Below, piece by piece: positions 1-64,000 of a DNA stretch of 64,000 nucleotides. The notes below the pieces were generated by a model. That model was not told the DNA's origin, ran no database searches, and saw nothing but the letters and a program-made list of their open reading frames with translations. Each line of letters opens with the position of its first letter. Within the stretch, counting starts at the first letter, position 1. The DNA is from Lentilitoribacter sp. Alg239-R112 (GTDB lineage Bacteria; Pseudomonadota; Alphaproteobacteria; Rhizobiales; Rhizobiaceae): positions 1-64,000 of the forward strand of contig NZ_LS999833.1 in NCBI RefSeq assembly GCF_900537175.1. The letters are read 5' to 3'. The translations under genes and the position numbers were made by a program.

Positions 1-336
1 CCTGATAATATATCCAACTTGCGGATCAGCAAGATCTAATCGACCTGCAACAGCAACCGAAAGAACATAGTTTTGGTTACTTGAATAGGTTTCCGAAAGC
101 GTGTTGCTGGCAGCACCTGAAGTAAGCCAACCAGCATTGGAACCTTCATAGGCCTCATCTGTGTTCTGTGCAGGTGATGGATTATAGTCACCTCCAACGT
201 CTGAGAGAACCCACCCTGGAGCACCATAGGTCCATGCAGCATCGTTTAACAACGCCTCATCCTCAAAACCAGCATTGACAATAAAGATATCGCGACCTTC
301 ATTAGATACAACATCATCATTTGCTAAAGTGGCCAT
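1..336 (-). CDS. N-terminal part of a secreted-type (RTX/adhesin-like) protein, partial
   Basis: An open frame of 112 codons starts at 336 and runs off the left edge, so only the N-terminus is seen. A GGAG ribosome binding site lies seven bases upstream of the ATG. There is no N-terminal signal peptide. The segment VNAGFEDEAL followed by an aromatic, Gly- and Asn-rich stretch resembles the carbohydrate-binding-like repeats (N-x-x-F-E-D...GW) seen in large type I-secreted or adhesin proteins. That comparison is from family knowledge. The rest of the protein, including any calcium-binding repeats, is outside the window, so the assignment is tentative. Confidence 0.55.
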   Translation of the reverse strand, partial: MATLANDDVVSNEGRDIFIVNAGFEDEALLNDAAWTYGAPGWVLSDVGGDYNPSPAQNTDEAYEGSNAGWLTSGAASNTLSETYSSNQNYVLSVAVAGRLDLADPQVGYIIR

Positions 337-621
337 TCGACGTACTCCAATTAAATTATTCTAATTGAAAGACATGATGGTTAAGTCGATTTTTGATACA
401 ATTACAAATTTTAGGGGGTTGACATATACAACTCCCAAAAACAGCAACATATACTAAATATAATCGGCAAGTTTTAGGGGTATCGATGGTTAAATATTAC
501 AAGATTATTGCATTATAAAACCCAATGTAAATTCTACTTCTGTGGTGATGACAGACATTCACTCATTTGCACAAAATATTTATTGAATACCAAGGCAGAT
601 GACATACATGTTGTGTGCATG

Positions 622-674
622 AAAATGGCAGGGGCAGAAGGGTTCGAACCCTCGACCTACGGTTTTGGAGACCG
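622..674 (-). repeat. Distal attachment site: 3' fragment of tRNA-Trp
   Basis: These 53 bases are identical to 37273-37325. They cover the anticodon arm, T arm and acceptor 3' strand of tRNA-Trp but lack the 5' half, so this is not a functional tRNA. It marks the left junction of the island. Confidence 0.85.
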
Positions 675-1080
675 AATATCTACATTTTATGCTATTGTTT
701 TCAAACAATAAATCATACGGTTATCATATTTTGGGTAACTTTATGGGTAAATATAAAGTGCTATATTTAGGGCATATTTCATAAATTTATTCAAAACTTT
801 CCTCCCATTAGTCAAATACTTCTACTTCGCGCTAGATCAAATTACTTTCTGCATCCACTCCAAAAGCAGATACCAAAATCAATATTGCAAACTTCAAAGT
901 TTGGCCCAGTGCGGACGTTGATTAATACATACAACATAGCAACGGTGGAATGTAACTTATAAACTTGTAATTCATTGGGACTTTGAATGTTTTACTCATC
1001 TAGTCTAAGATAGGATGTTTAACACCTTGCAAAATGCAGCACAAAAAGCTTCGGGAAATTGCTTGCTCACACGGCTGCCG
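675..1080. other. Intergenic stretch at the left end of the island
   Basis: AT-rich sequence between the attachment site and the terminator of the sugar operon. I see no convincing coding frame, RNA gene or repeat in it. Confidence 0.5.
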
Positions 1081-1120
1081 TTTTTAAAACTCCACACGAC
1101 CCGTTAAGGTCAATGTGGAG
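1081..1120 (-). terminator. Rho-independent terminator of the sugar operon
   Basis: Read on the minus strand, arms CTCCACA and TGTGGAG with an inner TGACC/GGGTC stem form a strong hairpin followed by TTTTAAAAA. It lies 30 bases past the permease stop codon. Confidence 0.75.
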
Positions 1121-1150
1121 GTCTCTGACTTCATTTAAAATCCAAACGGG

Positions 1151-2152
1151 TTATTTGACTACGTCAATTTTGCTGCGATTTAGGGATATTGCAATTGCTG
1201 CTATGAGCAGTAAACCAAGCGCAACTTGGCTCCATGATGGTGGTACGCCTGCAATGGTTAAACCGTTGCGGACAATCGTGAGGGTTAATGCACCAATGAT
1301 GGTTTTGACCACGCTGCCATAGCCACCAGTAAGCGGTGTTCCCCCAAGGGCCACGGCTGCAATGGCATCAAGCTCCATCATCATTCCTGCCTGTGGTGTG
1401 GCAGCGCCTGCTCGTGCAAGGTTGACGCAAGCAGCTAGTCCAACCATCAAACCCGCTGCCGCAAAGACCTTTATTTTGAACGTCGTTACGTTGATACCCA
1501 CAAGACGCAAAACCTTCTCATTGCCACCTACAGCCCGCAATTGTTGACCAAACACTGTCTTCTCGTAAAACGCCCACATAAAAAGCGCGACAATGGCTGC
1601 GAGAATAAAGATAGCTGGGAACTTACCCATCGAAAGCAGCCAGGGCGCTGTAACGGACGATATATTGCCCCCAGAGGCGCCACTGTCTGTTGTGATGTAA
1701 ATTGCCGTACCATCAGAGCTTATAATCACGAGTGCACGAACAATGATCAGCATAGCCAAGGTGGTGACAAACGAAGGGATTTTTAACAATGAAATGATCA
1801 ATCCATTTGTCATGCCAACGAAGCCACCAGCGAGAATGCCGAGAACCAAGCCAACATCGCCAAACCACACCATGCCCAAGGCACCAAGGAAAGCCGAGAA
1901 TGCTAAACTTGACCCAATCGAGATATCGATTGAACCTGTTGTAACAATCATCAATTGCGCAAAGGCTAAAAGCATAAGCACAGGGGTCTGTTGCGCAATG
2001 AAAACCCAGTTGCGAGTAGACATAAAACGGTCGCCTGAAATAGCCCAAAACAATAGAATAACTGCAATAATTGCGATAAACGGCACATAATCACGCAGCT
2101 TTTCTAAGATTACGTCTGCCATAAATGGTTTGGAAGTCACTATATTTGTCAT
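1151..2152 (-). CDS. Sugar ABC transporter permease (RbsC/FrcC type)
   Basis: A 333-residue polytopic membrane protein of the BPD_transp_2 family, the permease of CUT2-type sugar importers. Multiple hydrophobic segments are visible, together with the family-typical AIAAVALGGTPLTGG loop near residue 265, just before the last two membrane spans. It would form the inner-membrane channel with the single-domain ATPase encoded immediately upstream and take substrate from the binding protein encoded first in the operon. It is the last gene of the eight-gene operon and is followed by a strong terminator. The exact sugar is not readable; the gene set points to fructose or a fructoside. Confidence 0.85.
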   Translation of the reverse strand: MTNIVTSKPFMADVILEKLRDYVPFIAIIAVILLFWAISGDRFMSTRNWVFIAQQTPVLMLLAFAQLMIVTTGSIDISIGSSLAFSAFLGALGMVWFGDVGLVLGILAGGFVGMTNGLIISLLKIPSFVTTLAMLIIVRALVIISSDGTAIYITTDSGASGGNISSVTAPWLLSMGKFPAIFILAAIVALFMWAFYEKTVFGQQLRAVGGNEKVLRLVGINVTTFKIKVFAAAGLMVGLAACVNLARAGAATPQAGMMMELDAIAAVALGGTPLTGGYGSVVKTIIGALTLTIVRNGLTIAGVPPSWSQVALGLLLIAAIAISLNRSKIDVVK

Positions 2153-2163
2153 GGATTTTTTCC

Positions 2164-2922
2164 CTATTCGCCTAGTGTGATGGCTTTGACAAGCCGATCA
2201 GAAGTAATTTCGTCACGTTTGAATTCGCGAGATGTTACACCGTGATGCGTGACGACAATGCGATCAGCTAGGCGTCGGACCTGATCTAGATTATGGCTAA
2301 TGAGAATGAACGAGGTTCCATGTTGGTCACGAACATCTTCGACCAGGCGTTCCACCTCAGCCGTTTCGTTCGGACCGAGTGCGGCAGTTGGTTCATCCAG
2401 AATAACAATTTCGCTACCCCATGCAATTGCTCGACCGATTGCGATGCTTTGCTGCTGTCCGCCAGACATGGATGAAATTGGCTGAGACAAATCTTGCACG
2501 GTGGTCACATTGAGTTGTTTCAGCACCTCACGTGTTTTTTCGCGCATTTTCTTTTCATCAACAAATACCCCCCATTTTTGGGGAATCCGGCCAAGGAAGA
2601 GATTATAAGGAGCGGTCATATTGGGAACAAGCGCTAGATCTTGATAAACGACTTCAATCCCGCAAGTTTGCATATGCGCAACACTGTGTTCCCCCCGTGC
2701 CACTTCAACTCCTTTGATGCAAATTCGTCCTGAATCTGGCACATGTGCGCCGGAAACGATTTTAGCCAGCGTTGATTTTCCGGCTCCGTTTCCGCCCACA
2801 ATCGCGACAACTTCACCTCGTTTTAGGTCAAACGAACCATCACGCATGGCATGCACGCCACCGAAGGATTTTTTCACATTCTCAACAGTCAAAACAGTTG
2901 GTGGTGAATTTTCTTCCATCAT
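2164..2922 (-). CDS. Sugar ABC transporter ATP-binding protein (FrcA-like, single domain)
   Basis: A 252-residue ATPase with Walker A GGNGAGKST, signature SGGQQQ, Walker B IVILDEPTAAL and the switch histidine in LISHN. Ribose-type importers usually have a fused double ATPase of about 500 residues; the single-domain form is that of the Sinorhizobium fructose transporter FrcA, so two copies would be needed per transporter. The start at 2922 is chosen because GGGAGG lies six bases upstream; an ATG at 2943 has no such site. It lies between the ROK regulator and permease genes in the operon. Confidence 0.85.
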   Translation of the reverse strand: MMEENSPPTVLTVENVKKSFGGVHAMRDGSFDLKRGEVVAIVGGNGAGKSTLAKIVSGAHVPDSGRICIKGVEVARGEHSVAHMQTCGIEVVYQDLALVPNMTAPYNLFLGRIPQKWGVFVDEKKMREKTREVLKQLNVTTVQDLSQPISSMSGGQQQSIAIGRAIAWGSEIVILDEPTAALGPNETAEVERLVEDVRDQHGTSFILISHNLDQVRRLADRIVVTHHGVTSREFKRDEITSDRLVKAITLGE

Positions 2923-2945
2923 TTTATTCCTCCCAATTGGCATGT

Positions 2946-4166
2946 TCAGATGGTTTTATGTTTTAGGGGTTCTCGACGGGAACCCAGATATATTTGTGAA
3001 AATACCTCCAAAAATGCCCCTTTTAGCACAGTATCTTCCGCAGAATTACTCAGTTCAATTTTTATCGAACTGTACACGCTTGGGAGAATTGCTTTTTCAA
3101 CCCACTCTTTGATCGTGTTCAAAAAGGGTTCTCCAAACTCGGCGTATTCATCGCCAATGACGATCAGATCAGGATTGGAAAAATTGATGCAATTTGAAAT
3201 ACCTTGCGCCAGATAACGGGCGACCTTACTCACTTCTTCAGTGACTAATTTATCGCCAGCAGCGTAGGCATCGACGACTTGTGCAAAAGTAGCTTCGCCT
3301 GTTAGGCTTGTATCGTTCGATTTAGCAGCGCGCTCACGAATGGCTCGCATCAATACAATGCGAGAGGCATAAAGCTCCAAGCACCCTGTATTTCCACATT
3401 TGCATTGATGACCATCGAAATTAATTGACATATGCCCCAATTCACCAGCTATTCCGAGTGCACCACGATAAACCTCGCCGCCTACGATTAGAGCGGAGCC
3501 GATACCTTGTCCTGCGGACACATAAAGCAGCACGCGAGCATCAGTTTTGTGTGCAACGTTTCGCCATTCAGTGAGCCCGGCGGCCTTGGCATCATGGGTT
3601 GAAAAAATCGGTATATCGGGGTTACGTGATCGTAACTCAGCAATAAACTCAAAACCCTGCCATTCAGGACTTTCCGTAATTAGAATGACACGTTCATCGC
3701 GTTCTAGAAATGGTCCCGGAACGGCAATCCCAATGCCGTCAACGTGGCCCAAATCGGCGATACGTTGATCAATCGCTACTGCAATATCGGTAAATGTCTG
3801 AGCCGCGGATTGTCCACGTTGAATGGTATATTCCATGGGTTCAATAGATTCACCACGAAGATTGAATACAGCAATTGAAAAACTGCGTCGCTGCAGTCTG
3901 AGACAAAGAATATGTCGACCTTTCGTTGTAAAGTCGAGATTGATTGACCGTCTACCGCGATCGCTTTTAACCAGACCTACTTCTTCAACAATACCGCCCT
4001 TTAGCAACGATCCTATAGCACGCGTGATCGTTGCCTGATCTAAACCACTGGCAACGCTGATGTCCTTGCGCGAACAAGTTCCAAGATCATGAAGTGCTTT
4101 TAATATAACTTGCCGATTGTGACCTTGCACGCCTTCGATGGACAATCCCTTTTGTGTTGCCTTCAT
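2946..4166 (-). CDS. ROK-family transcriptional regulator
   Basis: A 406-residue protein with an N-terminal winged helix (about residues 15-75) and a C-terminal ROK sugar-kinase-like domain. The ROK zinc-site motif CKCGNTGCLELYA is present near residue 250, preceded by GELGHM. Such proteins (Mlc, NagC, XylR) repress sugar genes and are released by a sugar ligand. Its position inside the operon, rather than divergent from it, implies autoregulation of the whole unit. Inverted repeats upstream of the binding-protein gene are candidate operators. Confidence 0.85.
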   Translation of the reverse strand: MKATQKGLSIEGVQGHNRQVILKALHDLGTCSRKDISVASGLDQATITRAIGSLLKGGIVEEVGLVKSDRGRRSINLDFTTKGRHILCLRLQRRSFSIAVFNLRGESIEPMEYTIQRGQSAAQTFTDIAVAIDQRIADLGHVDGIGIAVPGPFLERDERVILITESPEWQGFEFIAELRSRNPDIPIFSTHDAKAAGLTEWRNVAHKTDARVLLYVSAGQGIGSALIVGGEVYRGALGIAGELGHMSINFDGHQCKCGNTGCLELYASRIVLMRAIRERAAKSNDTSLTGEATFAQVVDAYAAGDKLVTEEVSKVARYLAQGISNCINFSNPDLIVIGDEYAEFGEPFLNTIKEWVEKAILPSVYSSIKIELSNSAEDTVLKGAFLEVFSQIYLGSRREPLKHKTI

Positions 4167-4244
4167 ACCCGATCACTCCCCATCTGCTGATTTCCCCCAT
4201 ATAGTGGGATATTTTTGCAAACTGCAATGAATTGTTGGCTGAAA

Positions 4245-4889
4245 TTAGACATTTGGTTCAAGCCGATAAATAATGTCAACGTCTTGTCGTTGATCCCGGA
4301 TTTCTTGGGTGTTTGGCATGTCAACTTGTTCAATTTTTTCTAAAGCTATTTGCTCGGAACGACCGCTTTGTTTGTGACGACCCAAAAGTCGTTGACGCAA
4401 GATAGTATCAGGCGCGTCTACAAAAATTCTCAAATTAAAGGTTTTCGCAGCAGAGAGCCATGGTTCATCTGGAACAAGGACATAATTTCCCTCGATAACA
4501 AATATTTTCTCATTTCCTAAAATTCGAGTTCCTTCGGGAATGGGATTGTGCCTCTGGCGAGAATAGAGCGGCCACCAGAAGGGTACTCGAGCTGTTAGAC
4601 ACTCAACCGCTTTGGCAAAGGCAACTCCGTCAAATGTATCAATACGTCCCTTTGCCTTTCGTAAACCTTGCTGATCAAGCTGTTTGTTTGTTAAATGAAA
4701 GCCGTCCATTGGACAAAAACAAGATTCCATTCCTGCATCGTTTAAATCAGCAACAAGCCTTGCTGCTAAAGTTGATTTTCCAGAAGCTGGTGGGCCTGAG
4801 ATAGCGATAAGGAATGGCGTTTCACTGCTGGTTACTTCTGCTGTTATTATTTCGATGAGTTCCTTATAGTTGGGTATCGTTTTATGCAT
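4245..4889 (-). CDS. P-loop small-molecule kinase (uridine kinase/PanK fold, FrcK-like)
   Basis: A kinase of about 214 residues with Walker A GPPASGKST near residue 34, the PMDGFHL motif typical of the uridine kinase/pantothenate kinase superfamily, and a lid region rich in Arg (RLLGRH). FrcK in the Sinorhizobium fructose operon belongs to the same superfamily, which supports a role with this transporter; its true substrate is uncertain. I place the start at 4889, where ATG overlaps the preceding kinase stop by eight bases with a purine-rich site upstream. The longer frame to 4949 would overlap by 68 bases. Confidence 0.75.
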   Translation of the reverse strand: MHKTIPNYKELIEIITAEVTSSETPFLIAISGPPASGKSTLAARLVADLNDAGMESCFCPMDGFHLTNKQLDQQGLRKAKGRIDTFDGVAFAKAVECLTARVPFWWPLYSRQRHNPIPEGTRILGNEKIFVIEGNYVLVPDEPWLSAAKTFNLRIFVDAPDTILRQRLLGRHKQSGRSEQIALEKIEQVDMPNTQEIRDQRQDVDIIYRLEPNV

Positions 4890-5730
4890 CCATCCAGCTC
4901 CGGGTGCCTGAGCTTTCGCAGGATTTGGCGGCAATTTGATTTGCTGCATTTAGTGCCTCAACAAAATTTCCGGTCTCACAAAACGTATAACAAAACGCCC
5001 CGTGAAAGATATCACCCGCGCCCATTGTGTCGATTGTAGACACTGATACTGAGGGGATCTCACCGTTATTCTCGCCATCGCGCCAGAGCACGCCGTTTGT
5101 CCCACGGGTTATGGCCCAGCGCGTGAGCCCCAAATCTGTACACATATCAGAAAATGCCTGCGAACCATCTTGGCAAAATACTTCAGATACAATCGGAATA
5201 TCGGCAAGACGAAGGAAATCAGGCGAGCAATCCTTCCAGCTACCACCATCTAATATAACTGGTCCAGCAAAGGCTTTGATATCATCATAATACTTTTCAA
5301 CAAAAGGACGTTCATATTGGTCCAGCTGAATTAGATCGAAGTTATGAGTAAACAAATCAGCACAGTCGTTGAATAGACTGCATTCGTTGCCAGAGCCATT
5401 TACAATCATTCTGGTTCCGAGACTACGTGTTGAGACGACAGACGAAAAAGGGATTTGGTAATTGGGATCATTACAAATGTCGCGAGTTTGAATTCGACGT
5501 GTTTCTAGATCGGCTTTCACAAAATCGCGCATGATGCTGGGTGCACCCAAAGATGACGCCAGCGTGGCAGTCCCGCCTAGGTGTGCAAAGACGACAGCGG
5601 CATTTAGTGCGGATCCACCTGACATCAAATCATTCGACAATGCCTTGATTTTTTCGTCCGGACCGGGGAAATCTTCGACCAGCGACACCACGTCTAATAC
5701 GGAACGGCCTATGAAAAGTGCACGGCTCAT
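4882..5730 (-). CDS. PfkB-family carbohydrate kinase
   Basis: A 282-residue ribokinase-fold enzyme. The N-terminal glycine-rich SGGSALNAAV and the C-terminal signature DTMGAGDIFHGAF, with the catalytic Asp, are both present. PfkB enzymes phosphorylate fructose, fructose phosphates, ribose or nucleosides; beside a class II aldolase and a GH32-like hydrolase, a fructokinase or phosphofructokinase role is the natural inference. Its ATG overlaps the aldolase stop codon by four bases (ATGA), so the two are translationally coupled. Confidence 0.8.
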   Translation of the reverse strand: MSRALFIGRSVLDVVSLVEDFPGPDEKIKALSNDLMSGGSALNAAVVFAHLGGTATLASSLGAPSIMRDFVKADLETRRIQTRDICNDPNYQIPFSSVVSTRSLGTRMIVNGSGNECSLFNDCADLFTHNFDLIQLDQYERPFVEKYYDDIKAFAGPVILDGGSWKDCSPDFLRLADIPIVSEVFCQDGSQAFSDMCTDLGLTRWAITRGTNGVLWRDGENNGEIPSVSVSTIDTMGAGDIFHGAFCYTFCETGNFVEALNAANQIAAKSCESSGTRSWMDA

Positions 5731-6800
5731 GTCTTAGTGATACGCGGGTCAAGCGCACCCTCCGAATAACGTTGTGCCATTTGAGCCAAAGTAATAGGTT
5801 TAATTTTGCTACCATGCCCAGCTGTTCCAAAGCGTTCAAACCGATCACGAACAAGAGTTTCTAGCTCATCCATCGCTGAGAGTATGAAAGCACGAGGGTC
5901 AAATACGTCCGGGTTCTCTTGCGCAAAGCGACGCATTGCGCCTGACATAGCCATTCGACAATCAGTGTCGATGTTTACTTTTCGCACACCGTGGCGAATA
6001 CCACGTTCGATTTCTTCAATGGGAACACCCCAAGTTTGTGGCATTTCTCCGCCATGTGTATTGATCATGTCCTGCAAGTACTGCGGCACGGAACTTGATC
6101 CGTGCATAACCAGATGAGTTTCTGGAAGGCGTTTATGGATTGCCTCAATCTGATCCATGGATAGAATGTCACCATCCGGCGCACGTGTAAACTTGTAAGC
6201 GCCATGCGATGTGCCACAGGCAATCGCTAATGCGTCAACCTTTGTTGCGGCAACAAAATCGGCAGCCTGATCAGGATCGGTCAAAAGCTGATCGCGATCC
6301 ATCTTACCTTCGGCACCGGACCCGTCTTCCACACCAGCTTCCCCTGTTTCCAGAGAGCCCAGCACGCCAAGTTCTCCCTCAATCGATGCGCCAATCCAAT
6401 GAGCAACCTGCGCCACACGTCCAGTGATATCCAAATTATGCTCGTAATCAGCGGGTGTCTTGCCGTCACCCATCAACGAGCCATCCATCATGGCTGAAGT
6501 AAAGCCTGCGCCAATGGCACTCACGCAGGCCTGTTCATTGTGACCATGATCCTGATGCAAGCAAATCGGATTATCAGGATACATATCAGCTAACGCCTGC
6601 ACGATAGCGACGATCATACGGTCGCCTGCATAAACGTTGCGCACGTTCAGACTTGCTTGCAGGATCACAGGCGCATCACAGGCGCGGGCAGCGTTCATAA
6701 TCGCCAACCCTTGCTCCATATTAGATATATTGAAGGCAGGAACGCCGTAGCCGTGTTCGGCGGCATGGTCAAGCAATTGTCTAAGTGTTATCAATGGCAT
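5727..6800 (-). CDS. Class II fructose-bisphosphate aldolase
   Basis: A 357-residue zinc aldolase. Visible landmarks are LHQDHGHN (zinc ligand and catalytic region, about residue 81), the SIEGELG stretch, ACGTSHGAYK, the HGSSSVP phosphate-binding loop and KVNIDTDCR. The pattern matches the longer Calvin-cycle-type (CbbA/FbaA) subgroup. It cleaves fructose-1,6-bisphosphate, or a similar ketose phosphate, to triose phosphates. It sits between the GH32 gene and the PfkB kinase, giving a complete hydrolyse, phosphorylate and cleave series in one operon. The start has only a weak ribosome binding site. Confidence 0.88.
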   Translation of the reverse strand: MPLITLRQLLDHAAEHGYGVPAFNISNMEQGLAIMNAARACDAPVILQASLNVRNVYAGDRMIVAIVQALADMYPDNPICLHQDHGHNEQACVSAIGAGFTSAMMDGSLMGDGKTPADYEHNLDITGRVAQVAHWIGASIEGELGVLGSLETGEAGVEDGSGAEGKMDRDQLLTDPDQAADFVAATKVDALAIACGTSHGAYKFTRAPDGDILSMDQIEAIHKRLPETHLVMHGSSSVPQYLQDMINTHGGEMPQTWGVPIEEIERGIRHGVRKVNIDTDCRMAMSGAMRRFAQENPDVFDPRAFILSAMDELETLVRDRFERFGTAGHGSKIKPITLAQMAQRYSEGALDPRITKT

Positions 6801-6810
6801 GTGTCTGCTT

Positions 6811-8298
6811 TCACTTTCTAAATTTCAAGTCATGGAATGTTGCGGAGCCTTCCTGCACAAAAATGCCCCACGCATCGGTATTCGAGATGTCATAGACCCG
6901 AAACGAAGCTACCACCTGTCCGGCTACATAACATTCAATAGCCGAACCGTTGCGTAAGATTTGTACCCGATAACGTCCATCTTCCGGGGTGAAGGCGAGC
7001 GGGCGTTCGACCAATGGACTATCTATTTCCTGACTGACTTCAATGCCATGTCTTTCGTTTAGAACCAGACTGTCCCAAAGAGGGTCCATTGCCGCAGGCC
7101 AACGATCGAACACTACACGCTGTTTCATAGGTTCAATGGCAAGACTATACCCACTATCAAGGTGATCACCACCACGCGGTTCAAGCAAAATGCCAACAGA
7201 TTCGGTGTTTTTAGTTGGTTCAATTATGACATCCAGAAGTACATCATCACGGTCAGGACCATCAAGGAACGCGTAAGCATAGGTGCCAATAGCATTGCAG
7301 CTTAGATTTTGCCCTTCTTGCCATTCACCCAATTTCGGGCGAAGCGAATGCTCTATTGGCGTATTATAACTTTCATCCACTTCTTTCGGTAGCTGGCAGA
7401 TCAGTGTACCGTCAGATAACGCAGTTAATTCACGTGGGCTTCCCAATTCTCCACCCCAAACCCAGCTTCTTTTGGGTCCGTGATGCTTGCGAAATGGAAT
7501 CCAGGCAAAACTGAAGCGGCGCTCGCCATCACTGGCAGATTTAGCGGCATAAAAACGACGACCATCAAGACTGTCAAGCTTCCGGCTTTCCCATGGGCCT
7601 TCCGGTGATTTGGCGACACGGTATACGGTTTGCATTCGTTCGGAATAGCGGCTTTCAACCAGATACCACCAGTCCCCCAATTTGAATATTTCAGGACATT
7701 CGGGACAATGGGTTAACATGGAAGACGCCAATGGAGGTCCGACTTCCCAATTTTCCAAATCATTTGAGGTAGCAACCGCCACGCAACCACGGCGGAATTG
7801 CGGGCCTTCTTTCAGGCGTGCGGAAATCAACATTTTGAAGCAGCCAGCTTCATCATCCCGGTAGACGAAAGGGTCGCGCCAGTCGACCGTTTCATACCAA
7901 CGCGGGTCAGGCGAGATCAGGGGATTACCTTGGGATTTATCCCAGGTCTTCATATCGGTCGAAGTTGCCTTACAGATGGTTTGCGGCGAAGCGGACTGGC
8001 GATTATAACCGGTGTAAAAGAAGTGAAAAACACCTTCATGTTCAATTACAGAACCAGTCCAAATTCCGTCGCCGTCGCAATCACCATGAGCGCCGGGACC
8101 AAATGCATCGGGCATAACCTCCCAAGTGACCAGATCATCAGAACGAAGATAAGCGGTTGAAACGCGAGCGCGTTCCACATACTCCCAAGCGCCAACAGGG
8201 GGCTGGGAGAAAAATAGGTGCCATTTTCCATCGTGGTAAAACGGCATTGTATCGCCGGCGGCGGCGCCTCGTTCCGGAGCGTAACCGAATAGTTTCAT
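6811..8298 (-). CDS. GH32-like beta-fructosidase (clan J glycoside hydrolase), cytoplasmic
   Basis: About 495 residues. The N-terminal five-bladed propeller signature is present: a GDTMPFYHDGKWHLFF block in the place of the family nucleophile motif, the WRDPFV transition-state motif and the ECPEIFKL acid/base motif. A C-terminal beta-sandwich follows. GH32 enzymes hydrolyse sucrose, levan, inulin or other fructosides. There is no signal peptide, so hydrolysis happens after import and the transporter probably takes up a di- or oligosaccharide. I chose ATG 8298, with GAGAG seven bases before it, over the longer frame to 8349. The nucleophile motif departs from the canonical NDPNG, so substrate is open. 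Confidence 0.78.
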   Translation of the reverse strand: MKLFGYAPERGAAAGDTMPFYHDGKWHLFFSQPPVGAWEYVERARVSTAYLRSDDLVTWEVMPDAFGPGAHGDCDGDGIWTGSVIEHEGVFHFFYTGYNRQSASPQTICKATSTDMKTWDKSQGNPLISPDPRWYETVDWRDPFVYRDDEAGCFKMLISARLKEGPQFRRGCVAVATSNDLENWEVGPPLASSMLTHCPECPEIFKLGDWWYLVESRYSERMQTVYRVAKSPEGPWESRKLDSLDGRRFYAAKSASDGERRFSFAWIPFRKHHGPKRSWVWGGELGSPRELTALSDGTLICQLPKEVDESYNTPIEHSLRPKLGEWQEGQNLSCNAIGTYAYAFLDGPDRDDVLLDVIIEPTKNTESVGILLEPRGGDHLDSGYSLAIEPMKQRVVFDRWPAAMDPLWDSLVLNERHGIEVSQEIDSPLVERPLAFTPEDGRYRVQILRNGSAIECYVAGQVVASFRVYDISNTDAWGIFVQEGSATFHDLKFRK

Positions 8299-8380
8299 TG
8301 TGAATCTCTCAAAATATGTTGACTTATTTAATGCGCCCGACGCCATCAAGATATCGGGCGCACCAACTTGGGAGCAAAAT

Positions 8381-9460
8381 TTACTTTACGTAGTTTTGCC
8401 AGTTTGCTTGCCAGTCATTAATGAAACCGGATAGATCTGCATCTGGGTTGTGCACCTTACTCAGACTACGAATTGTTTCGGGTGACAAAATGCAGCCATT
8501 TAGAAGACCATTTGCATAAGTTTCCACATTGGCAGCAGTCACCGGGATAAGACCGACACGCGGCTGAGTGTCTGTAATTGGGTGACCGTGTAGATAGTCA
8601 TAAAGCTGAATTAGGCCAAAACCACCTACCATCCAGTGTCCGCCAATCGAAAATTCCAGTTCGCCTTCTTTGATAAACTGGGCAACCTGTTCATCGATAT
8701 CTGTCGTAATAACAGCAATGTCATCACGCCCTGCTTGATCAATGGCAAATTTGCTACCTAAACCTGCAACGGCACCGATAACAATAAAAGCGTCAACCTC
8801 ACCCGGTGCAAAGCGCGCAATATACTGCTCGGCATATTTCTGGCCATTTTCACGGCTCAGTACATCCCAGGATTCCGCGACAACTTCAACACCCGCAGCG
8901 TCAAGCTCTTTTGCAACGCCTTCCCAAATTTCAGTTGCGCTGATATTTCCCTTTTGGGTCCAGATCATTCCGACCTTTTTATAGCCAAGTTCAGCAGTAG
9001 CTTTACCCATCGCTTCACCCCATGTGGTATTATTTTGGGTAACCTGAGCGATAAAATCATTGCCTTCATAATCATTGTCATAGTTTGAAACAACAAGTCG
9101 TCCGACAGCGACACCCGGGACGTCATTTTCTTCCAAAAGGCGAGCAACTTGAATTCCAGCCGGTGCTGTGAGTGGATTAAAGATCAGGCCGTCTGGTCGA
9201 CTGGCAATGATCGACTCAGCTTGAGCCACATGCTGCTCTTCTGAATTCTGATCATCAAATTCTTTCAATTCGACACCGAGTGCATCAGCAACGCACCCTT
9301 CAAATCGGTGGCGATTAATTACCCACGGATTGGTTTCCGGTTGACCAAGGTCAGCAATTACCAGATTGGTACGCGCTTTGGTTTCGGCTATCGCATTACC
9401 TGCAAGCGGCAATACGGATGCTGTAGCAAGTAATGCGGTCAAAAATTTCTTTGTCATCAT
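8381..9460 (-). CDS. Periplasmic sugar-binding protein of the ABC transporter
   Basis: A 359-residue substrate-binding protein with a clear signal peptide ending near AGNAIA. The mature part has the two-lobed LacI/RbsB-type (Peripla_BP_4) pattern, including LIFNPLTAPAGIQVARLLEE and VITTDIDEQVAQF. A strong GGAGG site precedes the tandem ATG codons. It is the first gene of the operon, consistent with the high expression such proteins need. Sequence identity to characterised FrcB looks low by eye, so fructose is not assured as the ligand. Confidence 0.85.
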   Translation of the reverse strand: MMTKKFLTALLATASVLPLAGNAIAETKARTNLVIADLGQPETNPWVINRHRFEGCVADALGVELKEFDDQNSEEQHVAQAESIIASRPDGLIFNPLTAPAGIQVARLLEENDVPGVAVGRLVVSNYDNDYEGNDFIAQVTQNNTTWGEAMGKATAELGYKKVGMIWTQKGNISATEIWEGVAKELDAAGVEVVAESWDVLSRENGQKYAEQYIARFAPGEVDAFIVIGAVAGLGSKFAIDQAGRDDIAVITTDIDEQVAQFIKEGELEFSIGGHWMVGGFGLIQLYDYLHGHPITDTQPRVGLIPVTAANVETYANGLLNGCILSPETIRSLSKVHNPDADLSGFINDWQANWQNYVK

Positions 9461-9480
9461 GATCTCCTCCCAGAGAATTA

Positions 9481-9542
9481 TGCAAATTGAATTATTTCAA
9501 AGGTGCCTTAAGGCATTTAAATGCATAATGCAATTAATTGCA
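9481..9542. promoter_or_regulatory. Candidate ROK operators upstream of the sugar operon
   Basis: Two AT-rich dyads lie 25-80 bases upstream of the binding-protein start: TTGAATTATTTCAA (9487-9500) and the perfect palindrome TGCAATTAATTGCA (9529-9542). ROK repressors bind such AT-rich inverted repeats. TGCAA and CAAT motifs also occur at 4216-4232 upstream of the regulator. Binding is inferred. Confidence 0.45.
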
Positions 9543-9863
9543 TGTTGCAATTAAAAAATCAAAATTTCGGATAAAACTCATTTTTTTTGCAAAGGATACT
9601 GGAGCTTCCCGGCATCCTTTGGCCAACAAGGTGCTTTCGATATATGGGAAATTTATTCCTTTGAATTGGTGGTCGACGCTGCAACTCCTTGGTACACACT
9701 ATGCTGATCGCCTGTCGCAGAGGGCACGGAACTTTCTATGGTGACCACACGCCATCACCAAACCCGAAATTTCATCACGCTGGAGGGCACAGTCGTTGTA
9801 ACTACAGCTGATTGGCAAGCCTATATCCGAAGAATTTTGCAGAGTAGCTTCTGCATTTGATGC
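9543..9863. other. Gene-free stretch left of the insertion sequence
   Basis: About 320 bases between the operon promoter region and the IS left end. A short open run around 9738-9857 has no recognisable similarity; it may be a relic of the sequence into which the IS inserted. Confidence 0.4.
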
Positions 9864-11221
9864 TGTGGACGGCTCCTTTCACCGGCATTGGTCCTAAAAA
9901 TGGATGTGCCATAATTGCGGTGTTTTTTGAGAACCGCTTGAAAGGAGCTATCCATGAAAGAGATTACCACAATTGGCCTGGACATTGCCAAGAATGTATT
10001 TCAGGTCCACGCGATTAATGAAGCAGCCGAAGTTATTATTCGTCGCCAGCTACGACGTAAACAAATTCTTTCATTTTTCGGAAGATTACAGCCCTGCCTT
10101 ATTGGTATGGAAGCATGTGCTACATCACATCATTGGGCACGTGAGCTTGAGAAGCTGGGTCACGAAGTTCGCATGATGCCGCCACGCTACGTAAAACCCT
10201 ATGTTAAGCGTAACAAAAATGATGCAGCAGATGCTGAAGCCATCTGCGAAGCAGTGACTTGACCGACGATGCGGTTTGTCCCGATTAAAGCACCTGAGCA
10301 ACAATCTATTTTGATGATACATCGAACTCGGCAAATGTTTGTTCAGCAACGCACAAGCCTGATCAATGCTATCCGGGCTCATTTGGCTGAATACGGAATT
10401 GTTGCTGGCATTGGTCGCAATGGTGTTGAAGTATTATTGGAGTTGATTGTTAAGGGCGATGATGATCGCTTGCCGGAAGTCGCACGAGAATGTGTATTAG
10501 CATTAGCTGCTCAGCTTGCCTTGGTTCGAAGACAGATCAACGATGCAGATCGTAAAATACTTACTTGCCATCGTAACAGCAAAATGAGTAAACGACTTGA
10601 AGGCATTCCGGGCGTTGGCCCAATCATAGCAACAGCTTTAGTCGCGAGTGTTCCTGATCCTCATATCTATAGATCTGGTCGTGATTTAAGTGCATGGATA
10701 GGGCTGGTGCCTAAACAAAATTCTACTGGTGGTAAGGAACGGTTGGGATCAATTTCCAAAGCTGGAAACCGATACCTGAGAAAGTTACTTGTCGTAGGAG
10801 CATTATCGGTTATCAAGCGAGCTAAGCAGTTAGGCTACACGCGTCATCCGTGGTTGGTGAAGTTGATGGAGCGTAGGTCAACAAAGATTGCTGCAGTCGC
10901 ATTGGCCAATAAAATTGCAAGAACAGCATGGGCCATGATGGCACATAATCAAGATTACAAAATACCTCAGGTTACTACGACCTGAGAACACAGGTTGGAA
11001 AGGCAACGATTGAATAATGCACCCAGCTAATCAGCCCAAAGATCGAGACAACCCATTCGTGCCAGTGAGTCTAACGAACTCGTGCTTTTGACAGGGACTC
11101 AATCTGCGGAGAGCATTATGGCCAGCGGACATGTAAAAGCCGCATTAACAGGCCGAACACATGGCAGCTCTGAAAAGCAATGCATTAACAATTAAACCTT
11201 GACAACACTGAGCCGTCCACA
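9864..11221 (+). mobile_element. IS110 family (IS1111-like) insertion sequence
   Basis: A 12-bp inverted repeat, TGTGGACGGCTC at 9864-9875 and its complement GAGCCGTCCACA at 11210-11221, brackets the transposase. Short subterminal repeats of 11-13 bp are characteristic of the IS1111 subgroup; the true ends may lie a few bases outside. No target duplication is visible, as expected for this family. The 225 bases between the transposase end and the right repeat are non-coding and could hold the bridge RNA described for IS110 elements, although IS110 usually carries it on the other side. Confidence 0.75.
9954..10985 (+). pseudogene. IS110-family transposase split by an in-frame stop
   Basis: The N-terminal DEDD domain (GLDIAKNVFQVH, GMEAC, NDAADAEAI) and the C-terminal transposase_20 domain (GIPGVGPIIATALVA; SKAGNRYLRKLL) lie in the same frame. 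They are separated by TGA at 10260-10262, between EAVT and PTMRFV. Homologues carry Arg there, so a single CGA to TGA change explains it. The downstream part could restart at ATG 10269. Without readthrough no full-length enzyme is made, and this copy is probably inactive unless helped in trans. Confidence 0.85.
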
Positions 11222-11330
11222 CATGGCACGAGTTGGGCGTTTCTAATTAATCAGATCATTTCCGAACTTAGGTGATAAGCAGCTACCTTAAATATGGACC
11301 ACTTGGGCAACTTTTGGCCCATAACAGACA

Positions 11331-11555
11331 TCAGCTACAACACGAACCACCTTCTTGAATAGGCGGACAAGGAACATCTGCGTAAGAGCAATAGACGCAG
11401 CAATCGCCTTCCTTGGGCTTTAAAAGCGCATTGCAACCCTTGCAATCATAAAACCATTGGCAGGCATCTGTCGGCATTGTTTCGGTTTCGACATGGCCGC
11501 ATTCTGGACAGGTGATCGTCGATTTAAGTTCTATTTTGTTTTCTTGCGTCGGCAT
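11331..11555 (-). CDS. GDCCVxC domain protein of mercury loci
   Basis: A 74-residue Cys-rich protein. ITCPECGH and WFYDCKGC pairs near the N-terminus are followed by GDCCVYCSYADVPCPP and a C-terminal SCCS. The GDCCVxC family is found almost only in mercury-resistance operons and is thought to bind metal. The start is ATG 11555, inside the 3' end of merF (25-base overlap), so the two are translationally linked. It is the last gene of the run before the IS110 element. Confidence 0.8.
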   Translation of the reverse strand: MPTQENKIELKSTITCPECGHVETETMPTDACQWFYDCKGCNALLKPKEGDCCVYCSYADVPCPPIQEGGSCCS

Positions 11556-11734
11556 AAAGCAACCCCCGTGAGAATGATAAAAAAGCCCAATGCTGGCAGT
11601 AGAAAGATGTCTAGGTAAGATATCACTGCCGATAATCCTATCGCAGTCAAAGCCCAGACTAATAAAGGTGTAAAGCAACATAGTGCGGCGATGATTGTGC
11701 CTATGATGCCAGTTGTTAGAAGTTTGTCACTCAT
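11531..11734 (-). CDS. merF: Mercury transporter MerF
   Basis: A 67-residue protein with two membrane spans. The sequence IIGTIIAALCCFTPLLVW carries the vicinal Cys pair of MerF, followed by GLSAVISYLDIFLLPAL. MerF moves Hg(II) across the inner membrane to the cytosol. Its ATG overlaps the merT stop by four bases (ATGA). Basic KKTK residues end the protein; the second, C-terminal Cys pair of longer MerF proteins is missing. Confidence 0.85.
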   Translation of the reverse strand: MSDKLLTTGIIGTIIAALCCFTPLLVWALTAIGLSAVISYLDIFLLPALGFFIILTGVALCRRKKTK

Positions 11735-12120
11735 CGATTGTCCCTCAAATATTCCCACATTGATCTGGCTATTCCGTCTTCCCAATATGGCGCGGTGAAC
11801 GCAGCGATAAAGACAAAGGTTACAAACAGTCTGATAAGAAATGCGTTTCTGTTTCCCAGCAAACCACATGGAGAACGCCACAAGCTGATCCATGACCACA
11901 GCACAACGAGGCCAACGACTACCAGCAGATAGCTTCGATACTCAACAAATGGACCAAGTATGGATAACCACGAACCACCTAAGCCGATAATCGCTAAACC
12001 AAGTGGCAAGATGCAGCATGAAGCAGTCAGAACCGCCAATACAGACGCTCCTGCCAAAACAAGTCCACTCGTTTTTGTGCTGATGTTCTCAGCCTCTAAT
12101 TGATTTTGCGTTTGTTCCAT
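11731..12120 (-). CDS. merT: Mercuric ion transporter MerT
   Basis: About 129 residues with three membrane spans. The TASCCILPLGLAIIGLGGSW motif holds the Cys pair of transmembrane helix 1, and a Trp/Cys-containing segment (WRSPCG) lies before the last span. MerT imports Hg(II), normally from MerP, for reduction by MerA. Neither merP nor merA is found in this cluster. I take ATG 12120 as start because the MerR-type promoter places the transcription start at or next to it; an upstream ATG at 12135 would overlap the promoter spacer. Confidence 0.82.
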   Translation of the reverse strand: MEQTQNQLEAENISTKTSGLVLAGASVLAVLTASCCILPLGLAIIGLGGSWLSILGPFVEYRSYLLVVVGLVVLWSWISLWRSPCGLLGNRNAFLIRLFVTFVFIAAFTAPYWEDGIARSMWEYLRDNR

Positions 12121-12126
12121 TTGATC

Positions 12127-12157
12127 TATATACATCCTGTAGCTACTACAGGAGCAA
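12127..12157 (-). promoter_or_regulatory. MerR-type promoter/operator for merT
   Basis: On the minus strand, -35 TTGCTC (12157-12152) and -10 TATATA (12132-12127) are separated by 19 bases, the overlong spacing that MerR activators correct by untwisting DNA. The spacer holds the perfect dyad CCTGTAG-3-CTACAGG (12136-12152). The predicted transcription start falls at about 12120, the merT start codon, so the messenger may be leaderless. Confidence 0.8.
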
Positions 12158-12164
12158 GCATAAA

Positions 12165-12557
12165 ATGACACATGCCATAGGAACAGCCGCAAAGCTAAGC
12201 GGCGTAAACATCGAAACAATTAGATATTACGAGCGTGAGGGTGTTGTTCCAAAAGCAGAACGTACCAGCAATGGCCGCCGAGCATACGATGATGAGGCTA
12301 TTTCAAGACTACGGTTCGTTAAACGTTGCCGTGAGCTAGGGTTTGCAATTGCAGATATCAGAACTTTATTGAGCTTATCCGATCAAGACGCGGGAACTTG
12401 TGGGGAAGTTCGCAAATTAAGCGAGGCCAATCTTGTTTCTGTGTCTTCCAAGATAGATGATTTGAACAGCATGAAATCAGCATTGGAAGAACTGATAACC
12501 TCTTGCGAATCTGGTCAAACCGAATGCCCCATGCTGAAAAACCTGTTTGCTGAGTAA
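12165..12557 (+). CDS. merR: Mercury-responsive regulator MerR
   Basis: A 130-residue MerR-family activator. The winged helix begins at AIGTAAKLSGVNIETIRYYE, followed by the dimerisation helix. Cysteines at about 79, 114 and 121 match the three Hg-binding cysteines of MerR, with the first two 35 residues apart as in Tn501 MerR. It is divergent from merT across a 44-bp gap that holds the operator, so it controls both directions. Confidence 0.88.
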   Translation: MTHAIGTAAKLSGVNIETIRYYEREGVVPKAERTSNGRRAYDDEAISRLRFVKRCRELGFAIADIRTLLSLSDQDAGTCGEVRKLSEANLVSVSSKIDDLNSMKSALEELITSCESGQTECPMLKNLFAE

Positions 12558-12572
12558 GTTCTATAGTTGGTT

Positions 12573-13148
12573 TCAATGAATCATTTGTCCGGTTGCCATT
12601 CCAAGATGGTGAGGTTGGTGATGTGCACCTGTCGCCATCAGTCCGAAGAAGCCCAAGGCTTTGGTCTTCGCAAATGTTTCTTGATCAGGAGTTTCTATCA
12701 TTAGGCGCGCGCCATTGCTGGTCACTTCACCCACTGCATTCCATTCTTTCATCTTGCTCAGCTCTCTTGCGTGCGCAGGCACCATGTTTTGGGCGGCTCT
12801 AAGGATATTGCCATGACCCGTAACAATGAATTCGATGCTATCCTCTGTTTCAATTACTTCCACATTTGCATCAAGAGTCAACGCATTCATATCAACCAAA
12901 TGTTCCCTAAGGGCCGCAATATTGACCTTTGACCAGTTGGTCTCAGGATTTTCATCTAAGATTGATACAATCTCGGCAATAGCTGCAAATGCGGATTGTC
13001 CCGTCTCTGTTGGGAGTGAGGCAGTGTCACTTCCATGGCCTTGGTGCGTATCGCGATTGTTCATTGATGTGGCAAGTGCAAACCCTGAAATTGCACTTAC
13101 AGTTACCGCTAGAAGTAATAATGATATTGCTTTGGGTGTGAGGCGCAT
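12573..13148 (-). CDS. Periplasmic His-rich protein of unknown function
   Basis: A 191-residue protein with an N-terminal signal segment ending near ALA. The mature part starts with a His/Gly stretch (DTHQGHGSD), continues with an Asp/Glu-rich helical region (DMNALTLDANVEV), and ends with a His-rich tail (GAHHQPHHLGMATGQMIH). The His-rich ends and the place between merR and a copper cluster suggest metal binding. It converges on merR with a 15-base gap. I do not recognise a named family. Confidence 0.65.
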   Translation of the reverse strand: MRLTPKAISLLLLAVTVSAISGFALATSMNNRDTHQGHGSDTASLPTETGQSAFAAIAEIVSILDENPETNWSKVNIAALREHLVDMNALTLDANVEVIETEDSIEFIVTGHGNILRAAQNMVPAHARELSKMKEWNAVGEVTSNGARLMIETPDQETFAKTKALGFFGLMATGAHHQPHHLGMATGQMIH

Positions 13149-13220
13149 TTGGTTCTCCTTTGAAACAACCCTAAATCAAATCAGCTTGATCAAATATGAT
13201 TTCAATCATATAATCTGGAT

Positions 13221-13790
13221 ATGCTTCCTGACCCATTTTCCCGCTTACCACTATCTGCAACTAAGCACATTGGCTACCAAGCAGATGAATGTATTTTTAG
13301 AATGGGAGAAAAAACGGACGCTGTCTTCTTTGTAATAAGGGGCGAAGTTCACTTGCGCAGATACACGCAAAATGGTGACCTAATTACAATTCATAGAGCA
13401 TTTTCAAATCAATATTTCGCAGAAGCCTCACTGTTTTCGGACAACTATCATTGCGACGCCGTTACAGTTCAGAATGCTGATTTAATACATATAGATCGTT
13501 TCAAGGTTTTGGAATTGATAAAGGCGGATTCTGACTTTGCACTGCAAGTCACAAGTTTCCTCGCCAAACAAGTTCAAGATTATCGAAGACTGCTGGAGTT
13601 GCGATCCATCCGCTCAGCAAAAGATCGAGTATACGCTGGACTTGTGGAAGGTTGGATGAAGGATAGCATTACGTCATTTGCCAGCCAAATTGGACTAACT
13701 CACGAAGCGACATACAGAGCTTTGAGCCAATTGGTCAGATCGAAACGAGTTGCGAAACTCGCCCGTGGAAAATATCAAATAGCATTTTGA
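13221..13790 (+). CDS. Crp/Fnr-family transcriptional regulator
   Basis: 189 residues: a cyclic-nucleotide-binding-like beta barrel (about residues 20-110; FFVIRGEVHLRRYTQNGD) and a C-terminal helix-turn-helix (about 145-185; FASQIGLTHEATYRALSQL). There is no Fnr-type N-terminal cysteine cluster, so it is not an oxygen sensor of the classical kind. It lies just upstream of the copper/cytochrome genes, whose CueR-type promoter starts 24 bases past its stop. A local regulatory role is inferred from position only. Confidence 0.8.
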   Translation: MLPDPFSRLPLSATKHIGYQADECIFRMGEKTDAVFFVIRGEVHLRRYTQNGDLITIHRAFSNQYFAEASLFSDNYHCDAVTVQNADLIHIDRFKVLELIKADSDFALQVTSFLAKQVQDYRRLLELRSIRSAKDRVYAGLVEGWMKDSITSFASQIGLTHEATYRALSQLVRSKRVAKLARGKYQIAF

Positions 13791-13813
13791 CGTTAGTTAG
13801 TTCCTGCAAGGGC

Positions 13814-13844
13814 TTGACCTTCCAGCTAGTGGAGGGGTTACGAT
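13814..13844 (+). promoter_or_regulatory. CueR-type promoter upstream of the copper cluster
   Basis: -35 TTGACC (13814-13819) and -10 TACGAT (13839-13844) are 19 bases apart. The spacer contains the CueR-like half-sites CCTTCC and GGAGGG around AGCTAGT. The predicted transcription start is about 13851, 23 bases before the cytochrome start codon. No CueR gene is in the window, so control would come from elsewhere or from the nearby MerR. Confidence 0.65.
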
Positions 13845-13873
13845 TGGGCCATAGAAATGGGAAACTTGTGCCT

Positions 13874-14329
13874 ATGAGCAGAAAAATGATGATTATAGCA
13901 ATATGCATTATTGCAATCCTGCTTCTTGCATGGCTTGTCTTTGGAGGACGCATGAATGGCCATATGTGGTCTGGTGATCATATGTCGGGCGGTCCCATGC
14001 ATCAGAATACGCCCATAGCAACTGGCATTGTTATTCCTAATTTAAGCGCAATTGAACGCAAAGGCGAGCGGCTCTTTAACGAAAATTGTGCGGTATGCCA
14101 CGGTGAAAACGGCGCGGGAAATGAGGGTGCTGGACCGCCATTGGTTCACAAAATATATGAACCAAATCATCACGCTGATATGGCTTTCCAACTAGCAGCA
14201 AAGAATGGCGTTCGTGCCCATCATTGGCCCTTTGGTGATATGCCACCCGTTTCAGATGTCACAGAAAATGATGTAACCGACATAACGGCTTATATTCGGG
14301 CGTTACAAAGAGCAAACGGAATTAATTGA
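13874..14329 (+). CDS. Membrane-anchored cytochrome c with Met/His-rich linker
   Basis: 151 residues. An N-terminal membrane anchor (IIAICIIAILLLAWLVF) is followed by a Met/His/Gly-rich linker (HMWSGDHMSGGPMH) of the kind that binds copper, and then a class I cytochrome c domain with the heme motif CAVCH and an axial Met in FGDMPP. The start at 13874 fits the CueR-type promoter; a longer TTG frame from 13787 would run through that promoter. It probably shuttles electrons in the periplasm as part of the copper cluster. Confidence 0.8.
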   Translation: MSRKMMIIAICIIAILLLAWLVFGGRMNGHMWSGDHMSGGPMHQNTPIATGIVIPNLSAIERKGERLFNENCAVCHGENGAGNEGAGPPLVHKIYEPNHHADMAFQLAAKNGVRAHHWPFGDMPPVSDVTENDVTDITAYIRALQRANGIN

Positions 14330-14337
14330 GGATCATC

Positions 14338-14694
14338 ATGAAAAACATCATCGCAACATTGATTTTAATGGGCGCATTTATAAACAGTGCTTTCGCACAC
14401 TCGAAGGTGGATACATTCTCACCTGCTGATGGTGACGTTTTGACGGAAGTACCAGAAGTCATAACAATGAATTTTGCTAAGCCAGCGAGGATCACCAAAG
14501 TCAGCGTTTCCCACACCGAAGGCTCAGAAGATCATGATATCAGGTTAGATATTCCAACCAAGGAATTCGTGAAGATAATAGAGTTCTCTCCCAAATTATT
14601 TGGTGCTGGAACCTATCAAGTTGAATGGAGAGCATTGGCTGAAGACGGTCATGCGTTAAAAGGCGAGTTTAGTTTCTCAGTGAAGAGCGAATAA
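14338..14694 (+). CDS. copC: Periplasmic copper-binding protein CopC
   Basis: 118 residues: a signal peptide ending at SAFAH, which leaves the mature N-terminal His (a Cu(II) ligand in CopC), then the cupredoxin-like fold with THSKVDTFSPADG-type start, FAKPARITKVSV and the C-terminal VEWRALAEDGHALKGEFSF block. GAGG precedes ATG 14338. CopC carries copper in the periplasm and works with CopD, encoded six bases downstream. Confidence 0.9.
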   Translation: MKNIIATLILMGAFINSAFAHSKVDTFSPADGDVLTEVPEVITMNFAKPARITKVSVSHTEGSEDHDIRLDIPTKEFVKIIEFSPKLFGAGTYQVEWRALAEDGHALKGEFSFSVKSE

Positions 14695-14699
14695 ACCGA

Positions 14700-15575
14700 A
14701 TGCTGGACTGGGATATATGGCTTGTTTTAACAGTCATCGCCAAATTTGTGATCTACCTGACCAGTTTTCTAGCTGTCGGGTCATTGTTATTTTTATGGAC
14801 GCTTAATCCTGCATCGGACGAGATTAAGCGTCAGTTATTGAAACTTACGGTCTTGGCCGCGTTGTTGTCCGTCATTGCCACCTTTATCCGTATCTCTCTG
14901 CAAGCTGGTCAGCTCTATGATGATGGGCTGGTTGGGATGTATGATCTGGAGATGATTGAGCTGGTTGTCGATGGTCCACTTGGTTTGTCATCGCTTATTC
15001 GATTTGTTGGCTTAGTGTTACTATTCATCGCAATATTTGCACCAATTACCCAAACGCCCCTGACGATTGTGAGTGGTTTTTCGTTGGCGGTTTCGTTTGC
15101 ATTCGTTGGCCATGCCACGTCCGATCAGATTATATTAGGCGTGCTGATCACAATTCATTTGCTGGCGGTCAGTTATTGGTTGGGCGGTCTGTACCCACTA
15201 CATAAGATGGCGAGTTCAAATGGTGATCTAAAGCATGCAGGACAAACCGCCCACAAATTCGGAAAACAGGCGTCGATCATTGTCCCCATTCTTATTGTCG
15301 TTGGCGTCGCCTTTGCAGTTCGATTGACGGGAAGCCCGGTAAATTTATTTGGTACTGAATATGGTTTATTACTGCTTCTAAAAATTGTTGTAGTTGCTGG
15401 ATTGTTACTTCTTGCAGCGATGAACAAGTTAAAACTTGTGCCTAGATTACTTGAAGGCGATGTGTTGGCCGCCCGTCAATTACAAACATCAATCAAAGTT
15501 GAGTTTGTTGTGTTCCTAGCGATTTTTGTAATCACTGCAATCCTGACTTCAGCCGTCAATCTTCCCGAACATTAG
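14700..15575 (+). CDS. copD: Copper transport membrane protein CopD
   Basis: A 291-residue protein with about eight membrane spans. The CopD-domain signature AVSYWLGGLYPLHKM near residue 160 and conserved His (FVGHAT; TIHLLAVSYW) are present. CopD is thought to move copper across the inner membrane in partnership with CopC. It follows copC by five bases and precedes a second cytochrome c gene by eight, so all are cotranscribed. Confidence 0.88.
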   Translation: MLDWDIWLVLTVIAKFVIYLTSFLAVGSLLFLWTLNPASDEIKRQLLKLTVLAALLSVIATFIRISLQAGQLYDDGLVGMYDLEMIELVVDGPLGLSSLIRFVGLVLLFIAIFAPITQTPLTIVSGFSLAVSFAFVGHATSDQIILGVLITIHLLAVSYWLGGLYPLHKMASSNGDLKHAGQTAHKFGKQASIIVPILIVVGVAFAVRLTGSPVNLFGTEYGLLLLLKIVVVAGLLLLAAMNKLKLVPRLLEGDVLAARQLQTSIKVEFVVFLAIFVITAILTSAVNLPEH

Positions 15576-15583
15576 GGTTTAAT

Positions 15584-16072
15584 ATGCTGCGATATTCTAA
15601 GTATGCTCCATCCACATTCATTATTATGGCGTCCCTGCTTTCTGTGTTTACTGTTTCAAGTATTGAAGCAAACGAAAGCGCAGGTCAGATATTCAACCCC
15701 GACGACAAACAACTCGTGAAAATTGGAAAAGAAATCTACGCTGACAATTGTGCCTCTTGTCATGGTGCTAATTTGGAAGGGCAAACACCAAACTGGCGAT
15801 CTCCGGGGCCAGACGGAAAATTACCAGCTCCGCCACATGATCAAACGGGCCACACTTGGCATCACACAGATGCGCTTTTGTTTAATCTCACAAAATACGG
15901 ATTGGCCAAGGCAGCAGGGCTTAAAAACTATGGATCAAACATGCCTATTTACGAAGACATTTTGACCGATGAAGAAATCGTCGCTGTTTTATCATTTATC
16001 AAAAGCACGTGGCCAAAAGAAATTATTGAACGTCACGATCAAATGAATGCTGCACAAGCTGGCACTAACTAG
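15584..16072 (+). CDS. Periplasmic cytochrome c
   Basis: 162 residues with a signal peptide ending near SIEANE, heme-binding motif CASCHG at about residue 56, and an axial Met in SNMPIYEDILTDEEI. The His-rich DQTGHTWHHTD segment between them recurs in cytochromes of copper/Fnr-linked clusters. It is the last gene of the copper operon and is followed by a hairpin. Function as a periplasmic electron carrier is inferred. Confidence 0.82.
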   Translation: MLRYSKYAPSTFIIMASLLSVFTVSSIEANESAGQIFNPDDKQLVKIGKEIYADNCASCHGANLEGQTPNWRSPGPDGKLPAPPHDQTGHTWHHTDALLFNLTKYGLAKAAGLKNYGSNMPIYEDILTDEEIVAVLSFIKSTWPKEIIERHDQMNAAQAGTN

Positions 16073-16110
16073 AAATTGTCCGCAAATTGGCACGAATTTG
16101 AAGTCGAAAC

Positions 16111-16143
16111 CTTCCGATTTAACTTCGGCAGTTAAACGGAAAG
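16111..16143 (+). terminator. Hairpin after the copper operon
   Basis: TTCCG-A-TTTAAC pairs with GTTAAACGGAA around a seven-base loop, with one bulged A. There is no T run behind it, so termination is possible but not certain. Confidence 0.4.
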
Positions 16144-16197
16144 CAGACATTTCAACCGCAATTCAATAATTAACATTCAAAGTGAATTACTTTAAAT

Positions 16198-16542
16198 TTA
16201 AAACAAACCCAATTGCATATCACTACAATCACTAATCCCATAAACCTCTCTCGCCATTTCAATCGTTTTCTGCGCCGCAAAAACAGGCTTCGATTCATAC
16301 GGATTAATGATCTCCCAACTGCCCCAAATCTTAAGCCCTGCCCCTTGATGGGTCACAGAAAGACAATCAGGACCACAAGAACCAGCAAAAATGCCCAATG
16401 ATTGCTTCAAAGCGGCTTCCAGCTCCTCATCTGTCATGCCTGCTTCAAACTGAGCGAAGTAACACCTTTTAAAACCAGATGTCGCCATACGGAAAACTTC
16501 CAACTTATCCGCACGGGTAAGCTCACGCGCAACGGTAAACAT
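16198..16542 (-). CDS. Unknown small protein coupled to ardA
   Basis: About 114 residues, with no signal peptide or membrane segment. Visible features are an N-terminal RELTRADK stretch, an acidic MTDEELEAAL helix and a CGPDC pair. Its start (ATG 16542, with GGAGAG five bases before it) lies inside the last 20 bases of ardA, so the two are translated together. Pairing with ArdA suggests an accessory role in escaping host restriction, but I do not recognise the family. Confidence 0.6.
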   Translation of the reverse strand: MFTVARELTRADKLEVFRMATSGFKRCYFAQFEAGMTDEELEAALKQSLGIFAGSCGPDCLSVTHQGAGLKIWGSWEIINPYESKPVFAAQKTIEMAREVYGISDCSDMQLGLF

Positions 16543-17029
16543 AACGCTCTCCACCGATTTCAATTTCAGAATAATCCATCGCCAGATCTCGAGCTATTGC
16601 GTCAAAATCCAAATAGCATTGAATGCTTTCTGGAATTTCTCCAAAAAGACCTTCATCAACAAATTGCTCCGCGAGGTCGCACATGTTCATATTGGGATAA
16701 ATATCGACGTCCAAACGGTCCAAATTGTCTTTACCAACCTCAAAGTCATACCCACACTCACCAATGGCACAAATCAGCTTGACCTTATCTTCTTCACGCC
16801 ATTGCTCGAGAGCATCAATAAAGGCTGCAATACTACCCTGCCCTACGGACAAAACATCAAACAAACGCGCATCAATGCTTTCTCCATCAATAAATTGAAT
16901 TTCAAATTCCTCGACGGGATCACCAAATTCATTTCTGGCTTTATCGAATTTCTCCCGAAACTCGTCACCATCATCAAAGTAAAAACCATTTGCATGTAAA
17001 TCGTACGATTGAGCAAAGTAAGTCGTCAT
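16523..17029 (-). CDS. ardA: Antirestriction protein ArdA
   Basis: A 168-residue acidic protein with the ArdA plan: an N-terminal TTYFAQSYDLHANGFYFD strand region, a middle LICAIGECGYDF segment, and a C-terminal IPESIQCYLDFDAIARDLAM followed by RYVYRCA. ArdA mimics B-form DNA and blocks type I restriction enzymes, protecting incoming DNA after conjugation. GGAG lies just upstream of ATG 17029. It fits the mobilisation genes of the island. Confidence 0.85.
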   Translation of the reverse strand: MTTYFAQSYDLHANGFYFDDGDEFREKFDKARNEFGDPVEEFEIQFIDGESIDARLFDVLSVGQGSIAAFIDALEQWREEDKVKLICAIGECGYDFEVGKDNLDRLDVDIYPNMNMCDLAEQFVDEGLFGEIPESIQCYLDFDAIARDLAMDYSEIEIGGERYVYRCA

Positions 17030-17053
17030 ATCTCCATCTTTCGTTTTGTTATG

Positions 17054-17178
17054 GGTTGCGCATATGCAACCTTGCCCTTTGGCGAAAACGGGATTGGGAG
17101 GGGACAAACAAAATCGATAAGGTTGGTGCGGGCGCACAAGCGCAGCGCGGAGCCACGGCCTTGTCTATTTTGTTTGTG
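17054..17178. repeat. GC-rich nested inverted repeats of unknown role
   Basis: A GGTTGC/GCAACC palindrome (17054-17071) is followed by a larger imperfect inverted repeat. Its arms share ACAAACAAAAT and AAGG (about 17102-17122 and 17159-17178) and it encloses GTGCGGGCGCAC. Just beyond lies AGGGCAGCGCCCT. The block is far richer in GC than its surroundings and lies between ardA and the SH3 gene. Confidence 0.5.
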
Positions 17179-17289
17179 GGGAGAGTAAGGGCAGCGCCCT
17201 CGGCTTCCCCAATACTAATTTTCAGACATTGACTCAATCATGAGGCTATGCTGACTTGTATTTACCGCAATACGCGTATGGGAAGTATC

Positions 17290-17946
17290 GTGAAAAATAA
17301 GGCTATGTGGGCGCTCATAGGATTTATCTCAATTGGTTGGTTAATCGGTGATGACGATAACCAAGCCACCACACCACGTGACTTAACAAAGGTATCAACC
17401 AGCCCAACCACCAACATACAAACCCAAAAACCAAAAGCTCAAGACGAAACGAAGGTAGCAAAGCTCCCCGAAACAACAACACCTCAAATCACGACCAACG
17501 CCCCAAATATCAAAGAAACGCCCATGTACGTGGATGCCAACCGCCTTAACGTGCGTAACGGCCCTAGTACCAGTAACAAACAGATCTGGACACTCAAACG
17601 CGACCAACGCGTCGCAACATATCAAAGAGATGGAGATTGGGTATTCGTGAAGGGACAGCGCTTTGAAGGCTGGGTTCATGGCGGATATCTCACCCCAAAT
17701 AAGTCTCAACCAAAACCCAAGGTAATAACCAAACCAAAAATCAGCGATAACCAGATCGCAAAACAACTTGTAACCCGCTCTATTGGCCTCTATCGTGGAG
17801 CATGTCCATGTCCTTACAATAGAATGCGTAACGGACGCCGATGCGGCGGCAACAGTGCCTATTCCAGACCAGGCGGCGCTTCACCCCTTTGTTATGCAAG
17901 CGATATCACACCTGGCATGATTTCTGATTACCGTTCACGGCTTTAG
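17290..17946 (+). CDS. SH3-domain (SH3b) exported protein
   Basis: About 218 residues. An N-terminal hydrophobic segment is followed by a long Thr/Lys/Pro-rich linker, a bacterial SH3 domain (about residues 90-150; DANRLNVRNGPSTSNKQIW, EGWVHGGYL), and a conserved C-terminal Cys-rich module (CPCPYNRMRNGRRCGG, GGASPLCY). SH3b domains bind cell-wall peptides, so it probably acts in the periplasm. GTG 17290 has GGAAG in good position; ATG 17278 in the same frame is possible. Confidence 0.7.
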   Translation: MKNKAMWALIGFISIGWLIGDDDNQATTPRDLTKVSTSPTTNIQTQKPKAQDETKVAKLPETTTPQITTNAPNIKETPMYVDANRLNVRNGPSTSNKQIWTLKRDQRVATYQRDGDWVFVKGQRFEGWVHGGYLTPNKSQPKPKVITKPKISDNQIAKQLVTRSIGLYRGACPCPYNRMRNGRRCGGNSAYSRPGGASPLCYASDITPGMISDYRSRL

Positions 17947-17957
17947 ATCACATAACG

Positions 17958-18425
17958 CTAGCCGTTTTTTGTGCTTTGACGTAGCGCAGCTACTAATTGT
18001 TCTAGCTTGAGGCGAGCATGTTTGATTTCGTCCTCTGACATATGTTTTTCTTGTTTAGAAATAGCATGTACCAATAAGACAATATCTCGCCGTAGCGTTA
18101 CGTCTTTAACATCAACAAATGCACGATTGAGTTCAAGGCCTTGTAGTCGCAACTCATCGTATGTCGTATCACCCGCCTTATCGGTGTTTTGGGAGATTAC
18201 ATCTTTCATAGTAATAGCAATAGGCATTCCTAAAGCAGCAGAAAGCTTCTGAATCTTATCGACACCTAAATCACGTAATCCGTTCTCGAAATCAACAATA
18301 TGGCCAACTGGCACACCGCAGGTTTTACTCAATTCAACAACATTCACATCGAGTTTCTGGCGTTGCGCTTGGATACGCCGTCTCAATCGGTATTCCTGTG
18401 AATTTGACGGATCTGAAGAAGTCAA
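17958..18425 (-). CDS. XRE-family helix-turn-helix regulator
   Basis: 155 residues. Residues 13-75 form a Cro/C1-type helix-turn-helix (RRRIQAQRQKLDVNVVELSK; VDFENGLRDLGVDKIQKLSAAL); the C-terminal half is helical and charged. The start appears to be TTG 18425, with a weak upstream site. It lies downstream of the quorum-sensing genes on the same strand but behind a terminator, so it is probably its own unit. Its target is not known. Confidence 0.75.
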   Translation of the reverse strand: MTSSDPSNSQEYRLRRRIQAQRQKLDVNVVELSKTCGVPVGHIVDFENGLRDLGVDKIQKLSAALGMPIAITMKDVISQNTDKAGDTTYDELRLQGLELNRAFVDVKDVTLRRDIVLLVHAISKQEKHMSEDEIKHARLKLEQLVAALRQSTKNG

Positions 18426-18540
18426 AGGTTATCTCGCACATAAAAACTATACTAATCTATGCATGGATATTACACGATCAAATATGGGTCGCAATACTTT
18501 TAGTTGTAACAATAACTATTATCACGTTATATGTTAAGAA

Positions 18541-18570
18541 AAGCAAAACCGCCTTATTAAGAAGCGGTTT
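18541..18570 (-). terminator. Terminator of the luxI unit
   Basis: On the minus strand AAACCGC and GCGGTTT form the stem and the 3' side continues as TTTTGCTTTTC. It lies 22 bases after the stop of the 55-residue protein. Confidence 0.65.
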
Positions 18571-18591
18571 AAACTTGAATGGTATATTTTA

Positions 18592-18759
18592 TCAAACAAC
18601 TGATAACTTTGCCTCCTTTGGAGCATCGGCTTCTAACAACGCCATTTCGATTAGATATACTAACATATCTGCCTCTAGTAGACCTGCGGCAAGTAGGGCC
18701 TCTCTGAGATTAATCTCTACTTTTTGTTTCAAACTATCTTTATTATGTTCTTTGCTCAT
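18592..18759 (-). CDS. 55-residue helical protein downstream of luxI
   Basis: Starts at ATG 18759, with a strong GGAGG upstream, ten bases after the luxI stop. The sequence is Leu/Ala/Glu-rich and predicted helical (NLREALLAAGLLEADMLVYL). By eye it resembles the 58-residue protein at 20653 (LR-x-x-L-x-x-AG ... YL-x-E), so both may belong to one family of small quorum-linked proteins. No known family recognised. Confidence 0.6.
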   Translation of the reverse strand: MSKEHNKDSLKQKVEINLREALLAAGLLEADMLVYLIEMALLEADAPKEAKLSVV

Positions 18760-18769
18760 GGGGGACCTC

Positions 18770-19432
18770 CTAAGCTGCATGACTGAAGTAACTTGCGATA
18801 TTCCGCTCTGGTTTAGATGTGACATATAGAGGCTCTGTGACAGTCAGTTTTTCACGCATTGAACTTAAAACTGTTTGACTTATTTCAAATTGACCACAAC
18901 AAACAGGACGTTTTCCATATCCATCTGCGCGCCCCAGCTCTGAAAAAGCAGCCCCTGAACGCTGATAGATGCGCTTCATCTGTGGTTCGTAATTGGAAAT
19001 CATCGTATGAATACCGTGTGCAAGCCCCGTTTCACACATTGCAATTAACATTAATGCAGAAGCACGCCCCGCAACCATATCTGGGTGATCAGCCTTTATA
19101 CTATCCATATCCATGCACATGCGAGTTGCCTCCCAAATTCCTGGAGCCTCGAAACTAACGACATTTGGAAAGGTTTTTCTAAAAACATCATACAACAAAG
19201 TCGGACCTGTTGTTGGCATAAGGCGCACAACAGCATAAAGCTCCATGCACGTATTATCGCACCACATCAGATAAGCTGGTTGATGATTGTCATAGACGTC
19301 TTTTTCATATTCTCCAATGACCGGAACATCCCACCCCAACTGATCGGCAAACACACGCTTACGCAGTCTAAACATCTGATCCATGAGTTCTGGGTACTTA
19401 TGGTATTCGTGAGCTTGTATTGTGATGAACAT
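18770..19432 (-). CDS. luxI: LuxI-type acyl-homoserine lactone synthase
   Basis: 220 residues. Conserved autoinducer-synthase features are visible: MFRLRKRVFADQLGWDV (the R-x3-F...W motif), YEKDVYDNHQPAYLM, RLMPTTGPTLLYDVF and WEATRMCMD. It makes an acyl-homoserine lactone from SAM and acyl-ACP. ATG 19432 is chosen because GGAGG lies five bases upstream. It lies directly downstream of luxR on the same strand, with a lux-box-like palindrome between them, so positive feedback is likely. Confidence 0.88.
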   Translation of the reverse strand: MFITIQAHEYHKYPELMDQMFRLRKRVFADQLGWDVPVIGEYEKDVYDNHQPAYLMWCDNTCMELYAVVRLMPTTGPTLLYDVFRKTFPNVVSFEAPGIWEATRMCMDMDSIKADHPDMVAGRASALMLIAMCETGLAHGIHTMISNYEPQMKRIYQRSGAAFSELGRADGYGKRPVCCGQFEISQTVLSSMREKLTVTEPLYVTSKPERNIASYFSHAA

Positions 19433-19518
19433 ATCTGCCTCCGGTTTTGTTTGTGAGGTAAACATGACGTCTATTTTGTTTTTTGAATATTCCTACAGAT
19501 GTACCGACACAACTGTAC

Positions 19519-19534
19519 CCGTACAAATGTACGT
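19519..19534 (-). promoter_or_regulatory. lux-box-like palindrome upstream of luxI
   Basis: CCGTACAAATGTACGT differs from the palindrome at 20327-20342 at only two of 16 positions. It lies about 90 bases upstream of the luxI start, leaving room for a LuxR-activated promoter. Confidence 0.65.
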
Positions 19535-19537
19535 GCC

Positions 19538-20266
19538 TTATTTCGGGTTTATCAATCTCATCTGGATCGCCTTAGCAACAGCCTGTGATAGTGAAGAGCA
19601 GTCCAATTTATAACGTGCTGACCTTGAATAAGAACGAATTGTATTCTCAGAAATACCGATAATGACGCCTATATCTTTGTGGTCTTTTCCTAGTGCAGTC
19701 CAATGTAGGACTTCTAATTCACGGGGTGCTAGCGCAGGTGTTGGATCACTCTCGCCAAACAATTCAGAGATAGCTTTTTTATGAAGAACATAACCTAGTT
19801 CTGACCAGTCTTCACGATATTGCTCGACGATTGAACTCCAGTCTTCTCCATCCTTACCGCCATTAAGAGAAAGAAGGGCACGACGGCTAACTTTATCAAT
19901 GATTGGTATTGAATATCCATTTGGATCTAAGCCAAAAGTTTGGAAATCAGTAAAAAGACCAATTGCACTTTCGTCAGGTTCTAACTCAGACCAGTCAAAG
20001 GGAAGCAAGCGCTTTACGCCCTCTTTAATTACAGGATCTACATTGACGTAACCCTTCATGACATAATGCCCAACCCATTCAGCAGGATATGTTGTTTTAA
20101 CATAGGGCGCATCTATGTTAACGCTCCCAGCAACAGTTTGCGCAAGATGGTATGAAGCATGTTCAATAGAGTAGTTATCCCGCAGGATATGAACGCCCTC
20201 TTGAACACTTTCCGCCGCTTGGATTTTTTCGAACGTTTCAATCCGACGTTGTTCTTGTTCTTCCAT
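19538..20266 (-). CDS. luxR: LuxR-type quorum-sensing regulator
   Basis: 242 residues. The N-terminal autoinducer-binding domain (about 20-165) carries the typical YPAEWVGHYVMKGYVNVDPV segment (W, Y and D ligand contacts), and the C-terminal LuxR helix-turn-helix (about 178-240) begins LAPRELEVLHWTALGKDHKDIG. It should bind the signal made by the adjacent LuxI. A perfect 16-bp palindrome lies 61 bases upstream and is shared with the divergent small gene at 20400. Confidence 0.88.
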   Translation of the reverse strand: MEEQEQRRIETFEKIQAAESVQEGVHILRDNYSIEHASYHLAQTVAGSVNIDAPYVKTTYPAEWVGHYVMKGYVNVDPVIKEGVKRLLPFDWSELEPDESAIGLFTDFQTFGLDPNGYSIPIIDKVSRRALLSLNGGKDGEDWSSIVEQYREDWSELGYVLHKKAISELFGESDPTPALAPRELEVLHWTALGKDHKDIGVIIGISENTIRSYSRSARYKLDCSSLSQAVAKAIQMRLINPK

Positions 20267-20326
20267 AGCTTACCCCTGTCCGCCCAAATATCCTTAGCAA
20301 AATTTCTAATAGGCAAGCAACCCTAC

Positions 20327-20342
20327 ACGTACATATGTACGT
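20327..20342. promoter_or_regulatory. Perfect 16-bp lux box between luxR and a divergent small gene
   Basis: ACGTACATATGTACGT is a perfect palindrome. On the plus strand TATAAC (20364-20369) lies where a -10 should be if the box is centred near -42, giving a transcript start about 24 bases before ATG 20400. It could also act on luxR in the other direction. Confidence 0.75.
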
Positions 20343-20399
20343 AGTGACAAAATGGTTACCTTAATATAACGCTGGATAAATTACCTATTAGAGGCACAA

Positions 20400-20588
20400 A
20401 TGAACGTTTCAGACGCGAGTATCGAGGATATTTTAAGTTCTTTGGAAAGCTATGGTGATCTTGCTGGTTCAGAAGTCCTCACGCGTGCACTCATAGCAGA
20501 GCGAAACGGCGAGCGGGATAAAGCACTATTTTGGTTTGATGTGTTCAAAAAACTTGCAAATCAAGAATCACAACTCACTACAATTTAA
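20400..20588 (+). CDS. 62-residue protein behind a lux box
   Basis: Starts at ATG 20400 with GAGG five bases upstream. The sequence is acidic at the N-terminus (DASIEDILSSLESYGDL) and helical throughout, with RNGERDKALFWFDVFKKLAN near the end; no signal peptide or membrane span. The lux box and -10 upstream suggest direct quorum control. Role unknown; the size and setting recall small modulators of LuxR systems, which is speculation. Confidence 0.65.
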   Translation: MNVSDASIEDILSSLESYGDLAGSEVLTRALIAERNGERDKALFWFDVFKKLANQESQLTTI

Positions 20589-20652
20589 ACGTTTATTTCT
20601 CATTTGATTGAGGTAAGATCCATTCATTCACGTGTAAATGTAGGTCACTCCA

Positions 20653-20829
20653 ATGAATAAAAACAAACCAACCAAACAATATATCGCGCAAAAATCAACA
20701 CAGATAACTGCTTTAGAATTACTTCGGACTGAACTTGAAAATGCTGGCGATGATATGGCTGCTTATTTGTGCGAACAATTGATTAATGAACTTCAAATGC
20801 TCATTAATCAAAATCTTAATGATGCTTAA
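20653..20829 (+). CDS. 58-residue helical protein near luxR
   Basis: ATG 20653 to TAA 20829. Helical, with a Lys/Gln-rich start and ALELLRTELENAGDDMAAYL in the centre, a region that resembles the 55-residue protein at 18592. It follows the 62-residue protein by 64 bases on the same strand and may share its transcript. The ribosome binding site (AGGT) is weak. Confidence 0.5.
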   Translation: MNKNKPTKQYIAQKSTQITALELLRTELENAGDDMAAYLCEQLINELQMLINQNLNDA

Positions 20830-20943
20830 ACTTAACTTCGTATGATTTTTCCACTTAAGACCTTCTAACAATCTCAATTGTTACATAACTGTTACATAGA
20901 AATTCTTGGACAAATAAATCTTAAGATAAGTCATTGAAATATA

Positions 20944-20988
20944 TGGTACGCCCAGAGGGATTCGAACCCCCGACCGTCTGCTTAGAAG
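20944..20988 (-). repeat. Orphan attachment site: 3' fragment of tRNA-Arg(TCT)
   Basis: The minus strand reads CTTCTAAG (anticodon loop), then the variable region, a normal T arm (GGTTCGAATCC) and an acceptor 3' strand ending in CCA. The 5' half is missing. It lies 130 bases before the P4-type integrase, as attachment cores do. No intact tRNA-Arg(TCT) is in the window. Confidence 0.75.
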
Positions 20989-21119
20989 CGACAAAACGGC
21001 ATACAATATTAATACCATAAAAACCCAATAAATAACTGTTTTATATAGATAAAATGGGGTATTATAAGCTTATGCAAAAGTCGTTTTTAGGCGATTTTTA
21101 AGACTAATTTGTTACATGG

Positions 21120-22505
21120 GTGTTACATGAGGTGCCACGTTTATATCTAACAGACAGCTTTATATTGAATGTAAAATGTCCTTCTAACAAGGACCAAATT
21201 CTTTACTGGGATCACCCTAAAACACTTGAGGGTAATATTCGCCATGGCGCACAAGCAGGCTTAGGGCTGCGCGTTACCAGCCAAGGTGCTAAATCTTTCA
21301 TTCACACCTTTCACTTTAATGGCAAACGAAAACGAACTGTCATTGCCAAAGCAGAGAAAATAGGTATTTCATCTGCTCGACTACTTGTTCAGCAAAGAGA
21401 TATTCAGATTGAATCTGGCTTAAACCCAGACGCTATTAAAACCAATTATCGTAGAAAACATGCCCTCACCTTTAGAGATATTGTAGACGAGTATTTTGAT
21501 ACGCACATTTGTAAACTTTCTCCAAAATACCAGCAAGAATATGCCCGTTATATTGCACCATGGCACGCTAAGCAAAGAAACACCAAAAACAAACGCGGCA
21601 GAAATATGAACTCAAACCTCATCGCTTTTGGCGCAACCCATGCAGATTCCGCTGCAAAAGATATAACACCATCCGATATTGGCGTGTTTATTCATAAAAT
21701 TAATTCAGACCACATCGCGAATGCTGCCCTTAAACAACTTAAAGCTTTATATAACTGGGCTATACGAATGCAGTTGATTGATATCCGTAATCCTTGCTCA
21801 CCACATCAAAACCGTAAAATTATTCGCCAACGCAGAGATTATACACCAGAAGATATCGCCACCCTCGCCGCTTATATTTTTAACCCACCGATTGAGGCAA
21901 GCAATGCACTCCTTGATGCAACACCAAGAGAACGACAAATAGCAGCCCTTAAACGCGGCGCATTACACCATCAAAACGCGCAGATGGACGAGCTGTGCCA
22001 TTTTCTAGGCATATTGTTTCTCACAATGGCAAGGCCTAATGAGCTAAAACAAGCTCAATTTGATCATTTCGATCTCAAGCGCCTTATCTGGCATAAACAC
22101 AACACCAAAGGTATTAAGCTCTCTAAGGCTACCTATGAATACGCCTACCGTTCTGTGCCCATTCACCCAAAAGTCGCTGAACTTGTGAGACAACAAAAAC
22201 AACGCTGGCCTGAATCCAATCTAGTCTTTCCATCTCACACAGATTTCACCAAACCGCGTGATAACTTTAACAAGGCCCTAAGTCGTTTTAAAAAGCTTGA
22301 TGGCGTGCCAAACCACTTCCAATTGTACGATGTTAAACGTATAGCGATTTCACTCATGCTCACTGGCCAAGGCATCAACCGTGAAGACGTAAGCCATTAC
22401 GTGGATCACAAGGGTAACCTTGAAACAACGATGATTTATGATCTCGGATTTGTGGATCCTATGCGACCTGTTGCTGAACGGCTGGGCGAACTTCTTGGTG
22501 TTTAA
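21120..22505 (+). CDS. P4-type tyrosine integrase
   Basis: 461 residues. An N-terminal DUF4102-like domain (GLGLRVTSQGAKSFIHTFHF; KAEKIGISSARLLV) is followed by a SAM-like domain and a catalytic domain with Arg in LTMARPNELKQA, the second Arg in YDVKRIAISLM, and the HYVDHKGNLETTMIYDLG block holding the nucleophilic Tyr. This class integrates into tRNA genes. GTG 21120 is the first start after an in-frame stop. The tRNA-Arg fragment just upstream is its likely site, separate from the tRNA-Trp site of the island. Confidence 0.85.
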   Translation: MLHEVPRLYLTDSFILNVKCPSNKDQILYWDHPKTLEGNIRHGAQAGLGLRVTSQGAKSFIHTFHFNGKRKRTVIAKAEKIGISSARLLVQQRDIQIESGLNPDAIKTNYRRKHALTFRDIVDEYFDTHICKLSPKYQQEYARYIAPWHAKQRNTKNKRGRNMNSNLIAFGATHADSAAKDITPSDIGVFIHKINSDHIANAALKQLKALYNWAIRMQLIDIRNPCSPHQNRKIIRQRRDYTPEDIATLAAYIFNPPIEASNALLDATPRERQIAALKRGALHHQNAQMDELCHFLGILFLTMARPNELKQAQFDHFDLKRLIWHKHNTKGIKLSKATYEYAYRSVPIHPKVAELVRQQKQRWPESNLVFPSHTDFTKPRDNFNKALSRFKKLDGVPNHFQLYDVKRIAISLMLTGQGINREDVSHYVDHKGNLETTMIYDLGFVDPMRPVAERLGELLGV

Positions 22506-22573
22506 TCTTTGACTTTTGCAACAACTTGACCCCTAATATAACCAGAATCGGGAGAAAATCCCACCAATCCAAG

Positions 22574-22599
22574 AAGGCGCCAATCGGTGCCTTTTTTTT
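22574..22599 (+). terminator. Rho-independent terminator after the integrase
   Basis: AAGGCGCC-AATC-GGTGCCTT followed by eight T residues. It separates the integrase from the next gene. Confidence 0.8.
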
Positions 22600-22620
22600 A
22601 TGAATAATCGGGAGATAAAA

Positions 22621-23028
22621 ATGCAGGGGACAGCAGCACTTGTGGTGACCAAAGAAGAACTAAAGAAGATGTTGGAGGAAGTTGGGCGCATCAGCGCTAC
22701 ACAAATACTAAATTCATTTAAGGCCGAACTCAATACCAATCCAATTGAGAAACAAACCAAACGCCTACAAACCTATATCCAAGATAGAAACAGTATCGAA
22801 AACCCAAGAGAGGAATGGGCAAATGGCCGCCATATCCGCCGCCTTAACCCATCGAAAAACGGCAAACCTAAATCCATGTCATGGTTTAAAACATTCAAGG
22901 AAGAAAGCACCCTCAATAAATGCTTCAACCGCCCCTCACCTGATCATGGTCGCCTGCAAGAATGGACATTTGAAGACGTTGCTAATGCATGGGATCACTT
23001 TCATCGTCAGCGATGCGCGACAAATTAA
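22621..23028 (+). CDS. Unknown 135-residue protein
   Basis: ATG 22621 has GGGAG six bases upstream; ATG 22600 in the same frame lies in the terminator tail and is less likely. The N-terminal third is helical (VTKEELKKMLEEVGRI); the C-terminal two thirds are basic and rich in Asn, Arg and Trp (WANGRHIRRLNPSKNG, WTFEDVANAWDHFHRQR). A DNA-binding or excisionase-like accessory role would fit its place next to the integrase, but no family is recognised. Confidence 0.6.
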   Translation: MQGTAALVVTKEELKKMLEEVGRISATQILNSFKAELNTNPIEKQTKRLQTYIQDRNSIENPREEWANGRHIRRLNPSKNGKPKSMSWFKTFKEESTLNKCFNRPSPDHGRLQEWTFEDVANAWDHFHRQRCATN

Positions 23029-23124
23029 AAATAAGACAGCAAATGTGTAAGCTGCCTTATAATAAGTGAAACCGTTTGTAAGAAGAAACCGAATACAGTG
23101 TAATGAATAGTATTTTTCAAATTT

Positions 23125-23150
23125 AAAAGGCAGCCAATTGGCTGCCTTTT
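23125..23150. terminator. Bidirectional terminator
   Basis: A perfect 26-bp palindrome with arms AAAAGGCAGCCAA / TTGGCTGCCTTTT lies between two convergent genes and has T runs on both strands. Confidence 0.8.
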
Positions 23151-23172
23151 GTTCGAGCTATTCCACTTTAAT

Positions 23173-23454
23173 CTACTCCGTATAAATAAATAAATTTAGC
23201 GGAGTTGTGCTGTTATTTCCTTCATCATGAATAAGAAACCTTTTCCCGTCCATATGAGCACGCAATAACATTCTGTGCATTCTCAGCGCATTGCGGAATA
23301 CTTCAGAATCTGTATCTGCTCCAGTCAATTCTTTGAGCTCTTCAAAGGCTTGAGCTGAAGATTGGGACAAAGATATAGAAAAACGCTCTTTTGCTTGTTT
23401 AGGCTTACTAGTTCTAGTTTTACGCTCTTTAATAGTAGCGATATTGGATGTCAT
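23173..23454 (-). CDS. Ribbon-helix-helix-type small regulator
   Basis: 93 residues. A basic N-terminal tail (KERKTRTSKPKQAKE) is followed by RFSISLSQSSAQAFEELKEL and SEVFRNALRMHRML, the strand-helix-helix plan of CopG/Arc repressors. It probably represses a local promoter; a dyad (GCATAC...GTATGT) flanks its own -10 region. It has no recognisable toxin partner. Confidence 0.65.
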   Translation of the reverse strand: MTSNIATIKERKTRTSKPKQAKERFSISLSQSSAQAFEELKELTGADTDSEVFRNALRMHRMLLRAHMDGKRFLIHDEGNNSTTPLNLFIYTE

Positions 23455-23516
23455 AGTGACACTCCTTTCAAAGGTGATGCGAGTGATGTCTCAATATGCA
23501 CAATCATTTGGCATAC

Positions 23517-23545
23517 AAATTATATATCATATTATAGTATGTCAA
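23517..23545 (-). promoter_or_regulatory. Sigma-70 promoter of the ribbon-helix-helix gene
   Basis: On the minus strand, TTGACA (23545-23540), 17 bases, then TAATTT (23522-23517). GCATAC (23511-23516) and GTATGT (23537-23542) form an inverted repeat around it, a candidate autoregulatory operator. Confidence 0.6.
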
Positions 23546-23724
23546 CACATAATTTCAAGGTATATAATATTTTTACGTACAGTGTAATATATTGTAATAC
23601 ACATATTGACATTTTAGTCAAATCGATTATATTAGAAGTTGTATTCACAATTAACACTTTCAAGGAAAAAGATTATGAAAATTCAATATTCCCCTCACGA
23701 GACGGCAAACCATAGGAGGAAGCC

Positions 23725-23937
23725 ATGTCTGCACGCAGCCCAACAAGGCAAATCAAACGAAAGGCTAAAGGATTCAAAATTAGAATAGGAGAAGGTGAAA
23801 TTATCAGTGAATATTATAGAGAGGAAGAATTTGACGGATTAGACGCAAAGCACGTACCTGAAGATACACAGGTTTCAAAATCATCGATATTAAATAACCC
23901 TTGGGTCATCGGCATTCTGATTGCAATAATTTTCTAA
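23725..23937 (+). CDS. 70-residue tail-anchored membrane protein
   Basis: ATG 23725 has AGGAGG upstream. A basic N-terminus (RQIKRKAKGFKIRIG) and an acidic middle (SEYYREEEFDGLD) are followed by a single C-terminal hydrophobic segment (NPWVIGILIAIIF). Function unknown; a good terminator follows within 20 bases, which supports it as a real gene. Confidence 0.6.
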   Translation: MSARSPTRQIKRKAKGFKIRIGEGEIISEYYREEEFDGLDAKHVPEDTQVSKSSILNNPWVIGILIAIIF

Positions 23938-23956
23938 AAATCTACGAATATAATCC

Positions 23957-23990
23957 AAACCCTGCCCTTTGTGAGCAGGGTTTTATTTTG
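23957..23990 (+). terminator. Rho-independent terminator
   Basis: AACCCTGC and GCAGGGTT arms around a nine-base loop, followed by TTATTTTG. Confidence 0.75.
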
Positions 23991-24026
23991 TGCATCTTTC
24001 TGCAGAACAACATTAATTGGAACGCT

Positions 24027-24587
24027 TTACCAAACCCTTTCAGCCAGCTCGCGTTCTTGTTGGCCAATGATATTTGTGTAGATGAATGTGGTTTGGATGT
24101 CTTTGTGGCCCAACCACTTTTGGATGCGGTCTAGGGGAATATCTTTCATGACACCGCGCGTGCCATAGGTGTGACGTAGGCCTCTCGGGGTGGCTTTGAT
24201 GCCTGTTATGCCCGCCTGACCCATGGCTTGCTTGATGATCTTCCAAGCATGTGTTCTGCCCCAAAGGAATAGACGATTATTTTCTAATAACGTCAAATCA
24301 AATAGTGCGGCAAGGTGATCTTGCGGTGCTGGCACGCAGCGCATCACAATCCGCCCGCGCTTTTTGAGCGAGCGAAAAACGATAAACCCCTCTTCCACAT
24401 GAATATTACTTGGGCATAGTGATAACGCCTCAGAAATCCTACATCCTGTGTAGAGCAAGGTCAGGCAAAATAATTGCTCTGTGGGACCTAAGCAATTGAG
24501 CGCCTGCTTAAAAGCTTCGCGCTCATTGCTGGTAAGATATTTACGGCTGCCGTTTGATGAGAAAATTGAGTGAGTTGATTGACGCAT
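24027..24587 (-). CDS. FimB-sized tyrosine recombinase, candidate DNA invertase
   Basis: 186 residues holding only a catalytic domain: Arg in GCRISEALSL, GLRHTYGTRG with the second His-x-x-Arg, and LGHKDIQTTFIYTN with the nucleophilic Tyr. The lack of an arm-binding N-terminal domain and the length match FimB/FimE invertases rather than phage integrases. AGGAG lies six bases before the ATG. Two inverted 28-bp sites lie 87 and 230 bases upstream of its start, the arrangement of a self-contained inversion switch. Confidence 0.82.
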   Translation of the reverse strand: MRQSTHSIFSSNGSRKYLTSNEREAFKQALNCLGPTEQLFCLTLLYTGCRISEALSLCPSNIHVEEGFIVFRSLKKRGRIVMRCVPAPQDHLAALFDLTLLENNRLFLWGRTHAWKIIKQAMGQAGITGIKATPRGLRHTYGTRGVMKDIPLDRIQKWLGHKDIQTTFIYTNIIGQQERELAERVW

Positions 24588-24673
24588 TAGACGCTCCTGT
24601 TTGTAAGCGCTTTTGGTATCAACCAGCCGATATTTTTAGCTCTCTCTTATTTCAGAATAATCGCCATAATCTT

Positions 24674-24701
24674 GTGAACAAAATTGGTGTATTTTGTTCA
24701 C
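24674..24701 (+). repeat. Recombination-site-like repeat, left copy
   Basis: 11-bp arm GTGAACAAAAT, 6-bp core TGGTGT, 11-bp arm ATTTTGTTCAC. The arms are perfectly symmetric and the core is not, giving the site a direction. The 11-6-11 plan equals that of Xer-type crossover sites. Confidence 0.75.
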
Positions 24702-24816
24702 TAATTTGAATCACCCATTAACAATAATGGGTTAGCGCCCTGCGTATCAGGCCGTCTATGAACCTTACATGAACAGGAATCTCTATTTCAAGCTGTATTT
24801 TGGGCTTTTTTGAGGT
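24702..24816. other. Putative 115-bp invertible segment
   Basis: Lies between the two inverted 28-bp repeats. It contains two small hairpins (CCCATT...AATGGG and GCCCTG...CAGGC) and a possible weak minus-strand promoter (TTGAAA, 18 bases, TAAGGT) pointing to the recombinase gene. Flipping it would turn any promoter inside towards the operon at 24917. Confidence 0.55.
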
Positions 24817-24844
24817 GTGAACAAAATACACCAATTTTGTTCAT
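24817..24844 (-). repeat. Recombination-site-like repeat, right copy, inverted
   Basis: Reverse complement of the left copy, with core ACACCA and one mismatch at the outermost base (T for C). Confidence 0.75.
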
Positions 24845-24916
24845 ATCACTACTTTAGCAGAAGGTGGCCGCAAAGTCTTTGTGACGCTTCTTTTGCTCTG
24901 TCATGGAGTACATTTT

Positions 24917-25186
24917 ATGTCTGTTCAAACTATTCAGGTGAGCTCATCTGCGGCTATTGATAGCGCCGTAACTGGCTATCTCAATCAAGGTTTTACGGTT
25001 GCAAACCGCACCGATACCAAAGCCATTATGCAGAAGAACAAAGCGCCACTAAGCGCAGCTATGATTATTCTTGGCCTCATCGTCCCTATCTTTGGCTGGG
25101 CGTTCCTCATTGGCTATCTGATTATCCACGGTTCAAAGCCCGCATCTCAAGTGATTGAAATCAATCTGGCGGCTGAAGACTCATGA
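24917..25186 (+). CDS. 89-residue membrane protein, first gene of a possible phase-variable operon
   Basis: ATG 24917 has GGAG eight bases upstream. The N-terminal half (SAAIDSAVTGYLNQGFTVAN) is soluble; the second half forms a helical hairpin of two membrane spans (AAMIILGLIVPIFGWAFLIG). It overlaps the next gene by four bases (ATGA). Small proteins of this plan occur beside zinc-ribbon proteins, but no function is known. Its expression may depend on the upstream inverted-repeat segment. Confidence 0.65.
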   Translation: MSVQTIQVSSSAAIDSAVTGYLNQGFTVANRTDTKAIMQKNKAPLSAAMIILGLIVPIFGWAFLIGYLIIHGSKPASQVIEINLAAEDS

Positions 25187-25848
25187 AGCGCATCATCTAT
25201 CCCGTTATTGCTTTGGTTCTCGCTGGCTGCGTCACCGATACAGAAATACTCGGCAACTGGCAGCAAACAGTAAAACAAGCAAACCTTAAGCCAGACCTCG
25301 TCTGGCTTGGCGGAGACGGCCATAAAAGCCATTTCCACGGCATTCCAACCCGTGCCGAAGCTGTTGCGCTTGTGGGCGCTAACAAAGGCAAATTCGGCGG
25401 CATGGTTGGCTATGTCCATAAGCTCAACATTAAGAGCAATCGTGCAGCCATTGAGATAGCACCCCGCATTACGTCAGAAAACAATCGGGACTGCTATTTT
25501 AGATATGGCGGCGGTACGGATTATCTTGATTGTTTGCAAAGCAATAAGGGTATTTTTACATCAACCGTGACTTGCCATATCTCCAACTGGAAGGCCGTTA
25601 ATCAAGCCACGGGCGGTACCATGCAATCAAACTTCAACAACCGCGAAAATGACCGCAACGCGTGGGATCACATCATGGTTGAAGGCGTTATTCACCGCGT
25701 TGAAGACAAAATCAGCAGCTACGACACAACGCCTCGTTATGGGTATGTTGGTTATGGCCGTAACGTGACCGTTTTCCAACATCGCACAATTCATATCAAT
25801 AAATGCCGCATAGCTGTCTATCGCGGCAAAGTCATCCCAAAAATCTAA
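25183..25848 (+). CDS. Lipoprotein of unknown function
   Basis: 221 residues with a lipoprotein signal peptide: MKRIIYPVIALVLAGC, lipobox LAGC, acylated Cys at residue 16. The mature protein has several Cys (CYFRYGGGTDYLDC, TCHISNW) that may form disulfides and a Tyr/Gly-rich region near the C-terminus. It should be anchored in a membrane facing the periplasm or outside. Translationally coupled to the membrane protein before it. Confidence 0.7.
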   Translation: MKRIIYPVIALVLAGCVTDTEILGNWQQTVKQANLKPDLVWLGGDGHKSHFHGIPTRAEAVALVGANKGKFGGMVGYVHKLNIKSNRAAIEIAPRITSENNRDCYFRYGGGTDYLDCLQSNKGIFTSTVTCHISNWKAVNQATGGTMQSNFNNRENDRNAWDHIMVEGVIHRVEDKISSYDTTPRYGYVGYGRNVTVFQHRTIHINKCRIAVYRGKVIPKI

Positions 25849-25868
25849 ATATTATTCGGAGAAACCCC

Positions 25869-27245
25869 ATGACAACCATGTGGACATGTAAATTTTGTGA
25901 AAAACCAGTCGCGCCCAACGCCTCCAAATGCCCTGCTTGCGGCGGTCATTTTGGTGTTGCTGAGCGTGGATATATGCGTGGCCAAGCTCGTGTGACGAGT
26001 AGAGCTCAATCCAATAAAAGTAAGAACGTGGGGTGTTCCATCTTTCTTGTTCCGCTCCTTGGCGCAGGCATTTGGCTGGCATCCAGCGTGTTTGGGGAAG
26101 CCAGCGAATGGGAAGCCTTTGGTAAGAATAACGCGATGGTGACCAGCGCAGATGGAAAATTGATTATTCATTGCGAAAGCGGTGAAGGCAGCTCGCTAGA
26201 TCCCGGCATTAGCTTTTTTATTGAACCCACCAAAACCCTCCCACCATCGAAAGGTATGTTCTGGGGTATTTTTAATCGGGTTAAGGGAGAATTGATTGGC
26301 GGCGGCGAACGGGTTCGTTTCGACAATGACCGTTGGATATTATGGTCTAGCATCAAAGGGACTCTCAAAAACATGAAAGCGGGGAGTGAAATCCTCTTTC
26401 GTTATGACAAAGATCAATACCTTACTTTCCCCCTCACAGGCTCAAGTAAAGCGCTCGATGAATGCTTTAAACCCATTGTAGAACAAGATACCTACGCGCA
26501 TAGCAAGGTTGATATCATCGGCATTAAAACAGGCATGGCTTATTCAACCGTTGCCAAACAAGTGACAAAGCACCTTGGCGTAGAACGCGTTGACTTTAAT
26601 GATACAGATGCCACCTATTTTGGCACGACTACCCGATCAAATACGACCATCAAATTTGATTACTCGGCAACATGGCGCAAGAGTGAACCTCACCTACGCG
26701 AATATATCAAAGTTACTTTATCACCTGACTTGCTGGGCAAGCGGGTTCTTACAACTCAACGCGATCTATTTTATGAAACATCAGGTCGCAATTCTAAACC
26801 ACCGCTCTTTAAAACGATCTACAACGAGGGTTTAAAGGCGAAATACGGCAACCCGTCCATCTGGTATGAAAGTAATGATAAGTTAAGCGGAAGTATTGTT
26901 TGGTTTTTTAATCCAGACACGGGGAAGGCCTTTGGTGAATCTTACCCAATTGAATGCTTTGATGCGCAGAAAATTCATGAACCAACGTGGAACGTTGCTG
27001 CTTCAACCCAAAACTATAGCCGCTTTGAAAACCAATACAGCCAAATTGCTAAAACTTGCGGCCCTTACATCAAAGTTAAATATGATAAGAGTGGCCAATT
27101 TCTAAAAAACCTCACCACAACCATGGTGGACGTTCCCCTTATCTTTGATACGGTTATGTATCTGTACCGTAACCTCAAAAGTGCGACTGATACGAAAGAG
27201 GAGAAACTGTTGAAGCAGTCATCTGATGTGAAGACGAAGTTTTGA
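25869..27245 (+). CDS. Zinc-ribbon membrane protein with large exported domain
   Basis: 458 residues. An N-terminal zinc ribbon has two Cys pairs (CKFC, CPAC; about residues 6-23), a single membrane span follows (IFLVPLLGAGIWLASSVFG; about 60-78), then a roughly 380-residue domain with Cys in ESYPIECFD and AKTCGPY that would lie outside the membrane. GGAG lies seven bases upstream. It completes the three-gene operon of membrane protein, lipoprotein and zinc-ribbon protein. No enzymatic motif is recognised. Confidence 0.65.
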   Translation: MTTMWTCKFCEKPVAPNASKCPACGGHFGVAERGYMRGQARVTSRAQSNKSKNVGCSIFLVPLLGAGIWLASSVFGEASEWEAFGKNNAMVTSADGKLIIHCESGEGSSLDPGISFFIEPTKTLPPSKGMFWGIFNRVKGELIGGGERVRFDNDRWILWSSIKGTLKNMKAGSEILFRYDKDQYLTFPLTGSSKALDECFKPIVEQDTYAHSKVDIIGIKTGMAYSTVAKQVTKHLGVERVDFNDTDATYFGTTTRSNTTIKFDYSATWRKSEPHLREYIKVTLSPDLLGKRVLTTQRDLFYETSGRNSKPPLFKTIYNEGLKAKYGNPSIWYESNDKLSGSIVWFFNPDTGKAFGESYPIECFDAQKIHEPTWNVAASTQNYSRFENQYSQIAKTCGPYIKVKYDKSGQFLKNLTTTMVDVPLIFDTVMYLYRNLKSATDTKEEKLLKQSSDVKTKF

Positions 27246-27563
27246 TTATCATAAAAGGAACAGACCCTTAATGTCATTCAAAACCTCAGTGCGATGAATA
27301 GTTAGAAAAACATAAAAATATGTTACAACTCAAACATCAACTAGAGACCTTCCGAACCTTCAAGCAACGCTTCATTATATTTACTTTTTGCAACATCAAA
27401 TTCAAAATAATCTGACTTATAACAAGTTTCCTAAATGCTTCCTTGTGGTGACCTATCAAGATGGGGTAGGTAAACTCATTCAATCGCGGGTTTCTTTGAA
27501 TGGCGTCACAGCGGGTTTGGAAAATATAAATTAGAGGGGACGGGCCCCTTGTAATCTCCATCC
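27246..27563. other. Gene-poor stretch
   Basis: Convergent space between the zinc-ribbon gene and the small minus-strand genes. A 74-codon minus-strand frame (27337-27561) begins right after the stop of the next gene, but its composition is not convincing. Nothing else is evident. Confidence 0.4.
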
Positions 27564-27782
27564 CTATTTAGGGCTTGTAATTAGAGAATGGATGGCTTCA
27601 TGAGCTTCTCGAAGCTCAGATCGCTCATCATCAAGAAACAACGTATGCACGTTGTTGATGGCTGTTTCTAAATCTATGGCATCCACTGTTATTTCGTAAA
27701 TAATTGTTTCCTCCACCTCTATGTCAAAAGAACGCTGGCCGTTGAGGGCCAGCGCATTGAGATGTGATTTGAGAAGAGGCAT
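27564..27782 (-). CDS. 72-residue acidic protein
   Basis: Starts at ATG 27782, directly behind the upstream small gene, whose final codons supply the AGGAGG ribosome binding site. The sequence alternates strand-like IEVEETIIYEITVDAIDLE with a charged helix (DDERSELREAHEAIHSL). Soluble and of unknown function; typical of the small conserved genes that ride on conjugative elements. Confidence 0.6.
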   Translation of the reverse strand: MPLLKSHLNALALNGQRSFDIEVEETIIYEITVDAIDLETAINNVHTLFLDDERSELREAHEAIHSLITSPK

Positions 27783-27982
27783 TATGCAGCCTCCTTTGTT
27801 TTGATCTTGATTTTGCGAACAACCATTTTACCCTCAACAAGAGGTGTGTAGTTCACCGCAAGGTTCATGCCCTCGCCGTCTTTATGCTGCCAGGCAACAC
27901 CTATTTTCGTCCAACGTGCATTGTCGTTTTCTCCAACGACGTGAAAGATTTCATGTGTTGGCTTGTGGTTTTGTTTTGTCAT
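27782..27982 (-). CDS. 66-residue conserved mobile-element protein
   Basis: Starts at ATG 27982, with GGAG upstream. The sequence THEIFHVVGENDNARWTKIG followed by AWQHKDGEGMNL is widely shared among small proteins of rhizobial plasmids and islands whose function is unknown; this recognition is from memory. The C-terminus is basic (KIKIKTKEAA). Overlaps the next gene by one base. Confidence 0.7.
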   Translation of the reverse strand: MTKQNHKPTHEIFHVVGENDNARWTKIGVAWQHKDGEGMNLAVNYTPLVEGKMVVRKIKIKTKEAA

Positions 27983-28608
27983 TTTATTTCTCCTTTTTAA
28001 TTGCCTCAGCGCCATTCGCTTCGGTTGTGAATTTTTAAGGAACGTGCGCTTGAGCAACGACGCAATGTCTCTTCTCGGTTTGGTGCGGAAGACGACTTGC
28101 GGTGGGGCTGCAAACGTTCATGTTCACAAACGATCCGATTGCGAAGCGCTGAGGTTTAAAAAGTGAGAAATCACAAAACAGACGACCACAAACCATGACT
28201 ATTTTACAGCTTGGAAACAATGCACTTGGTCAGGATGAAGGCTGCATAAGGAAGGTGGGACAATCCATAAACACACCCCACTTCATAAAATGGTTGTTTG
28301 CGAAAAGGCGGTGCAGCAAAATGTATGATGTTGGACACATCGCAATGCGCTGCCCGTGCAGGCCGTCACTAGACGAAATCGGGTAGTGACGGCTCTGCCG
28401 AAAACGGCTGCCATGCAGGGATGACCCGCACTCTTAGGCAATGACGGTCCAATGATGACACCAAGATTCTTTGTCATTTTTTGACGAATACTTTGGACAA
28501 AAGCAACGATCTATACCATGATTTTATCACGATGCCGATCACTGTAAGGAACGTGCATCCAAACTAATCACCTCATATTTTTACTTGTAAACTGCAAAGG
28601 AAATAGCC
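27983..28608. other. Non-coding stretch with one strong inverted repeat
   Basis: No coding frame is supported. GCCGTCACTA (28362-28371) and its complement TAGTGACGGC (28384-28393) form a 10-bp stem with a 12-base loop. Confidence 0.5.
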
Positions 28609-28650
28609 ATGAAGCTATGCTGTCCACGACCGCCACCGTGCGGAAATTAA
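28609..28650 (+). CDS. 13-residue leader-like peptide (MKLCCPRPPPCGN)
   Basis: AAAGG lies eight bases before the ATG, and the peptide carries three Cys and a Pro-Pro-Pro run. It is followed by hairpin CTGTATT/GAATACAG and then a terminator at 28696. The leader peptide, hairpin and terminator order is that of an attenuator. This is inference; the peptide may also be chance. Confidence 0.3.
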   Translation: MKLCCPRPPPCGN

Positions 28651-28695
28651 ACTGTATTTATAGAATACAGCGCCCATCTGGGCACGGTATGAAAC

Positions 28696-28717
28696 AAGCA
28701 CCTTCGGGTGCTTTTTT
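28696..28717 (+). terminator. Rho-independent terminator upstream of an integrase gene
   Basis: AAGCACC-TTC-GGGTGCTT followed by TTTTT. Confidence 0.75.
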
Positions 28718-28851
28718 ATGCCCTCGTCTTTCCCGCAATACATCGAAAGGAGAAACAGACTATCGGTCTTTACCGCAGTCTTATGCGGGCTATGCCACCC
28801 ACGGGTACGTAGCGACCATGAACACTAACCAACAAAATGAAAGAATAGAAT

Positions 28852-29724
28852 ATGGATCATCTCACGATGGACCTTGTAAAGATAAGCCGTCGCCACCGCG
28901 ACGGTTCAATTGGCACACAGAAGAACCGCCAGCGAGGCCTAACCGCTATGGCTAAACAACTAAGTTCACTAGGGTATCAACTTAAATCTGCGCATAGCCT
29001 TAAACCAAAACACGTCCATGCTTTGGTAGAAACATGGCAGAACACAGATTGCACACCTGCAACGATTAGAAACAGATTAAGTTGGCTGAGATGGTGGGCA
29101 GAAAAGATTAATAAATCAGCGATTATTGAACGGAATAATCGCGCATATAATGCAGCAGACCGCAACACAATTGAGATCAATCGAGCACAATCTCTCGATC
29201 ATGAGAAACTCAACGCTATAGAATGCCCACATGTCAAAGCTGCCCTATTACTACAGGCCGCATTTGGCCTGAGACGTGAAGAAGCTATGAAGTTCCAACC
29301 AAGCTTTGCCATGGGGCAAGATAGAATTAAGCTGAAAGGAAGCTGGACAAAAGGCGGACGTTATCGAGAAATTCCAATAACCAGCGCCCATCAATACAAA
29401 GTATTAGATTTAGCGCAACGCATTGCAGGCAAAGGCTCATTAATCCCATCTGATAAATCTTATAGAAAACAGCTTAAGTCCTATGAATACCAGACGCTTA
29501 AAGCGGGTCTTAGAAATACCCATGGCCTAAGACATAAATACGCCCAATGGCGATATGCAAAGCTCACAGACATGCCCTGCCCTCACGCTGGCGGTAAACG
29601 CTGGCGCGACATGACCAAGCAAGAAAGAGCTAAAGACAGAGAGGCAAGACGTATGATTTCAAATGAGCTGGGCCATAGCCGCCTTGCGATTACCGATATT
29701 TATCTTGGAAAGGCAATGCGATGA
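28852..29724 (+). CDS. Tyrosine integrase of the plasmid/ICE type
   Basis: 290 residues. An N-terminal SAM-like DNA-binding domain (TPATIRNRLSWLRWWAEKIN) is followed by a catalytic domain with Arg in AFGLRREEAMKF, the HGLRHKYAQWRY block and ELGHSRLAITDIYLG with the nucleophilic Tyr. The Cys/His insert between the last two blocks (MPCPHAGGKRW) is typical of the integrases found on conjugative plasmids and ICEs (Phage_integr_N plus Integrase_1 architecture). No attachment repeat belonging to it is apparent. The start has a poor ribosome binding site. Confidence 0.8.
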   Translation: MDHLTMDLVKISRRHRDGSIGTQKNRQRGLTAMAKQLSSLGYQLKSAHSLKPKHVHALVETWQNTDCTPATIRNRLSWLRWWAEKINKSAIIERNNRAYNAADRNTIEINRAQSLDHEKLNAIECPHVKAALLLQAAFGLRREEAMKFQPSFAMGQDRIKLKGSWTKGGRYREIPITSAHQYKVLDLAQRIAGKGSLIPSDKSYRKQLKSYEYQTLKAGLRNTHGLRHKYAQWRYAKLTDMPCPHAGGKRWRDMTKQERAKDREARRMISNELGHSRLAITDIYLGKAMR

Positions 29725-30023
29725 ATTATGCTGAAGACATAAGAGCAAAGACGCAAGCCTCCCGCCATGACTATGCACACATGCTTTTTAACATCCAAAG
29801 AATCCAAGATTTTATAAAAAACAAAGCCAGCGATGGCCACTGCCAACTGCGCATCTTTCAAAGTCATCCGCATGAACTCAAGGATGAGATTGCAACACAA
29901 GCACTTCTTCAATGGCTAGATGAGAATGGATTTCATTACTCATGGGAAGAAACATTTATCCAAGCAGATAAACTAAGACCACGTACTTACGGCAAGTACC
30001 ATGAGCTTGTGATCAACTGGTGA
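29721..30023 (+). CDS. 100-residue protein coupled to the integrase
   Basis: ATG overlaps the integrase stop by four bases. Helical N-terminus with RQD/YAHMLFNIQRIQDFI, then a compact region with two Trp (LLQWLDENGFHYSWEETF). The coupling suggests a partner of the integrase or a directionality factor, although it is not obviously basic like excisionases. Unknown family. Confidence 0.6.
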   Translation: MNYAEDIRAKTQASRHDYAHMLFNIQRIQDFIKNKASDGHCQLRIFQSHPHELKDEIATQALLQWLDENGFHYSWEETFIQADKLRPRTYGKYHELVINW

Positions 30024-30235
30024 GAGGACTAACCTTCATGTTGGACAAATGCATTTCAACAAAACCCATAAAAACGCCTATTTTATAGGCATTAGCGGCT
30101 TAAAACTCAACACAACCTTAGTTAGATGTTACAATACAATTTAACATCATAAGCTTCACTTTTCCCCCGATTTTTTATGATCGCCCATTGAGCGGAATAC
30201 AAGAATCGGATTTTCTAACCGCAAAGGAGATAATA

Positions 30236-30586
30236 TTGTCTGCAGCACTACCAATGTTACATCGACTTTTACAAGGTGAACCCACCCTTCCTCATAACAA
30301 AGGGAAATGCATACTAGTACAATTTGAAGGTGAACCTCATATTTTGAGATCTGGTCAGATTGATGCATTCGCATTTGAACTCGAAAAATACTTTGACATG
30401 AAATTCCATCTGACTGGAATCGAAGATCGCTGTATTTTAACTTACTATAGACCTGAAATGTTCACAAAATCCATATCAAAATATATCCGTGAAAATATGA
30501 CAGTAAGTTTCATGGGACATTGCTCTACACGTTTTGGTATAGTTAGGGCAGATTTTTACGGACGGATTTTTACACTCCATGAGTAA
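30236..30586 (+). CDS. Unknown partner protein of a nucleoside-phosphorylase-fold effector
   Basis: About 116 residues. I choose TTG 30236 because AAGGAG lies six bases upstream; an in-frame TTG at 30188 lacks a site. Soluble, with GKCILVQFEGEPHILRSGQI, two Cys and no catalytic motif I recognise. It overlaps the next gene by eight bases, so the two products are made together. The pairing of a small protein with an enzyme recalls sensor/effector or inhibitor/effector pairs. Confidence 0.6.
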   Translation: MSAALPMLHRLLQGEPTLPHNKGKCILVQFEGEPHILRSGQIDAFAFELEKYFDMKFHLTGIEDRCILTYYRPEMFTKSISKYIRENMTVSFMGHCSTRFGIVRADFYGRIFTLHE

Positions 30587-31577
30587 TGAAACCTTTAAGC
30601 GGATGGCGGGCAAGAGCCCGCTTTCTTTTGCAATAATAATTCCAACAATTAAAGAATTTGACGTAATCGTACCCACGATCAAAGGTGCATTGGCGGAATT
30701 TATTTTGATAAATGCGAGCAGACCATCTGGACGAGTACCAGCAAAGGAAGAAAAGAGAGATAATCAGACCTTAACAAGCCAGATTATCGAAGTCGCTATC
30801 GGTGAACATTTCCATAAAGTTGGTTTTTTCTGTTCTACTCAGATGGGAAACGCATTCTCTGCAGCAATCACAGGGTACGTAATAAGTGAATATTCGCCAT
30901 CAATGATCATCAGCGCAGGCATTGCAGGTGGATTGAATCCGCTTAAAACAAAACTTGGTGACGTTATTATCCCATTCGAAGTTCGATATCTCGGTTATGA
31001 TAAGGTTGGTGATTATCTAAATTATGAAAAAGAAAAAAAACACACACAGGCTCTAGAAAAAATAACTATGTTTCAAGAGAATGACTTTTATATGAGATTT
31101 AAACAAAAAAGTGCTAACTTTTTCGATACTGACGGTTCAGCATACCTTGCACTTAAGGATTACCTCTCAGAATTAAAACTTGAAAGTACTGAATTGCAAG
31201 AAAGCGTAACCAATTCTCTTAATAAAAATGAAATCGAATATTCTGATCATGATTGTAAAATTTTTCGTGGCGATAAGACTGCTATTTTTTCTTGGGAAAA
31301 GGTTTTAGACAGCCGCAAGTTTGCAGAAGGCATCTCAGGCAAAAATGCTACTTTATTCGACGATTGCCCAGCAGTAGATATGGAATCTTATGGCTTTCTT
31401 CAAACAATTAACATTTTACCAAAAGGCAAAAGACCTGACGCTTTAATCGTTCGAGGCATTTCAGATTATGTTGGGTTAAAACATGTTACAGATAATTTAG
31501 ATTATAAATGGCGCAATCATGCAATGCGAAACGTTGGCTATACAATTTCAGAGATCATAAGAAAACGGAGTAAGTAG
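30579..31577 (+). CDS. Purine nucleoside phosphorylase/nucleosidase-fold protein, putative defence effector
   Basis: 332 residues with a PNP_UDP_1 fold: FAIIIPTIKEFDVI at the start, IISAGIAGGLN then GDVIIP (phosphate/ribose loop), VDMESYGFLQ (the ribose-binding Glu of this fold) and RGISDYVG with the catalytic Asp. An insert of about 90 residues rich in Lys/Glu separates the halves. Housekeeping enzymes are shorter (about 230-260). In bacteria PNP-domain proteins of this sort occur in antiviral systems as ATP nucleosidases. Activity and role here are inferred. Confidence 0.7.
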   Translation: MSNETFKRMAGKSPLSFAIIIPTIKEFDVIVPTIKGALAEFILINASRPSGRVPAKEEKRDNQTLTSQIIEVAIGEHFHKVGFFCSTQMGNAFSAAITGYVISEYSPSMIISAGIAGGLNPLKTKLGDVIIPFEVRYLGYDKVGDYLNYEKEKKHTQALEKITMFQENDFYMRFKQKSANFFDTDGSAYLALKDYLSELKLESTELQESVTNSLNKNEIEYSDHDCKIFRGDKTAIFSWEKVLDSRKFAEGISGKNATLFDDCPAVDMESYGFLQTINILPKGKRPDALIVRGISDYVGLKHVTDNLDYKWRNHAMRNVGYTISEIIRKRSK

Positions 31578-31670
31578 TCGATTTTTCACCAGTCATCTAT
31601 CAGTAGACATATAAAAATTCGATTTAAAATATTATCATAATAATGATTCTATATAGTGTTTTAAAAGAAG

Positions 31671-33119
31671 CTAACGCTCCCTATCTTGTTCCGGCTCCCT
31701 TTCGAGTTCCTGTATCATTTCGTTCATAGCCTCATCCATTTCCTTGGGATGGCGAGGTTCACGATATGGCCCAGGCACCGGATGATCGTTTTCCGCTTCA
31801 GGTAGTTGCAAATAGTTTTTGAGGCGTTCGATCATTGGCTGCTTAATAGCTTTTTGATAAGCACCTATTCTGTCAATATCATCTTGCCTCTGAATTTCCT
31901 GCATTCGCCGCATTAAAATAACATCTTTCGCAGCCTGGACAGCGTATTTACCCATTTCAGCAGCTTCTTCTAAAAGCTGTTTTTCTTGGTAGGTTCGATA
32001 CATATTGGATGCGCGAAGATAGACACTTTTTTGTGCATTTTCTATACGTTCACGCCGTGCCGCATCCATTTCTAAATCTTGCTTGTAAAGCTCGTGACGT
32101 GAGGCACGGTCATCCTGCGGTATATATGTTGCATCTTGCTGAAGCTCCGACGTTTGCTCAACATCTAATTCAAGCGACTGCGCCTCATATTCTGGCGGTA
32201 CAAGTTCTTGTTCCTCTATCCGTTCAAGTTTTTGATCCTGCCAGTAACGGTGTAGCTCTTCCCGCTCCGCTAATTTCATATCATGGGTGGGGACCTCTTT
32301 CGGTGGCCAATCATCTCTTTGCGTCAAGTTTGGATAAAGTTCTTTATCTGTTTGAGTTGGCTCTTGCATGTCACTCTCCTGTTCAGGCCGTTCCATTTCG
32401 TTTGATGTTTCTTCAACCTGTGCATGTTCATGCACTATCGGCTGAGAAGTATTTTCATGGTGATGCGAAGCATCTCGATGAGGCCCGCGATGCTTGGTCG
32501 GTTCCGCCTCAATCCCACGGGCCTTATAACTGCGGTGATCAACCCGTAGGGATGATCCCGATTTTTCTAAATATAGGTTGGTTATATCCGCCCACGCTTT
32601 GCGCGTTTCGGTAATAAACTTGCGTGTATCAATTGCTGTAATCTTGCCGCTAAATCCATCACGATCTAACGCAAAGGTCGTCAGTAAAATATGCGCATGG
32701 GGATTATGATCCTTTGGATCGTTATGAATGGCCACATCCACCACGCAGCCCATCGCAACAAACGGTTTAATAAAATCTTTGAGAAGCTGAATGCGATCAC
32801 GTGCGGGAACATCCCGCGTGAACGCCGCTTCAATCTTTTTTGCTAGTCGCGAATCTTTACGCTTGGCATTTTTTTCTACTGCATTCCAAAGTTGAGCACG
32901 ATTTTTGGCCCAATTCGCTGTTCCGTTTGGCGCAAAAATCTCTGCAAAAATCACATCATCATCACCCGCGTCTCGCGCGATGATCTCTTTATTTCTCTTA
33001 TCGCTAAACAGCGTTTCGCCCGACTGATAGGATGCCGCCACAATCGCGCTGCGCTGCCTCACATCTTCATTTTTGGCTGAAACATTGCCAATATGGCAAT
33101 GGATATTTCCGTCCTGCAT
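31671..33119 (-). CDS. MobA/MobL-family (MOBQ) relaxase
   Basis: 482 residues. The N-terminal relaxase domain has the catalytic Tyr in IVAASYQSGETL and the metal-binding motif HNPHAHILLTT. The C-terminal half is a Glu/Gln-rich coiled-coil region without helicase or primase motifs. It nicks oriT and pilots the strand. It is divergent from the coupling-protein gene across a region rich in inverted repeats, the probable oriT. No other mobilisation or mating-pair genes are present. Confidence 0.85.
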   Translation of the reverse strand: MQDGNIHCHIGNVSAKNEDVRQRSAIVAASYQSGETLFSDKRNKEIIARDAGDDDVIFAEIFAPNGTANWAKNRAQLWNAVEKNAKRKDSRLAKKIEAAFTRDVPARDRIQLLKDFIKPFVAMGCVVDVAIHNDPKDHNPHAHILLTTFALDRDGFSGKITAIDTRKFITETRKAWADITNLYLEKSGSSLRVDHRSYKARGIEAEPTKHRGPHRDASHHHENTSQPIVHEHAQVEETSNEMERPEQESDMQEPTQTDKELYPNLTQRDDWPPKEVPTHDMKLAEREELHRYWQDQKLERIEEQELVPPEYEAQSLELDVEQTSELQQDATYIPQDDRASRHELYKQDLEMDAARRERIENAQKSVYLRASNMYRTYQEKQLLEEAAEMGKYAVQAAKDVILMRRMQEIQRQDDIDRIGAYQKAIKQPMIERLKNYLQLPEAENDHPVPGPYREPRHPKEMDEAMNEMIQELEREPEQDRER

Positions 33120-33187
33120 AGCCTCACCAAGTACAATTTATCCAACAAGTGCGGCGAGCCGCGCTGTTGGTTTCCTTCTAAATCTGT

Positions 33188-33383
33188 CAAACGGCACGCC
33201 GTTTCCTATAAAAACCCATCCGCACGGTAAGTGCGGGGGTTGTAGGGGGTCGCCCCTACCGCACTCCGCGTTTTGACGTGCGGAACGCCGTTGAAACGCG
33301 GTTATAGGTTGACCAACTTGGGCTGCTTTATTCAAACCTGTAATACAAGTTGGGCAACCTGTAAGTGCGCTCTACAGGTTGCC
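33188..33383. other. Candidate origin of transfer (oriT)
   Basis: Lies between divergent relaxase and coupling genes. It contains the inverted repeat AAACGG/CCGTTT (33188-33204 area), GGTAAGTGCG (33226-33235), a GTAGGGG/CCCCTAC hairpin, CCAACTTG/CAAGTTGG, and GTAAGTGCGCTCT (33361-33373) inside a perfect 11-bp-arm repeat GGCAACCTGTA/TACAGGTTGCC (33353-33383). TAAGTGCG resembles the nick region of MOBQ plasmids. Which copy is cut is unknown. Confidence 0.6.
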
Positions 33384-33452
33384 GAGCTTAGTATTGACTC
33401 TTTTAAGTTGCAATGCCTAAGTTATACACCACGAGTTTCGGGGAGTGTAAAT

Positions 33453-35090
33453 GTGAGTAACAACCCATTTGATATTAAGAACGCTGTGGGCTTTTCAATT
33501 GACGACATTGGCAAGAGTGCAAAGACGGGCGTGGATGTTTATCGCACCATGTCTAGCTGGAGCTTAAAACGCCGCCTTCAAAAAGAAGGCTATGACCCCA
33601 TCACCATTGATGCAGCCGTTGAGGCCGCCAAAGCAGGCCGAGACCCAACCAGCATTTTAGCGCAAGCACAAGAAGCGTACGCGCTGCGCGACAAGCAAAC
33701 TCATATACGCAACAACCCGCCGCCCATTCATGGCTCTGCGCGATGGAGCCAACGAGCAGATTTAATGCGGCAAAATATACTGGTTCCAAATAACGGTAAA
33801 GGTCTGTCACTGGGGCATTACGGCAATGAAGCACTCACATGGAACGGTGAGAGCCATTTATTGACGATTGCGCCAACCCGCACGGGTAAAAGTACGCTAC
33901 AGATCGTTCCTAATCTGTTGCAATACAAAGGGTCAGCTGTTGTTCTTGATCCCAAAGGTGAACTCTTTGCGCTTACATCAAAATGGCGCGAGGAGAACGT
34001 TGGCCCTGTTTATGTTCTTAATCCTTTTGGCCTTGAACCGCTCAATAGTTTTACTGACAGTTTTAATCCATTAGATAGTGTCAAAGACAGCCTGAGCGCG
34101 ACGAAGCTCGCCGAGGTTATTTACCCTCGTTCCAATAACCCGCAACAGCAATTCTTTGACCACGAGGCCATTGGCTTTTTATCCGCTGTCATCGAATATG
34201 TGGCGTGCTATCGGCCAAAGTCTGATCGTAATCTGTCGTTTATTCGCACCCACCTTTCCTCCTTAAATAAACGCTTCTACGATCTCCTTAAAGAGATGTG
34301 CCAAACCCATTTACCAGCATCCATTCAAAATGCAGCAGGTAACTTTTGGACCAAATCAAATGACACGGGCAAACCGCGCGTTATGGACAGTATCAACCAG
34401 CACATGCGTATTTGGGATAACGAAGGACTACAGAAAGCAACGGCACATTCCTTCTTCAACTTTAAAGACCTCAAAGACAAGCCAGCCACCGTGTATCTCA
34501 TGCTGCCATTTGAGGAGATTGAAGCTTATTCTACGTTTGTGCGCATGGTGTTTGCCACTGCTCTCAACGCCATGCTGGAGAACAAAACGAAACCAGAAAT
34601 TCCCGTATTGTTCGTGCTTGATGAGTTTTTAGCACTGGATAGTGATGATCGCTTTGTGTCCGCCCTGCGCACCCATGCAAGTGCTGGTGTTCGTTTGTGG
34701 TTCTTTCTACAAGATTTACCGACACTTGAGCAAAAATACCCCACCACTTGGAAATCCTTTCTGCAAGTGGAAACCAAAACCTTTTTTGGTACAGATGATC
34801 CCTACACCGCTAAACTTGTTAGCGAATACCTCGGAGATCAAACCGTCGCCTACGAAGTACCGAATATGTCTGCGAGCACAACGAGCGGCACTTCCGCCAG
34901 CACCTCCTACTCCATCAGTGAAAACCTTCACCTGACCAGTCGTAATCTCATGACACCAGATGAAGTTATTCATTTTATGTCCGGCGATGGTTCTGGTCGC
35001 AATGGCATTCATTTTATGCGCAACATAAGGCCAGTACAGGCCCAGTTGACGCCATGGTTTCGTAATCCAGAGTTAAAGGCACGTACATGA
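33453..35090 (+). CDS. traG: VirD4/TraG-type coupling protein
   Basis: 545 residues. Walker A in APTRTGKSTLQIVPNLL, VVLDPKGELFAL and Walker B LFVLDEFLAL are present, with the all-alpha domain between them. The protein lacks a clear N-terminal membrane pair, so it may be a soluble-type coupling ATPase. The C-terminus has a Ser/Thr-rich linker. GTG 33453 is chosen because GGGGAG lies upstream. It links the relaxase-DNA complex to a type IV secretion channel that must come from a helper element. Confidence 0.85.
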   Translation: MSNNPFDIKNAVGFSIDDIGKSAKTGVDVYRTMSSWSLKRRLQKEGYDPITIDAAVEAAKAGRDPTSILAQAQEAYALRDKQTHIRNNPPPIHGSARWSQRADLMRQNILVPNNGKGLSLGHYGNEALTWNGESHLLTIAPTRTGKSTLQIVPNLLQYKGSAVVLDPKGELFALTSKWREENVGPVYVLNPFGLEPLNSFTDSFNPLDSVKDSLSATKLAEVIYPRSNNPQQQFFDHEAIGFLSAVIEYVACYRPKSDRNLSFIRTHLSSLNKRFYDLLKEMCQTHLPASIQNAAGNFWTKSNDTGKPRVMDSINQHMRIWDNEGLQKATAHSFFNFKDLKDKPATVYLMLPFEEIEAYSTFVRMVFATALNAMLENKTKPEIPVLFVLDEFLALDSDDRFVSALRTHASAGVRLWFFLQDLPTLEQKYPTTWKSFLQVETKTFFGTDDPYTAKLVSEYLGDQTVAYEVPNMSASTTSGTSASTSYSISENLHLTSRNLMTPDEVIHFMSGDGSGRNGIHFMRNIRPVQAQLTPWFRNPELKART

Positions 35091-35962
35091 AAACGACCAA
35101 TTTTAAATCGAACTCAATGTTTGAAACATTGTTCATCATGGCTTTCAGCGCGATAGTTGGTGGCGTCATTGCTGTCATTGTAGCCCTCCCTGCGGCTATC
35201 GCCGCTGTTGCCTTTATGGGGCCTGTTGTTTGGTTTACAGTAGGCCCCATACTCCTTGCTGCGGCCTCTGCCTCCATTATGTGGGCAATCATCGGCGTAC
35301 CTATCTGGGCAATTATAGGCGGCTTTTTATTCGCAAACATGTTGTCCGGAAATGGCCGAGCTTCAAGACAAAATAATGTTACGTTCTTCTCGTCTACACA
35401 CCCAATTGCCAAACGAACAAACGAATTAGCAGAAAAACTCGCCCTACCCAATATCCCTTACATTGGCTGGTACGAAGAGAAGAACATCAATGCTTTTGCC
35501 ATGGGAACAAGGTTGGATAATACGCTCATCGCTTTCAGCAAAGGCGCGATTGAAAAACTTTCAACAGAAGAACTTGATGCTGTGATTGGCCATGAACTAG
35601 CCCACGTCGCCAATCAAGATATGTATCGCATGACCTTCTTGCGAGGTGCTCAAGAAGCCCTCACCTTTTTTCTTATCTTCCGTTCAGCCAAGAAAATAGC
35701 CCGTTGGGTTTTTACGCCACTGTCCGAATTATACATCTTGAAATTTTCAAGAGAACGAGAATTTGAAGCGGATAATATCGCTGCACAACTCACATCACCA
35801 AACGACATGACCGCTGCATTAATCGCCATTCAAAACCAAAAGCACCTCAACAATCAACCAGACCCCTACGCAAATACCCGCATATCTGGCTGGAATACTG
35901 AGGGGCTGTTTAGCACCCATCCGCCGCTAACAAAGAGAATTGAGACGCTAAGTTACTTTTAG
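35087..35962 (+). CDS. M48-family membrane metallopeptidase (HtpX-like)
   Basis: 291 residues. Two long N-terminal hydrophobic segments are followed by the zinc site HELAH in VIGHELAHVANQD (about residue 168) and the third ligand Glu in REREFEADNIAAQL. These enzymes cut membrane or misfolded proteins. It overlaps traG by four bases (ATGA), so it is made with the coupling protein, which is unusual and suggests a role in preparing the envelope for transfer. Confidence 0.82.
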   Translation: MKTTNFKSNSMFETLFIMAFSAIVGGVIAVIVALPAAIAAVAFMGPVVWFTVGPILLAAASASIMWAIIGVPIWAIIGGFLFANMLSGNGRASRQNNVTFFSSTHPIAKRTNELAEKLALPNIPYIGWYEEKNINAFAMGTRLDNTLIAFSKGAIEKLSTEELDAVIGHELAHVANQDMYRMTFLRGAQEALTFFLIFRSAKKIARWVFTPLSELYILKFSREREFEADNIAAQLTSPNDMTAALIAIQNQKHLNNQPDPYANTRISGWNTEGLFSTHPPLTKRIETLSYF

Positions 35963-36005
35963 TCGCGGCGCTGTTTGATGGTTTTGGTTGCCTCTTTTAA
36001 GAGAA

Positions 36006-37163
36006 CTACCGACCTCGCCGTACATTAATCGCCCGTGCATCAAGACTATTCTTTAAATGCACAGCATAGTGCTTTTCAATCATCTCAACGCTCGTGCGGC
36101 AGTTTTTTGCAATTTGATAGATATCTGCACCTTCAAGCAATCTGAATGAGATATAACTGTGCCGCAACGAATAAAGTGTCCGGCTATTACCGTTACGATC
36201 AACCTTTAGGTTTAACTCTTCCAGTATTCGATTAAATTGCTTCTTGTGGTCAACACTAAACAATCTGTCTGTTGGGTTAGGTTTATTACGTTTCACCATT
36301 CGTTTAAAAGGCCACACAGCGCCTTTGGTGCTTTTGCAGAACCCAACACCCCTTTTGCCCCGCACTTCAATTTCTAGGATCGTTTCATCGGTATCTTTGT
36401 CATCGACGATGTCAATGTCTCTATACTCCAGCCAATTGGCTTCATCAGGACGAATTCCCGTATTAGCCATGAATAAAATCTTATCATGTAATTGCTCTGC
36501 TAAGTACGTCTGCCGCGTACCCTTGGCCTGTTTGATATTTTCCCGTGTGGCCTCATAGAGCTGCTTATATTCATCTGGTGAAAACCAAGCGCGGTGCACT
36601 ACTTTGCCAGAAGATTTATATGGCTGCGATAAATCAGGGACATATTGAAGCCAACCAGAACGAACTGCTGTTTTTAGCACCATCCGCAATGTCACCGTCT
36701 CATGATGCAAGGTGCTTCGCGATGGCGGTTTCTTTTCTTTACCTCTTTCATCTGTACCAGGATTATTAGCGCGATGAATGCGGTATTCTTGTAAAGTACC
36801 TGCGTTAATGGTTGAGAGGCCCAATTCACCAAAATACGGAATGAGATGCATTTTAATACGGCGATAATGATCTTTCACCCAACGCTCATTTCTTTCGCCT
36901 TCGGTAAGAACCTCATATTCATTCATAAATTTTTGTGCGGCATCGTCAAAAGTATGTTCACTTAGAATATCCCCGCTGCGTTTCTTATCTAAAAGATCAA
37001 AATACCAATCTTCAGCGATTTCCTTAGCGCGGCTTAGGCTGTCTTCTTTAGTGCTTTTACGGCGATTCTTACCTGCAATATATGCTGCACAGAACCAGTT
37101 ATTCCCTGTTTCACGCCGATATATGCGGACTTTATCACCTAGAATCTTATGTGTTTCGCCCAT
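36006..37163 (-). CDS. Tyrosine integrase of the island
   Basis: About 385 residues. An N-terminal arm-binding region and SAM-like domain (about 70-190) precede the catalytic domain: Arg in MANTGIRPDEANWLEY, LRHSYISFRLL and CRTSVEMIEKHYAVHL with the nucleophilic Tyr. It lies 110 bases from tRNA-Trp and the right repeat, so it is the enzyme expected to have integrated the island. ATG 37163 has AAGG eight bases upstream; GTG 37172 in the same frame is possible. Confidence 0.88.
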   Translation of the reverse strand: MGETHKILGDKVRIYRRETGNNWFCAAYIAGKNRRKSTKEDSLSRAKEIAEDWYFDLLDKKRSGDILSEHTFDDAAQKFMNEYEVLTEGERNERWVKDHYRRIKMHLIPYFGELGLSTINAGTLQEYRIHRANNPGTDERGKEKKPPSRSTLHHETVTLRMVLKTAVRSGWLQYVPDLSQPYKSSGKVVHRAWFSPDEYKQLYEATRENIKQAKGTRQTYLAEQLHDKILFMANTGIRPDEANWLEYRDIDIVDDKDTDETILEIEVRGKRGVGFCKSTKGAVWPFKRMVKRNKPNPTDRLFSVDHKKQFNRILEELNLKVDRNGNSRTLYSLRHSYISFRLLEGADIYQIAKNCRTSVEMIEKHYAVHLKNSLDARAINVRRGR

Positions 37164-37272
37164 TTCCAACACCTTTTCATCACATGGGTAATTTTGGGTA
37201 AGTCTTGGGAAACACTAATTTGCAGTAGAATCACTGTCAAATCTGAAAGCTATATCATTGATTTTATTGATA

Positions 37273-37325
37273 AAAATGGCAGGGGCAGAAGGGTTCGAAC
37301 CCTCGACCTACGGTTTTGGAGACCG
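37273..37325 (-). repeat. Proximal attachment site in tRNA-Trp
   Basis: 53 bases identical to 622-674, reaching from just outside the CCA end to the anticodon stem. Confidence 0.85.
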
Positions 37326-37352
37326 TCGCTCTACCAACTGAGCTATACCCCT
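37277..37352 (-). tRNA. tRNA-Trp(CCA)
   Basis: 76 bases with encoded CCA. Acceptor AGGGGTA/TGCCCCT, D arm GCTC...GAGC, anticodon stem-loop ACGGT-CTCCAAA-ACCGT with anticodon CCA, and T arm GAGGG-TTCGAAC-CCTTC all pair. It stays intact because the island carries the replaced 3' part. Confidence 0.95.
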
Positions 37353-37790
37353 ATTAAATGTCGTCCGGTTCGCGTTTAAGCGAGCTGGGAAAAAAATGCA
37401 AGGGGAATATGAGAACAATTCGCGACATACTTAACAATGCTACGGTGTTTTTTATTGTAAGCTCACTAATATGCCCGCCTGCACAGGCTGTTTCATTAAC
37501 GTCAGTGTTCAACAGACGTCTCTGCACATGAATAACGTTGCCTCAATCCTTAACAGACAATTATAAATTCTAATAACGAGAAAACATACATCAATCACAA
37601 TCCCGCTAAATGACTCATATCCCTATAATTCAAAGGCTTATGCCAAAAAGTAGATAATTCTCGGGCATTTTCAATAAGCTTATAACGAGTGATCAATACT
37701 TTGTTTACCATCCAACATTAATACTCTTTCACGTTCATGAAGAGCGCTAAATTGACACTATGACTGTGTGAAATGACAATGGGGTTCTTC
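37353..37790. other. Intergenic region, chromosome side of the island
   Basis: Upstream region of tRNA-Trp on one strand and of the first chemoreceptor on the other. No further gene or clear repeat is seen. Confidence 0.5.
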
Positions 37791-40130
37791 ATGTTCAAAA
37801 ATCTAGCTATATCTAAGCGTGTCGCGCTTGGTATTTCCATTCCACTCATCGGACTTACGATTCTCGCGGGCATTGCGATCTGGGAAGCCTATCGAAATTA
37901 CCAATCGATGGTTTTTCTCAGCTATGTTTCAGAAACTATAGATGAGCTAGCTACATTAACAAACAAGCTGCAGGTAGAACGCGGACAAACCGCAATTTTT
38001 ATTGGTTCTGGTGCCAAAGCACCTCAGCCTGAGTTGATCAAAGCGCGAACAGAAACAAATGGTGAAGTAGATCGCCTTCATGTTGTTGTTGAGCATATTA
38101 AAGAAACAAATGACATGCGACTGGCTAAAGAGCTTGCTGAACTTGAAGATGAAGTTCGATCATTGGAAGCTGTGCGTTTGCAAATTAACAATGGTGAGAT
38201 CGAACTGAAAAAAGCGATGAGCTTTTATACAAAGAAAATCGGTCATATTATTGAAATCGGTTTTCATGCTTCTAAAAGAGCAAATAACGCCGAATTGGCT
38301 TTAGAAACCGTCGGTATGATGGAACTTGCTGAAGCGAAAGAATATGCGGGTCAAGAGCGTGGCCTGGTTGCCGGTCTTATTTCTAGCGGTACGGTTGACA
38401 AAGAGCGGCTTGTTAAACTTGAGAAGAATATTGGTAAGCAAGAAACATTATTATTTAATTTCATCAATAACCAGCCCATACGAAACCAAGACCATTTCAC
38501 AAAGCTTATTAAATCTGTCGATCTTGCACCTGTTACGGCGATGCGGAAAAAAATTGCTGACTATGCGCTAGATGGCACTCCATTGGATTTCACAGCAACA
38601 GATTGGTTTACTACTTCTACAAAACGGATCAACCAGTTCCGTGATATCGAAATTGCTGCAGCTGAAGAAATAGCTCATGGTGCTACAAAAGTTACGAGTT
38701 CTACATTTAACCATTTGCTCATTGTCATTCTAATTTCGACAATAACTTTAGTTACAGCAGTCATCATCGGCTTCTTCATCGCTCGTTCAATTTCCAAGGC
38801 TATCAACAATACTACAGACGAGATGAAAGCGCTTGCACAAGGTGATACAAGTTTCGAAATATCCGGCCTTGGCTCCAATACAGAACTCGGTGAAATGGCA
38901 CAGGCGATTGCGGTATTTAAAGACAATGCAATTGCTCGTATTGAAATGGAAGCTCAAGCCGAAGAGGAGGAGCTGCGTACGAAAGAAGCACAAGAAAAAG
39001 ACGAGAAAATTAAAGCACAGCAAAAACATGAAGTTGAAACAGTTGTAAACTCTCTCGGAAATGCGCTTCAACGCCTTGCGAGCGGCGATCTCTCCAAAGG
39101 GATCTCTACAGAATATGCAAGTGAATTTGCGAAATTAAAGAGCGACTTCGGTGACTCTATCGCCCGCCTTTCTACTGCAATGAATGAAATCAATCAAACG
39201 ACCGTTGAGATCGGAGATAATTCTAACGAGTTACGTATTGCAGCCGATGATCTGGCACAACGCACAGAACAGCAAGCAGCGTCACTTGAGGAAACATCCG
39301 CCGCTCTGGAAGAAATTACAGGCACGGTTAAAGAATCCGCCGAACGCGCACAAGAAGCCCGTGAAAAGGCTGGTGTTGCGAAAGAAAGCACAGCAAAATC
39401 TAGCCAGGTTGTGCAAGACGCCGTAAATGCCATGGAACGGATTGAAAGCGCATCTGGTGAAATCGAAAACATTATTAGCGTTATCGATGAAATAGCATTC
39501 CAAACAAACCTACTGGCATTGAATGCGGGTGTTGAAGCTGCGCGCGCAGGGGAAGCAGGCAAAGGCTTTGCCGTTGTCGCCCAGGAGGTGCGTGAACTAG
39601 CTCAGCGTTCCGCAACTGCTGCAAAGCAAATCAAAGAACTAATCACCAACTCTGGCGAAGAAGTATCAACTGGTGTGTCGCTTGTGAAAGCAACCGGCGA
39701 TGCGCTTACCACAATATCTGAGCAGGTCATCGAGATTGATACGCATATTCAGTCAATTGCCAGAGCATCATCAGAACAGTCAGAAGGCCTTAATGAAGTC
39801 AATAAAGCTGTAAATGCAATGGATCAGGTCACACAGCAAAATGCGGCGATGGTTGAAGAGACTAATGCAGTTACCCACCGTCTTTCTGAGGAAGCAGAAA
39901 AGCTGACTGGTCTTGTTGGTCAATTCCAAACAAAACAAACAGCAAAACAGCAAAGCAATGCGCCTACCCCACCACAAACTGTTCAGGCCGCAAAACAACC
40001 AACTCAGGTTGCCGTGGCTTCCGCAAAGCAACATGACACTGTTAAATCTCCAGCACGTGCCATGGTCCAGAAGGTTGCTGCCGGCATGGGAAGCGCTGCC
40101 ACTGCCGAGGACAGTTGGGATGAATTCTAA
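37791..40130 (+). CDS. Methyl-accepting chemotaxis protein with NIT sensor domain
   Basis: About 779 residues: membrane span near residues 10-30, a periplasmic NIT-type helical domain ([16 protein letters not shown]), a second span (about 310-330), HAMP, a second HAMP-like stretch, and a signalling domain with the hairpin tip [20 protein letters not shown]. The last residues SWDEF fit the xWxxF pentapeptide that binds CheR. NIT domains are proposed to sense nitrate or nitrite. I start at ATG 37791 by alignment with the next receptor; ATG 37773 in frame is possible. Confidence 0.88.
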
Positions 40131-40162
40131 ACACCTCTAAACTTGAGTTAGCTATAAAGCAG

Positions 40163-40195
40163 ACCCCCAAGGTAATCCTTTGGGGGTTTTGTTTT
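40163..40195 (+). terminator. Terminator after the first chemoreceptor
   Basis: CCCCCAAGG-TAAT-CCTTTGGGGG followed by TTTTGTTTTG. Confidence 0.85.
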
Positions 40196-40452
40196 GCAAT
40201 ATGAGTTTCATGTTTTTGTCATCTAAACATTCATCTATCTCAACGAACGCAAATTCTGGCGTTGCAAACAAAGGGAAAGATCTATCCAGTAGAAAATCGC
40301 ACCATTCGATAGGACTCTGTTTACCATATATCGATACACTTATAAAGTATCGTTAATGAATGATGATGCTTTAGGTTGTATTTTCTGTAGAATGCCCTAC
40401 CGATACCCCTTCCCCCACTATTTCTTCTATGATTTATAAGGTGCGTAGAACA

Positions 40453-42699
40453 ATGAAAAACATCTCAATATCAAAACGAATTGCTTTAGGTGTTCTTATC
40501 CCCATCACTGGATTGCTAATTGTAACAGGGCAACAGGCGTATAGTGGGTATCATGAGTATAAAGAAAGTAGATTTCTCTATCAAATTTCAGGTGTGGTGA
40601 AGGGACTGCTTAACATTACTCACAATGCGCAGATAGAGCGAGGAACTTCGGCGGGTTTTGCTAGCTCAGTGCAAACACAACCTACAGAAGCCATTATAAT
40701 GGCCCGTATCGCTACTGACAAAGAAGTTGCAATACTTAAAGAACAGGTTGACCACCTAAATTCGGAAGGTCACGACGAGATCGTTAGCCATTTAAACAGC
40801 GTCATGGATGAACTTGAAAACATCTCCGAATTTCGTTCTAAAATTGATACAAAATCGGTGCAAGTGGGTGATATTGTGAATTATTACGCAGTGCTTGTTG
40901 ATCACATGCTTTCAATTGGTGTCGAGAGTGCGGGACTTTCTGTTGATCCAACGGTTGCACTTGAGATCACTGCTATGCTTGATCTTTCTTCTGCAAAAGA
41001 GCTTGCAGGTCAAGAACGCGCCCTCGTCAACGGCCTTTTAGGCACTGGTTCCATTAATGAAACACAAATACAAAAAATTCAGACATTCATTGCACCTCAA
41101 AATGTTATGATCGAAAATTTTATTCGGCACATTCCAGAAGCACACAAAGAAGAATATGCAAGGTTGATAGCTGATATGGACTTAGGGACTGTCCAATCTT
41201 TACGTGATAAAATTATTAAAAATGCCGATGATTTATCAGCTAGCGGCGTTAATCAGGATGAATGGTTTGATACAACGACCAGTCGGATCACTAAACTTCG
41301 TAACTTGGAGAAGCTGGTTGATGATAACATTCATTTATTTATAAAAACGACACTTGATAGCCAGTTCATATCGTTGGTAATCTCGTTGGGGTTTGCGACC
41401 ATGATCCTGCTGGTTGCAAGCATTGCAGGCTTCCTCATAGCTCGCTCAATTACGCGGCCAATGAAGAATTTACAAGAGAATATGGGTCGATTGTCTGACG
41501 GCGAAGTAGAATTTGATGTTCAAGGCACGGAACAGAAGAATGAACTTGGCCTTATGGCACTTGCGCTAGAAAGCTTCCAGGGAGCAGAAATTCAAAAGCG
41601 CAAACTTGAGGCAGCAGCTCTTGCGGATAGTAAAGCGCGCAATGAAGAAAAAGCACGCCATGAAGCGGAAAAAGCCAAGCAAGACGAAGCTTATCGCGAA
41701 GCAGTTGATATTTTAGGTGCTGGTCTCGAACGTTTTTCAAAAGGCAACTTCGAGCAACCAATCGACAATGCTTTCCCTGATGTTCTTGTTTCTCTTCGTG
41801 AATATTACAATGATACACGTTTACACCTTGCAGGTACGCTCAGCAAAGTACGCGCCACCGGGAGTTCGCTCCTAGGTGACGCTGACGCGTTGAAAGATGC
41901 ATCTACAGAACTTGCAAAACGCACAGAATCCCAAGCGGCGGCATTGGAAGAAACATCCGCGGCACTTATCGAAATAACTACCAATGTGCGTGAATCGTCT
42001 AAACGCGCTGAGGAGGCAAGCTCAAACATCTCAAGTGCACGCCAGAATTCTGAAAACTCAGATAAAGTCGTATCGAGTACAATTAATGCCATGAAACAAA
42101 TTGAAAAAACATCAGGCGAAATTGCATCGATTATCAGTGTGATAGACGACATTGCCTTCCAAACCAATTTGCTTGCACTAAATGCAGGTGTTGAGGCTGC
42201 TCGTGCGGGTGAAGCAGGCAAAGGCTTCGCAGTTGTTGCACAAGAAGTTCGTGAGCTTGCGCAGCGTTCGGCATCTGCGGCTAAAGAGATTGAGACACTT
42301 ATTAGTAACTCGGGCCGAGAAGTTGAAAACGGAGTAAAGCTCGTCAACGAAACAGGTAATGTTATTGCTGAAATTGTGAAAGATGTTTCCAACATTGATG
42401 GCCACATGCAAAATATCGCGCAAGCCTCAAGCGAGCAGTCTGCTGGCCTTAATCAAATCAGCACAGCAGTTACGGAGATGGATCATGCCACGCAACAAAA
42501 CTCTGAGATGGTTCAGCGAACAAATGACATAACAAAACGTGTTGCTGGAGGAAGCCACCTTCTACACGACCTAATGGCTGATTTTAAAACTCGAGATATC
42601 AATGGGCAACGCCGAGCAAATAATCGTGGATCGCATATTCAACAAGATATTGAGGAACTTGCAGATGCAGAACTACCAGTACAGAAAGTAGCTATTTAG
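40453..42699 (+). CDS. Methyl-accepting chemotaxis protein with NIT sensor domain, second copy
   Basis: About 748 residues with the same layout as its neighbour: first span, NIT-like periplasmic domain ([14 protein letters not shown]), second span (about 305-330), HAMP, a coiled coil with Lys/Glu repeats, and the conserved tip ([20 protein letters not shown]). It lacks the C-terminal pentapeptide and may rely on the other receptor for methylation. A tandem duplication is likely, with strong divergence of the sensor part. ATG 40453 has AAGG upstream. Confidence 0.88.
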
Positions 42700-42765
42700 G
42701 CACCTCTGTTGTGCTGTTTAACGATAATCCACTTTTATAGAAAATCATAATTTGCACATAATTAA

Positions 42766-42799
42766 GCCCGACAAGAGAATAGTCTCATGTCGGGTTTTC
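42766..42799 (+). terminator. Terminator after the second chemoreceptor
   Basis: CCCGACAAGAGA and TCTCATGTCGGG pair around ATAG, followed by TTTTC. Confidence 0.85.
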
Positions 42800-42957
42800 A
42801 TTTGATTGCGTCATATATTGCAACAATAAATCACATATTTGCTGACTACCAAAAGTAAATATTTCAATTTAGATTGAATAAATGTGCTCTCCGGCACGTA
42901 GATAAGATTAAATAATTCAAAACTATCTATTTACGACATTCAAAGGAAACTTTCAAA

Positions 42958-43551
42958 ATGAAAACTCTCTCCAAAACACTTGCCGCATCTGCAATCTTGC
43001 TATCGTCAGCTTTTGCCTCAACATCGAGCTTTGCCGCTGACAAATATGAATTTGATGCCAGTCATTCACAAATCGTATTTTCATACAACCACTTGGGGTT
43101 TTCAACAACATACGGCATGTTTTCCGGCTTTGAAGGCTCCGCGATGCTAGATATGGATGATGTCTCAAAGTCATCAGTGCAACTTGAAATTAAAACTGCT
43201 GACATGATTACAGGTTGGGATGCACGTACTGGTCATTTTTCTTCACCAGATTTTTTCAACGTTGCAGAATTTCCTGTCGCAACATTTGTTTCCACATCAG
43301 TTGAATCAACTGGTGAAAAAACAGCAAAAATCACTGGTGATCTAACAATCCTTGATCAAACAAAATCAGTTGTACTTGATGCTACGCTGAACCAAATTGG
43401 TAAGCATCCACAATCACAAAAAGACTGGGCTGGTTTTGACGCCACAACAACATTAATCCGTAGCGATTTTAATCTTGGCAAATTCGCACCATATGTCAGC
43501 GATGAAGTTAAGCTCGTCATTTCAGTAGAAATGGGTAAAGTTGACGGCTAA
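42958..43551 (+). CDS. YceI-family periplasmic protein
   Basis: 197 residues with a signal peptide ending at SSFAA. The mature part is a lipocalin-like YceI barrel: YEFDASHSQIVFSYNHLGFS, then FEGSAMLD, DFFNVAEFPVATFVS and TGDLTILDQTKSVVL. YceI proteins bind isoprenoids such as ubiquinone precursors. AAAGGAAA precedes the start. The next gene encodes a cytochrome b561 fused to another YceI domain, so the two probably work with quinones together. Confidence 0.88.
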   Translation: MKTLSKTLAASAILLSSAFASTSSFAADKYEFDASHSQIVFSYNHLGFSTTYGMFSGFEGSAMLDMDDVSKSSVQLEIKTADMITGWDARTGHFSSPDFFNVAEFPVATFVSTSVESTGEKTAKITGDLTILDQTKSVVLDATLNQIGKHPQSQKDWAGFDATTTLIRSDFNLGKFAPYVSDEVKLVISVEMGKVDG

Positions 43552-43584
43552 TCCGCGCTTAACCTAGACTACCAGCAAAAGAAT

Positions 43585-43617
43585 ACGCGAGAGGAGATTT
43601 TTTCTCTCGCGTTTTTT
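43585..43617 (+). terminator. Terminator between yceI and the cytochrome b561 gene
   Basis: ACGCGAGAG and CTCTCGCGT form the stem, followed by TTTTT. Confidence 0.8.
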
Positions 43618-43633
43618 AAAAATTGGGGATCAC

Positions 43634-44854
43634 ATGAAACTGAATAATTCCGAAGAGAGCTACGGCCTCATTCATCAGGCTCTACATTGGGCCACCGCAT
43701 TACTCATTTTATCCTTGCTCCCTATGGGCGTTTATATGCATGAATTGCCGATGCAAAACACTGCGCAGATCAATGATAAAGTCTGGTTGTACTCCCTACA
43801 TAAGACCCTTGGTATTTCAGCCTTAACAGTTGCCGTTTTACGCATCATTTGGGCAAAATCCCAGCCCCATCCTCGCCCGCTTCATGGTGGCATGGAAGGT
43901 TTTGCTGCAAGTACCGTTCATAACCTTTTATATGTCGCAATCATTGCCATGCCCGTGATGGGCTGGCTGCACCATGCGGCGGCCGAAGGGTTTGCACCTA
44001 TCTGGTGGCCCTTGTCGCAAGACCTGCCTTTTATTCCTAAAAGCGTCGAACTTTCCAATTTCTTCAAAACCGCGCATTTCATCACCGGTATTGTGCTTGT
44101 CGTATCGTTATTTTTGCATATCGCTGGCGCGATCAAACACGTCGTAATAGATAAAGATGATACGCTGTCTCGCATGGTTCCTGGTGTTTATCAGGAAACG
44201 GGCCAATTACCTGTAGAACAACCTAAGTCTGCTTCACCAAAATTAGTAGCGTTATTAGCTATTGTGGTAGCCATTGCCGCGGTATTCATTGTTGATAACA
44301 TCAATACACCCGCAACCAAGCAAGTAGAAACAGCTAATGCCAGTTCTAACAACGCAGAACAAGCAATTGAAGGCGCTTGGGTCATCGATTATGCATCTTC
44401 CGAATTGGCAATTTCGGTTACCCAACTCGGCACGCCCATCAAAGGCATATTTAGTGACTGGTCAGCTGATGTCGTGTTCGATCCAGAGGACCCTGAAAAT
44501 GGGTTTATTACAGCTAGCGTTGGCATTGCTTCTCTCAGCCTTGGCGATGTTTCTGAACGAGCCATATCAGCTGAGTTTTTAGGTGCAGAAGCAAACCCAA
44601 AAGCCTCCTTCATCTCAGAAGACATTACAAAGACCGAAACAGGCTTTGCGGCCCAAGGCATCATGACACTTGCAGGTGTTGCACAGGATTTCACAATCGA
44701 GTTCACTTTCGATGAAACAGATGGCAAGGCAAATGTATCAGCCACAGGTAAAATCCAACGACTTGATTTTAAAATCGGTGAAACTTTTGCAGATGATTCC
44801 AGTGTGGGACGCAGTATTGACTTGAATATCGCGATTGACGCAACCCGTCCTTGA
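43634..44854 (+). CDS. Cytochrome b561 fused to a YceI domain
   Basis: 406 residues. The first 190 residues are a four-helix cytochrome b561 with His residues for two hemes (LIHQALHWATA; YSLHKTLG; HHAAAEG; FLHIAGAIKH). A fifth membrane span (about 198-215) and a linker lead to a periplasmic YceI domain (about 245-405; IDYASSELAISVTQLGTPIKGIFSDW). The fusion links quinone-reactive heme to a lipid-binding barrel. It follows the stand-alone yceI gene and is probably involved in quinone redox or superoxide oxidation. Confidence 0.85.
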   Translation: MKLNNSEESYGLIHQALHWATALLILSLLPMGVYMHELPMQNTAQINDKVWLYSLHKTLGISALTVAVLRIIWAKSQPHPRPLHGGMEGFAASTVHNLLYVAIIAMPVMGWLHHAAAEGFAPIWWPLSQDLPFIPKSVELSNFFKTAHFITGIVLVVSLFLHIAGAIKHVVIDKDDTLSRMVPGVYQETGQLPVEQPKSASPKLVALLAIVVAIAAVFIVDNINTPATKQVETANASSNNAEQAIEGAWVIDYASSELAISVTQLGTPIKGIFSDWSADVVFDPEDPENGFITASVGIASLSLGDVSERAISAEFLGAEANPKASFISEDITKTETGFAAQGIMTLAGVAQDFTIEFTFDETDGKANVSATGKIQRLDFKIGETFADDSSVGRSIDLNIAIDATRP

Positions 44855-44893
44855 TGCAACCTTAGCTCTGGTTCTTTACCGCCGGAGTTAAGA

Positions 44894-45208
44894 TTGTCTG
44901 ATTTGCAAAACACAATTGTTAAATGTACTTGGATTATCTTAGTAACAATAGCTTTGATTGTTTCTGTTTTTCGGTGCATTCTTGTACCAATTGGTACTTA
45001 TCTAAGCGTATCAAGTGTCTATTTCACATTCCCCAGCATCGCGTTCTACTCAATACTTGGCATTCCAATTATGTTCGTTTTGTTACTCTATGTAATCAAA
45101 CGTTTTAAAATGAGTGTTCAGCAAACGGAATTTGTCGTTATGTTAATTTCATTCACGGTAGTACTAAGCCAAGTCTACCTTGGAATTTTGGCAGTAATAC
45201 ACACATAG
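44894..45208 (+). CDS. Small three-span membrane protein
   Basis: 104 residues with three hydrophobic segments (IILVTIALIVSVF; FYSILGIPIMFVLLLYVI; FVVMLISFTVVLSQVYLGIL). The start is TTG 44894, supported by GGAG six bases upstream. No family recognised. It sits between the b561-YceI gene and the Dabb gene on the same strand and may be cotranscribed with them. Confidence 0.55.
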   Translation: MSDLQNTIVKCTWIILVTIALIVSVFRCILVPIGTYLSVSSVYFTFPSIAFYSILGIPIMFVLLLYVIKRFKMSVQQTEFVVMLISFTVVLSQVYLGILAVIHT

Positions 45209-45216
45209 GGTTCCCC

Positions 45217-45525
45217 ATGATTCGGCATTGCGTATTTCTAAACTTCAAAGACGATGTAACTGAAAACGATAAGCAGCAGCTCTATGGTCAGCTTGCAGCT
45301 CTTAAGGATATTATTCCGGGACAAGTTGCTGACCACTATGGTCCAAGTGCCAGCCCAGAAGGCATGGAACATGGTTTTACCGATGGTTTCATCATGGACT
45401 TTAAAGATACCGAGGCGCGTGATGCGTATTTAGTGCATCCCGAGCATCAAAAAGCGGGTGCGGCACTGGTGGCTGCGTGTAGGGACGGTGCAAATGGCAT
45501 TCTCGTCTTTGATCTGGAAATATGA
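45217..45525 (+). CDS. Dabb (stress-responsive alpha/beta barrel) protein
   Basis: 102 residues of the Dabb fold: MIRHCVFLNFKDDVTEND at the start, DHYGPSASPEG, FIMDFKDTEARDAYLVHPEHQ and a hydrophobic last strand. The conserved His in the first strand and HPEHQ segment are present. Dabb proteins form dimeric barrels; most are of unknown role. It follows the membrane protein by eight bases. Confidence 0.82.
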   Translation: MIRHCVFLNFKDDVTENDKQQLYGQLAALKDIIPGQVADHYGPSASPEGMEHGFTDGFIMDFKDTEARDAYLVHPEHQKAGAALVAACRDGANGILVFDLEI

Positions 45526-45574
45526 CCTTACCTGTTGGTTTCGACCAGTCATTACGCAGTCTCTCACAGACAAC

Positions 45575-45601
45575 AAAAAACCCCGCTATTTCTAGCGGGG
45601 T
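45575..45601 (-). terminator. Terminator of the DUF1127 gene
   Basis: ACCCCGCTA and TAGCGGGGT with a four-base loop; on the minus strand it continues as TTTTTGTTG. It lies 73 bases after the DUF1127 stop. Confidence 0.75.
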
Positions 45602-45673
45602 CAGACATTTTAAGGAGCTAAATGTCTTCTAGTCAATTATGGCTTGACTATAGTGGCACTTAAACTCGGATCG

Positions 45674-45820
45674 TCAAGCGTTGTGAGGGTTTCTTACAAC
45701 TGCTTCGATGCCTGAACGAGTTAGACCGATGTCGTCAAGTTGACGAGGTGTCATGCCGTTTAGAAGATTGCGTGTTTCGCGTTGTTGTTTCCAATTACGA
45801 ACTTTATTCAAGATATTCAT
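45674..45820 (-). CDS. DUF1127 miniprotein
   Basis: 48 residues, ATG 45820, with GGAG upstream. The sequence has the family pattern: an N-terminal Arg/Gln helix (NWKQQRETRNLLNGM), then TPRQLDDIGLTRSGIEAV. Arg-rich DUF1127 proteins are common in Alphaproteobacteria and take part in RNA turnover, small-RNA maturation and phosphate or stress responses. The gene has its own terminator, so it is a single-gene unit. Confidence 0.9.
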   Translation of the reverse strand: MNILNKVRNWKQQRETRNLLNGMTPRQLDDIGLTRSGIEAVVRNPHNA

Positions 45821-46085
45821 TTTAATTCTCCTTATGCCCCGATTTTCGGGTGATCAAAGATCAATTTGTTTCAAGTATTTTGGGAACAATGATTGTTTCC
45901 TGATTTGATATATGCGCTTGGAGGGTCGTTTTTACCAGAGATAAGATTGCACATTAGATATGCAGTTTCTGCATGTCTTTGCCTTATTAATAGCCATAGT
46001 AAAAGACTGTTGCTTTTCTCTATTGATTCTTAACACATTTCCGCCGTTATATAGTTTACAATACGTTTAGCTGGGAGGCGAGGAA

Positions 46086-46682
46086 ATGACATCAATCTTC
46101 AAAATCATATTATTGACGGGAACGCTGGTATTCGGGGCTTCTGGCACGAAAGCAGGCAATATAGATGGCAAATGGTTTTTGCACGAATTTGGCGAGTTAC
46201 GCGCCTATCATGGTGACTTTTTAAATGTGTGCTCAGGAACTGGATTTCGCTCATGCAGAACAGTACAATATGGCTTTAAAGCCGGAGACAATGATAGATT
46301 TTTTGGCAGTAGCCGGTTAAGCATAGCGCGAACATTAGGCGGCGGCAGTAGTGGCGTTTCCGGACCGCCTCAATACACGATTGAGTTTTTTGTAAGAAAC
46401 CTTCCCGACGACCTAAAAGGACCAATTACGCTATCCATAGATGGCAAAATTTTTCAGCTTGAGGACAAAGACTGGCAGATGGGAAGTCCTGAAGGTTATA
46501 ATGTGTCTGAAACTATTTCGCTCATCAATCCGACGCAAATAGATGAATTAATTGTCGCGATGCGAAAGGGTAATTCAATACGTTTCCTTTATGAAGGCTG
46601 GAAGGAAACACGGTTTCAGCTTCGGGGAATATCAAACGCACTTGATGCAATTGAGAAGCAGATAAAGCTACCCTCGTCATAA
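46086..46682 (+). CDS. Periplasmic protein of unknown function
   Basis: 198 residues with a signal peptide ending near TKAGN. The mature part has one Cys pair (CSGTGFRSCRTV), beta-strand-rich sequence, and a C-terminal FQLRGISNALDAIEKQ helix resembling the end of IalB/DUF1176-like proteins. GGGAGG lies seven bases upstream of the ATG. No enzymatic motif is visible. Confidence 0.65.
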   Translation: MTSIFKIILLTGTLVFGASGTKAGNIDGKWFLHEFGELRAYHGDFLNVCSGTGFRSCRTVQYGFKAGDNDRFFGSSRLSIARTLGGGSSGVSGPPQYTIEFFVRNLPDDLKGPITLSIDGKIFQLEDKDWQMGSPEGYNVSETISLINPTQIDELIVAMRKGNSIRFLYEGWKETRFQLRGISNALDAIEKQIKLPSS

Positions 46683-46742
46683 TTTTTAAGATGTTTAGCG
46701 CGCGATATTGACGCTTTTATTTAACAGGCGTAGAGCTGTGCC

Positions 46743-47684
46743 ATGAATTATCTTAAAATGCTCATCATACGCTCCTGGCGCATATTCATCGCACTTGCCA
46801 AAATCATGATACCCATCATGATTATTGTGCGAATACTAGACCAGTACGGCTTTTCTGAAGCTATTGGCGAGTTTATTGGCCCTGCACTTGAAATTGTGGG
46901 CCTTCCTGCTGAGGCTGGCATTGTCTGGGCGGCGGCGCTTGTCTCCAGTCTTTATGGTGGTGTGGCAGCTACGATCACGTTAGCACCGACAATGGATCTC
47001 AATGTTGGTCAGATGAGCGTTCTGGCATCTATGATGCTGTTTGCACATGGCTTGCCCATAGAACAGGCTATTGTCCATAAAGCGGGCGCAAATTTCTTTG
47101 TCACATGCTTCCTGCGCATACTAGCTGCGATTCTTTATGGTATTATCGCATTCATGGTCATTTCTCATTTCCAAATTCTACAAGAACCCATGAGCATTGG
47201 TTGGCTACCAGATGGGCTTAACAGCACGAGCTGGTCGGAATGGACCTATGCAACGGCCAAGTCACTCGTGATGATCTTCCTCATTGTTGTGGCACTTATG
47301 ATGCTCATGGACGGTGTTGAAAAAACGGGCATTGATAAGTTGATCAGTCTTATCTTGGCCCCCATCCATAAATTTATGAGCATCCGTCGCGAACTTGCCC
47401 CTATCACCACTGTTGGCCTTCTTATGGGGCTCACGTTCGGCGGCGGTCTGTTGATTGAACGTTCGAAAAACGGATCAATCACCAAGCGGGAACTGTTTCT
47501 CACACTTTCATTTCTCTCCCTATTCCATGCGGTAATTGAAGATACGCTCCTCATGGTGGCACTCGGAGCCGATATCTGGGTAATTCTTGCTGGTCGCGGT
47601 GTGTTTTCAGTCATCTTCATCGCTGCTTTGGCCCGCATATTGCTAATGAAACCAAAATCTGTTGCAAAACCGATAAACAGCTAA
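46743..47684 (+). CDS. Nucleoside-recognition (Gate) domain membrane protein
   Basis: 313 residues with about eight membrane spans. The Gate-domain pattern is seen twice: IVWAAALVSSLYGGVAATI and MGLTFGGGLLIERSKNG, each with small-residue turns. Proteins of this family resemble nucleoside transporters and spore-maturation SpmA/SpmB proteins. Their true substrate is not established. It lies 60 bases after the periplasmic protein gene and may be cotranscribed. Confidence 0.78.
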   Translation: MNYLKMLIIRSWRIFIALAKIMIPIMIIVRILDQYGFSEAIGEFIGPALEIVGLPAEAGIVWAAALVSSLYGGVAATITLAPTMDLNVGQMSVLASMMLFAHGLPIEQAIVHKAGANFFVTCFLRILAAILYGIIAFMVISHFQILQEPMSIGWLPDGLNSTSWSEWTYATAKSLVMIFLIVVALMMLMDGVEKTGIDKLISLILAPIHKFMSIRRELAPITTVGLLMGLTFGGGLLIERSKNGSITKRELFLTLSFLSLFHAVIEDTLLMVALGADIWVILAGRGVFSVIFIAALARILLMKPKSVAKPINS

Positions 47685-47808
47685 GTACAGTTACAATATA
47701 AAAATGCACGCGGCAGCTACGGCCTCACGGTAATCTTAGCCTGGCCCCGTGACATTCAGCATATTTCCTGCCACGATGACCCTATATAACAATAGGAGTA
47801 ATTGCGAA

Positions 47809-48300
47809 ATGAGATCATCAATTTGTTTCATACTGCTTTGTTTCTCTTATATTGCATCAGCGGCCAGCTCTCAGGCATCTGAAACACCCAAATCAGGTAA
47901 AGTTGCGACTTATAAAAACTGGTCCGTCTATGTTCTGGAAGGCCCAAAAACATGTTGGGTAGAGGCTATCCTCAATGAACATGGAGCAGAAAGTCGTCTC
48001 CGTTTTACCTATTTTCCGGACGGAGGAAAACGCGAACCTAGTTACTATACCAGCAACAAACAAATTGAGAGCGGTAAGCTTATTATCGGGCGCAATGCTT
48101 GGGATCTGCTTTCTATAAAAACCGACACGTCATGGGTAAAACCCGAAGATGATATCGACGTTTTTGGTGGCCTTTGGACTGGCGTCAATGCGACTGTCGA
48201 GATTACGACCACCGCCGGACACGTGGAGCCCGTTAAATTATTCTCATTAAGTGGTTTTGCTGCTGCATCTCGTGATGCTCAACGACGCTGCGGGATGTAG
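47809..48300 (+). CDS. Periplasmic IalB-like protein
   Basis: 163 residues with a signal peptide ending near ASAASSQA. The mature part begins with YKNWSVYVLEGPKTCWVEA, similar to the opening W-x-V-x-C block of invasion-associated locus B proteins, but only one of the usual Cys residues is in that block; the second Cys is in RRCGM at the end. ATG 47809 is chosen for the signal peptide and the upstream AGGAG. Confidence 0.65.
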   Translation: MRSSICFILLCFSYIASAASSQASETPKSGKVATYKNWSVYVLEGPKTCWVEAILNEHGAESRLRFTYFPDGGKREPSYYTSNKQIESGKLIIGRNAWDLLSIKTDTSWVKPEDDIDVFGGLWTGVNATVEITTTAGHVEPVKLFSLSGFAAASRDAQRRCGM

Positions 48301-48466
48301 GCGCTGTCAACTCAATTTTATGTCGTTGATTTTGTAGCGCTAATTCGACCTATATAGCAATGTCTTAATATGAATGCTTTCCGGCTGAATTCGGCTGGTA
48401 TTTAGCCAATATTTAAGCTAGGTTTCGCGCAGAATTTTCCAAAACATAGATAATTCCGAGGATATA

Positions 48467-49369
48467 ATGAGCGCCAAAATTATTGATGGAACTGCATTTT
48501 CAGCAAAAGTTCGCGGACAAGTCGCACAGTATGTGACCAAGCTAAAAGCGGAGCATAACATCACACCTGGCCTTGCGGTAATTTTGGTCGGACAGGACCC
48601 CGCATCAGAAGTCTATGTGCGCAATAAGGGCGTACAGACTATTGAAGCTGGTATGAATTCTTATGAACACAAGTTGGATGCAAGCACTTCTGAAGAGGAC
48701 TTGTTGACACTTATTACTAAGCTCAACAATGACCCCGCCGTGCATGGCATCTTATGCCAGCTTCCCCTGCCCGATCACTTGAATGAAGATTTGGTAATCA
48801 ACTCAATTTCACCCGCAAAAGATGTTGATGGATTTCACATCTCAAATGTCGGCCTTCTTGGTACGGGGCAAAAATCCATGGTCCCTTGTACCCCGCTCGG
48901 TTGTTTGATGATGCTACGTGATTATCATGGCTCGCTATCTGGCCTTAATGCTGTGGTCGTTGGTCGCTCTAATATTGTGGGCAAGCCGATGGCAAACTTG
49001 TTGTTGCGCGACAGTTGCACGGTAACTATCGCTCATTCTCGCACCAAAAACATCAAAGAGCTTTGCAAATCCGCCGACATTGTGGTGGCCGCTGTTGGCC
49101 GGCCTGAGATGATAACTGGCGAGTATATTGGTAAAGGCGCAACCGTCATTGATGTGGGTATCAACCGCATCCCTGCACCAGAACGTGGGGAAGGCAAAAT
49201 GCGTCTTGTGGGTGATGTCCATTTTGAAAGCGCAAGTAAGGTTGCCGGAGCAATTACGCCTGTTCCAGGCGGTGTCGGGCCAATGACCATTGCATGCTTG
49301 TTGGCAAACACACTGACCGCCTGCACGCGAGCACATGGATTACCTGAACCAGAAGGTCTGACAGCATAG
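48467..49369 (+). CDS. folD: Bifunctional methylenetetrahydrofolate dehydrogenase/cyclohydrolase
   Basis: 300 residues. FolD signatures are all visible: [14 protein letters not shown] with the catalytic Tyr-x-x-x-Lys, [34 protein letters not shown] (NADP loop) and [15 protein letters not shown] at the end. It interconverts methylene-, methenyl- and formyl-tetrahydrofolate in the cytosol for purine, Met and formyl-Met synthesis. GAGG precedes the ATG. It converges with the GNAT gene, with three bases between the stops. Confidence 0.95.
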
Positions 49370-49372
49370 AAG

Positions 49373-49837
49373 CTATTTACGATATAGTTTTGCCATCTCA
49401 GCAGTTGGTCGCCATCCAATCTGCTCATAAACAGGTCGAGCCGCAGATGTCGAATGCAAGATAGCGTATTGAATATCGCGTTCCTTGAATTCGTTGTCAG
49501 CAAGTCGCATTAGATTTTTCGCAATACCCTGTTTTCGATATTTGGGATCTACAAATAGATTTAACACATATCCACGACGACCATCTTCTGGATGTGACGG
49601 ATGTGGCGGCCAATCCAATTCCATCAGGCCGACACCGGCGATCGGTGTTTGGTCATCGGAACTTATGAACCCAAAATATGTTTCGTCTTTCAACCTTGGT
49701 TCTAACCATTTACGGAACGAGGTATCCATAGCGGTCAACTCATGCTCGGTGCGCCGCCCACCATCGGTGAACATTGCTACTCTGTGCTGACAAATTAGAT
49801 CCAAATCTTCTTGATTTATTTTACGTGTATCAATCAT
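49373..49837 (-). CDS. GNAT-family N-acetyltransferase
   Basis: About 154 residues. The acetyl-CoA binding motif A is clear: VLNLFVDPKYRKQGIAKNLM (R/Q-x-x-G-x-A at residue about 103), followed by AILHSTSAARPVYEQIGW. The substrate is unknown. I start at ATG 49837; a GTG at 49876 would add 13 residues without support. Confidence 0.82.
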   Translation of the reverse strand: MIDTRKINQEDLDLICQHRVAMFTDGGRRTEHELTAMDTSFRKWLEPRLKDETYFGFISSDDQTPIAGVGLMELDWPPHPSHPEDGRRGYVLNLFVDPKYRKQGIAKNLMRLADNEFKERDIQYAILHSTSAARPVYEQIGWRPTAEMAKLYRK

Positions 49838-49937
49838 ACCATCTAAGCCACCTGCCCATTCTACCAGAGAAAACACTAAAATTCAGACATCTCGCCCGAC
49901 AAAATCTATTGCAGCTTCCCCTCCCACATAATGCTCA

Positions 49938-50504
49938 TCACCCCTGCGGCATTGTCCCGGGACGAAGGTAGGCAAACATGTGTGGCACGTAATCAGCTTT
50001 TCCGAGTTCAATTTTTTGATTTCTAAGAATTGCGTATGCTGTATTAAGGTGAAAATAAAACTGAGCCAAGGCCCAGTCCCGAGCATATTGTTCACCCGTT
50101 AAATCGAAAATCATTCCAGTGGGCAGTTCAAGCGAAAGCTCACGTTCAGCACCGAGGTCGAGCGCGTCTGCATCAAGCTCACTTAAAAATGTTAAAGCGT
50201 CGGCAATCTTGTTCTCAGCATCTTTTAGCGAACCGGGCTTATCGCCAGCATTGCGACCATCGGCAGCTAATTGCATTAACGCCTCAGGCACTGGTTCTTG
50301 CTTTAGTCGATATACTGCTTCTTGCGCCTGAAAACAGACGAAACTAACTTGCGATGATAGAGGATACATATCAGGTGCAAGCCTTACGGATAGCAAAGCT
50401 TCTGCTTCCGCCTCTGGTAATTGTTTTTTCGCCTTATCAAGCCAGCCGGCAAGCCCTTTCAACATTTGAATATAGGTCGGAACAAGTAGGTTGGTTACTG
50501 ACAT
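49938..50504 (-). CDS. DUF1993-family protein
   Basis: 188 residues, mostly helical, matching DUF1993: TYIQMLKGLAGWLDKA at the start, RLAPDMYPLSSQVSFVCFQAQEA, and ARDWALAQFYFHLNTAYAILR near the end. The fold is a four-helix bundle related to DinB proteins. GAGG lies eight bases before ATG 50504. Function unknown. Confidence 0.82.
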   Translation of the reverse strand: MSVTNLLVPTYIQMLKGLAGWLDKAKKQLPEAEAEALLSVRLAPDMYPLSSQVSFVCFQAQEAVYRLKQEPVPEALMQLAADGRNAGDKPGSLKDAENKIADALTFLSELDADALDLGAERELSLELPTGMIFDLTGEQYARDWALAQFYFHLNTAYAILRNQKIELGKADYVPHMFAYLRPGTMPQG

Positions 50505-50774
50505 GGGATCGGCCTCACATTTATAAAAATTGTTTGGCTCTTTCATATCTAAATAATGCGGATAACTAAACTAAATTATATCAAATCGGTCTCGTATATG
50601 TCTATCAGACACTCAAATTCGGTTTCATCTTAAATACTATCATTCACAGCATCAGCAATCTGTACACCAACTCATTGACAAACCTACCAAGTAAATTTCG
50701 TAACGAACTCAACGGGATATTTACTTCACACTAAAAATTTCAATAAGGTATAGATATCGTGTATCTGCCCATGC

Positions 50775-51314
50775 TTACACGGACCCCAAACCTATAACTT
50801 GACTAATCTGACTCCCGATATTGGTGGCTTGGTATATGGGTCGAGGGGGTCGGCTAGTGATGTCCACTTCACGTTCAAGCCAGTTTTGCCCATGCAGAAG
50901 ATTTAAAGATTGCGACAATGCTCTGTCGGTCACAGATTGCAATTCCGATTTGATCTCGATGAAATGTCGAGGGCTTCGAGTAACAGCCAAAACAGGGACC
51001 GACCATGATTTCCTTAATATTAAACCCTCTGCCGGTGCTGGAACAGCATCAATTATCTCGGCCGCAATCCTAGCCCACTCTATTCCCTTTGGTGTTAGTC
51101 TAAATTCAGGGCGCAAGGGATGGCCATGACCGGGGTTCCTCTCCAGATGCCCCAGATCAACCAAATGATAGAGGCTGGCAACAAATGCCGTTCGGCTTGC
51201 TTTAGCCGCAGAAAGCAATGGTGCTTGTCGCCCGGGCACTCCACTATGCATCAAAGCCAATATTTTTAATGACCAAGCACGAGATGTGATCTTGACAAGT
51301 GTATTTATGTCCAT
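50775..51314 (-). CDS. HxlR-like winged-helix regulator (tandem)
   Basis: 179 residues holding two winged-helix units: the first (about 8-85; RAWSLKILALMHSGVPG...FRLTPKG) and the second (about 100-165; KSWSVPVLAVTRSPRHFIEI...LEREV) look like HxlR domains. It is divergent from the VOC gene across 40 bases that hold a perfect palindrome, so it probably controls that gene and itself. Confidence 0.75.
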   Translation of the reverse strand: MDINTLVKITSRAWSLKILALMHSGVPGRQAPLLSAAKASRTAFVASLYHLVDLGHLERNPGHGHPLRPEFRLTPKGIEWARIAAEIIDAVPAPAEGLILRKSWSVPVLAVTRSPRHFIEIKSELQSVTDRALSQSLNLLHGQNWLEREVDITSRPPRPIYQATNIGSQISQVIGLGSV

Positions 51315-51318
51315 AAAG

Positions 51319-51331
51319 TATAGTTACTATA
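51319..51331. promoter_or_regulatory. Operator-like palindrome
   Basis: TATAGTTACTATA, a 13-bp dyad with a central T, lies five bases from the regulator start and 24 from the VOC start. Confidence 0.55.
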
Positions 51332-51354
51332 TTTTTCATCAAAAGGAAATAGTT

Positions 51355-51732
51355 ATGTCAATTGTAACATTAGATAAAACAATCACAATCGCAATTTCGG
51401 TACGAGATCGCCATCTCAGCGCTGAATGGTATGCGGACAAACTTGGCTTTACGCTCAATTATCATATTGATGAAGCCGGGTGGAGCGAAATGCAAACCAA
51501 TACCGAAGGTGTTACATTGGGCCTAGGAGAACATGTCGAACCAGTTCCAGGAAACTCGGTGCCTGTATTTGGAATTTCTGACATTGCGACCGGGCGCAAA
51601 AACCTTGAAGCAGCGGGTGTTAAGTTTGATGGCGAGACTGAAACCATTGAGGGCATGGTCAGCACCGCCACATTTTACGACCCCGACGGAAATGCAATGA
51701 TGCTTGCGCAAGACCTTTCAAACAGCGGCTAG
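51355..51732 (+). CDS. VOC-family (glyoxalase-like) protein
   Basis: 125 residues with paired beta-alpha-beta-beta-beta units: ISVRDRHLSAEWYADKLGFTLNY and STATFYDPDGNAMMLAQ (the conserved D-P-D-G-N with a metal-ligand region). Such proteins include dioxygenases, glyoxalases and antibiotic-binding proteins. AAAGGAAA lies upstream of ATG 51355. Regulated, by inference, by the divergent HxlR-like protein. Confidence 0.82.
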   Translation: MSIVTLDKTITIAISVRDRHLSAEWYADKLGFTLNYHIDEAGWSEMQTNTEGVTLGLGEHVEPVPGNSVPVFGISDIATGRKNLEAAGVKFDGETETIEGMVSTATFYDPDGNAMMLAQDLSNSG

Positions 51733-51795
51733 TCTGATCCTTAAGTTCCTATTTAAACCAATATCAAATAGATCGCCCAGCGAGGTTAAAAACTA

Positions 51796-54645
51796 TTATT
51801 CGCTGGGTGTTTCGACATTTTGTTTATCACCATCATCTTCTTGAGTAGCAAACATGCCACGTAGCGCTCGTTGATAAACGAAACCGATACCCATAAGCGT
51901 TCCACCCAAACCGATAAATGATATGGCGCGAAGCACGCCTTCAAGATGAGACATATCAATAATAAAGGCTTTGAGTACGACAGCTAAGATAATCAGGCCG
52001 GATGCTTTGCGCAACAATTGTTGACGCCATCTGATACCCAAGAACAGCACAATTATTCCAATGATCAACCAGACCAGAGAATAGGTATAATTTTCAGCTT
52101 GCAATATTGGCGCGGAAGCAATTTTCACACCATGGAAAGCATGGCGGATGGTAAGATTAATCCAGAAGAAGCCAAGTAAAGCGGTGAACCCAAGCGCTGT
52201 CCATTGATAATATTTGCTTTTACTCGCGCGGCCCTGCCAGACAATCAGTGCAAACAGAATGAATGGCAATGCATAGGCATAACCAATGAGGTTAAACAAC
52301 AACCCCTCACCCATATGAACGTCGGTCGAGCTGTACTCCCAGGTCGCCATAGGTAACATTGGATTGAGCCCGATGAAGAGCGCCAACGCACCGATCAACA
52401 TACCCAATATACCCAGACCCTCGGCGGCCCAACGGAGTATGCGTGATGAACCACCCTTACGCTTTGCAATGCGCGTGAGACCAAGCGAGAACGCACCACC
52501 AACCATAACAAGCGTAGCAGAAGCGGCAACTGCTGATCTGTAAGTATTGAAAGAAAAGCTGGGATCAATAGCGTGAAGTGCCAACATTGTGATCGTTATC
52601 ACAGACGAGATAATTGCAAGAGCCTGCAAGCCTTGCGTCCATAAATCATCTTTATGTTTTGTGGCTATATAGCTTGCAAAGATGAAGCCGAGTGCGGGAA
52701 TACCATATCCAAGTGTCAGGATGTTGAAAAATGGGGTCGCATCAAGCAAAGCCGACTTATCGATGAACGGTTGCCACAAAAGGCGCACAATATATGGCGC
52801 TACAGCGATAACGGCGAAGATGCGCAAGCCATTGAGTGGATAACGCATATGCGTAAGCATGGTTGCTGCTGTAATCAGGCCAAGCGCGATTGTAAGCCCC
52901 ACGCCGCTGAAATAAATACTTACGGCCAGTGCAAGTGATACCAGCGAACCAATCAGCGCCACGGCAATGGTGGCGTCTCTGGCTGGCAGTTTCTCATCAA
53001 GTTTGTTGTGATAGTAATTCGCTTGCAGGTGGAATAGCGCAAAGAGAATAAGACCAACCAGCGCAAACTGGGTCGATTGTTCCAATTCGGCAATGCGGAC
53101 ATAGCACGAAATGAAGATGGCAAGACTGACGGATGTGCTCACCGATGCAGTAACAAGCCGCGCACGCGCTTTTGGTGCGGTCAAAACAGCAAAACCAATG
53201 AGAACCAGCACTGTGAGCGTTGCGACCATCATATAGGTCGTGTCCGTCAGATATGGCACAAATGATTCAGATGGGTAAAGCTTGCCATTTGGTCCAGCTA
53301 TCTGATTACCAAGCTGATCTGCCCATGTTTGCCATTTTTCAACCGTGTTATTATGGGGAGCAAACATCGTCCAGAATTTAAGAACGGCCAAGATGGATGG
53401 CACAATGGTGACAAAACGCAGAGCCGGATAACGATAACTGGCGGCCAGCGGTAATGCGAGCAAAAGAGCAAGTTCAATAATATGAACCGCTAGGCTTTGA
53501 TCACGACTAAAATGGAATAGTACAGGCACAAATAGAGCTGACAATGCAATTGTTGGCTGCCAGTCAATAGCCATTTCCGCATCCGGCTTGCGCTCATGCA
53601 CGGACCAGACAAGCGACAGGTAAGTCAGCGCCAATGTGCCGAGAATGTAAATCCCGACAATTATTGAATTCTCGTCTCCTTCTGCGATTTCAAGCAGGAA
53701 GGAGTAGCACAACATGGCAGCAACACTTGTCAGCGCGCACCACAGCCAAGCTCTATACCACGCCACATACATGGCCGCTGCCGATACCAAAAGCACATAT
53801 GATGCCAATACAGGCACATTTGCGCTATCGGAATTAATGAGAAAAGGCACAACATAAGAAGCAAGAAGACCGAGCGCTGCCAGTACTGGCCCATGCAGCA
53901 GTGATATAAGCAGCGATGCAAGCGCTAGGATTGCCAAAATGATGAAGCTGGTTGTCGGTCCGATAAGCCCATAAAGCGAATGGGCGGCGTAAATCGAGCC
54001 GAACATGATGAAAATGCCCACACCTGACAGAATTGCTGGAATATTGGCGCTTTCAAAGCCTGCCAGAGAAAAACGATCCGGGCGGCGTCTTGTCCATTCG
54101 CCACCGGCTGCAACTAACAGGCCGAATAAGAAACCAAGCGTAACGCGCGCTTGTGGGCCAAGCAGACCAGCCTCAATAGAGTATTTGGCCAAATATAGCC
54201 CACCAATTGCCAGCGTTAGTCCGCCAACCCAGATGGATAATTTGCCGCCAATATTGCTTTCAGTATCAATTTTTGGCGTTTGTGGAACCGTTTCTTTCTC
54301 AACATCTTCAGAGATAGTCTCATCATCTGATACGCGCGCAGCTATTGCAGGCTCCGGCTCGGAAGTCGCCTCACCTTCTTCGTCCTGAGCTACCGCATCG
54401 CTTAGTTCAGGCTCCTCAGGCGGTTCAATTTTCTCGGTAGTAAAAGGTTTTGCCTCCTCTCCTTCAGGAGAGGTTAGAGTATTTCCACCATCGGCAATCT
54501 GTGATTTGAGAGCTTTGATCTCTATCTTTAATTTCTCAATATCAGCACGCAGTCCGCCTTGCGAGAAATATGCAATAGCACCCAGAATGGAGCCAATCAC
54601 CAGCGCCAAACATGCCAAACCTATTAAGAATAAAACAGAATCCAT
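51796..54645 (-). CDS. Large DUF2339 membrane protein
   Basis: 949 residues. A first membrane span (about 3-25) is followed by a coiled coil (ADIEKLKIEIKALKSQI), an acidic Glu/Pro/Ser-rich linker (about 55-125) and then more than 20 hydrophobic segments to residue 930, ending in a short Asp/Asn tail. This matches DUF2339 proteins, whose role is unknown. The start has a good position after a 140-base gap, and there is no cotranscribed partner. Confidence 0.85.
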   Translation of the reverse strand: MDSVLFLIGLACLALVIGSILGAIAYFSQGGLRADIEKLKIEIKALKSQIADGGNTLTSPEGEEAKPFTTEKIEPPEEPELSDAVAQDEEGEATSEPEPAIAARVSDDETISEDVEKETVPQTPKIDTESNIGGKLSIWVGGLTLAIGGLYLAKYSIEAGLLGPQARVTLGFLFGLLVAAGGEWTRRRPDRFSLAGFESANIPAILSGVGIFIMFGSIYAAHSLYGLIGPTTSFIILAILALASLLISLLHGPVLAALGLLASYVVPFLINSDSANVPVLASYVLLVSAAAMYVAWYRAWLWCALTSVAAMLCYSFLLEIAEGDENSIIVGIYILGTLALTYLSLVWSVHERKPDAEMAIDWQPTIALSALFVPVLFHFSRDQSLAVHIIELALLLALPLAASYRYPALRFVTIVPSILAVLKFWTMFAPHNNTVEKWQTWADQLGNQIAGPNGKLYPSESFVPYLTDTTYMMVATLTVLVLIGFAVLTAPKARARLVTASVSTSVSLAIFISCYVRIAELEQSTQFALVGLILFALFHLQANYYHNKLDEKLPARDATIAVALIGSLVSLALAVSIYFSGVGLTIALGLITAATMLTHMRYPLNGLRIFAVIAVAPYIVRLLWQPFIDKSALLDATPFFNILTLGYGIPALGFIFASYIATKHKDDLWTQGLQALAIISSVITITMLALHAIDPSFSFNTYRSAVAASATLVMVGGAFSLGLTRIAKRKGGSSRILRWAAEGLGILGMLIGALALFIGLNPMLPMATWEYSSTDVHMGEGLLFNLIGYAYALPFILFALIVWQGRASKSKYYQWTALGFTALLGFFWINLTIRHAFHGVKIASAPILQAENYTYSLVWLIIGIIVLFLGIRWRQQLLRKASGLIILAVVLKAFIIDMSHLEGVLRAISFIGLGGTLMGIGFVYQRALRGMFATQEDDGDKQNVETPSE

Positions 54646-54791
54646 CTAAACTGCGCCCCACTCGCTCGACAAAAGACTAACTATAGGAATCGTTGTCTTA
54701 TAGCTGGATATTTTATTTAGAGCCAGATACGCGCCAGAATATGGCAAATATAGTCAATGACGTTATAATTGCACAAGCTATGTGTGATTTT

Positions 54792-55313
54792 CTATTTTGG
54801 CGGCACGCAGATTGAACGGGGGACGGATTGCAACAGAAAGCTTGTATCATCAGGCTCGCGCATCAATATCCGATCGCCAGCATCGCAACTATCAAATGAA
54901 AGATCACTCCCGCCTGTGAGCAAAAGCCCACCGCTTTTATGTTCAGCCAAATAGAAATTGCCTGCATCACATTCCAGATTACACTTGATGCGCTTACCAT
55001 CCGGCTCACAAAATGCATCCGCTTCCCACCTGATATCTTGCCCCCGCTTAAAAAGCGCAAGCTTTGCCACAAATTTTGGCGTATCAGGATATGGCTGATA
55101 GGGGCTATCCATACCCAAAAGCTGTTGCTTGGTCGGGAAATGACTGATGCCAATGTCAATCACTTGCTGATAAGGATGCTTATCCAAATGCGCAGCTGAA
55201 TAGGTCCGACCATAACAACTTTCAAAGCCAAAGAAATGGCTTTCCAATGGTAGCTCCTGCGCGATGGCTGGTGTTGTGACCAGAACACTGAGCAATATAG
55301 GTAAGATTTTCAT
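54792..55313 (-). CDS. Periplasmic protein of unknown function
   Basis: 173 residues with a signal peptide ending at TPAIAQ. Six or more Cys in the mature part (FESCYGR, DAFCEPDG, KCNLECDAG, FDSCDAG, SICVPP) suggest several disulfides. No enzyme motif. It is downstream of the 68-residue protein on the same strand, 12 bases away. Confidence 0.7.
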   Translation of the reverse strand: MKILPILLSVLVTTPAIAQELPLESHFFGFESCYGRTYSAAHLDKHPYQQVIDIGISHFPTKQQLLGMDSPYQPYPDTPKFVAKLALFKRGQDIRWEADAFCEPDGKRIKCNLECDAGNFYLAEHKSGGLLLTGGSDLSFDSCDAGDRILMREPDDTSFLLQSVPRSICVPPK

Positions 55314-55325
55314 AGTGGATGCCCT

Positions 55326-55532
55326 CTAATACCGCTTGGGGTTGGCGTTTAGCAGTCTGACGAACAGGTCTTCGTTACCCTCGCTTGGTTTTCCTACGGT
55401 TCGTAGGTTAAATTCGACTTCATCTTGGTCGGCAATGATTGAAACGCGGCCGCCTGTCAGGCTGGGTTGCACTTCCCTGCCCGCCATAAAGTCTGCATGA
55501 TCTCTGATATCTATTGAGAACTGATATTTCAT
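55326..55532 (-). CDS. 68-residue hypothetical protein
   Basis: ATG 55532 with GGGAGG upstream, so translation is well supported. Soluble and strand-rich (GGRVSIIADQDEVEFNLRTV). Family unknown. Lies between the nucleoside hydrolase and the Cys-rich periplasmic protein on the same strand. Confidence 0.65.
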   Translation of the reverse strand: MKYQFSIDIRDHADFMAGREVQPSLTGGRVSIIADQDEVEFNLRTVGKPSEGNEDLFVRLLNANPKRY

Positions 55533-55555
55533 ATCTACCTCCCTTTATGCCTACA

Positions 55556-56497
55556 CTATGGTAACTTCCGCAGTGCCTCGATAATCAATTCAAAAAAGCC
55601 GTCTGCATCCACATTATCCAGGAAAAACGCGTTCTTGGGTTTGTCGGTAATGTTCCAGTAATCTGCAACTGTCATGCCCATGGTCAACTCGCTTTGTACC
55701 TCGATCTGCACATTGCACATACGGCCTGTAAACAATTCAGGCTTCATCAAATATGTTATCACACACGGATCATGCAACGGTGCGCCTTGCCATTGGTACT
55801 TTTCCAGATCAAAACGTTCGGAAAATGATAGCATCTCAGAAACGGCGATGGCTGATTTTGTGCCGACTTTGCGGATTGCTTCGATACGTTCTTTGGTAGA
55901 CAGCGCTTTATGGGTGACATCTAACGATGCAACAGTAATCGGAATACCTGATCTGAACACAATATCGGCAGCCTGCGGGTCGACATAGATGTTGAACTCG
56001 GCGGATGGAGTAATGTTTCCACCTTGGAAATAGGCACCGCCCATCATCACAATTTGCTCGCAACGTTTCACTGCTTCGGGGTCATTTTGCAACGCGGTTG
56101 CGATATTGGTCAGCGGGCCTAATGTCGCGAGTGTGACAGTGCCTTCATCATGAACGCGGAGCGTTTCGATGATGAAATCAACGCCGTGCTGTTCTTGAAG
56201 TTTTATTTCGGGTTCCGGCAGTTCTGGACCATCCAACCCGGTTTGACCGTGGACATGCTCGGCGGTAACCAGCACTCGTTCAATTGGATCTGAACAACCA
56301 GCATAGACCGGAATTTCAGACCTGCCGCCAAGCTCAACAACCTTGAGCGCGTTTTGTGCATTAAGCTTTAGCCCGACATTGCCCGCGACGGCGGTAATGC
56401 CCAAAATGTCAAACATATCTGGATTTGCCAGCGCCACTAAAATGGCTACTGCATCATCCTGACCGGGATCGGTATCAATAATGATTTTTCTTGGCAT
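55556..56497 (-). CDS. Inosine/uridine-preferring nucleoside hydrolase
   Basis: 313 residues. The calcium-binding DTDPGQDDA at residue 8, TLGPLTNIATAL, MMGGAYFQGGN, SAEFNIYVDPQAA and HDPCVI (Asp Ca ligand) are all present, as in IU-nucleoside hydrolases. It splits ribonucleosides to base and ribose in the cytosol. Its ATG directly abuts the stop codon of the regulator gene, so they form an operon and the regulator may respond to a related compound. Confidence 0.9.
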   Translation of the reverse strand: MPRKIIIDTDPGQDDAVAILVALANPDMFDILGITAVAGNVGLKLNAQNALKVVELGGRSEIPVYAGCSDPIERVLVTAEHVHGQTGLDGPELPEPEIKLQEQHGVDFIIETLRVHDEGTVTLATLGPLTNIATALQNDPEAVKRCEQIVMMGGAYFQGGNITPSAEFNIYVDPQAADIVFRSGIPITVASLDVTHKALSTKERIEAIRKVGTKSAIAVSEMLSFSERFDLEKYQWQGAPLHDPCVITYLMKPELFTGRMCNVQIEVQSELTMGMTVADYWNITDKPKNAFFLDNVDADGFFELIIEALRKLP

Positions 56498-57481
56498 TTA
56501 CGCCTCTCCACTTCGATGATCTGCTGATCTGTAATCAGATGGCGCAATACCAAACTTCTCTCGAAAGTCTCGTGAAAAATGAGCTGAACTTACATAACCC
56601 GTTGCAAAAGCGATATCAGTGATTGAAAGCGTTGTCTGCTTTAAAAAGTTACTGGCCTTTTCTAACCGTAACTTTTTATAAAACCCCATCGTACTTTCGC
56701 CCATCTTGTCTTTAAATTGTCTATTGAGCTGACGTGTGCCAAGGCCGACCGACCTTGCCAACTGAGCGAGCGTTAGCGGCTCGCTTAAATTATTTTGCAT
56801 CACTTCGATAGCGGTAATAACAGCGGGATTATTAACCCCATAACGCTCGACCAGGCCTGAACGCTGAGGCCCTTCACCGGGTCGCACATTGGTGTGCATA
56901 ATATAATCGGAAACATCGCGTGCAAAAGCCGGACTATGGTGCTTGGCTATCAAAGCGTGCATCATATCAACAGGCGCCAGCCCCCCCGCACACGTTAATC
57001 GATCACGATCAAACACATAAAGCGCGCGCTCAAGCAGAATGTCGGGATCCATTTCGGCAATAAGGTCTGCAAAGACCCAATGTACCGTCATACGCCGCTC
57101 ATTCATAATGCCAGCCTTTGCCAGCACCACCGGACCACCCGAAATTCCACCGATCATTACATTTCGGCGCGACAAAAGCCGTAACCATTGCAAAATGCGT
57201 GGACTATCAAAATCCTTGGTAACATAGCCACCAACAGCAATGATAAGATCAAAATCTACATGCTCGCCAGGAAATGCATCTGCCTTAATGACCGCACCCG
57301 AAGAACTAACTGCCTGCGATCCGCTAGCGGGTAGGTTTCTGATGCTGTAAAGCTCTTGACCGCTCAACTCATTGGCCACCATTAATGGTGATAGCGCCGA
57401 TGAATAGGCAATGAGCGCAAAACCATCAAATAGTAAAAACCCAATTCGAAATGGGCGGTCAATATGCGTTGAAAAGTCCAT
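56498..57481 (-). CDS. GlxA-type AraC-family regulator with DJ-1/PfpI domain
   Basis: 327 residues. The N-terminal DJ-1/PfpI-like domain (about 10-190; GGYVTKDFDSPRILQWLRLL; the nucleophile-elbow region reads IGGISGGPVVLA without Cys) serves as ligand sensor. The C-terminal AraC helix-turn-helix pair (about 225-320; TLAQLARSVGLGTRQLNRQFK; ITDIAFATGYVSSAHFSRDF) binds DNA. Family members control carnitine, betaine and arginine use. Here the next gene is a nucleoside hydrolase, suggesting nucleoside control. Confidence 0.88.
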   Translation of the reverse strand: MDFSTHIDRPFRIGFLLFDGFALIAYSSALSPLMVANELSGQELYSIRNLPASGSQAVSSSGAVIKADAFPGEHVDFDLIIAVGGYVTKDFDSPRILQWLRLLSRRNVMIGGISGGPVVLAKAGIMNERRMTVHWVFADLIAEMDPDILLERALYVFDRDRLTCAGGLAPVDMMHALIAKHHSPAFARDVSDYIMHTNVRPGEGPQRSGLVERYGVNNPAVITAIEVMQNNLSEPLTLAQLARSVGLGTRQLNRQFKDKMGESTMGFYKKLRLEKASNFLKQTTLSITDIAFATGYVSSAHFSRDFREKFGIAPSDYRSADHRSGEA

Positions 57482-57622
57482 AATTTATAAAAATACGTCT
57501 GCTTTAAGCTCATAAAAAATCGAATTTCAATATTTGCACTATTTAACTGACATTAGAACCATGTAATTTTAGAATCTGATTCAACGAGCTACAAAATTGA
57601 TTCCGTTAACGGGCGTAAGACT

Positions 57623-58168
57623 TTGAAAAATATGATAAACATACCCTACTCCGGCACATATTACATTTCTTCACAACGCGATCAGGATCTCGCTGATCGG
57701 GTGATACGATTGATAGAGGGCGAGAATCTGGCTTTTTCAAAACAATTACTTACTGGACACGTCACAGCGTCGGCTTTTTTGCTCAATATGAAGCATGACA
57801 AAGTGCTCCTCACCCACCACGCAAAACTCGGTAAATGGCTACAACTTGGCGGACATTGCGATGGAATTAAAGACCCTAAATTTGCGGCACTAAAAGAGGC
57901 TTATGAAGAAAGCGGATTACCACGGATTGATCATATATTCGACCAAATTCTCGATATCGACATTCATGAAATACCAGAACATAAAGACGTTCAGGCGCAT
58001 CTGCATTATGATGTTCGCTATGCGCTGGAAACCGACGAACGACATCCATTTATTGTTTCCGATGAATCAAATGATCTGAAATGGATACCACTTGACGAAC
58101 TTGAAGATTATAATCCCGAACCATCGCTTATAGTGATGCGCGATAAGCTGCAAACCTTGCGGCTTTAG
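57623..58168 (+). CDS. Nudix hydrolase
   Basis: 181 residues. The Nudix box is visible as LGGHCDGIKDPKFAALKEAYEESGL in positions about 72-96 (quoted in part: LKEAYEESGL), with the catalytic Glu cluster intact; the first Glu of the canonical box is replaced in this subfamily. Substrate unknown, probably a nucleoside diphosphate derivative. The start is either TTG 57623 or ATG 57632; neither has a strong ribosome binding site. Its stop overlaps the convergent gene by four bases. Confidence 0.82.
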   Translation: MKNMINIPYSGTYYISSQRDQDLADRVIRLIEGENLAFSKQLLTGHVTASAFLLNMKHDKVLLTHHAKLGKWLQLGGHCDGIKDPKFAALKEAYEESGLPRIDHIFDQILDIDIHEIPEHKDVQAHLHYDVRYALETDERHPFIVSDESNDLKWIPLDELEDYNPEPSLIVMRDKLQTLRL

Positions 58169-58524
58169 TCGTAATAGATCTCATTATCATCAAGATATAC
58201 GTTGGACGCATCACAGATATCGATGTCAATAGGATCATCTAAAACTTCGCCGCCATCACTAGAGAGCCAGCCAACTTGCAGGGTTTGTGCACAATTTCCA
58301 GTGTCCGCTGTGAACTCGGCTTTAAGAACTTGACCGGGTTCGACATCAGATCCATCGATCCAATTTGAGCTCCAACCTGAGCCATCATTGGTATAAAAGC
58401 CTATCAGGATATTTTGCTCTGTATTGTTGTGTATTGTGAAATAACCCTCTGCGCCTGTTCCAGCGAGGGCCTGTATTACAAACATAAATATAATTGCAAA
58501 TGCGGAAAGAATTCTTTTGGCCAT
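58165..58524 (-). CDS. Small exported protein of unknown function
   Basis: 119 residues with a signal peptide ending at IQALAG. The mature domain reads EGYFTIHNNTEQNILIGFYT and ends DPIDIDICDASNVYLDDNEI, an acidic two-Cys beta-rich protein that recurs in proteobacteria without assigned role. ATG 58524 is chosen for its AGGG site and the signal peptide. Confidence 0.7.
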   Translation of the reverse strand: MAKRILSAFAIIFMFVIQALAGTGAEGYFTIHNNTEQNILIGFYTNDGSGWSSNWIDGSDVEPGQVLKAEFTADTGNCAQTLQVGWLSSDGGEVLDDPIDIDICDASNVYLDDNEIYYD

Positions 58525-58683
58525 AGTTTTGTCCCTGCATGTTTTGTTCTTATATGGCACATATTAGTCACTTTCACACACAATGCCAATATGTCGCAAT
58601 CTGGTGACAAATTGTCATCTGGTTTTGAACATATGAAAGACTGCATAATATATTCAAGACGCAAACAAAGCGGAGACGACCCC

Positions 58684-59214
58684 ATGAATACGAGATCAAT
58701 TGTAATTATCGCCATATTTGCGGTTGTGGCCGTCGTCGGCGCACGTATCATTCTTGATCCACCCAGCGGCACTGCATATGCCGACGAGGTAAAAAATGAG
58801 ATGACGACGGGGCAAATATTCAGCGCAGGTGATATTACGATTGCGAACGTTCGTGCGCGCGAAACTGTTCCCGGCGCATCCGTTGGAGGCGGCTATATGG
58901 TCATTACCAACAACGGTTCCGAAGATGATCGTTTGATGGGCGGCAAAACATCCGTCTCTCCCTTGTTGGAAGTACATGAAATGAAAATGGAAAATGACGT
59001 GATGAAAATGCGTCAGCTAAATGATGGACTTGTCATTAAGGCTGGCCAAACAGTTATGCTCCAACCGGGCGGTTTTCATATCATGTTTATGGATCTTGAA
59101 GCCCCTCTTACAAAAAACACGAGCTTTGATGCAACACTCAACTTTGAAAAATCGGGATCGGTTAGAGTAAAATTCAACGTAGTAGACATGAAAATGTTAA
59201 AGATGGCACACTAA
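58684..59214 (+). CDS. Periplasmic copper chaperone, PCu(A)C family
   Basis: 176 residues with an N-terminal membrane or signal segment (SIVIIAIFAVVAVVGARIIL). The copper ligands follow the H/Y-M-x10-M-x21-H-x-M pattern: GGYMVITNNGSEDDRLMGG, then LLEVHEMKM, and the late FHIMFMDL strand. PCu(A)C proteins deliver Cu(I) to cytochrome oxidase. Met is further enriched in the C-terminus (DMKMLKMAH). ATG 58684 has GGAG eight bases upstream. Confidence 0.88.
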   Translation: MNTRSIVIIAIFAVVAVVGARIILDPPSGTAYADEVKNEMTTGQIFSAGDITIANVRARETVPGASVGGGYMVITNNGSEDDRLMGGKTSVSPLLEVHEMKMENDVMKMRQLNDGLVIKAGQTVMLQPGGFHIMFMDLEAPLTKNTSFDATLNFEKSGSVRVKFNVVDMKMLKMAH

Positions 59215-59320
59215 CTGGCGCACCCTCACAGGAATACTAATCCAAAATTCTCACGTCGATTATTAATTTGGACATAGTTACAATTTTACCGAATTACTTC
59301 TCTGAATAGCCCCGAATTTG

Positions 59321-59380
59321 TTAGACACCCTCGGCTTTCATTTTCTGCCGTTTTTCGAAGTCGGCGGGTGACAGCATTCC
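59321..59380 (-). pseudogene. Relic of an IS3-like transposase 3' end
   Basis: The minus strand reads GMLSPADFEKRQKMKAEGV followed by a stop, which resembles the C-terminus of IS3-family OrfB proteins (xLSPxxFExR). Sequence before it does not continue the family. Probably a decayed insertion sequence. Confidence 0.4.
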
Positions 59381-59504
59381 AGATATCAAGCAAAAGTTTT
59401 GGCTAGCTTCAGTAACATTCTGCGTTGCATTTTGGGCCACGCTCATCGCAATCGTCAGTCAAGGCCTTGCCTAACAGACGCTTATCCAACCGATAGGCAA
59501 CAGA

Positions 59505-59936
59505 CTAACGGACCAACATATTGGCTCGTTTAGTTGCCTTGGCCTGCTCCTTTGCAGCAACACGCATCATTTTTTGGAACCTTGGACATTCCAATTGGCT
59601 TGGTGCTGGGCATTCGGCGGCATGAATTAATCCGTTTCGGACTTGTTGCAACACACTTATTTGCCGATCGATCTCAACAGCCTTTGCACGTAACACGTCG
59701 CGATCAATGGATGAACCATGATTAGATAGGAGAAGTGTTCGGATTTCTGATAAAGAAAAGTTTGCCATCCGTCCTAATGCCACGAGTGCAAGACGCTGTA
59801 ACACTGACGGATCAAATAATCGCTTAAGGCCGCGCCGACCAATTGAACTTATTAGAGATTTTTCTTCGTAGTATCGCAATGTCGATGCAGGTAGTCCCGT
59901 CTTTTTTGACAGTTCGGCAATATCTATATCTTTCAT
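59505..59936 (-). CDS. MerR-family regulator
   Basis: 143 residues. The winged helix (IDIAELSKKTGLPASTLRYYEE) and a long dimerisation helix are present. A C-terminal Cys pair (AAECPAPSQLECPRFQKM) could bind a metal or redox signal. ATG 59936 is the correct start; a longer frame reaches across the operator. Divergent from the DUF2938 gene with a shared MerR-type promoter. Confidence 0.82.
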   Translation of the reverse strand: MKDIDIAELSKKTGLPASTLRYYEEKSLISSIGRRGLKRLFDPSVLQRLALVALGRMANFSLSEIRTLLLSNHGSSIDRDVLRAKAVEIDRQISVLQQVRNGLIHAAECPAPSQLECPRFQKMMRVAAKEQAKATKRANMLVR

Positions 59937-59938
59937 AC

Positions 59939-59969
59939 TTGACCTCAAGTGCACTTGAAGTGGCATGGT
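59939..59969 (+). promoter_or_regulatory. MerR/SoxR-type promoter for the DUF2938 gene
   Basis: -35 TTGACC (59939-59944), 19-base spacer with the palindrome TCAAGTGCACTTGA (59945-59958), -10-like CATGGT (59964-59969). The dyad resembles SoxR-group operators (CCTCAAGT...ACTTGAGG). Confidence 0.6.
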
Positions 59970-60009
59970 AATTCCAATGACACGCACAAACAAGAGAAAA
60001 GGAAGTGTT

Positions 60010-60510
60010 GTGAGTTTGATAGATTTAATATTCCCTACAGTTATCATTGGTCTTGGCGCAACTGCATTCATGGATATGTTTGCATGGCTTCAACGCAGCT
60101 TATGGAACATCCAAGGTTTAGATTATGCGTTGGTCGGCAGGTGGATTGCTGGAATACCAAAAGGGCAGTTTACCCACAAAACAATCTTGCAATCACCCCA
60201 GAACCGTTATGAGCGGACGATCGGGTGGGTGTTTCATTATGCAATAGGAGTATTATTTGCTGGCATAATGCTGGCATTTACGGGGAAGAGCTGGCTTGAT
60301 GCACCAAGCCTGTTGAATCCGATGATAATCGGCATTGCAAGTGTAGCTGCACCTTTCCTGGTAATGCAGCCGGCTTTCGGATTTGGTTTCGCCGCTTCAA
60401 AAACTCCATCTCCATGGATAACGCGTCAAAAAAGCCTAATTGCTCATTTGTCCTTTGGTCTGGGTACATATCTCACGGGAGTAATATGCGCCCGACTTTC
60501 TTTATGGTAA
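60010..60510 (+). CDS. DUF2938 membrane protein
   Basis: 166 residues with four membrane spans. The family blocks GLGATAFMDMFAWLQ, DYALVGRWIAG, WVFHYAIGVLFAGIMLAF and APFLVMQPAFGFGFAASKTP are all present. I choose GTG 60010, since AGGAAG lies five bases upstream and it lies 34 bases after the predicted transcript start; earlier ATGs at 59965 and 59977 overlap the promoter. The only link to function is its control by the divergent MerR protein. Confidence 0.8.
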   Translation: MSLIDLIFPTVIIGLGATAFMDMFAWLQRSLWNIQGLDYALVGRWIAGIPKGQFTHKTILQSPQNRYERTIGWVFHYAIGVLFAGIMLAFTGKSWLDAPSLLNPMIIGIASVAAPFLVMQPAFGFGFAASKTPSPWITRQKSLIAHLSFGLGTYLTGVICARLSLW

Positions 60511-60579
60511 TAAAGCTGCCAGTCACCATTAATAGGAAAGGTATAGATGGACGGAAATAGGCACAACATGACACTAGTC

Positions 60580-60653
60580 TGGAGCGGGCGGCGGGAATCG
60601 AACCCGCGTCATCAGCTTGGAAGGCTGAGGTCTTACCACTACACAACGCCCGC
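60580..60653 (-). tRNA. tRNA-Gly(TCC)
   Basis: 74 bases with encoded CCA. Acceptor GCGGGCG/CGCCCGC, anticodon loop CTTCCAA (TCC), and T arm GCGGG-TTCGATT-CCCGC. Confidence 0.95.
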
Positions 60654-60724
60654 GTAAGACATGTCAGCGATTTCTCGCTGCTATTCCTGACCATAAGCGA
60701 TTTTGGTCAAGATAGTCAAAGCAA

Positions 60725-60809
60725 TGGTGGAGGAGGTTGGATTTGAACCAACGTAGGCTAAGCCAACGGATTTACAGTCCGTCCCATTTAACCGCTCTGG
60801 CACTCCTCC
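60725..60809 (-). tRNA. tRNA-Tyr(GTA)
   Basis: 85 bases with encoded CCA, a long variable arm and anticodon loop CTGTAAA (GTA). Acceptor GGAGGAG/CTCCTCC. Confidence 0.95.
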
Positions 60810-60993
60810 GTACCCTTGCTTTCATCGAACATTTGGTTCGATCAACTCAAACGATTTCGCTTGAATCTGAGCGGGGTTATGGCCTTCGCTAGCCCATCTG
60901 TCAACACAGTTTGACGAAAAAAATTCACTTATAATGAACAAGCGGCAACAATCGACCATTGCGCTGATCCCTCAATAGATTATAAGCGCCATT

Positions 60994-62052
60994 ATGAGAG
61001 AGCGAAAAGACAAAAGATCCCCGAGAAAAGGTACCTCTGGCGCGCCTTCACGCAGGAATGCAGGCCCAAAAGCGGGAAAGCCGCCTGCAAAGAATAAAAA
61101 TAGCGCGAAACAAGGGCAGAAGTCGGGTGGACTGGCAGCAGCAAAGAAAGCATCCGGTCTCTTCTCTCCTCAAAGCCTAAACCCTGATGGAAAAACAACA
61201 GGTCGACCCAACGTACGTGAAGGTGCGCGGGAAGGCACGTCTCGTCAAGAAAGACGCGAACGTGTTTATATTGATGATTCTCCACGCCCTCGTGAAAAAT
61301 CTACACGCGCGAGCCGTTATCGCAACCGCGGTAATTCTGCGCTTTATCTTTATGGATTGCACACCGTTCGTGCTGCCATTGAAAATCCACGTCGCAAAAT
61401 CATCAAACTGCTAGCAACAGAAAATGCCTGGGAACGATTAGATGTAGGCAATGCGGGGCAAATGCCCTGCCCCGTCGAATTTACCGATGGCCGCAATCTT
61501 GATCGTCTCGTGGGCAAAGACGCAATTCACCAAGGTATTGTAGCCGAGGCTCATCCTTTACGTCCCAAATCGCTTGATCAGCTTAAAGATACGCAATTGA
61601 TTGTTGTGTTGGATGAAGTAACTGATCCGCACAATGTCGGTGCCATCATGCGTTCCGCAGTTGCTCTTGGCGCTGGTGCAATTATTTCAACGATGCGAAA
61701 TTCTGCGCAAGAATCAGGTGTACTGGCAAAATCGGCGTCTGGTGCGCTGGAAATGATTGACCATATCGAGGTTAAAAACCTTGGTGAAGCCATCGATGAA
61801 CTGCATTTTGTGGGGTTTCAGACCATTGGTTTGGATTCAGAAGGGCCGGAAGACCTTGTTGAGACATTTTCAAGCCAGCAAATTGCACTGGTTTTAGGCG
61901 CGGAAGGCAAAGGCCTGCGGCATAAAACACGCGAAATTGTGAGTGATCTAGCCCGCCTTGATATGCCCGGCCCAATTAAATCGCTAAACGTATCTAATGC
62001 CGCAGCACTATCGCTTTATGCCGCACATCGTTTTTTACTGCGCCAACCTTGA
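60994..62052 (+). CDS. rlmB: 23S rRNA (guanosine-2'-O-)-methyltransferase RlmB (TrmH family)
   Basis: 352 residues. A basic, low-complexity N-terminal extension of about 110 residues precedes the substrate-binding domain (YLYGLHTVRAAIENP) and the SpoU knot domain with motif 1 VTDPHNVGAIMRSAVALG, motif 2 ALVLGAEGKGLR and motif 3 SLNVSNAAALSLY. It methylates G2251 of 23S rRNA or a related site. The usual enzyme is about 250 residues, so the extension is extra. Its place next to tRNA-Tyr and tRNA-Gly is common in Alphaproteobacteria. Confidence 0.9.
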   Translation: MRERKDKRSPRKGTSGAPSRRNAGPKAGKPPAKNKNSAKQGQKSGGLAAAKKASGLFSPQSLNPDGKTTGRPNVREGAREGTSRQERRERVYIDDSPRPREKSTRASRYRNRGNSALYLYGLHTVRAAIENPRRKIIKLLATENAWERLDVGNAGQMPCPVEFTDGRNLDRLVGKDAIHQGIVAEAHPLRPKSLDQLKDTQLIVVLDEVTDPHNVGAIMRSAVALGAGAIISTMRNSAQESGVLAKSASGALEMIDHIEVKNLGEAIDELHFVGFQTIGLDSEGPEDLVETFSSQQIALVLGAEGKGLRHKTREIVSDLARLDMPGPIKSLNVSNAAALSLYAAHRFLLRQP

Positions 62053-62111
62053 ATAAAATAATAATTTCATCTAGCATCAAGCCACAAATGAGGAGTGCTC
62101 TGACGATGAAC

Positions 62112-62184
62112 AAGTAAGTCTGTTTTTATGAATTGCATGATGATCATCAATATTGAGGTGATCTGCGCGAAGACTTACTTTTTT
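62112..62184 (+). terminator. Long hairpin ending in a T run
   Basis: AAGTAAGTCT (62112-62121) pairs with AGACTTACTT (62171-62180), then TTTT; a GATCATC...GAGGTGATC inner stem folds inside. It lies between rlmB and the next gene, so it may be a terminator or a small structured RNA. Confidence 0.45.
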
Positions 62185-62197
62185 CTAGGAGCATCTT

Positions 62198-62731
62198 ATG
62201 CATCCCATTATTTATGACGTTGCCGTGTCAATTGACGGCTATATTTCTGGACCAGAAGGTGACGTGTCCGCTTTTCCACATGAAGGAACAGTTGTTGAAG
62301 ATTACGCCACACGATTATCTCAATATTCAACATGCCTGATGGGTCGAAAGACCTATGAGTTTGGCTATGCCTTTGGTCTGACACCCGGTGACAATCCTTA
62401 CCCACATATGCGCTCGATCGTGATTTCGTCAACAATTGAGCTGCCTGACGGTTCGCAAGTAGAGCAAATGGCAAACCCTAACGCTGAGACCATCCACGCT
62501 ATTCAGGAGGATGCCAGCGGACCAATCTATCTTTGCGGTGGCGGTGTACTTGCTGGCTGGGCGATATCGAACGAACTTGTGAGCTATATACGATTAAAGC
62601 GTGCACCAATCATTCTAGGGTCTGGCGTAAAACTGCTTGATGGCGTTACACATCTGCCGGAGCTCAAAGAATTGGAGATGAAGGCTCATGATGGCGGTAT
62701 TATCTATCAGGAGTTTGAAGTCCAGTATTAA
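62198..62731 (+). CDS. RibD C-terminal/dihydrofolate reductase-like protein
   Basis: 177 residues. The fold signature is clear: YDVAVSIDGYISGPEGDVSAF, MGRKTYEFG, SIVISSTIELPDG, YLCGGGVLAGWAISNELV and LKRAPIILGSGVKL. These proteins are NADPH-dependent reductases of unknown substrate, related to YwjB/YyaP. AGGAG precedes the ATG. Confidence 0.85.
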   Translation: MHPIIYDVAVSIDGYISGPEGDVSAFPHEGTVVEDYATRLSQYSTCLMGRKTYEFGYAFGLTPGDNPYPHMRSIVISSTIELPDGSQVEQMANPNAETIHAIQEDASGPIYLCGGGVLAGWAISNELVSYIRLKRAPIILGSGVKLLDGVTHLPELKELEMKAHDGGIIYQEFEVQY

Positions 62732-62812
62732 TGACAAGGTCATAGGCACAAACAGCGCCTATGACCTGCGCCTGATATTGCTCAGCGCCAATAACAGAAG
62801 AAGGAAGATAGT

Positions 62813-63232
62813 TTGGATACGCGAATTTTGGGAACATGGAATCTCGTTAAATGGGTAAATGAACTTGATGATGGCACTGAGATATTTCCCTTTGGCGAGG
62901 ACGCAAAGGGATACATACATTACGCAAAAAATGGCCACCTCTTTGTGCATATTATGATGTCAAATCGCGCCAATTACATCGGTTCTGATCCATTTAGTGG
63001 CTCAATAGATGAAGATTCTGCAGCCATAAAATCACAAATAACCTATGCTGGAACTTATGAATTTGTGAATAGCAAGCTCGTTCACCACGTCACGATGTCA
63101 TCATTCCCAAACTGGGTTGGCAAAGATCAGGTTCGCGACTTCGCATTCGACGGCGAACATCTGCATTTAAGCGCAGCCGGCGCACAATTTCAGGGTCAAA
63201 ATGTAACGGCTAAACTAATCTGGAAGCAATAG
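62813..63232 (+). CDS. Lipocalin-like domain protein
   Basis: 139 residues of the lipocalin_5 type: ILGTWNLVKWVNELDDG at the start, GYIHYAKNGHLFVHIM, YAGTYEF and LVHHVTMSSFPNWVGKDQVR. The start is TTG 62813 with AAGGAAG upstream. It probably binds a small hydrophobic molecule in the cytosol. Same strand and direction as the reductase gene, 81 bases after it. Confidence 0.75.
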   Translation: MDTRILGTWNLVKWVNELDDGTEIFPFGEDAKGYIHYAKNGHLFVHIMMSNRANYIGSDPFSGSIDEDSAAIKSQITYAGTYEFVNSKLVHHVTMSSFPNWVGKDQVRDFAFDGEHLHLSAAGAQFQGQNVTAKLIWKQ

Positions 63233-63260
63233 GTCAGGCAGCTAGACTTCGCTAAAATTC

Positions 63261-64000
63261 CTAGACCTCGACATCAAACTCTTCTTGATCGCCAACACCA
63301 AACACGCGTTTGTAGCGGGCTATTTCTTCTGATGGCCCCATAGCTTTACGCGGGTTATCGGATAATTTGACCGTGGGCTTGCCATCGGCAGATGTGGCCT
63401 TACATACGAGCGAGAACGGCGCGAGCCTATCATCAGCTACTAATCCCCTGAAATCATTTGTAAGCTTTGTACCCCAACCAAAAGAGATTTTTGCTCGCCC
63501 GTGAAAACGTTTATGCAGTTTTTCGATCTCGTCCGTATCTAACCCATCGGAGAAAATGAGCAATTTTTTCTTGGGGTCTTCGCCGCGTTTTTCCCACCAT
63601 TTTAAGGCATATTCTGCAACTGTAGAAGGATCACCGCTGTCGATGCGAATACCTGTCCATTTGGCAAGCCAATCTGGTGCATTATCCAAAAACCCATAGG
63701 TGCCATAAGTGTCGGGCAGAATGATCAGCAAATTGCCATCATGCTCGGTCTGCCAATCACTCAAGACTTGATATGGGGCATTGGCCAGTTCGGCATCATC
63801 TTTTGCAAGTGCTGCATAGACCATTGGCAATTCATGCGCGTTGGTACCAATGGCTTCAACCTCTTGCCGTCTAGCAATCATACAGTTTGACGTGCCGATA
63901 AACTTGTCACCCAAGCCCTCACTCATAGCTTGTACGCACCAATCTTGCCACATGTGAGAATGGCGACGTCGTGTGCCAAAATCAGCAACTTTCAAGCCAT
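63261..64000 (-). CDS. pncB: Nicotinate phosphoribosyltransferase, C-terminal part, partial
   Basis: The frame runs off the right edge, so the N-terminus is missing; about 246 codons are seen. Signatures are GLKVADFGTRRRHS, FIGTSNCMIARR, IRIDSGDPSTVAEYAL, IFSDGLDTDEI and ISFGWGTKLTND with a conserved ribose-phosphate loop. PncB converts nicotinate and PRPP to nicotinate mononucleotide in NAD salvage. Confidence 0.9.
   Translation of the reverse strand, partial: GLKVADFGTRRRHSHMWQDWCVQAMSEGLGDKFIGTSNCMIARRQEVEAIGTNAHELPMVYAALAKDDAELANAPYQVLSDWQTEHDGNLLIILPDTYGTYGFLDNAPDWLAKWTGIRIDSGDPSTVAEYALKWWEKRGEDPKKKLLIFSDGLDTDEIEKLHKRFHGRAKISFGWGTKLTNDFRGLVADDRLAPFSLVCKATSADGKPTVKLSDNPRKAMGPSEEIARYKRVFGVGDQEEFDVEV

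Follow-up and report, generated by a model that had tools for sequence, protein, structure and literature searches.

A 115-bp segment bounded by two matched, inverted recombination sites lies between the gene for a 186-residue tyrosine recombinase and a divergent three-gene operon in Lentilitoribacter sp. Alg239-R112, and this locus very probably functions, or did so until very recently, as an invertible-promoter switch. Here, using the window (the whole 64,000-nucleotide stretch that was analysed) together with homologous loci from other bacteria, we describe the sites and their recombinase, the recurrence of such pairs 5′ of related recombinase genes, two cases in which the homologous segment is present in both orientations, and a promoter-like sequence within the segment that would serve the genes on either side in turn.

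Sites and recombinase of the window locus

The proximal site reads GTGAACAAAAT TGGTGT ATTTTGTTCAC and the distal site GTGAACAAAAT ACACCA ATTTTGTTCAT (Table 1). As an earlier note on this DNA had stated, both follow exactly a plan of 11-bp arm, 6-bp core and 11-bp arm, and an inverted-repeat search confirmed its claim that the asymmetric core stands in opposite orientation in the two copies, 115 bp apart: the pair forms a 27-nt inverted repeat, 100% complementary, with 115 nt separating the arms. The arms had also been called fully symmetric, which holds over these 27 nt but not for the final base of the right site, a T instead of a C. Allowing up to three mismatches, the site pattern occurs at two places in the whole window, each on both strands (0.00 expected, from 100 shuffles), with one extra place in the 3.9-Mb genome, a weak match with three mismatches. 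The arrangement by which invertons are recognized, inverted repeats around a short segment, is present in the window.

Table 1 Features of the predicted switch and the adjoining genes in the window
Feature	Position	Strand	Remarks
Tyrosine recombinase, 186 aa, predicted invertase	24027..24587	-	PF00589 match, conserved active-site positions
Recombination site proximal to recombinase gene	24674..24701	+	11-6-11 plan
Predicted invertible segment, 115 bp	24702..24816	.	Two related genera have homologous 106-bp segments in either orientation
-10-like hexamer TAAGGT	24762..24767	-	Prediction; 18 bp after the -35-like hexamer
-35-like hexamer TTGAAA, facing recombinase	24786..24791	-	Prediction; offset 26 from distal site, like relatives
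Recombination site distal from recombinase gene	24817..24844	+	Core of the proximal site, inverted
Cargo gene 1, 89 aa	24917..25186	+	Single hydrophobic stretch; no match among Pfam families
Cargo gene 2, 221 aa	25183..25848	+	Lipoprotein-signal-like N terminus
Cargo gene 3, 458 aa	25869..27245	+	N-terminal CxxC...CxxC zinc-ribbon-like motif, hydrophobic stretch, no Pfam family

The length of the open reading frame and its match to Pfam PF00589 (E = 2.9e-18; 66.7 bits against a gathering score of 27.1) bear out the description of a minimal tyrosine recombinase at 24027, which has 782 homologs at E ≤ 1e-3, among them P0002–P0004 with 70–72% identity. Tyrosine recombinases share the catalytic set R, K, HxxR, H/W and Y. 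Residues R50, K75, R138, H139, H161 and Y170 are each shared by 64 or all of the 65 aligned family rows, and the first His of HxxR is replaced, by Arg135 in the window and by Lys (53) or Arg (12) across all 65 aligned rows; XerA carries His at this position in the structure-search alignment. The window recombinase is 38–42% identical to the recombinases of the loci with an inverted segment described below, and forms the longest end branch (1.62) of the recombinase tree.

Matched site pairs in homologous loci

At E ≤ 1e-20, 58 distinct homolog places were found, of which 51 were scored with a profile of the half-site, whose consensus is GAAACAGAAT, allowing cores of 5 or 6 bp, as were loci L114 and L116; two places in genome G414 and one each in G360, G186 and G280 were left unscored. 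The profile superseded an earlier scan with a fixed 6-bp core, which missed many loci because the cores of the relatives are 5 bp long. An inverted pair stands 5′ of the recombinase gene in 38 of the 51 loci, with cores identical when inverted in every case and, in 35 of the 38, sites 129–143 bp apart. The lowest score among paired loci is 20.6, against a maximum of 14.4 among 153 control stretches. The other 13 loci have no site pair by the profile; one of them, L022, scores 16.5, which exceeds the best control, but lacks a core match and was counted as unpaired.

Because the profile score rewarded core identity, sites were chosen again by their arms only, in 55 loci (L105, L107, L114 and L116 in addition to the 51), using an arm profile trained on the same loci, which affects the finding of arms and not the identity of cores. 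Two sites were found in 41 of the 55, and their cores are identical in inverted orientation in 39 (the exceptions being L015 and L032) and in direct orientation in none. Between different loci, cores agree in 70 of 1640 comparisons (4.3%), with 20 kinds represented among the 41 distal cores. Start-to-start spacings are 129–135 bp in 31 loci and 141–143 bp in six, followed by 148 and 155 bp; this clustering, observed among related sequences with kinship ignored, is no more than suggestive of a helical-turn constraint on site spacing.

The core is 6 bp long in the window and 5 bp in the other 37 pairs found by the profile. This difference, together with the divergence of the window recombinase, would fit a relic, that is, an ancestral switch that has lost inversion in the window organism. 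Such decay is hard to reconcile with a recombinase frame that is open and retains the active-site positions conserved in the family, or with the inverted identity of the window pair, the highest of the 51 loci at 27/28 in the fixed 6-bp scan, whose plan favours the window, and fifth by half-site profile score. As the identical 6-bp core in both window sites points to continued exchange or to selection, we consider a relic the least probable of the readings weighed here, and keep to that of a switch that works or did so very recently.

On the recombinase tree, paired and unpaired loci separate, with 5 changes against a shuffled mean of 19.1, a clustering that near-copies inflate. The deep order of this tree is poorly supported, 22 of the 61 inner branches being open, so that it speaks neither for nor against one origin of the paired loci, and the placement of the window is unsure. 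Among the loci that are unpaired by the profile, L016 and L019 have, by eye, repeats with other arms; in L016, an Aquimarina plasmid, two similar palindromic repeats with non-profile arms lie about 160 and about 60 bases before the gene, apparently in direct order. In L110, two good sites stand 84 bp from each other but differ in their cores.

The segment in both orientations

Loci L041 and L042 come from two species of one genus and encode recombinases that are 98% identical. Their segments agree at 105 of 106 positions when one is inverted, against 60 of 119 columns in the forward alignment, and their 100-bp flanks are identical at 98/100 and 100/100 positions; in L039 and L043 the segment is oriented as in L042. 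In a second genus, the segment of L036 (one locus with L115) agrees with that of L116 at 94 of 106 positions when inverted and in 51 of 118 columns forward, between flanks that are identical at 93/100 and 93/102. In both comparisons the outer half of each site has remained beside its flank and the inner half has travelled along with the segment; a core base that is C in L036 is T in both sites of L116. Exchange of half-arms across an identical core matches the prediction of conservative site-specific recombination.

The earlier note had proposed a search for a homologous locus in the opposite orientation, and two independent cases now supply one: L041 compared with L039, L042 and L043, and L116 compared with L036 and L115. 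These comparisons of assembled loci show that inversion has taken place at such sites in two relatives. Both are made across species, so they establish that inversion occurred without thereby giving its frequency. The other alignable pairs, among L033, L037 and L114, share one orientation. A genus search around G048 yielded L116; the equivalent searches for G242 and G068 turned up no pair of loci in opposite orientation. When plasmid records were searched with the DNA of L105 and L041, no second copy was near enough for orientation to be compared.

The exchange of half-arms bears equally on a reading of the sites as paired operators, raised beforehand as a possible refutation, in which the recombinase-like protein or another dimer would bind the palindromes, loop the DNA and repress the divergent promoters without recombination. 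The palindromic arms, the promoter-like sequence between the sites and the clustered spacings, which looping would likewise favour, are all compatible with it. An identical asymmetric core would serve no need of such operators, however, yet it is kept inverted within almost every two-site locus while differing between loci, and segments that are inverted with exchanged half-arms exist. The operator reading explains neither observation and we judge it very unlikely as a substitute for inversion, although looping repression could act alongside it.

A promoter-like sequence within the segment

A positioned promoter was defined as TTGNNN-N17-18-TA starting 22–40 bases from the distal site, an offset range set after viewing the data, and was counted in 39 segments from which six near-copies had been removed. 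Such a sequence faces the recombinase in 22 of the 39, including the window, against a mean of 1.99 and a maximum of 7 in mononucleotide shuffles, which preserve base content only. Its offset is 26–28 in 15 segments, 36–38 in six (all with site spacings of at least 141) and 30 in one; other offsets scored 0–3 segments. In the remaining 17 segments no such sequence is directed at the recombinase, the predicted promoter of the window is weak, being missed by a scan with a stricter consensus, and the best promoter located anywhere in the segment points toward the recombinase in 24 of 38, showing little preference. A positioned promoter faces the other side in five segments (two of which have one each way). 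These include L041 and L116, in which, inverted relative to their relatives, the same promoter is directed at the opposite side.

On the basis of these observations, we propose a mechanism in which the 186-residue recombinase would bind and pair the two palindromic-arm sites, and strand exchange inside the 6-bp cores would invert the 115 bp between them. In the assembled orientation the segment's single promoter would serve the recombinase and leave the three-gene operon without one (OFF); after inversion it would serve the operon (ON) and deprive the recombinase. As the predicted promoter of the window faces the recombinase, the assembly probably represents the state with the recombinase ON and the operon OFF. 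The earlier suggestion, that inversion could switch a promoter on and off for the operon or else for its recombinase neighbour, thus stands in that both sides would be served, and is amended in that the predicted promoter would serve them in turn. We infer promoter activity, inversion in Lentilitoribacter sp. Alg239-R112, ON/OFF expression and an envelope role of the operon.

Were the segment promoter also the main promoter of the recombinase, the switch would have built-in feedback, with the flip that turns the cargo on starving the enzyme. Switching may be rare or biased, given that 22 segments face the recombinase and five the other side. If the feedback is real, this excess needs a cause, such as selection against the cargo in culture or repression mediated by the sites.

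Cargo genes

The first ATG of the operon is at 24917, 72 bases past the right site, as had been noted. The N terminus of the second product, MKRIIYPVIALVLAGC, can be read as a lipoprotein signal (lipobox), and the three genes plausibly make up a surface operon. The same product gives a sub-threshold match to Pfam Peptidase_M61 (19.3 bits against 22). This cargo is rare: among the matches listed, gene 2 has two homologs and gene 3 is found in three proteins including itself. A protein encoded on a 6,312-base public contig, P0124, is 97% identical to cargo protein 2.

By crude calls of open reading frames, 25 of 36 paired loci have a first frame past the distal site that points away from the switch, and the other 11 do not, compared with 0 of 5 unpaired loci. 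A crude N-terminal hydrophobicity rule, applied with no control, would place 15 of these 25 products among exported or membrane proteins, window gene 1 not being one of them. A Pfam scan of 38 cargo proteins assigned two to an outer-membrane beta-barrel family and left 25 or more without a match at 0.001, so a common cargo function is not established.

A cargo family of about 100 residues recurs in five loci (L057:4891-5187, L062:5418-5780, L085:1864-2085, L095:5181-5483 and L098:5046-5303) and, by the tally, apparently is not one of those to which the Pfam scan gave matches. The cargo proteins at L055:3931-4791 and L059:5860-6690 are related to one another (E about 1e-6) and have a DxLGIxxG-like motif in common; by eye, window cargo protein 3 has a similar DIIGIKTGM.

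Relation to known systems

Much work has been done on promoter inversion in enteric bacteria, clostridia and Bacteroides, and the window locus is best classed with the invertible-promoter switches of the FimB/MrpI kind, as a variant of them. The fimS segment of Escherichia coli is 314 bp long and is inverted between inverted repeats, with its promoter, by the roughly 200-residue recombinases FimB and FimE. The segments of the window family are shorter, at 97–130 bp between 25–26-bp sites, and the window system has one recombinase rather than two, and long symmetric arms. The earlier likening to fim switches holds in that the two appear to work alike, but the window recombinase lies outside the curated FimB/FimE families, scoring 48.2 bits against NCBIfam PRK09871 and 36.9 bits against PRK09870, whose cut-offs are 222 and 221.

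The 11-6-11 plan is also that of dif. The 28-bp window sites share this likeness to the XerC/XerD-dif system, and both the closest solved structures and the best NCBIfam matches of the recombinase include XerA and XerD. Its scores of 69.8 bits for XerA, 64.0 for XerD (TIGR02225) and 48.6 for XerC (TIGR02224) are nevertheless below the respective cut-offs of 220, 329.6 and 335.15; with XerC and XerD cut-offs missed and arms symmetric, XerCD-dif identity was rejected, in keeping with the prior argument from symmetric arms for one dedicated recombinase.

In layout, by a comparison of recombinase, promoter and cargo, the nearest known system appears to be MrpI of Proteus mirabilis, with FimB/FimE next. 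MrpI flips an element carrying the sigma-70 promoter of the mrp operon and, in the available text of the source, is encoded by an independent transcript (PMC7444556), whereas the predicted promoter of the window segment faces the recombinase in one orientation. The mrp cargo is fimbriae, whereas that of the window family is diverse and mostly uncharacterised. The invertons surveyed with PhaseFinder and PhaVa are likewise segments that flip between inverted repeats (PMC11868660, whose available part names FimB and FimE alongside an invertible promoter); unlike these, the window family was delimited through homology of its recombinases and the layout of its sites, not by a survey. Large inverton survey tables may hold members of it. 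A smaller read survey gives, in its available part, inversions in 0 of 4 Alphaproteobacteria (PMC5903667).

Literature searches, which had subscription papers and the large survey tables outside their scope, returned no description of this recombinase and site family among the matches listed, nor does the available text of PMC3414803 or PMC4272514 contain one. An alphaproteobacterial family with predictable sites and promoter position offers testable switches where phase variation is little known, and its 25–28-bp sites, with natural variation of the core between loci, may permit a compact one-enzyme inverter.

Apparent carriage on mobile elements

The window integrase at 28852-29724 (Phage_int_SAM_2/Integrase_1) has counterparts of 47–49% identity in three of 40 longer loci (L050, L051 and L087), and L050 additionally has relatives of the window integrase at 21120-22505 and of the MobA/MobL protein at 31671-33119, beside switch cargo that differs from that of the window. 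At least some of the switches therefore seem to move with integrated mobilizable elements and to change cargo. A recombinase match is present in 319 plasmid records, and among 12 examined for sites there are pairs in two, both from Methylobacterium (L105 and L107; spacings of 132 and 133 bp), and none by the profile in ten. The unpaired homologs include those of five Acetobacteraceae plasmids of 16–46 kb (L017, L018, L109, L111 and L112), which lie near parA and a WGR-domain gene and are perhaps a multimer-resolution branch of the recombinase family.

These plasmid homologs raise the further reading that the sites resolve multimers or cointegrates of a carrier element, the second inverted site being accessory. 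The several homologs that adjoin partition and replication genes, and the loci without a site pair, fit this reading, which probably applies to the small-plasmid relatives next to parA. For the paired loci it meets the difficulty that identical inverted sites on one molecule give inversion, not resolution; all five loci near parA are unpaired, paired and unpaired recombinases separate on the tree, and genes reading away past the switch are confined to the paired side of the comparison above. As an account of the window sites, we hold resolution to be even less probable than operators, and inversion remains the preferred reading.

Whether these features amount to a distinct alphaproteobacterial toggle is, in our assessment, an evenly balanced question. 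In such a toggle, enzyme-driven flips would alternate a promoter between its own invertase and exchangeable envelope cargo; the module would have spread with mobile elements, its cores kept matching within each locus while changing from locus to locus, and its sites at the preferred spacings of 129–135 and 141–143 bp, and would form an undescribed family. Turning the cargo on would then shut off the enzyme able to turn it off.

Searches of viral contigs gave no close relatives of the window locus, and a scan of genome contigs gave two distant clostridial loci and nothing more; the 48 matches in phage records are all below 60% identity, at 26–33% among the matches listed. In a Sphingomonas parapaucimobilis plasmid (L108), with no clear pair by the profile, the recombinase homolog is divergent from EAL-domain and spore-coat-U-like genes. 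In the window itself, adjoining reading frames at 18770-20266 resemble, by eye, an autoinducer synthase and a LuxR-type regulator.
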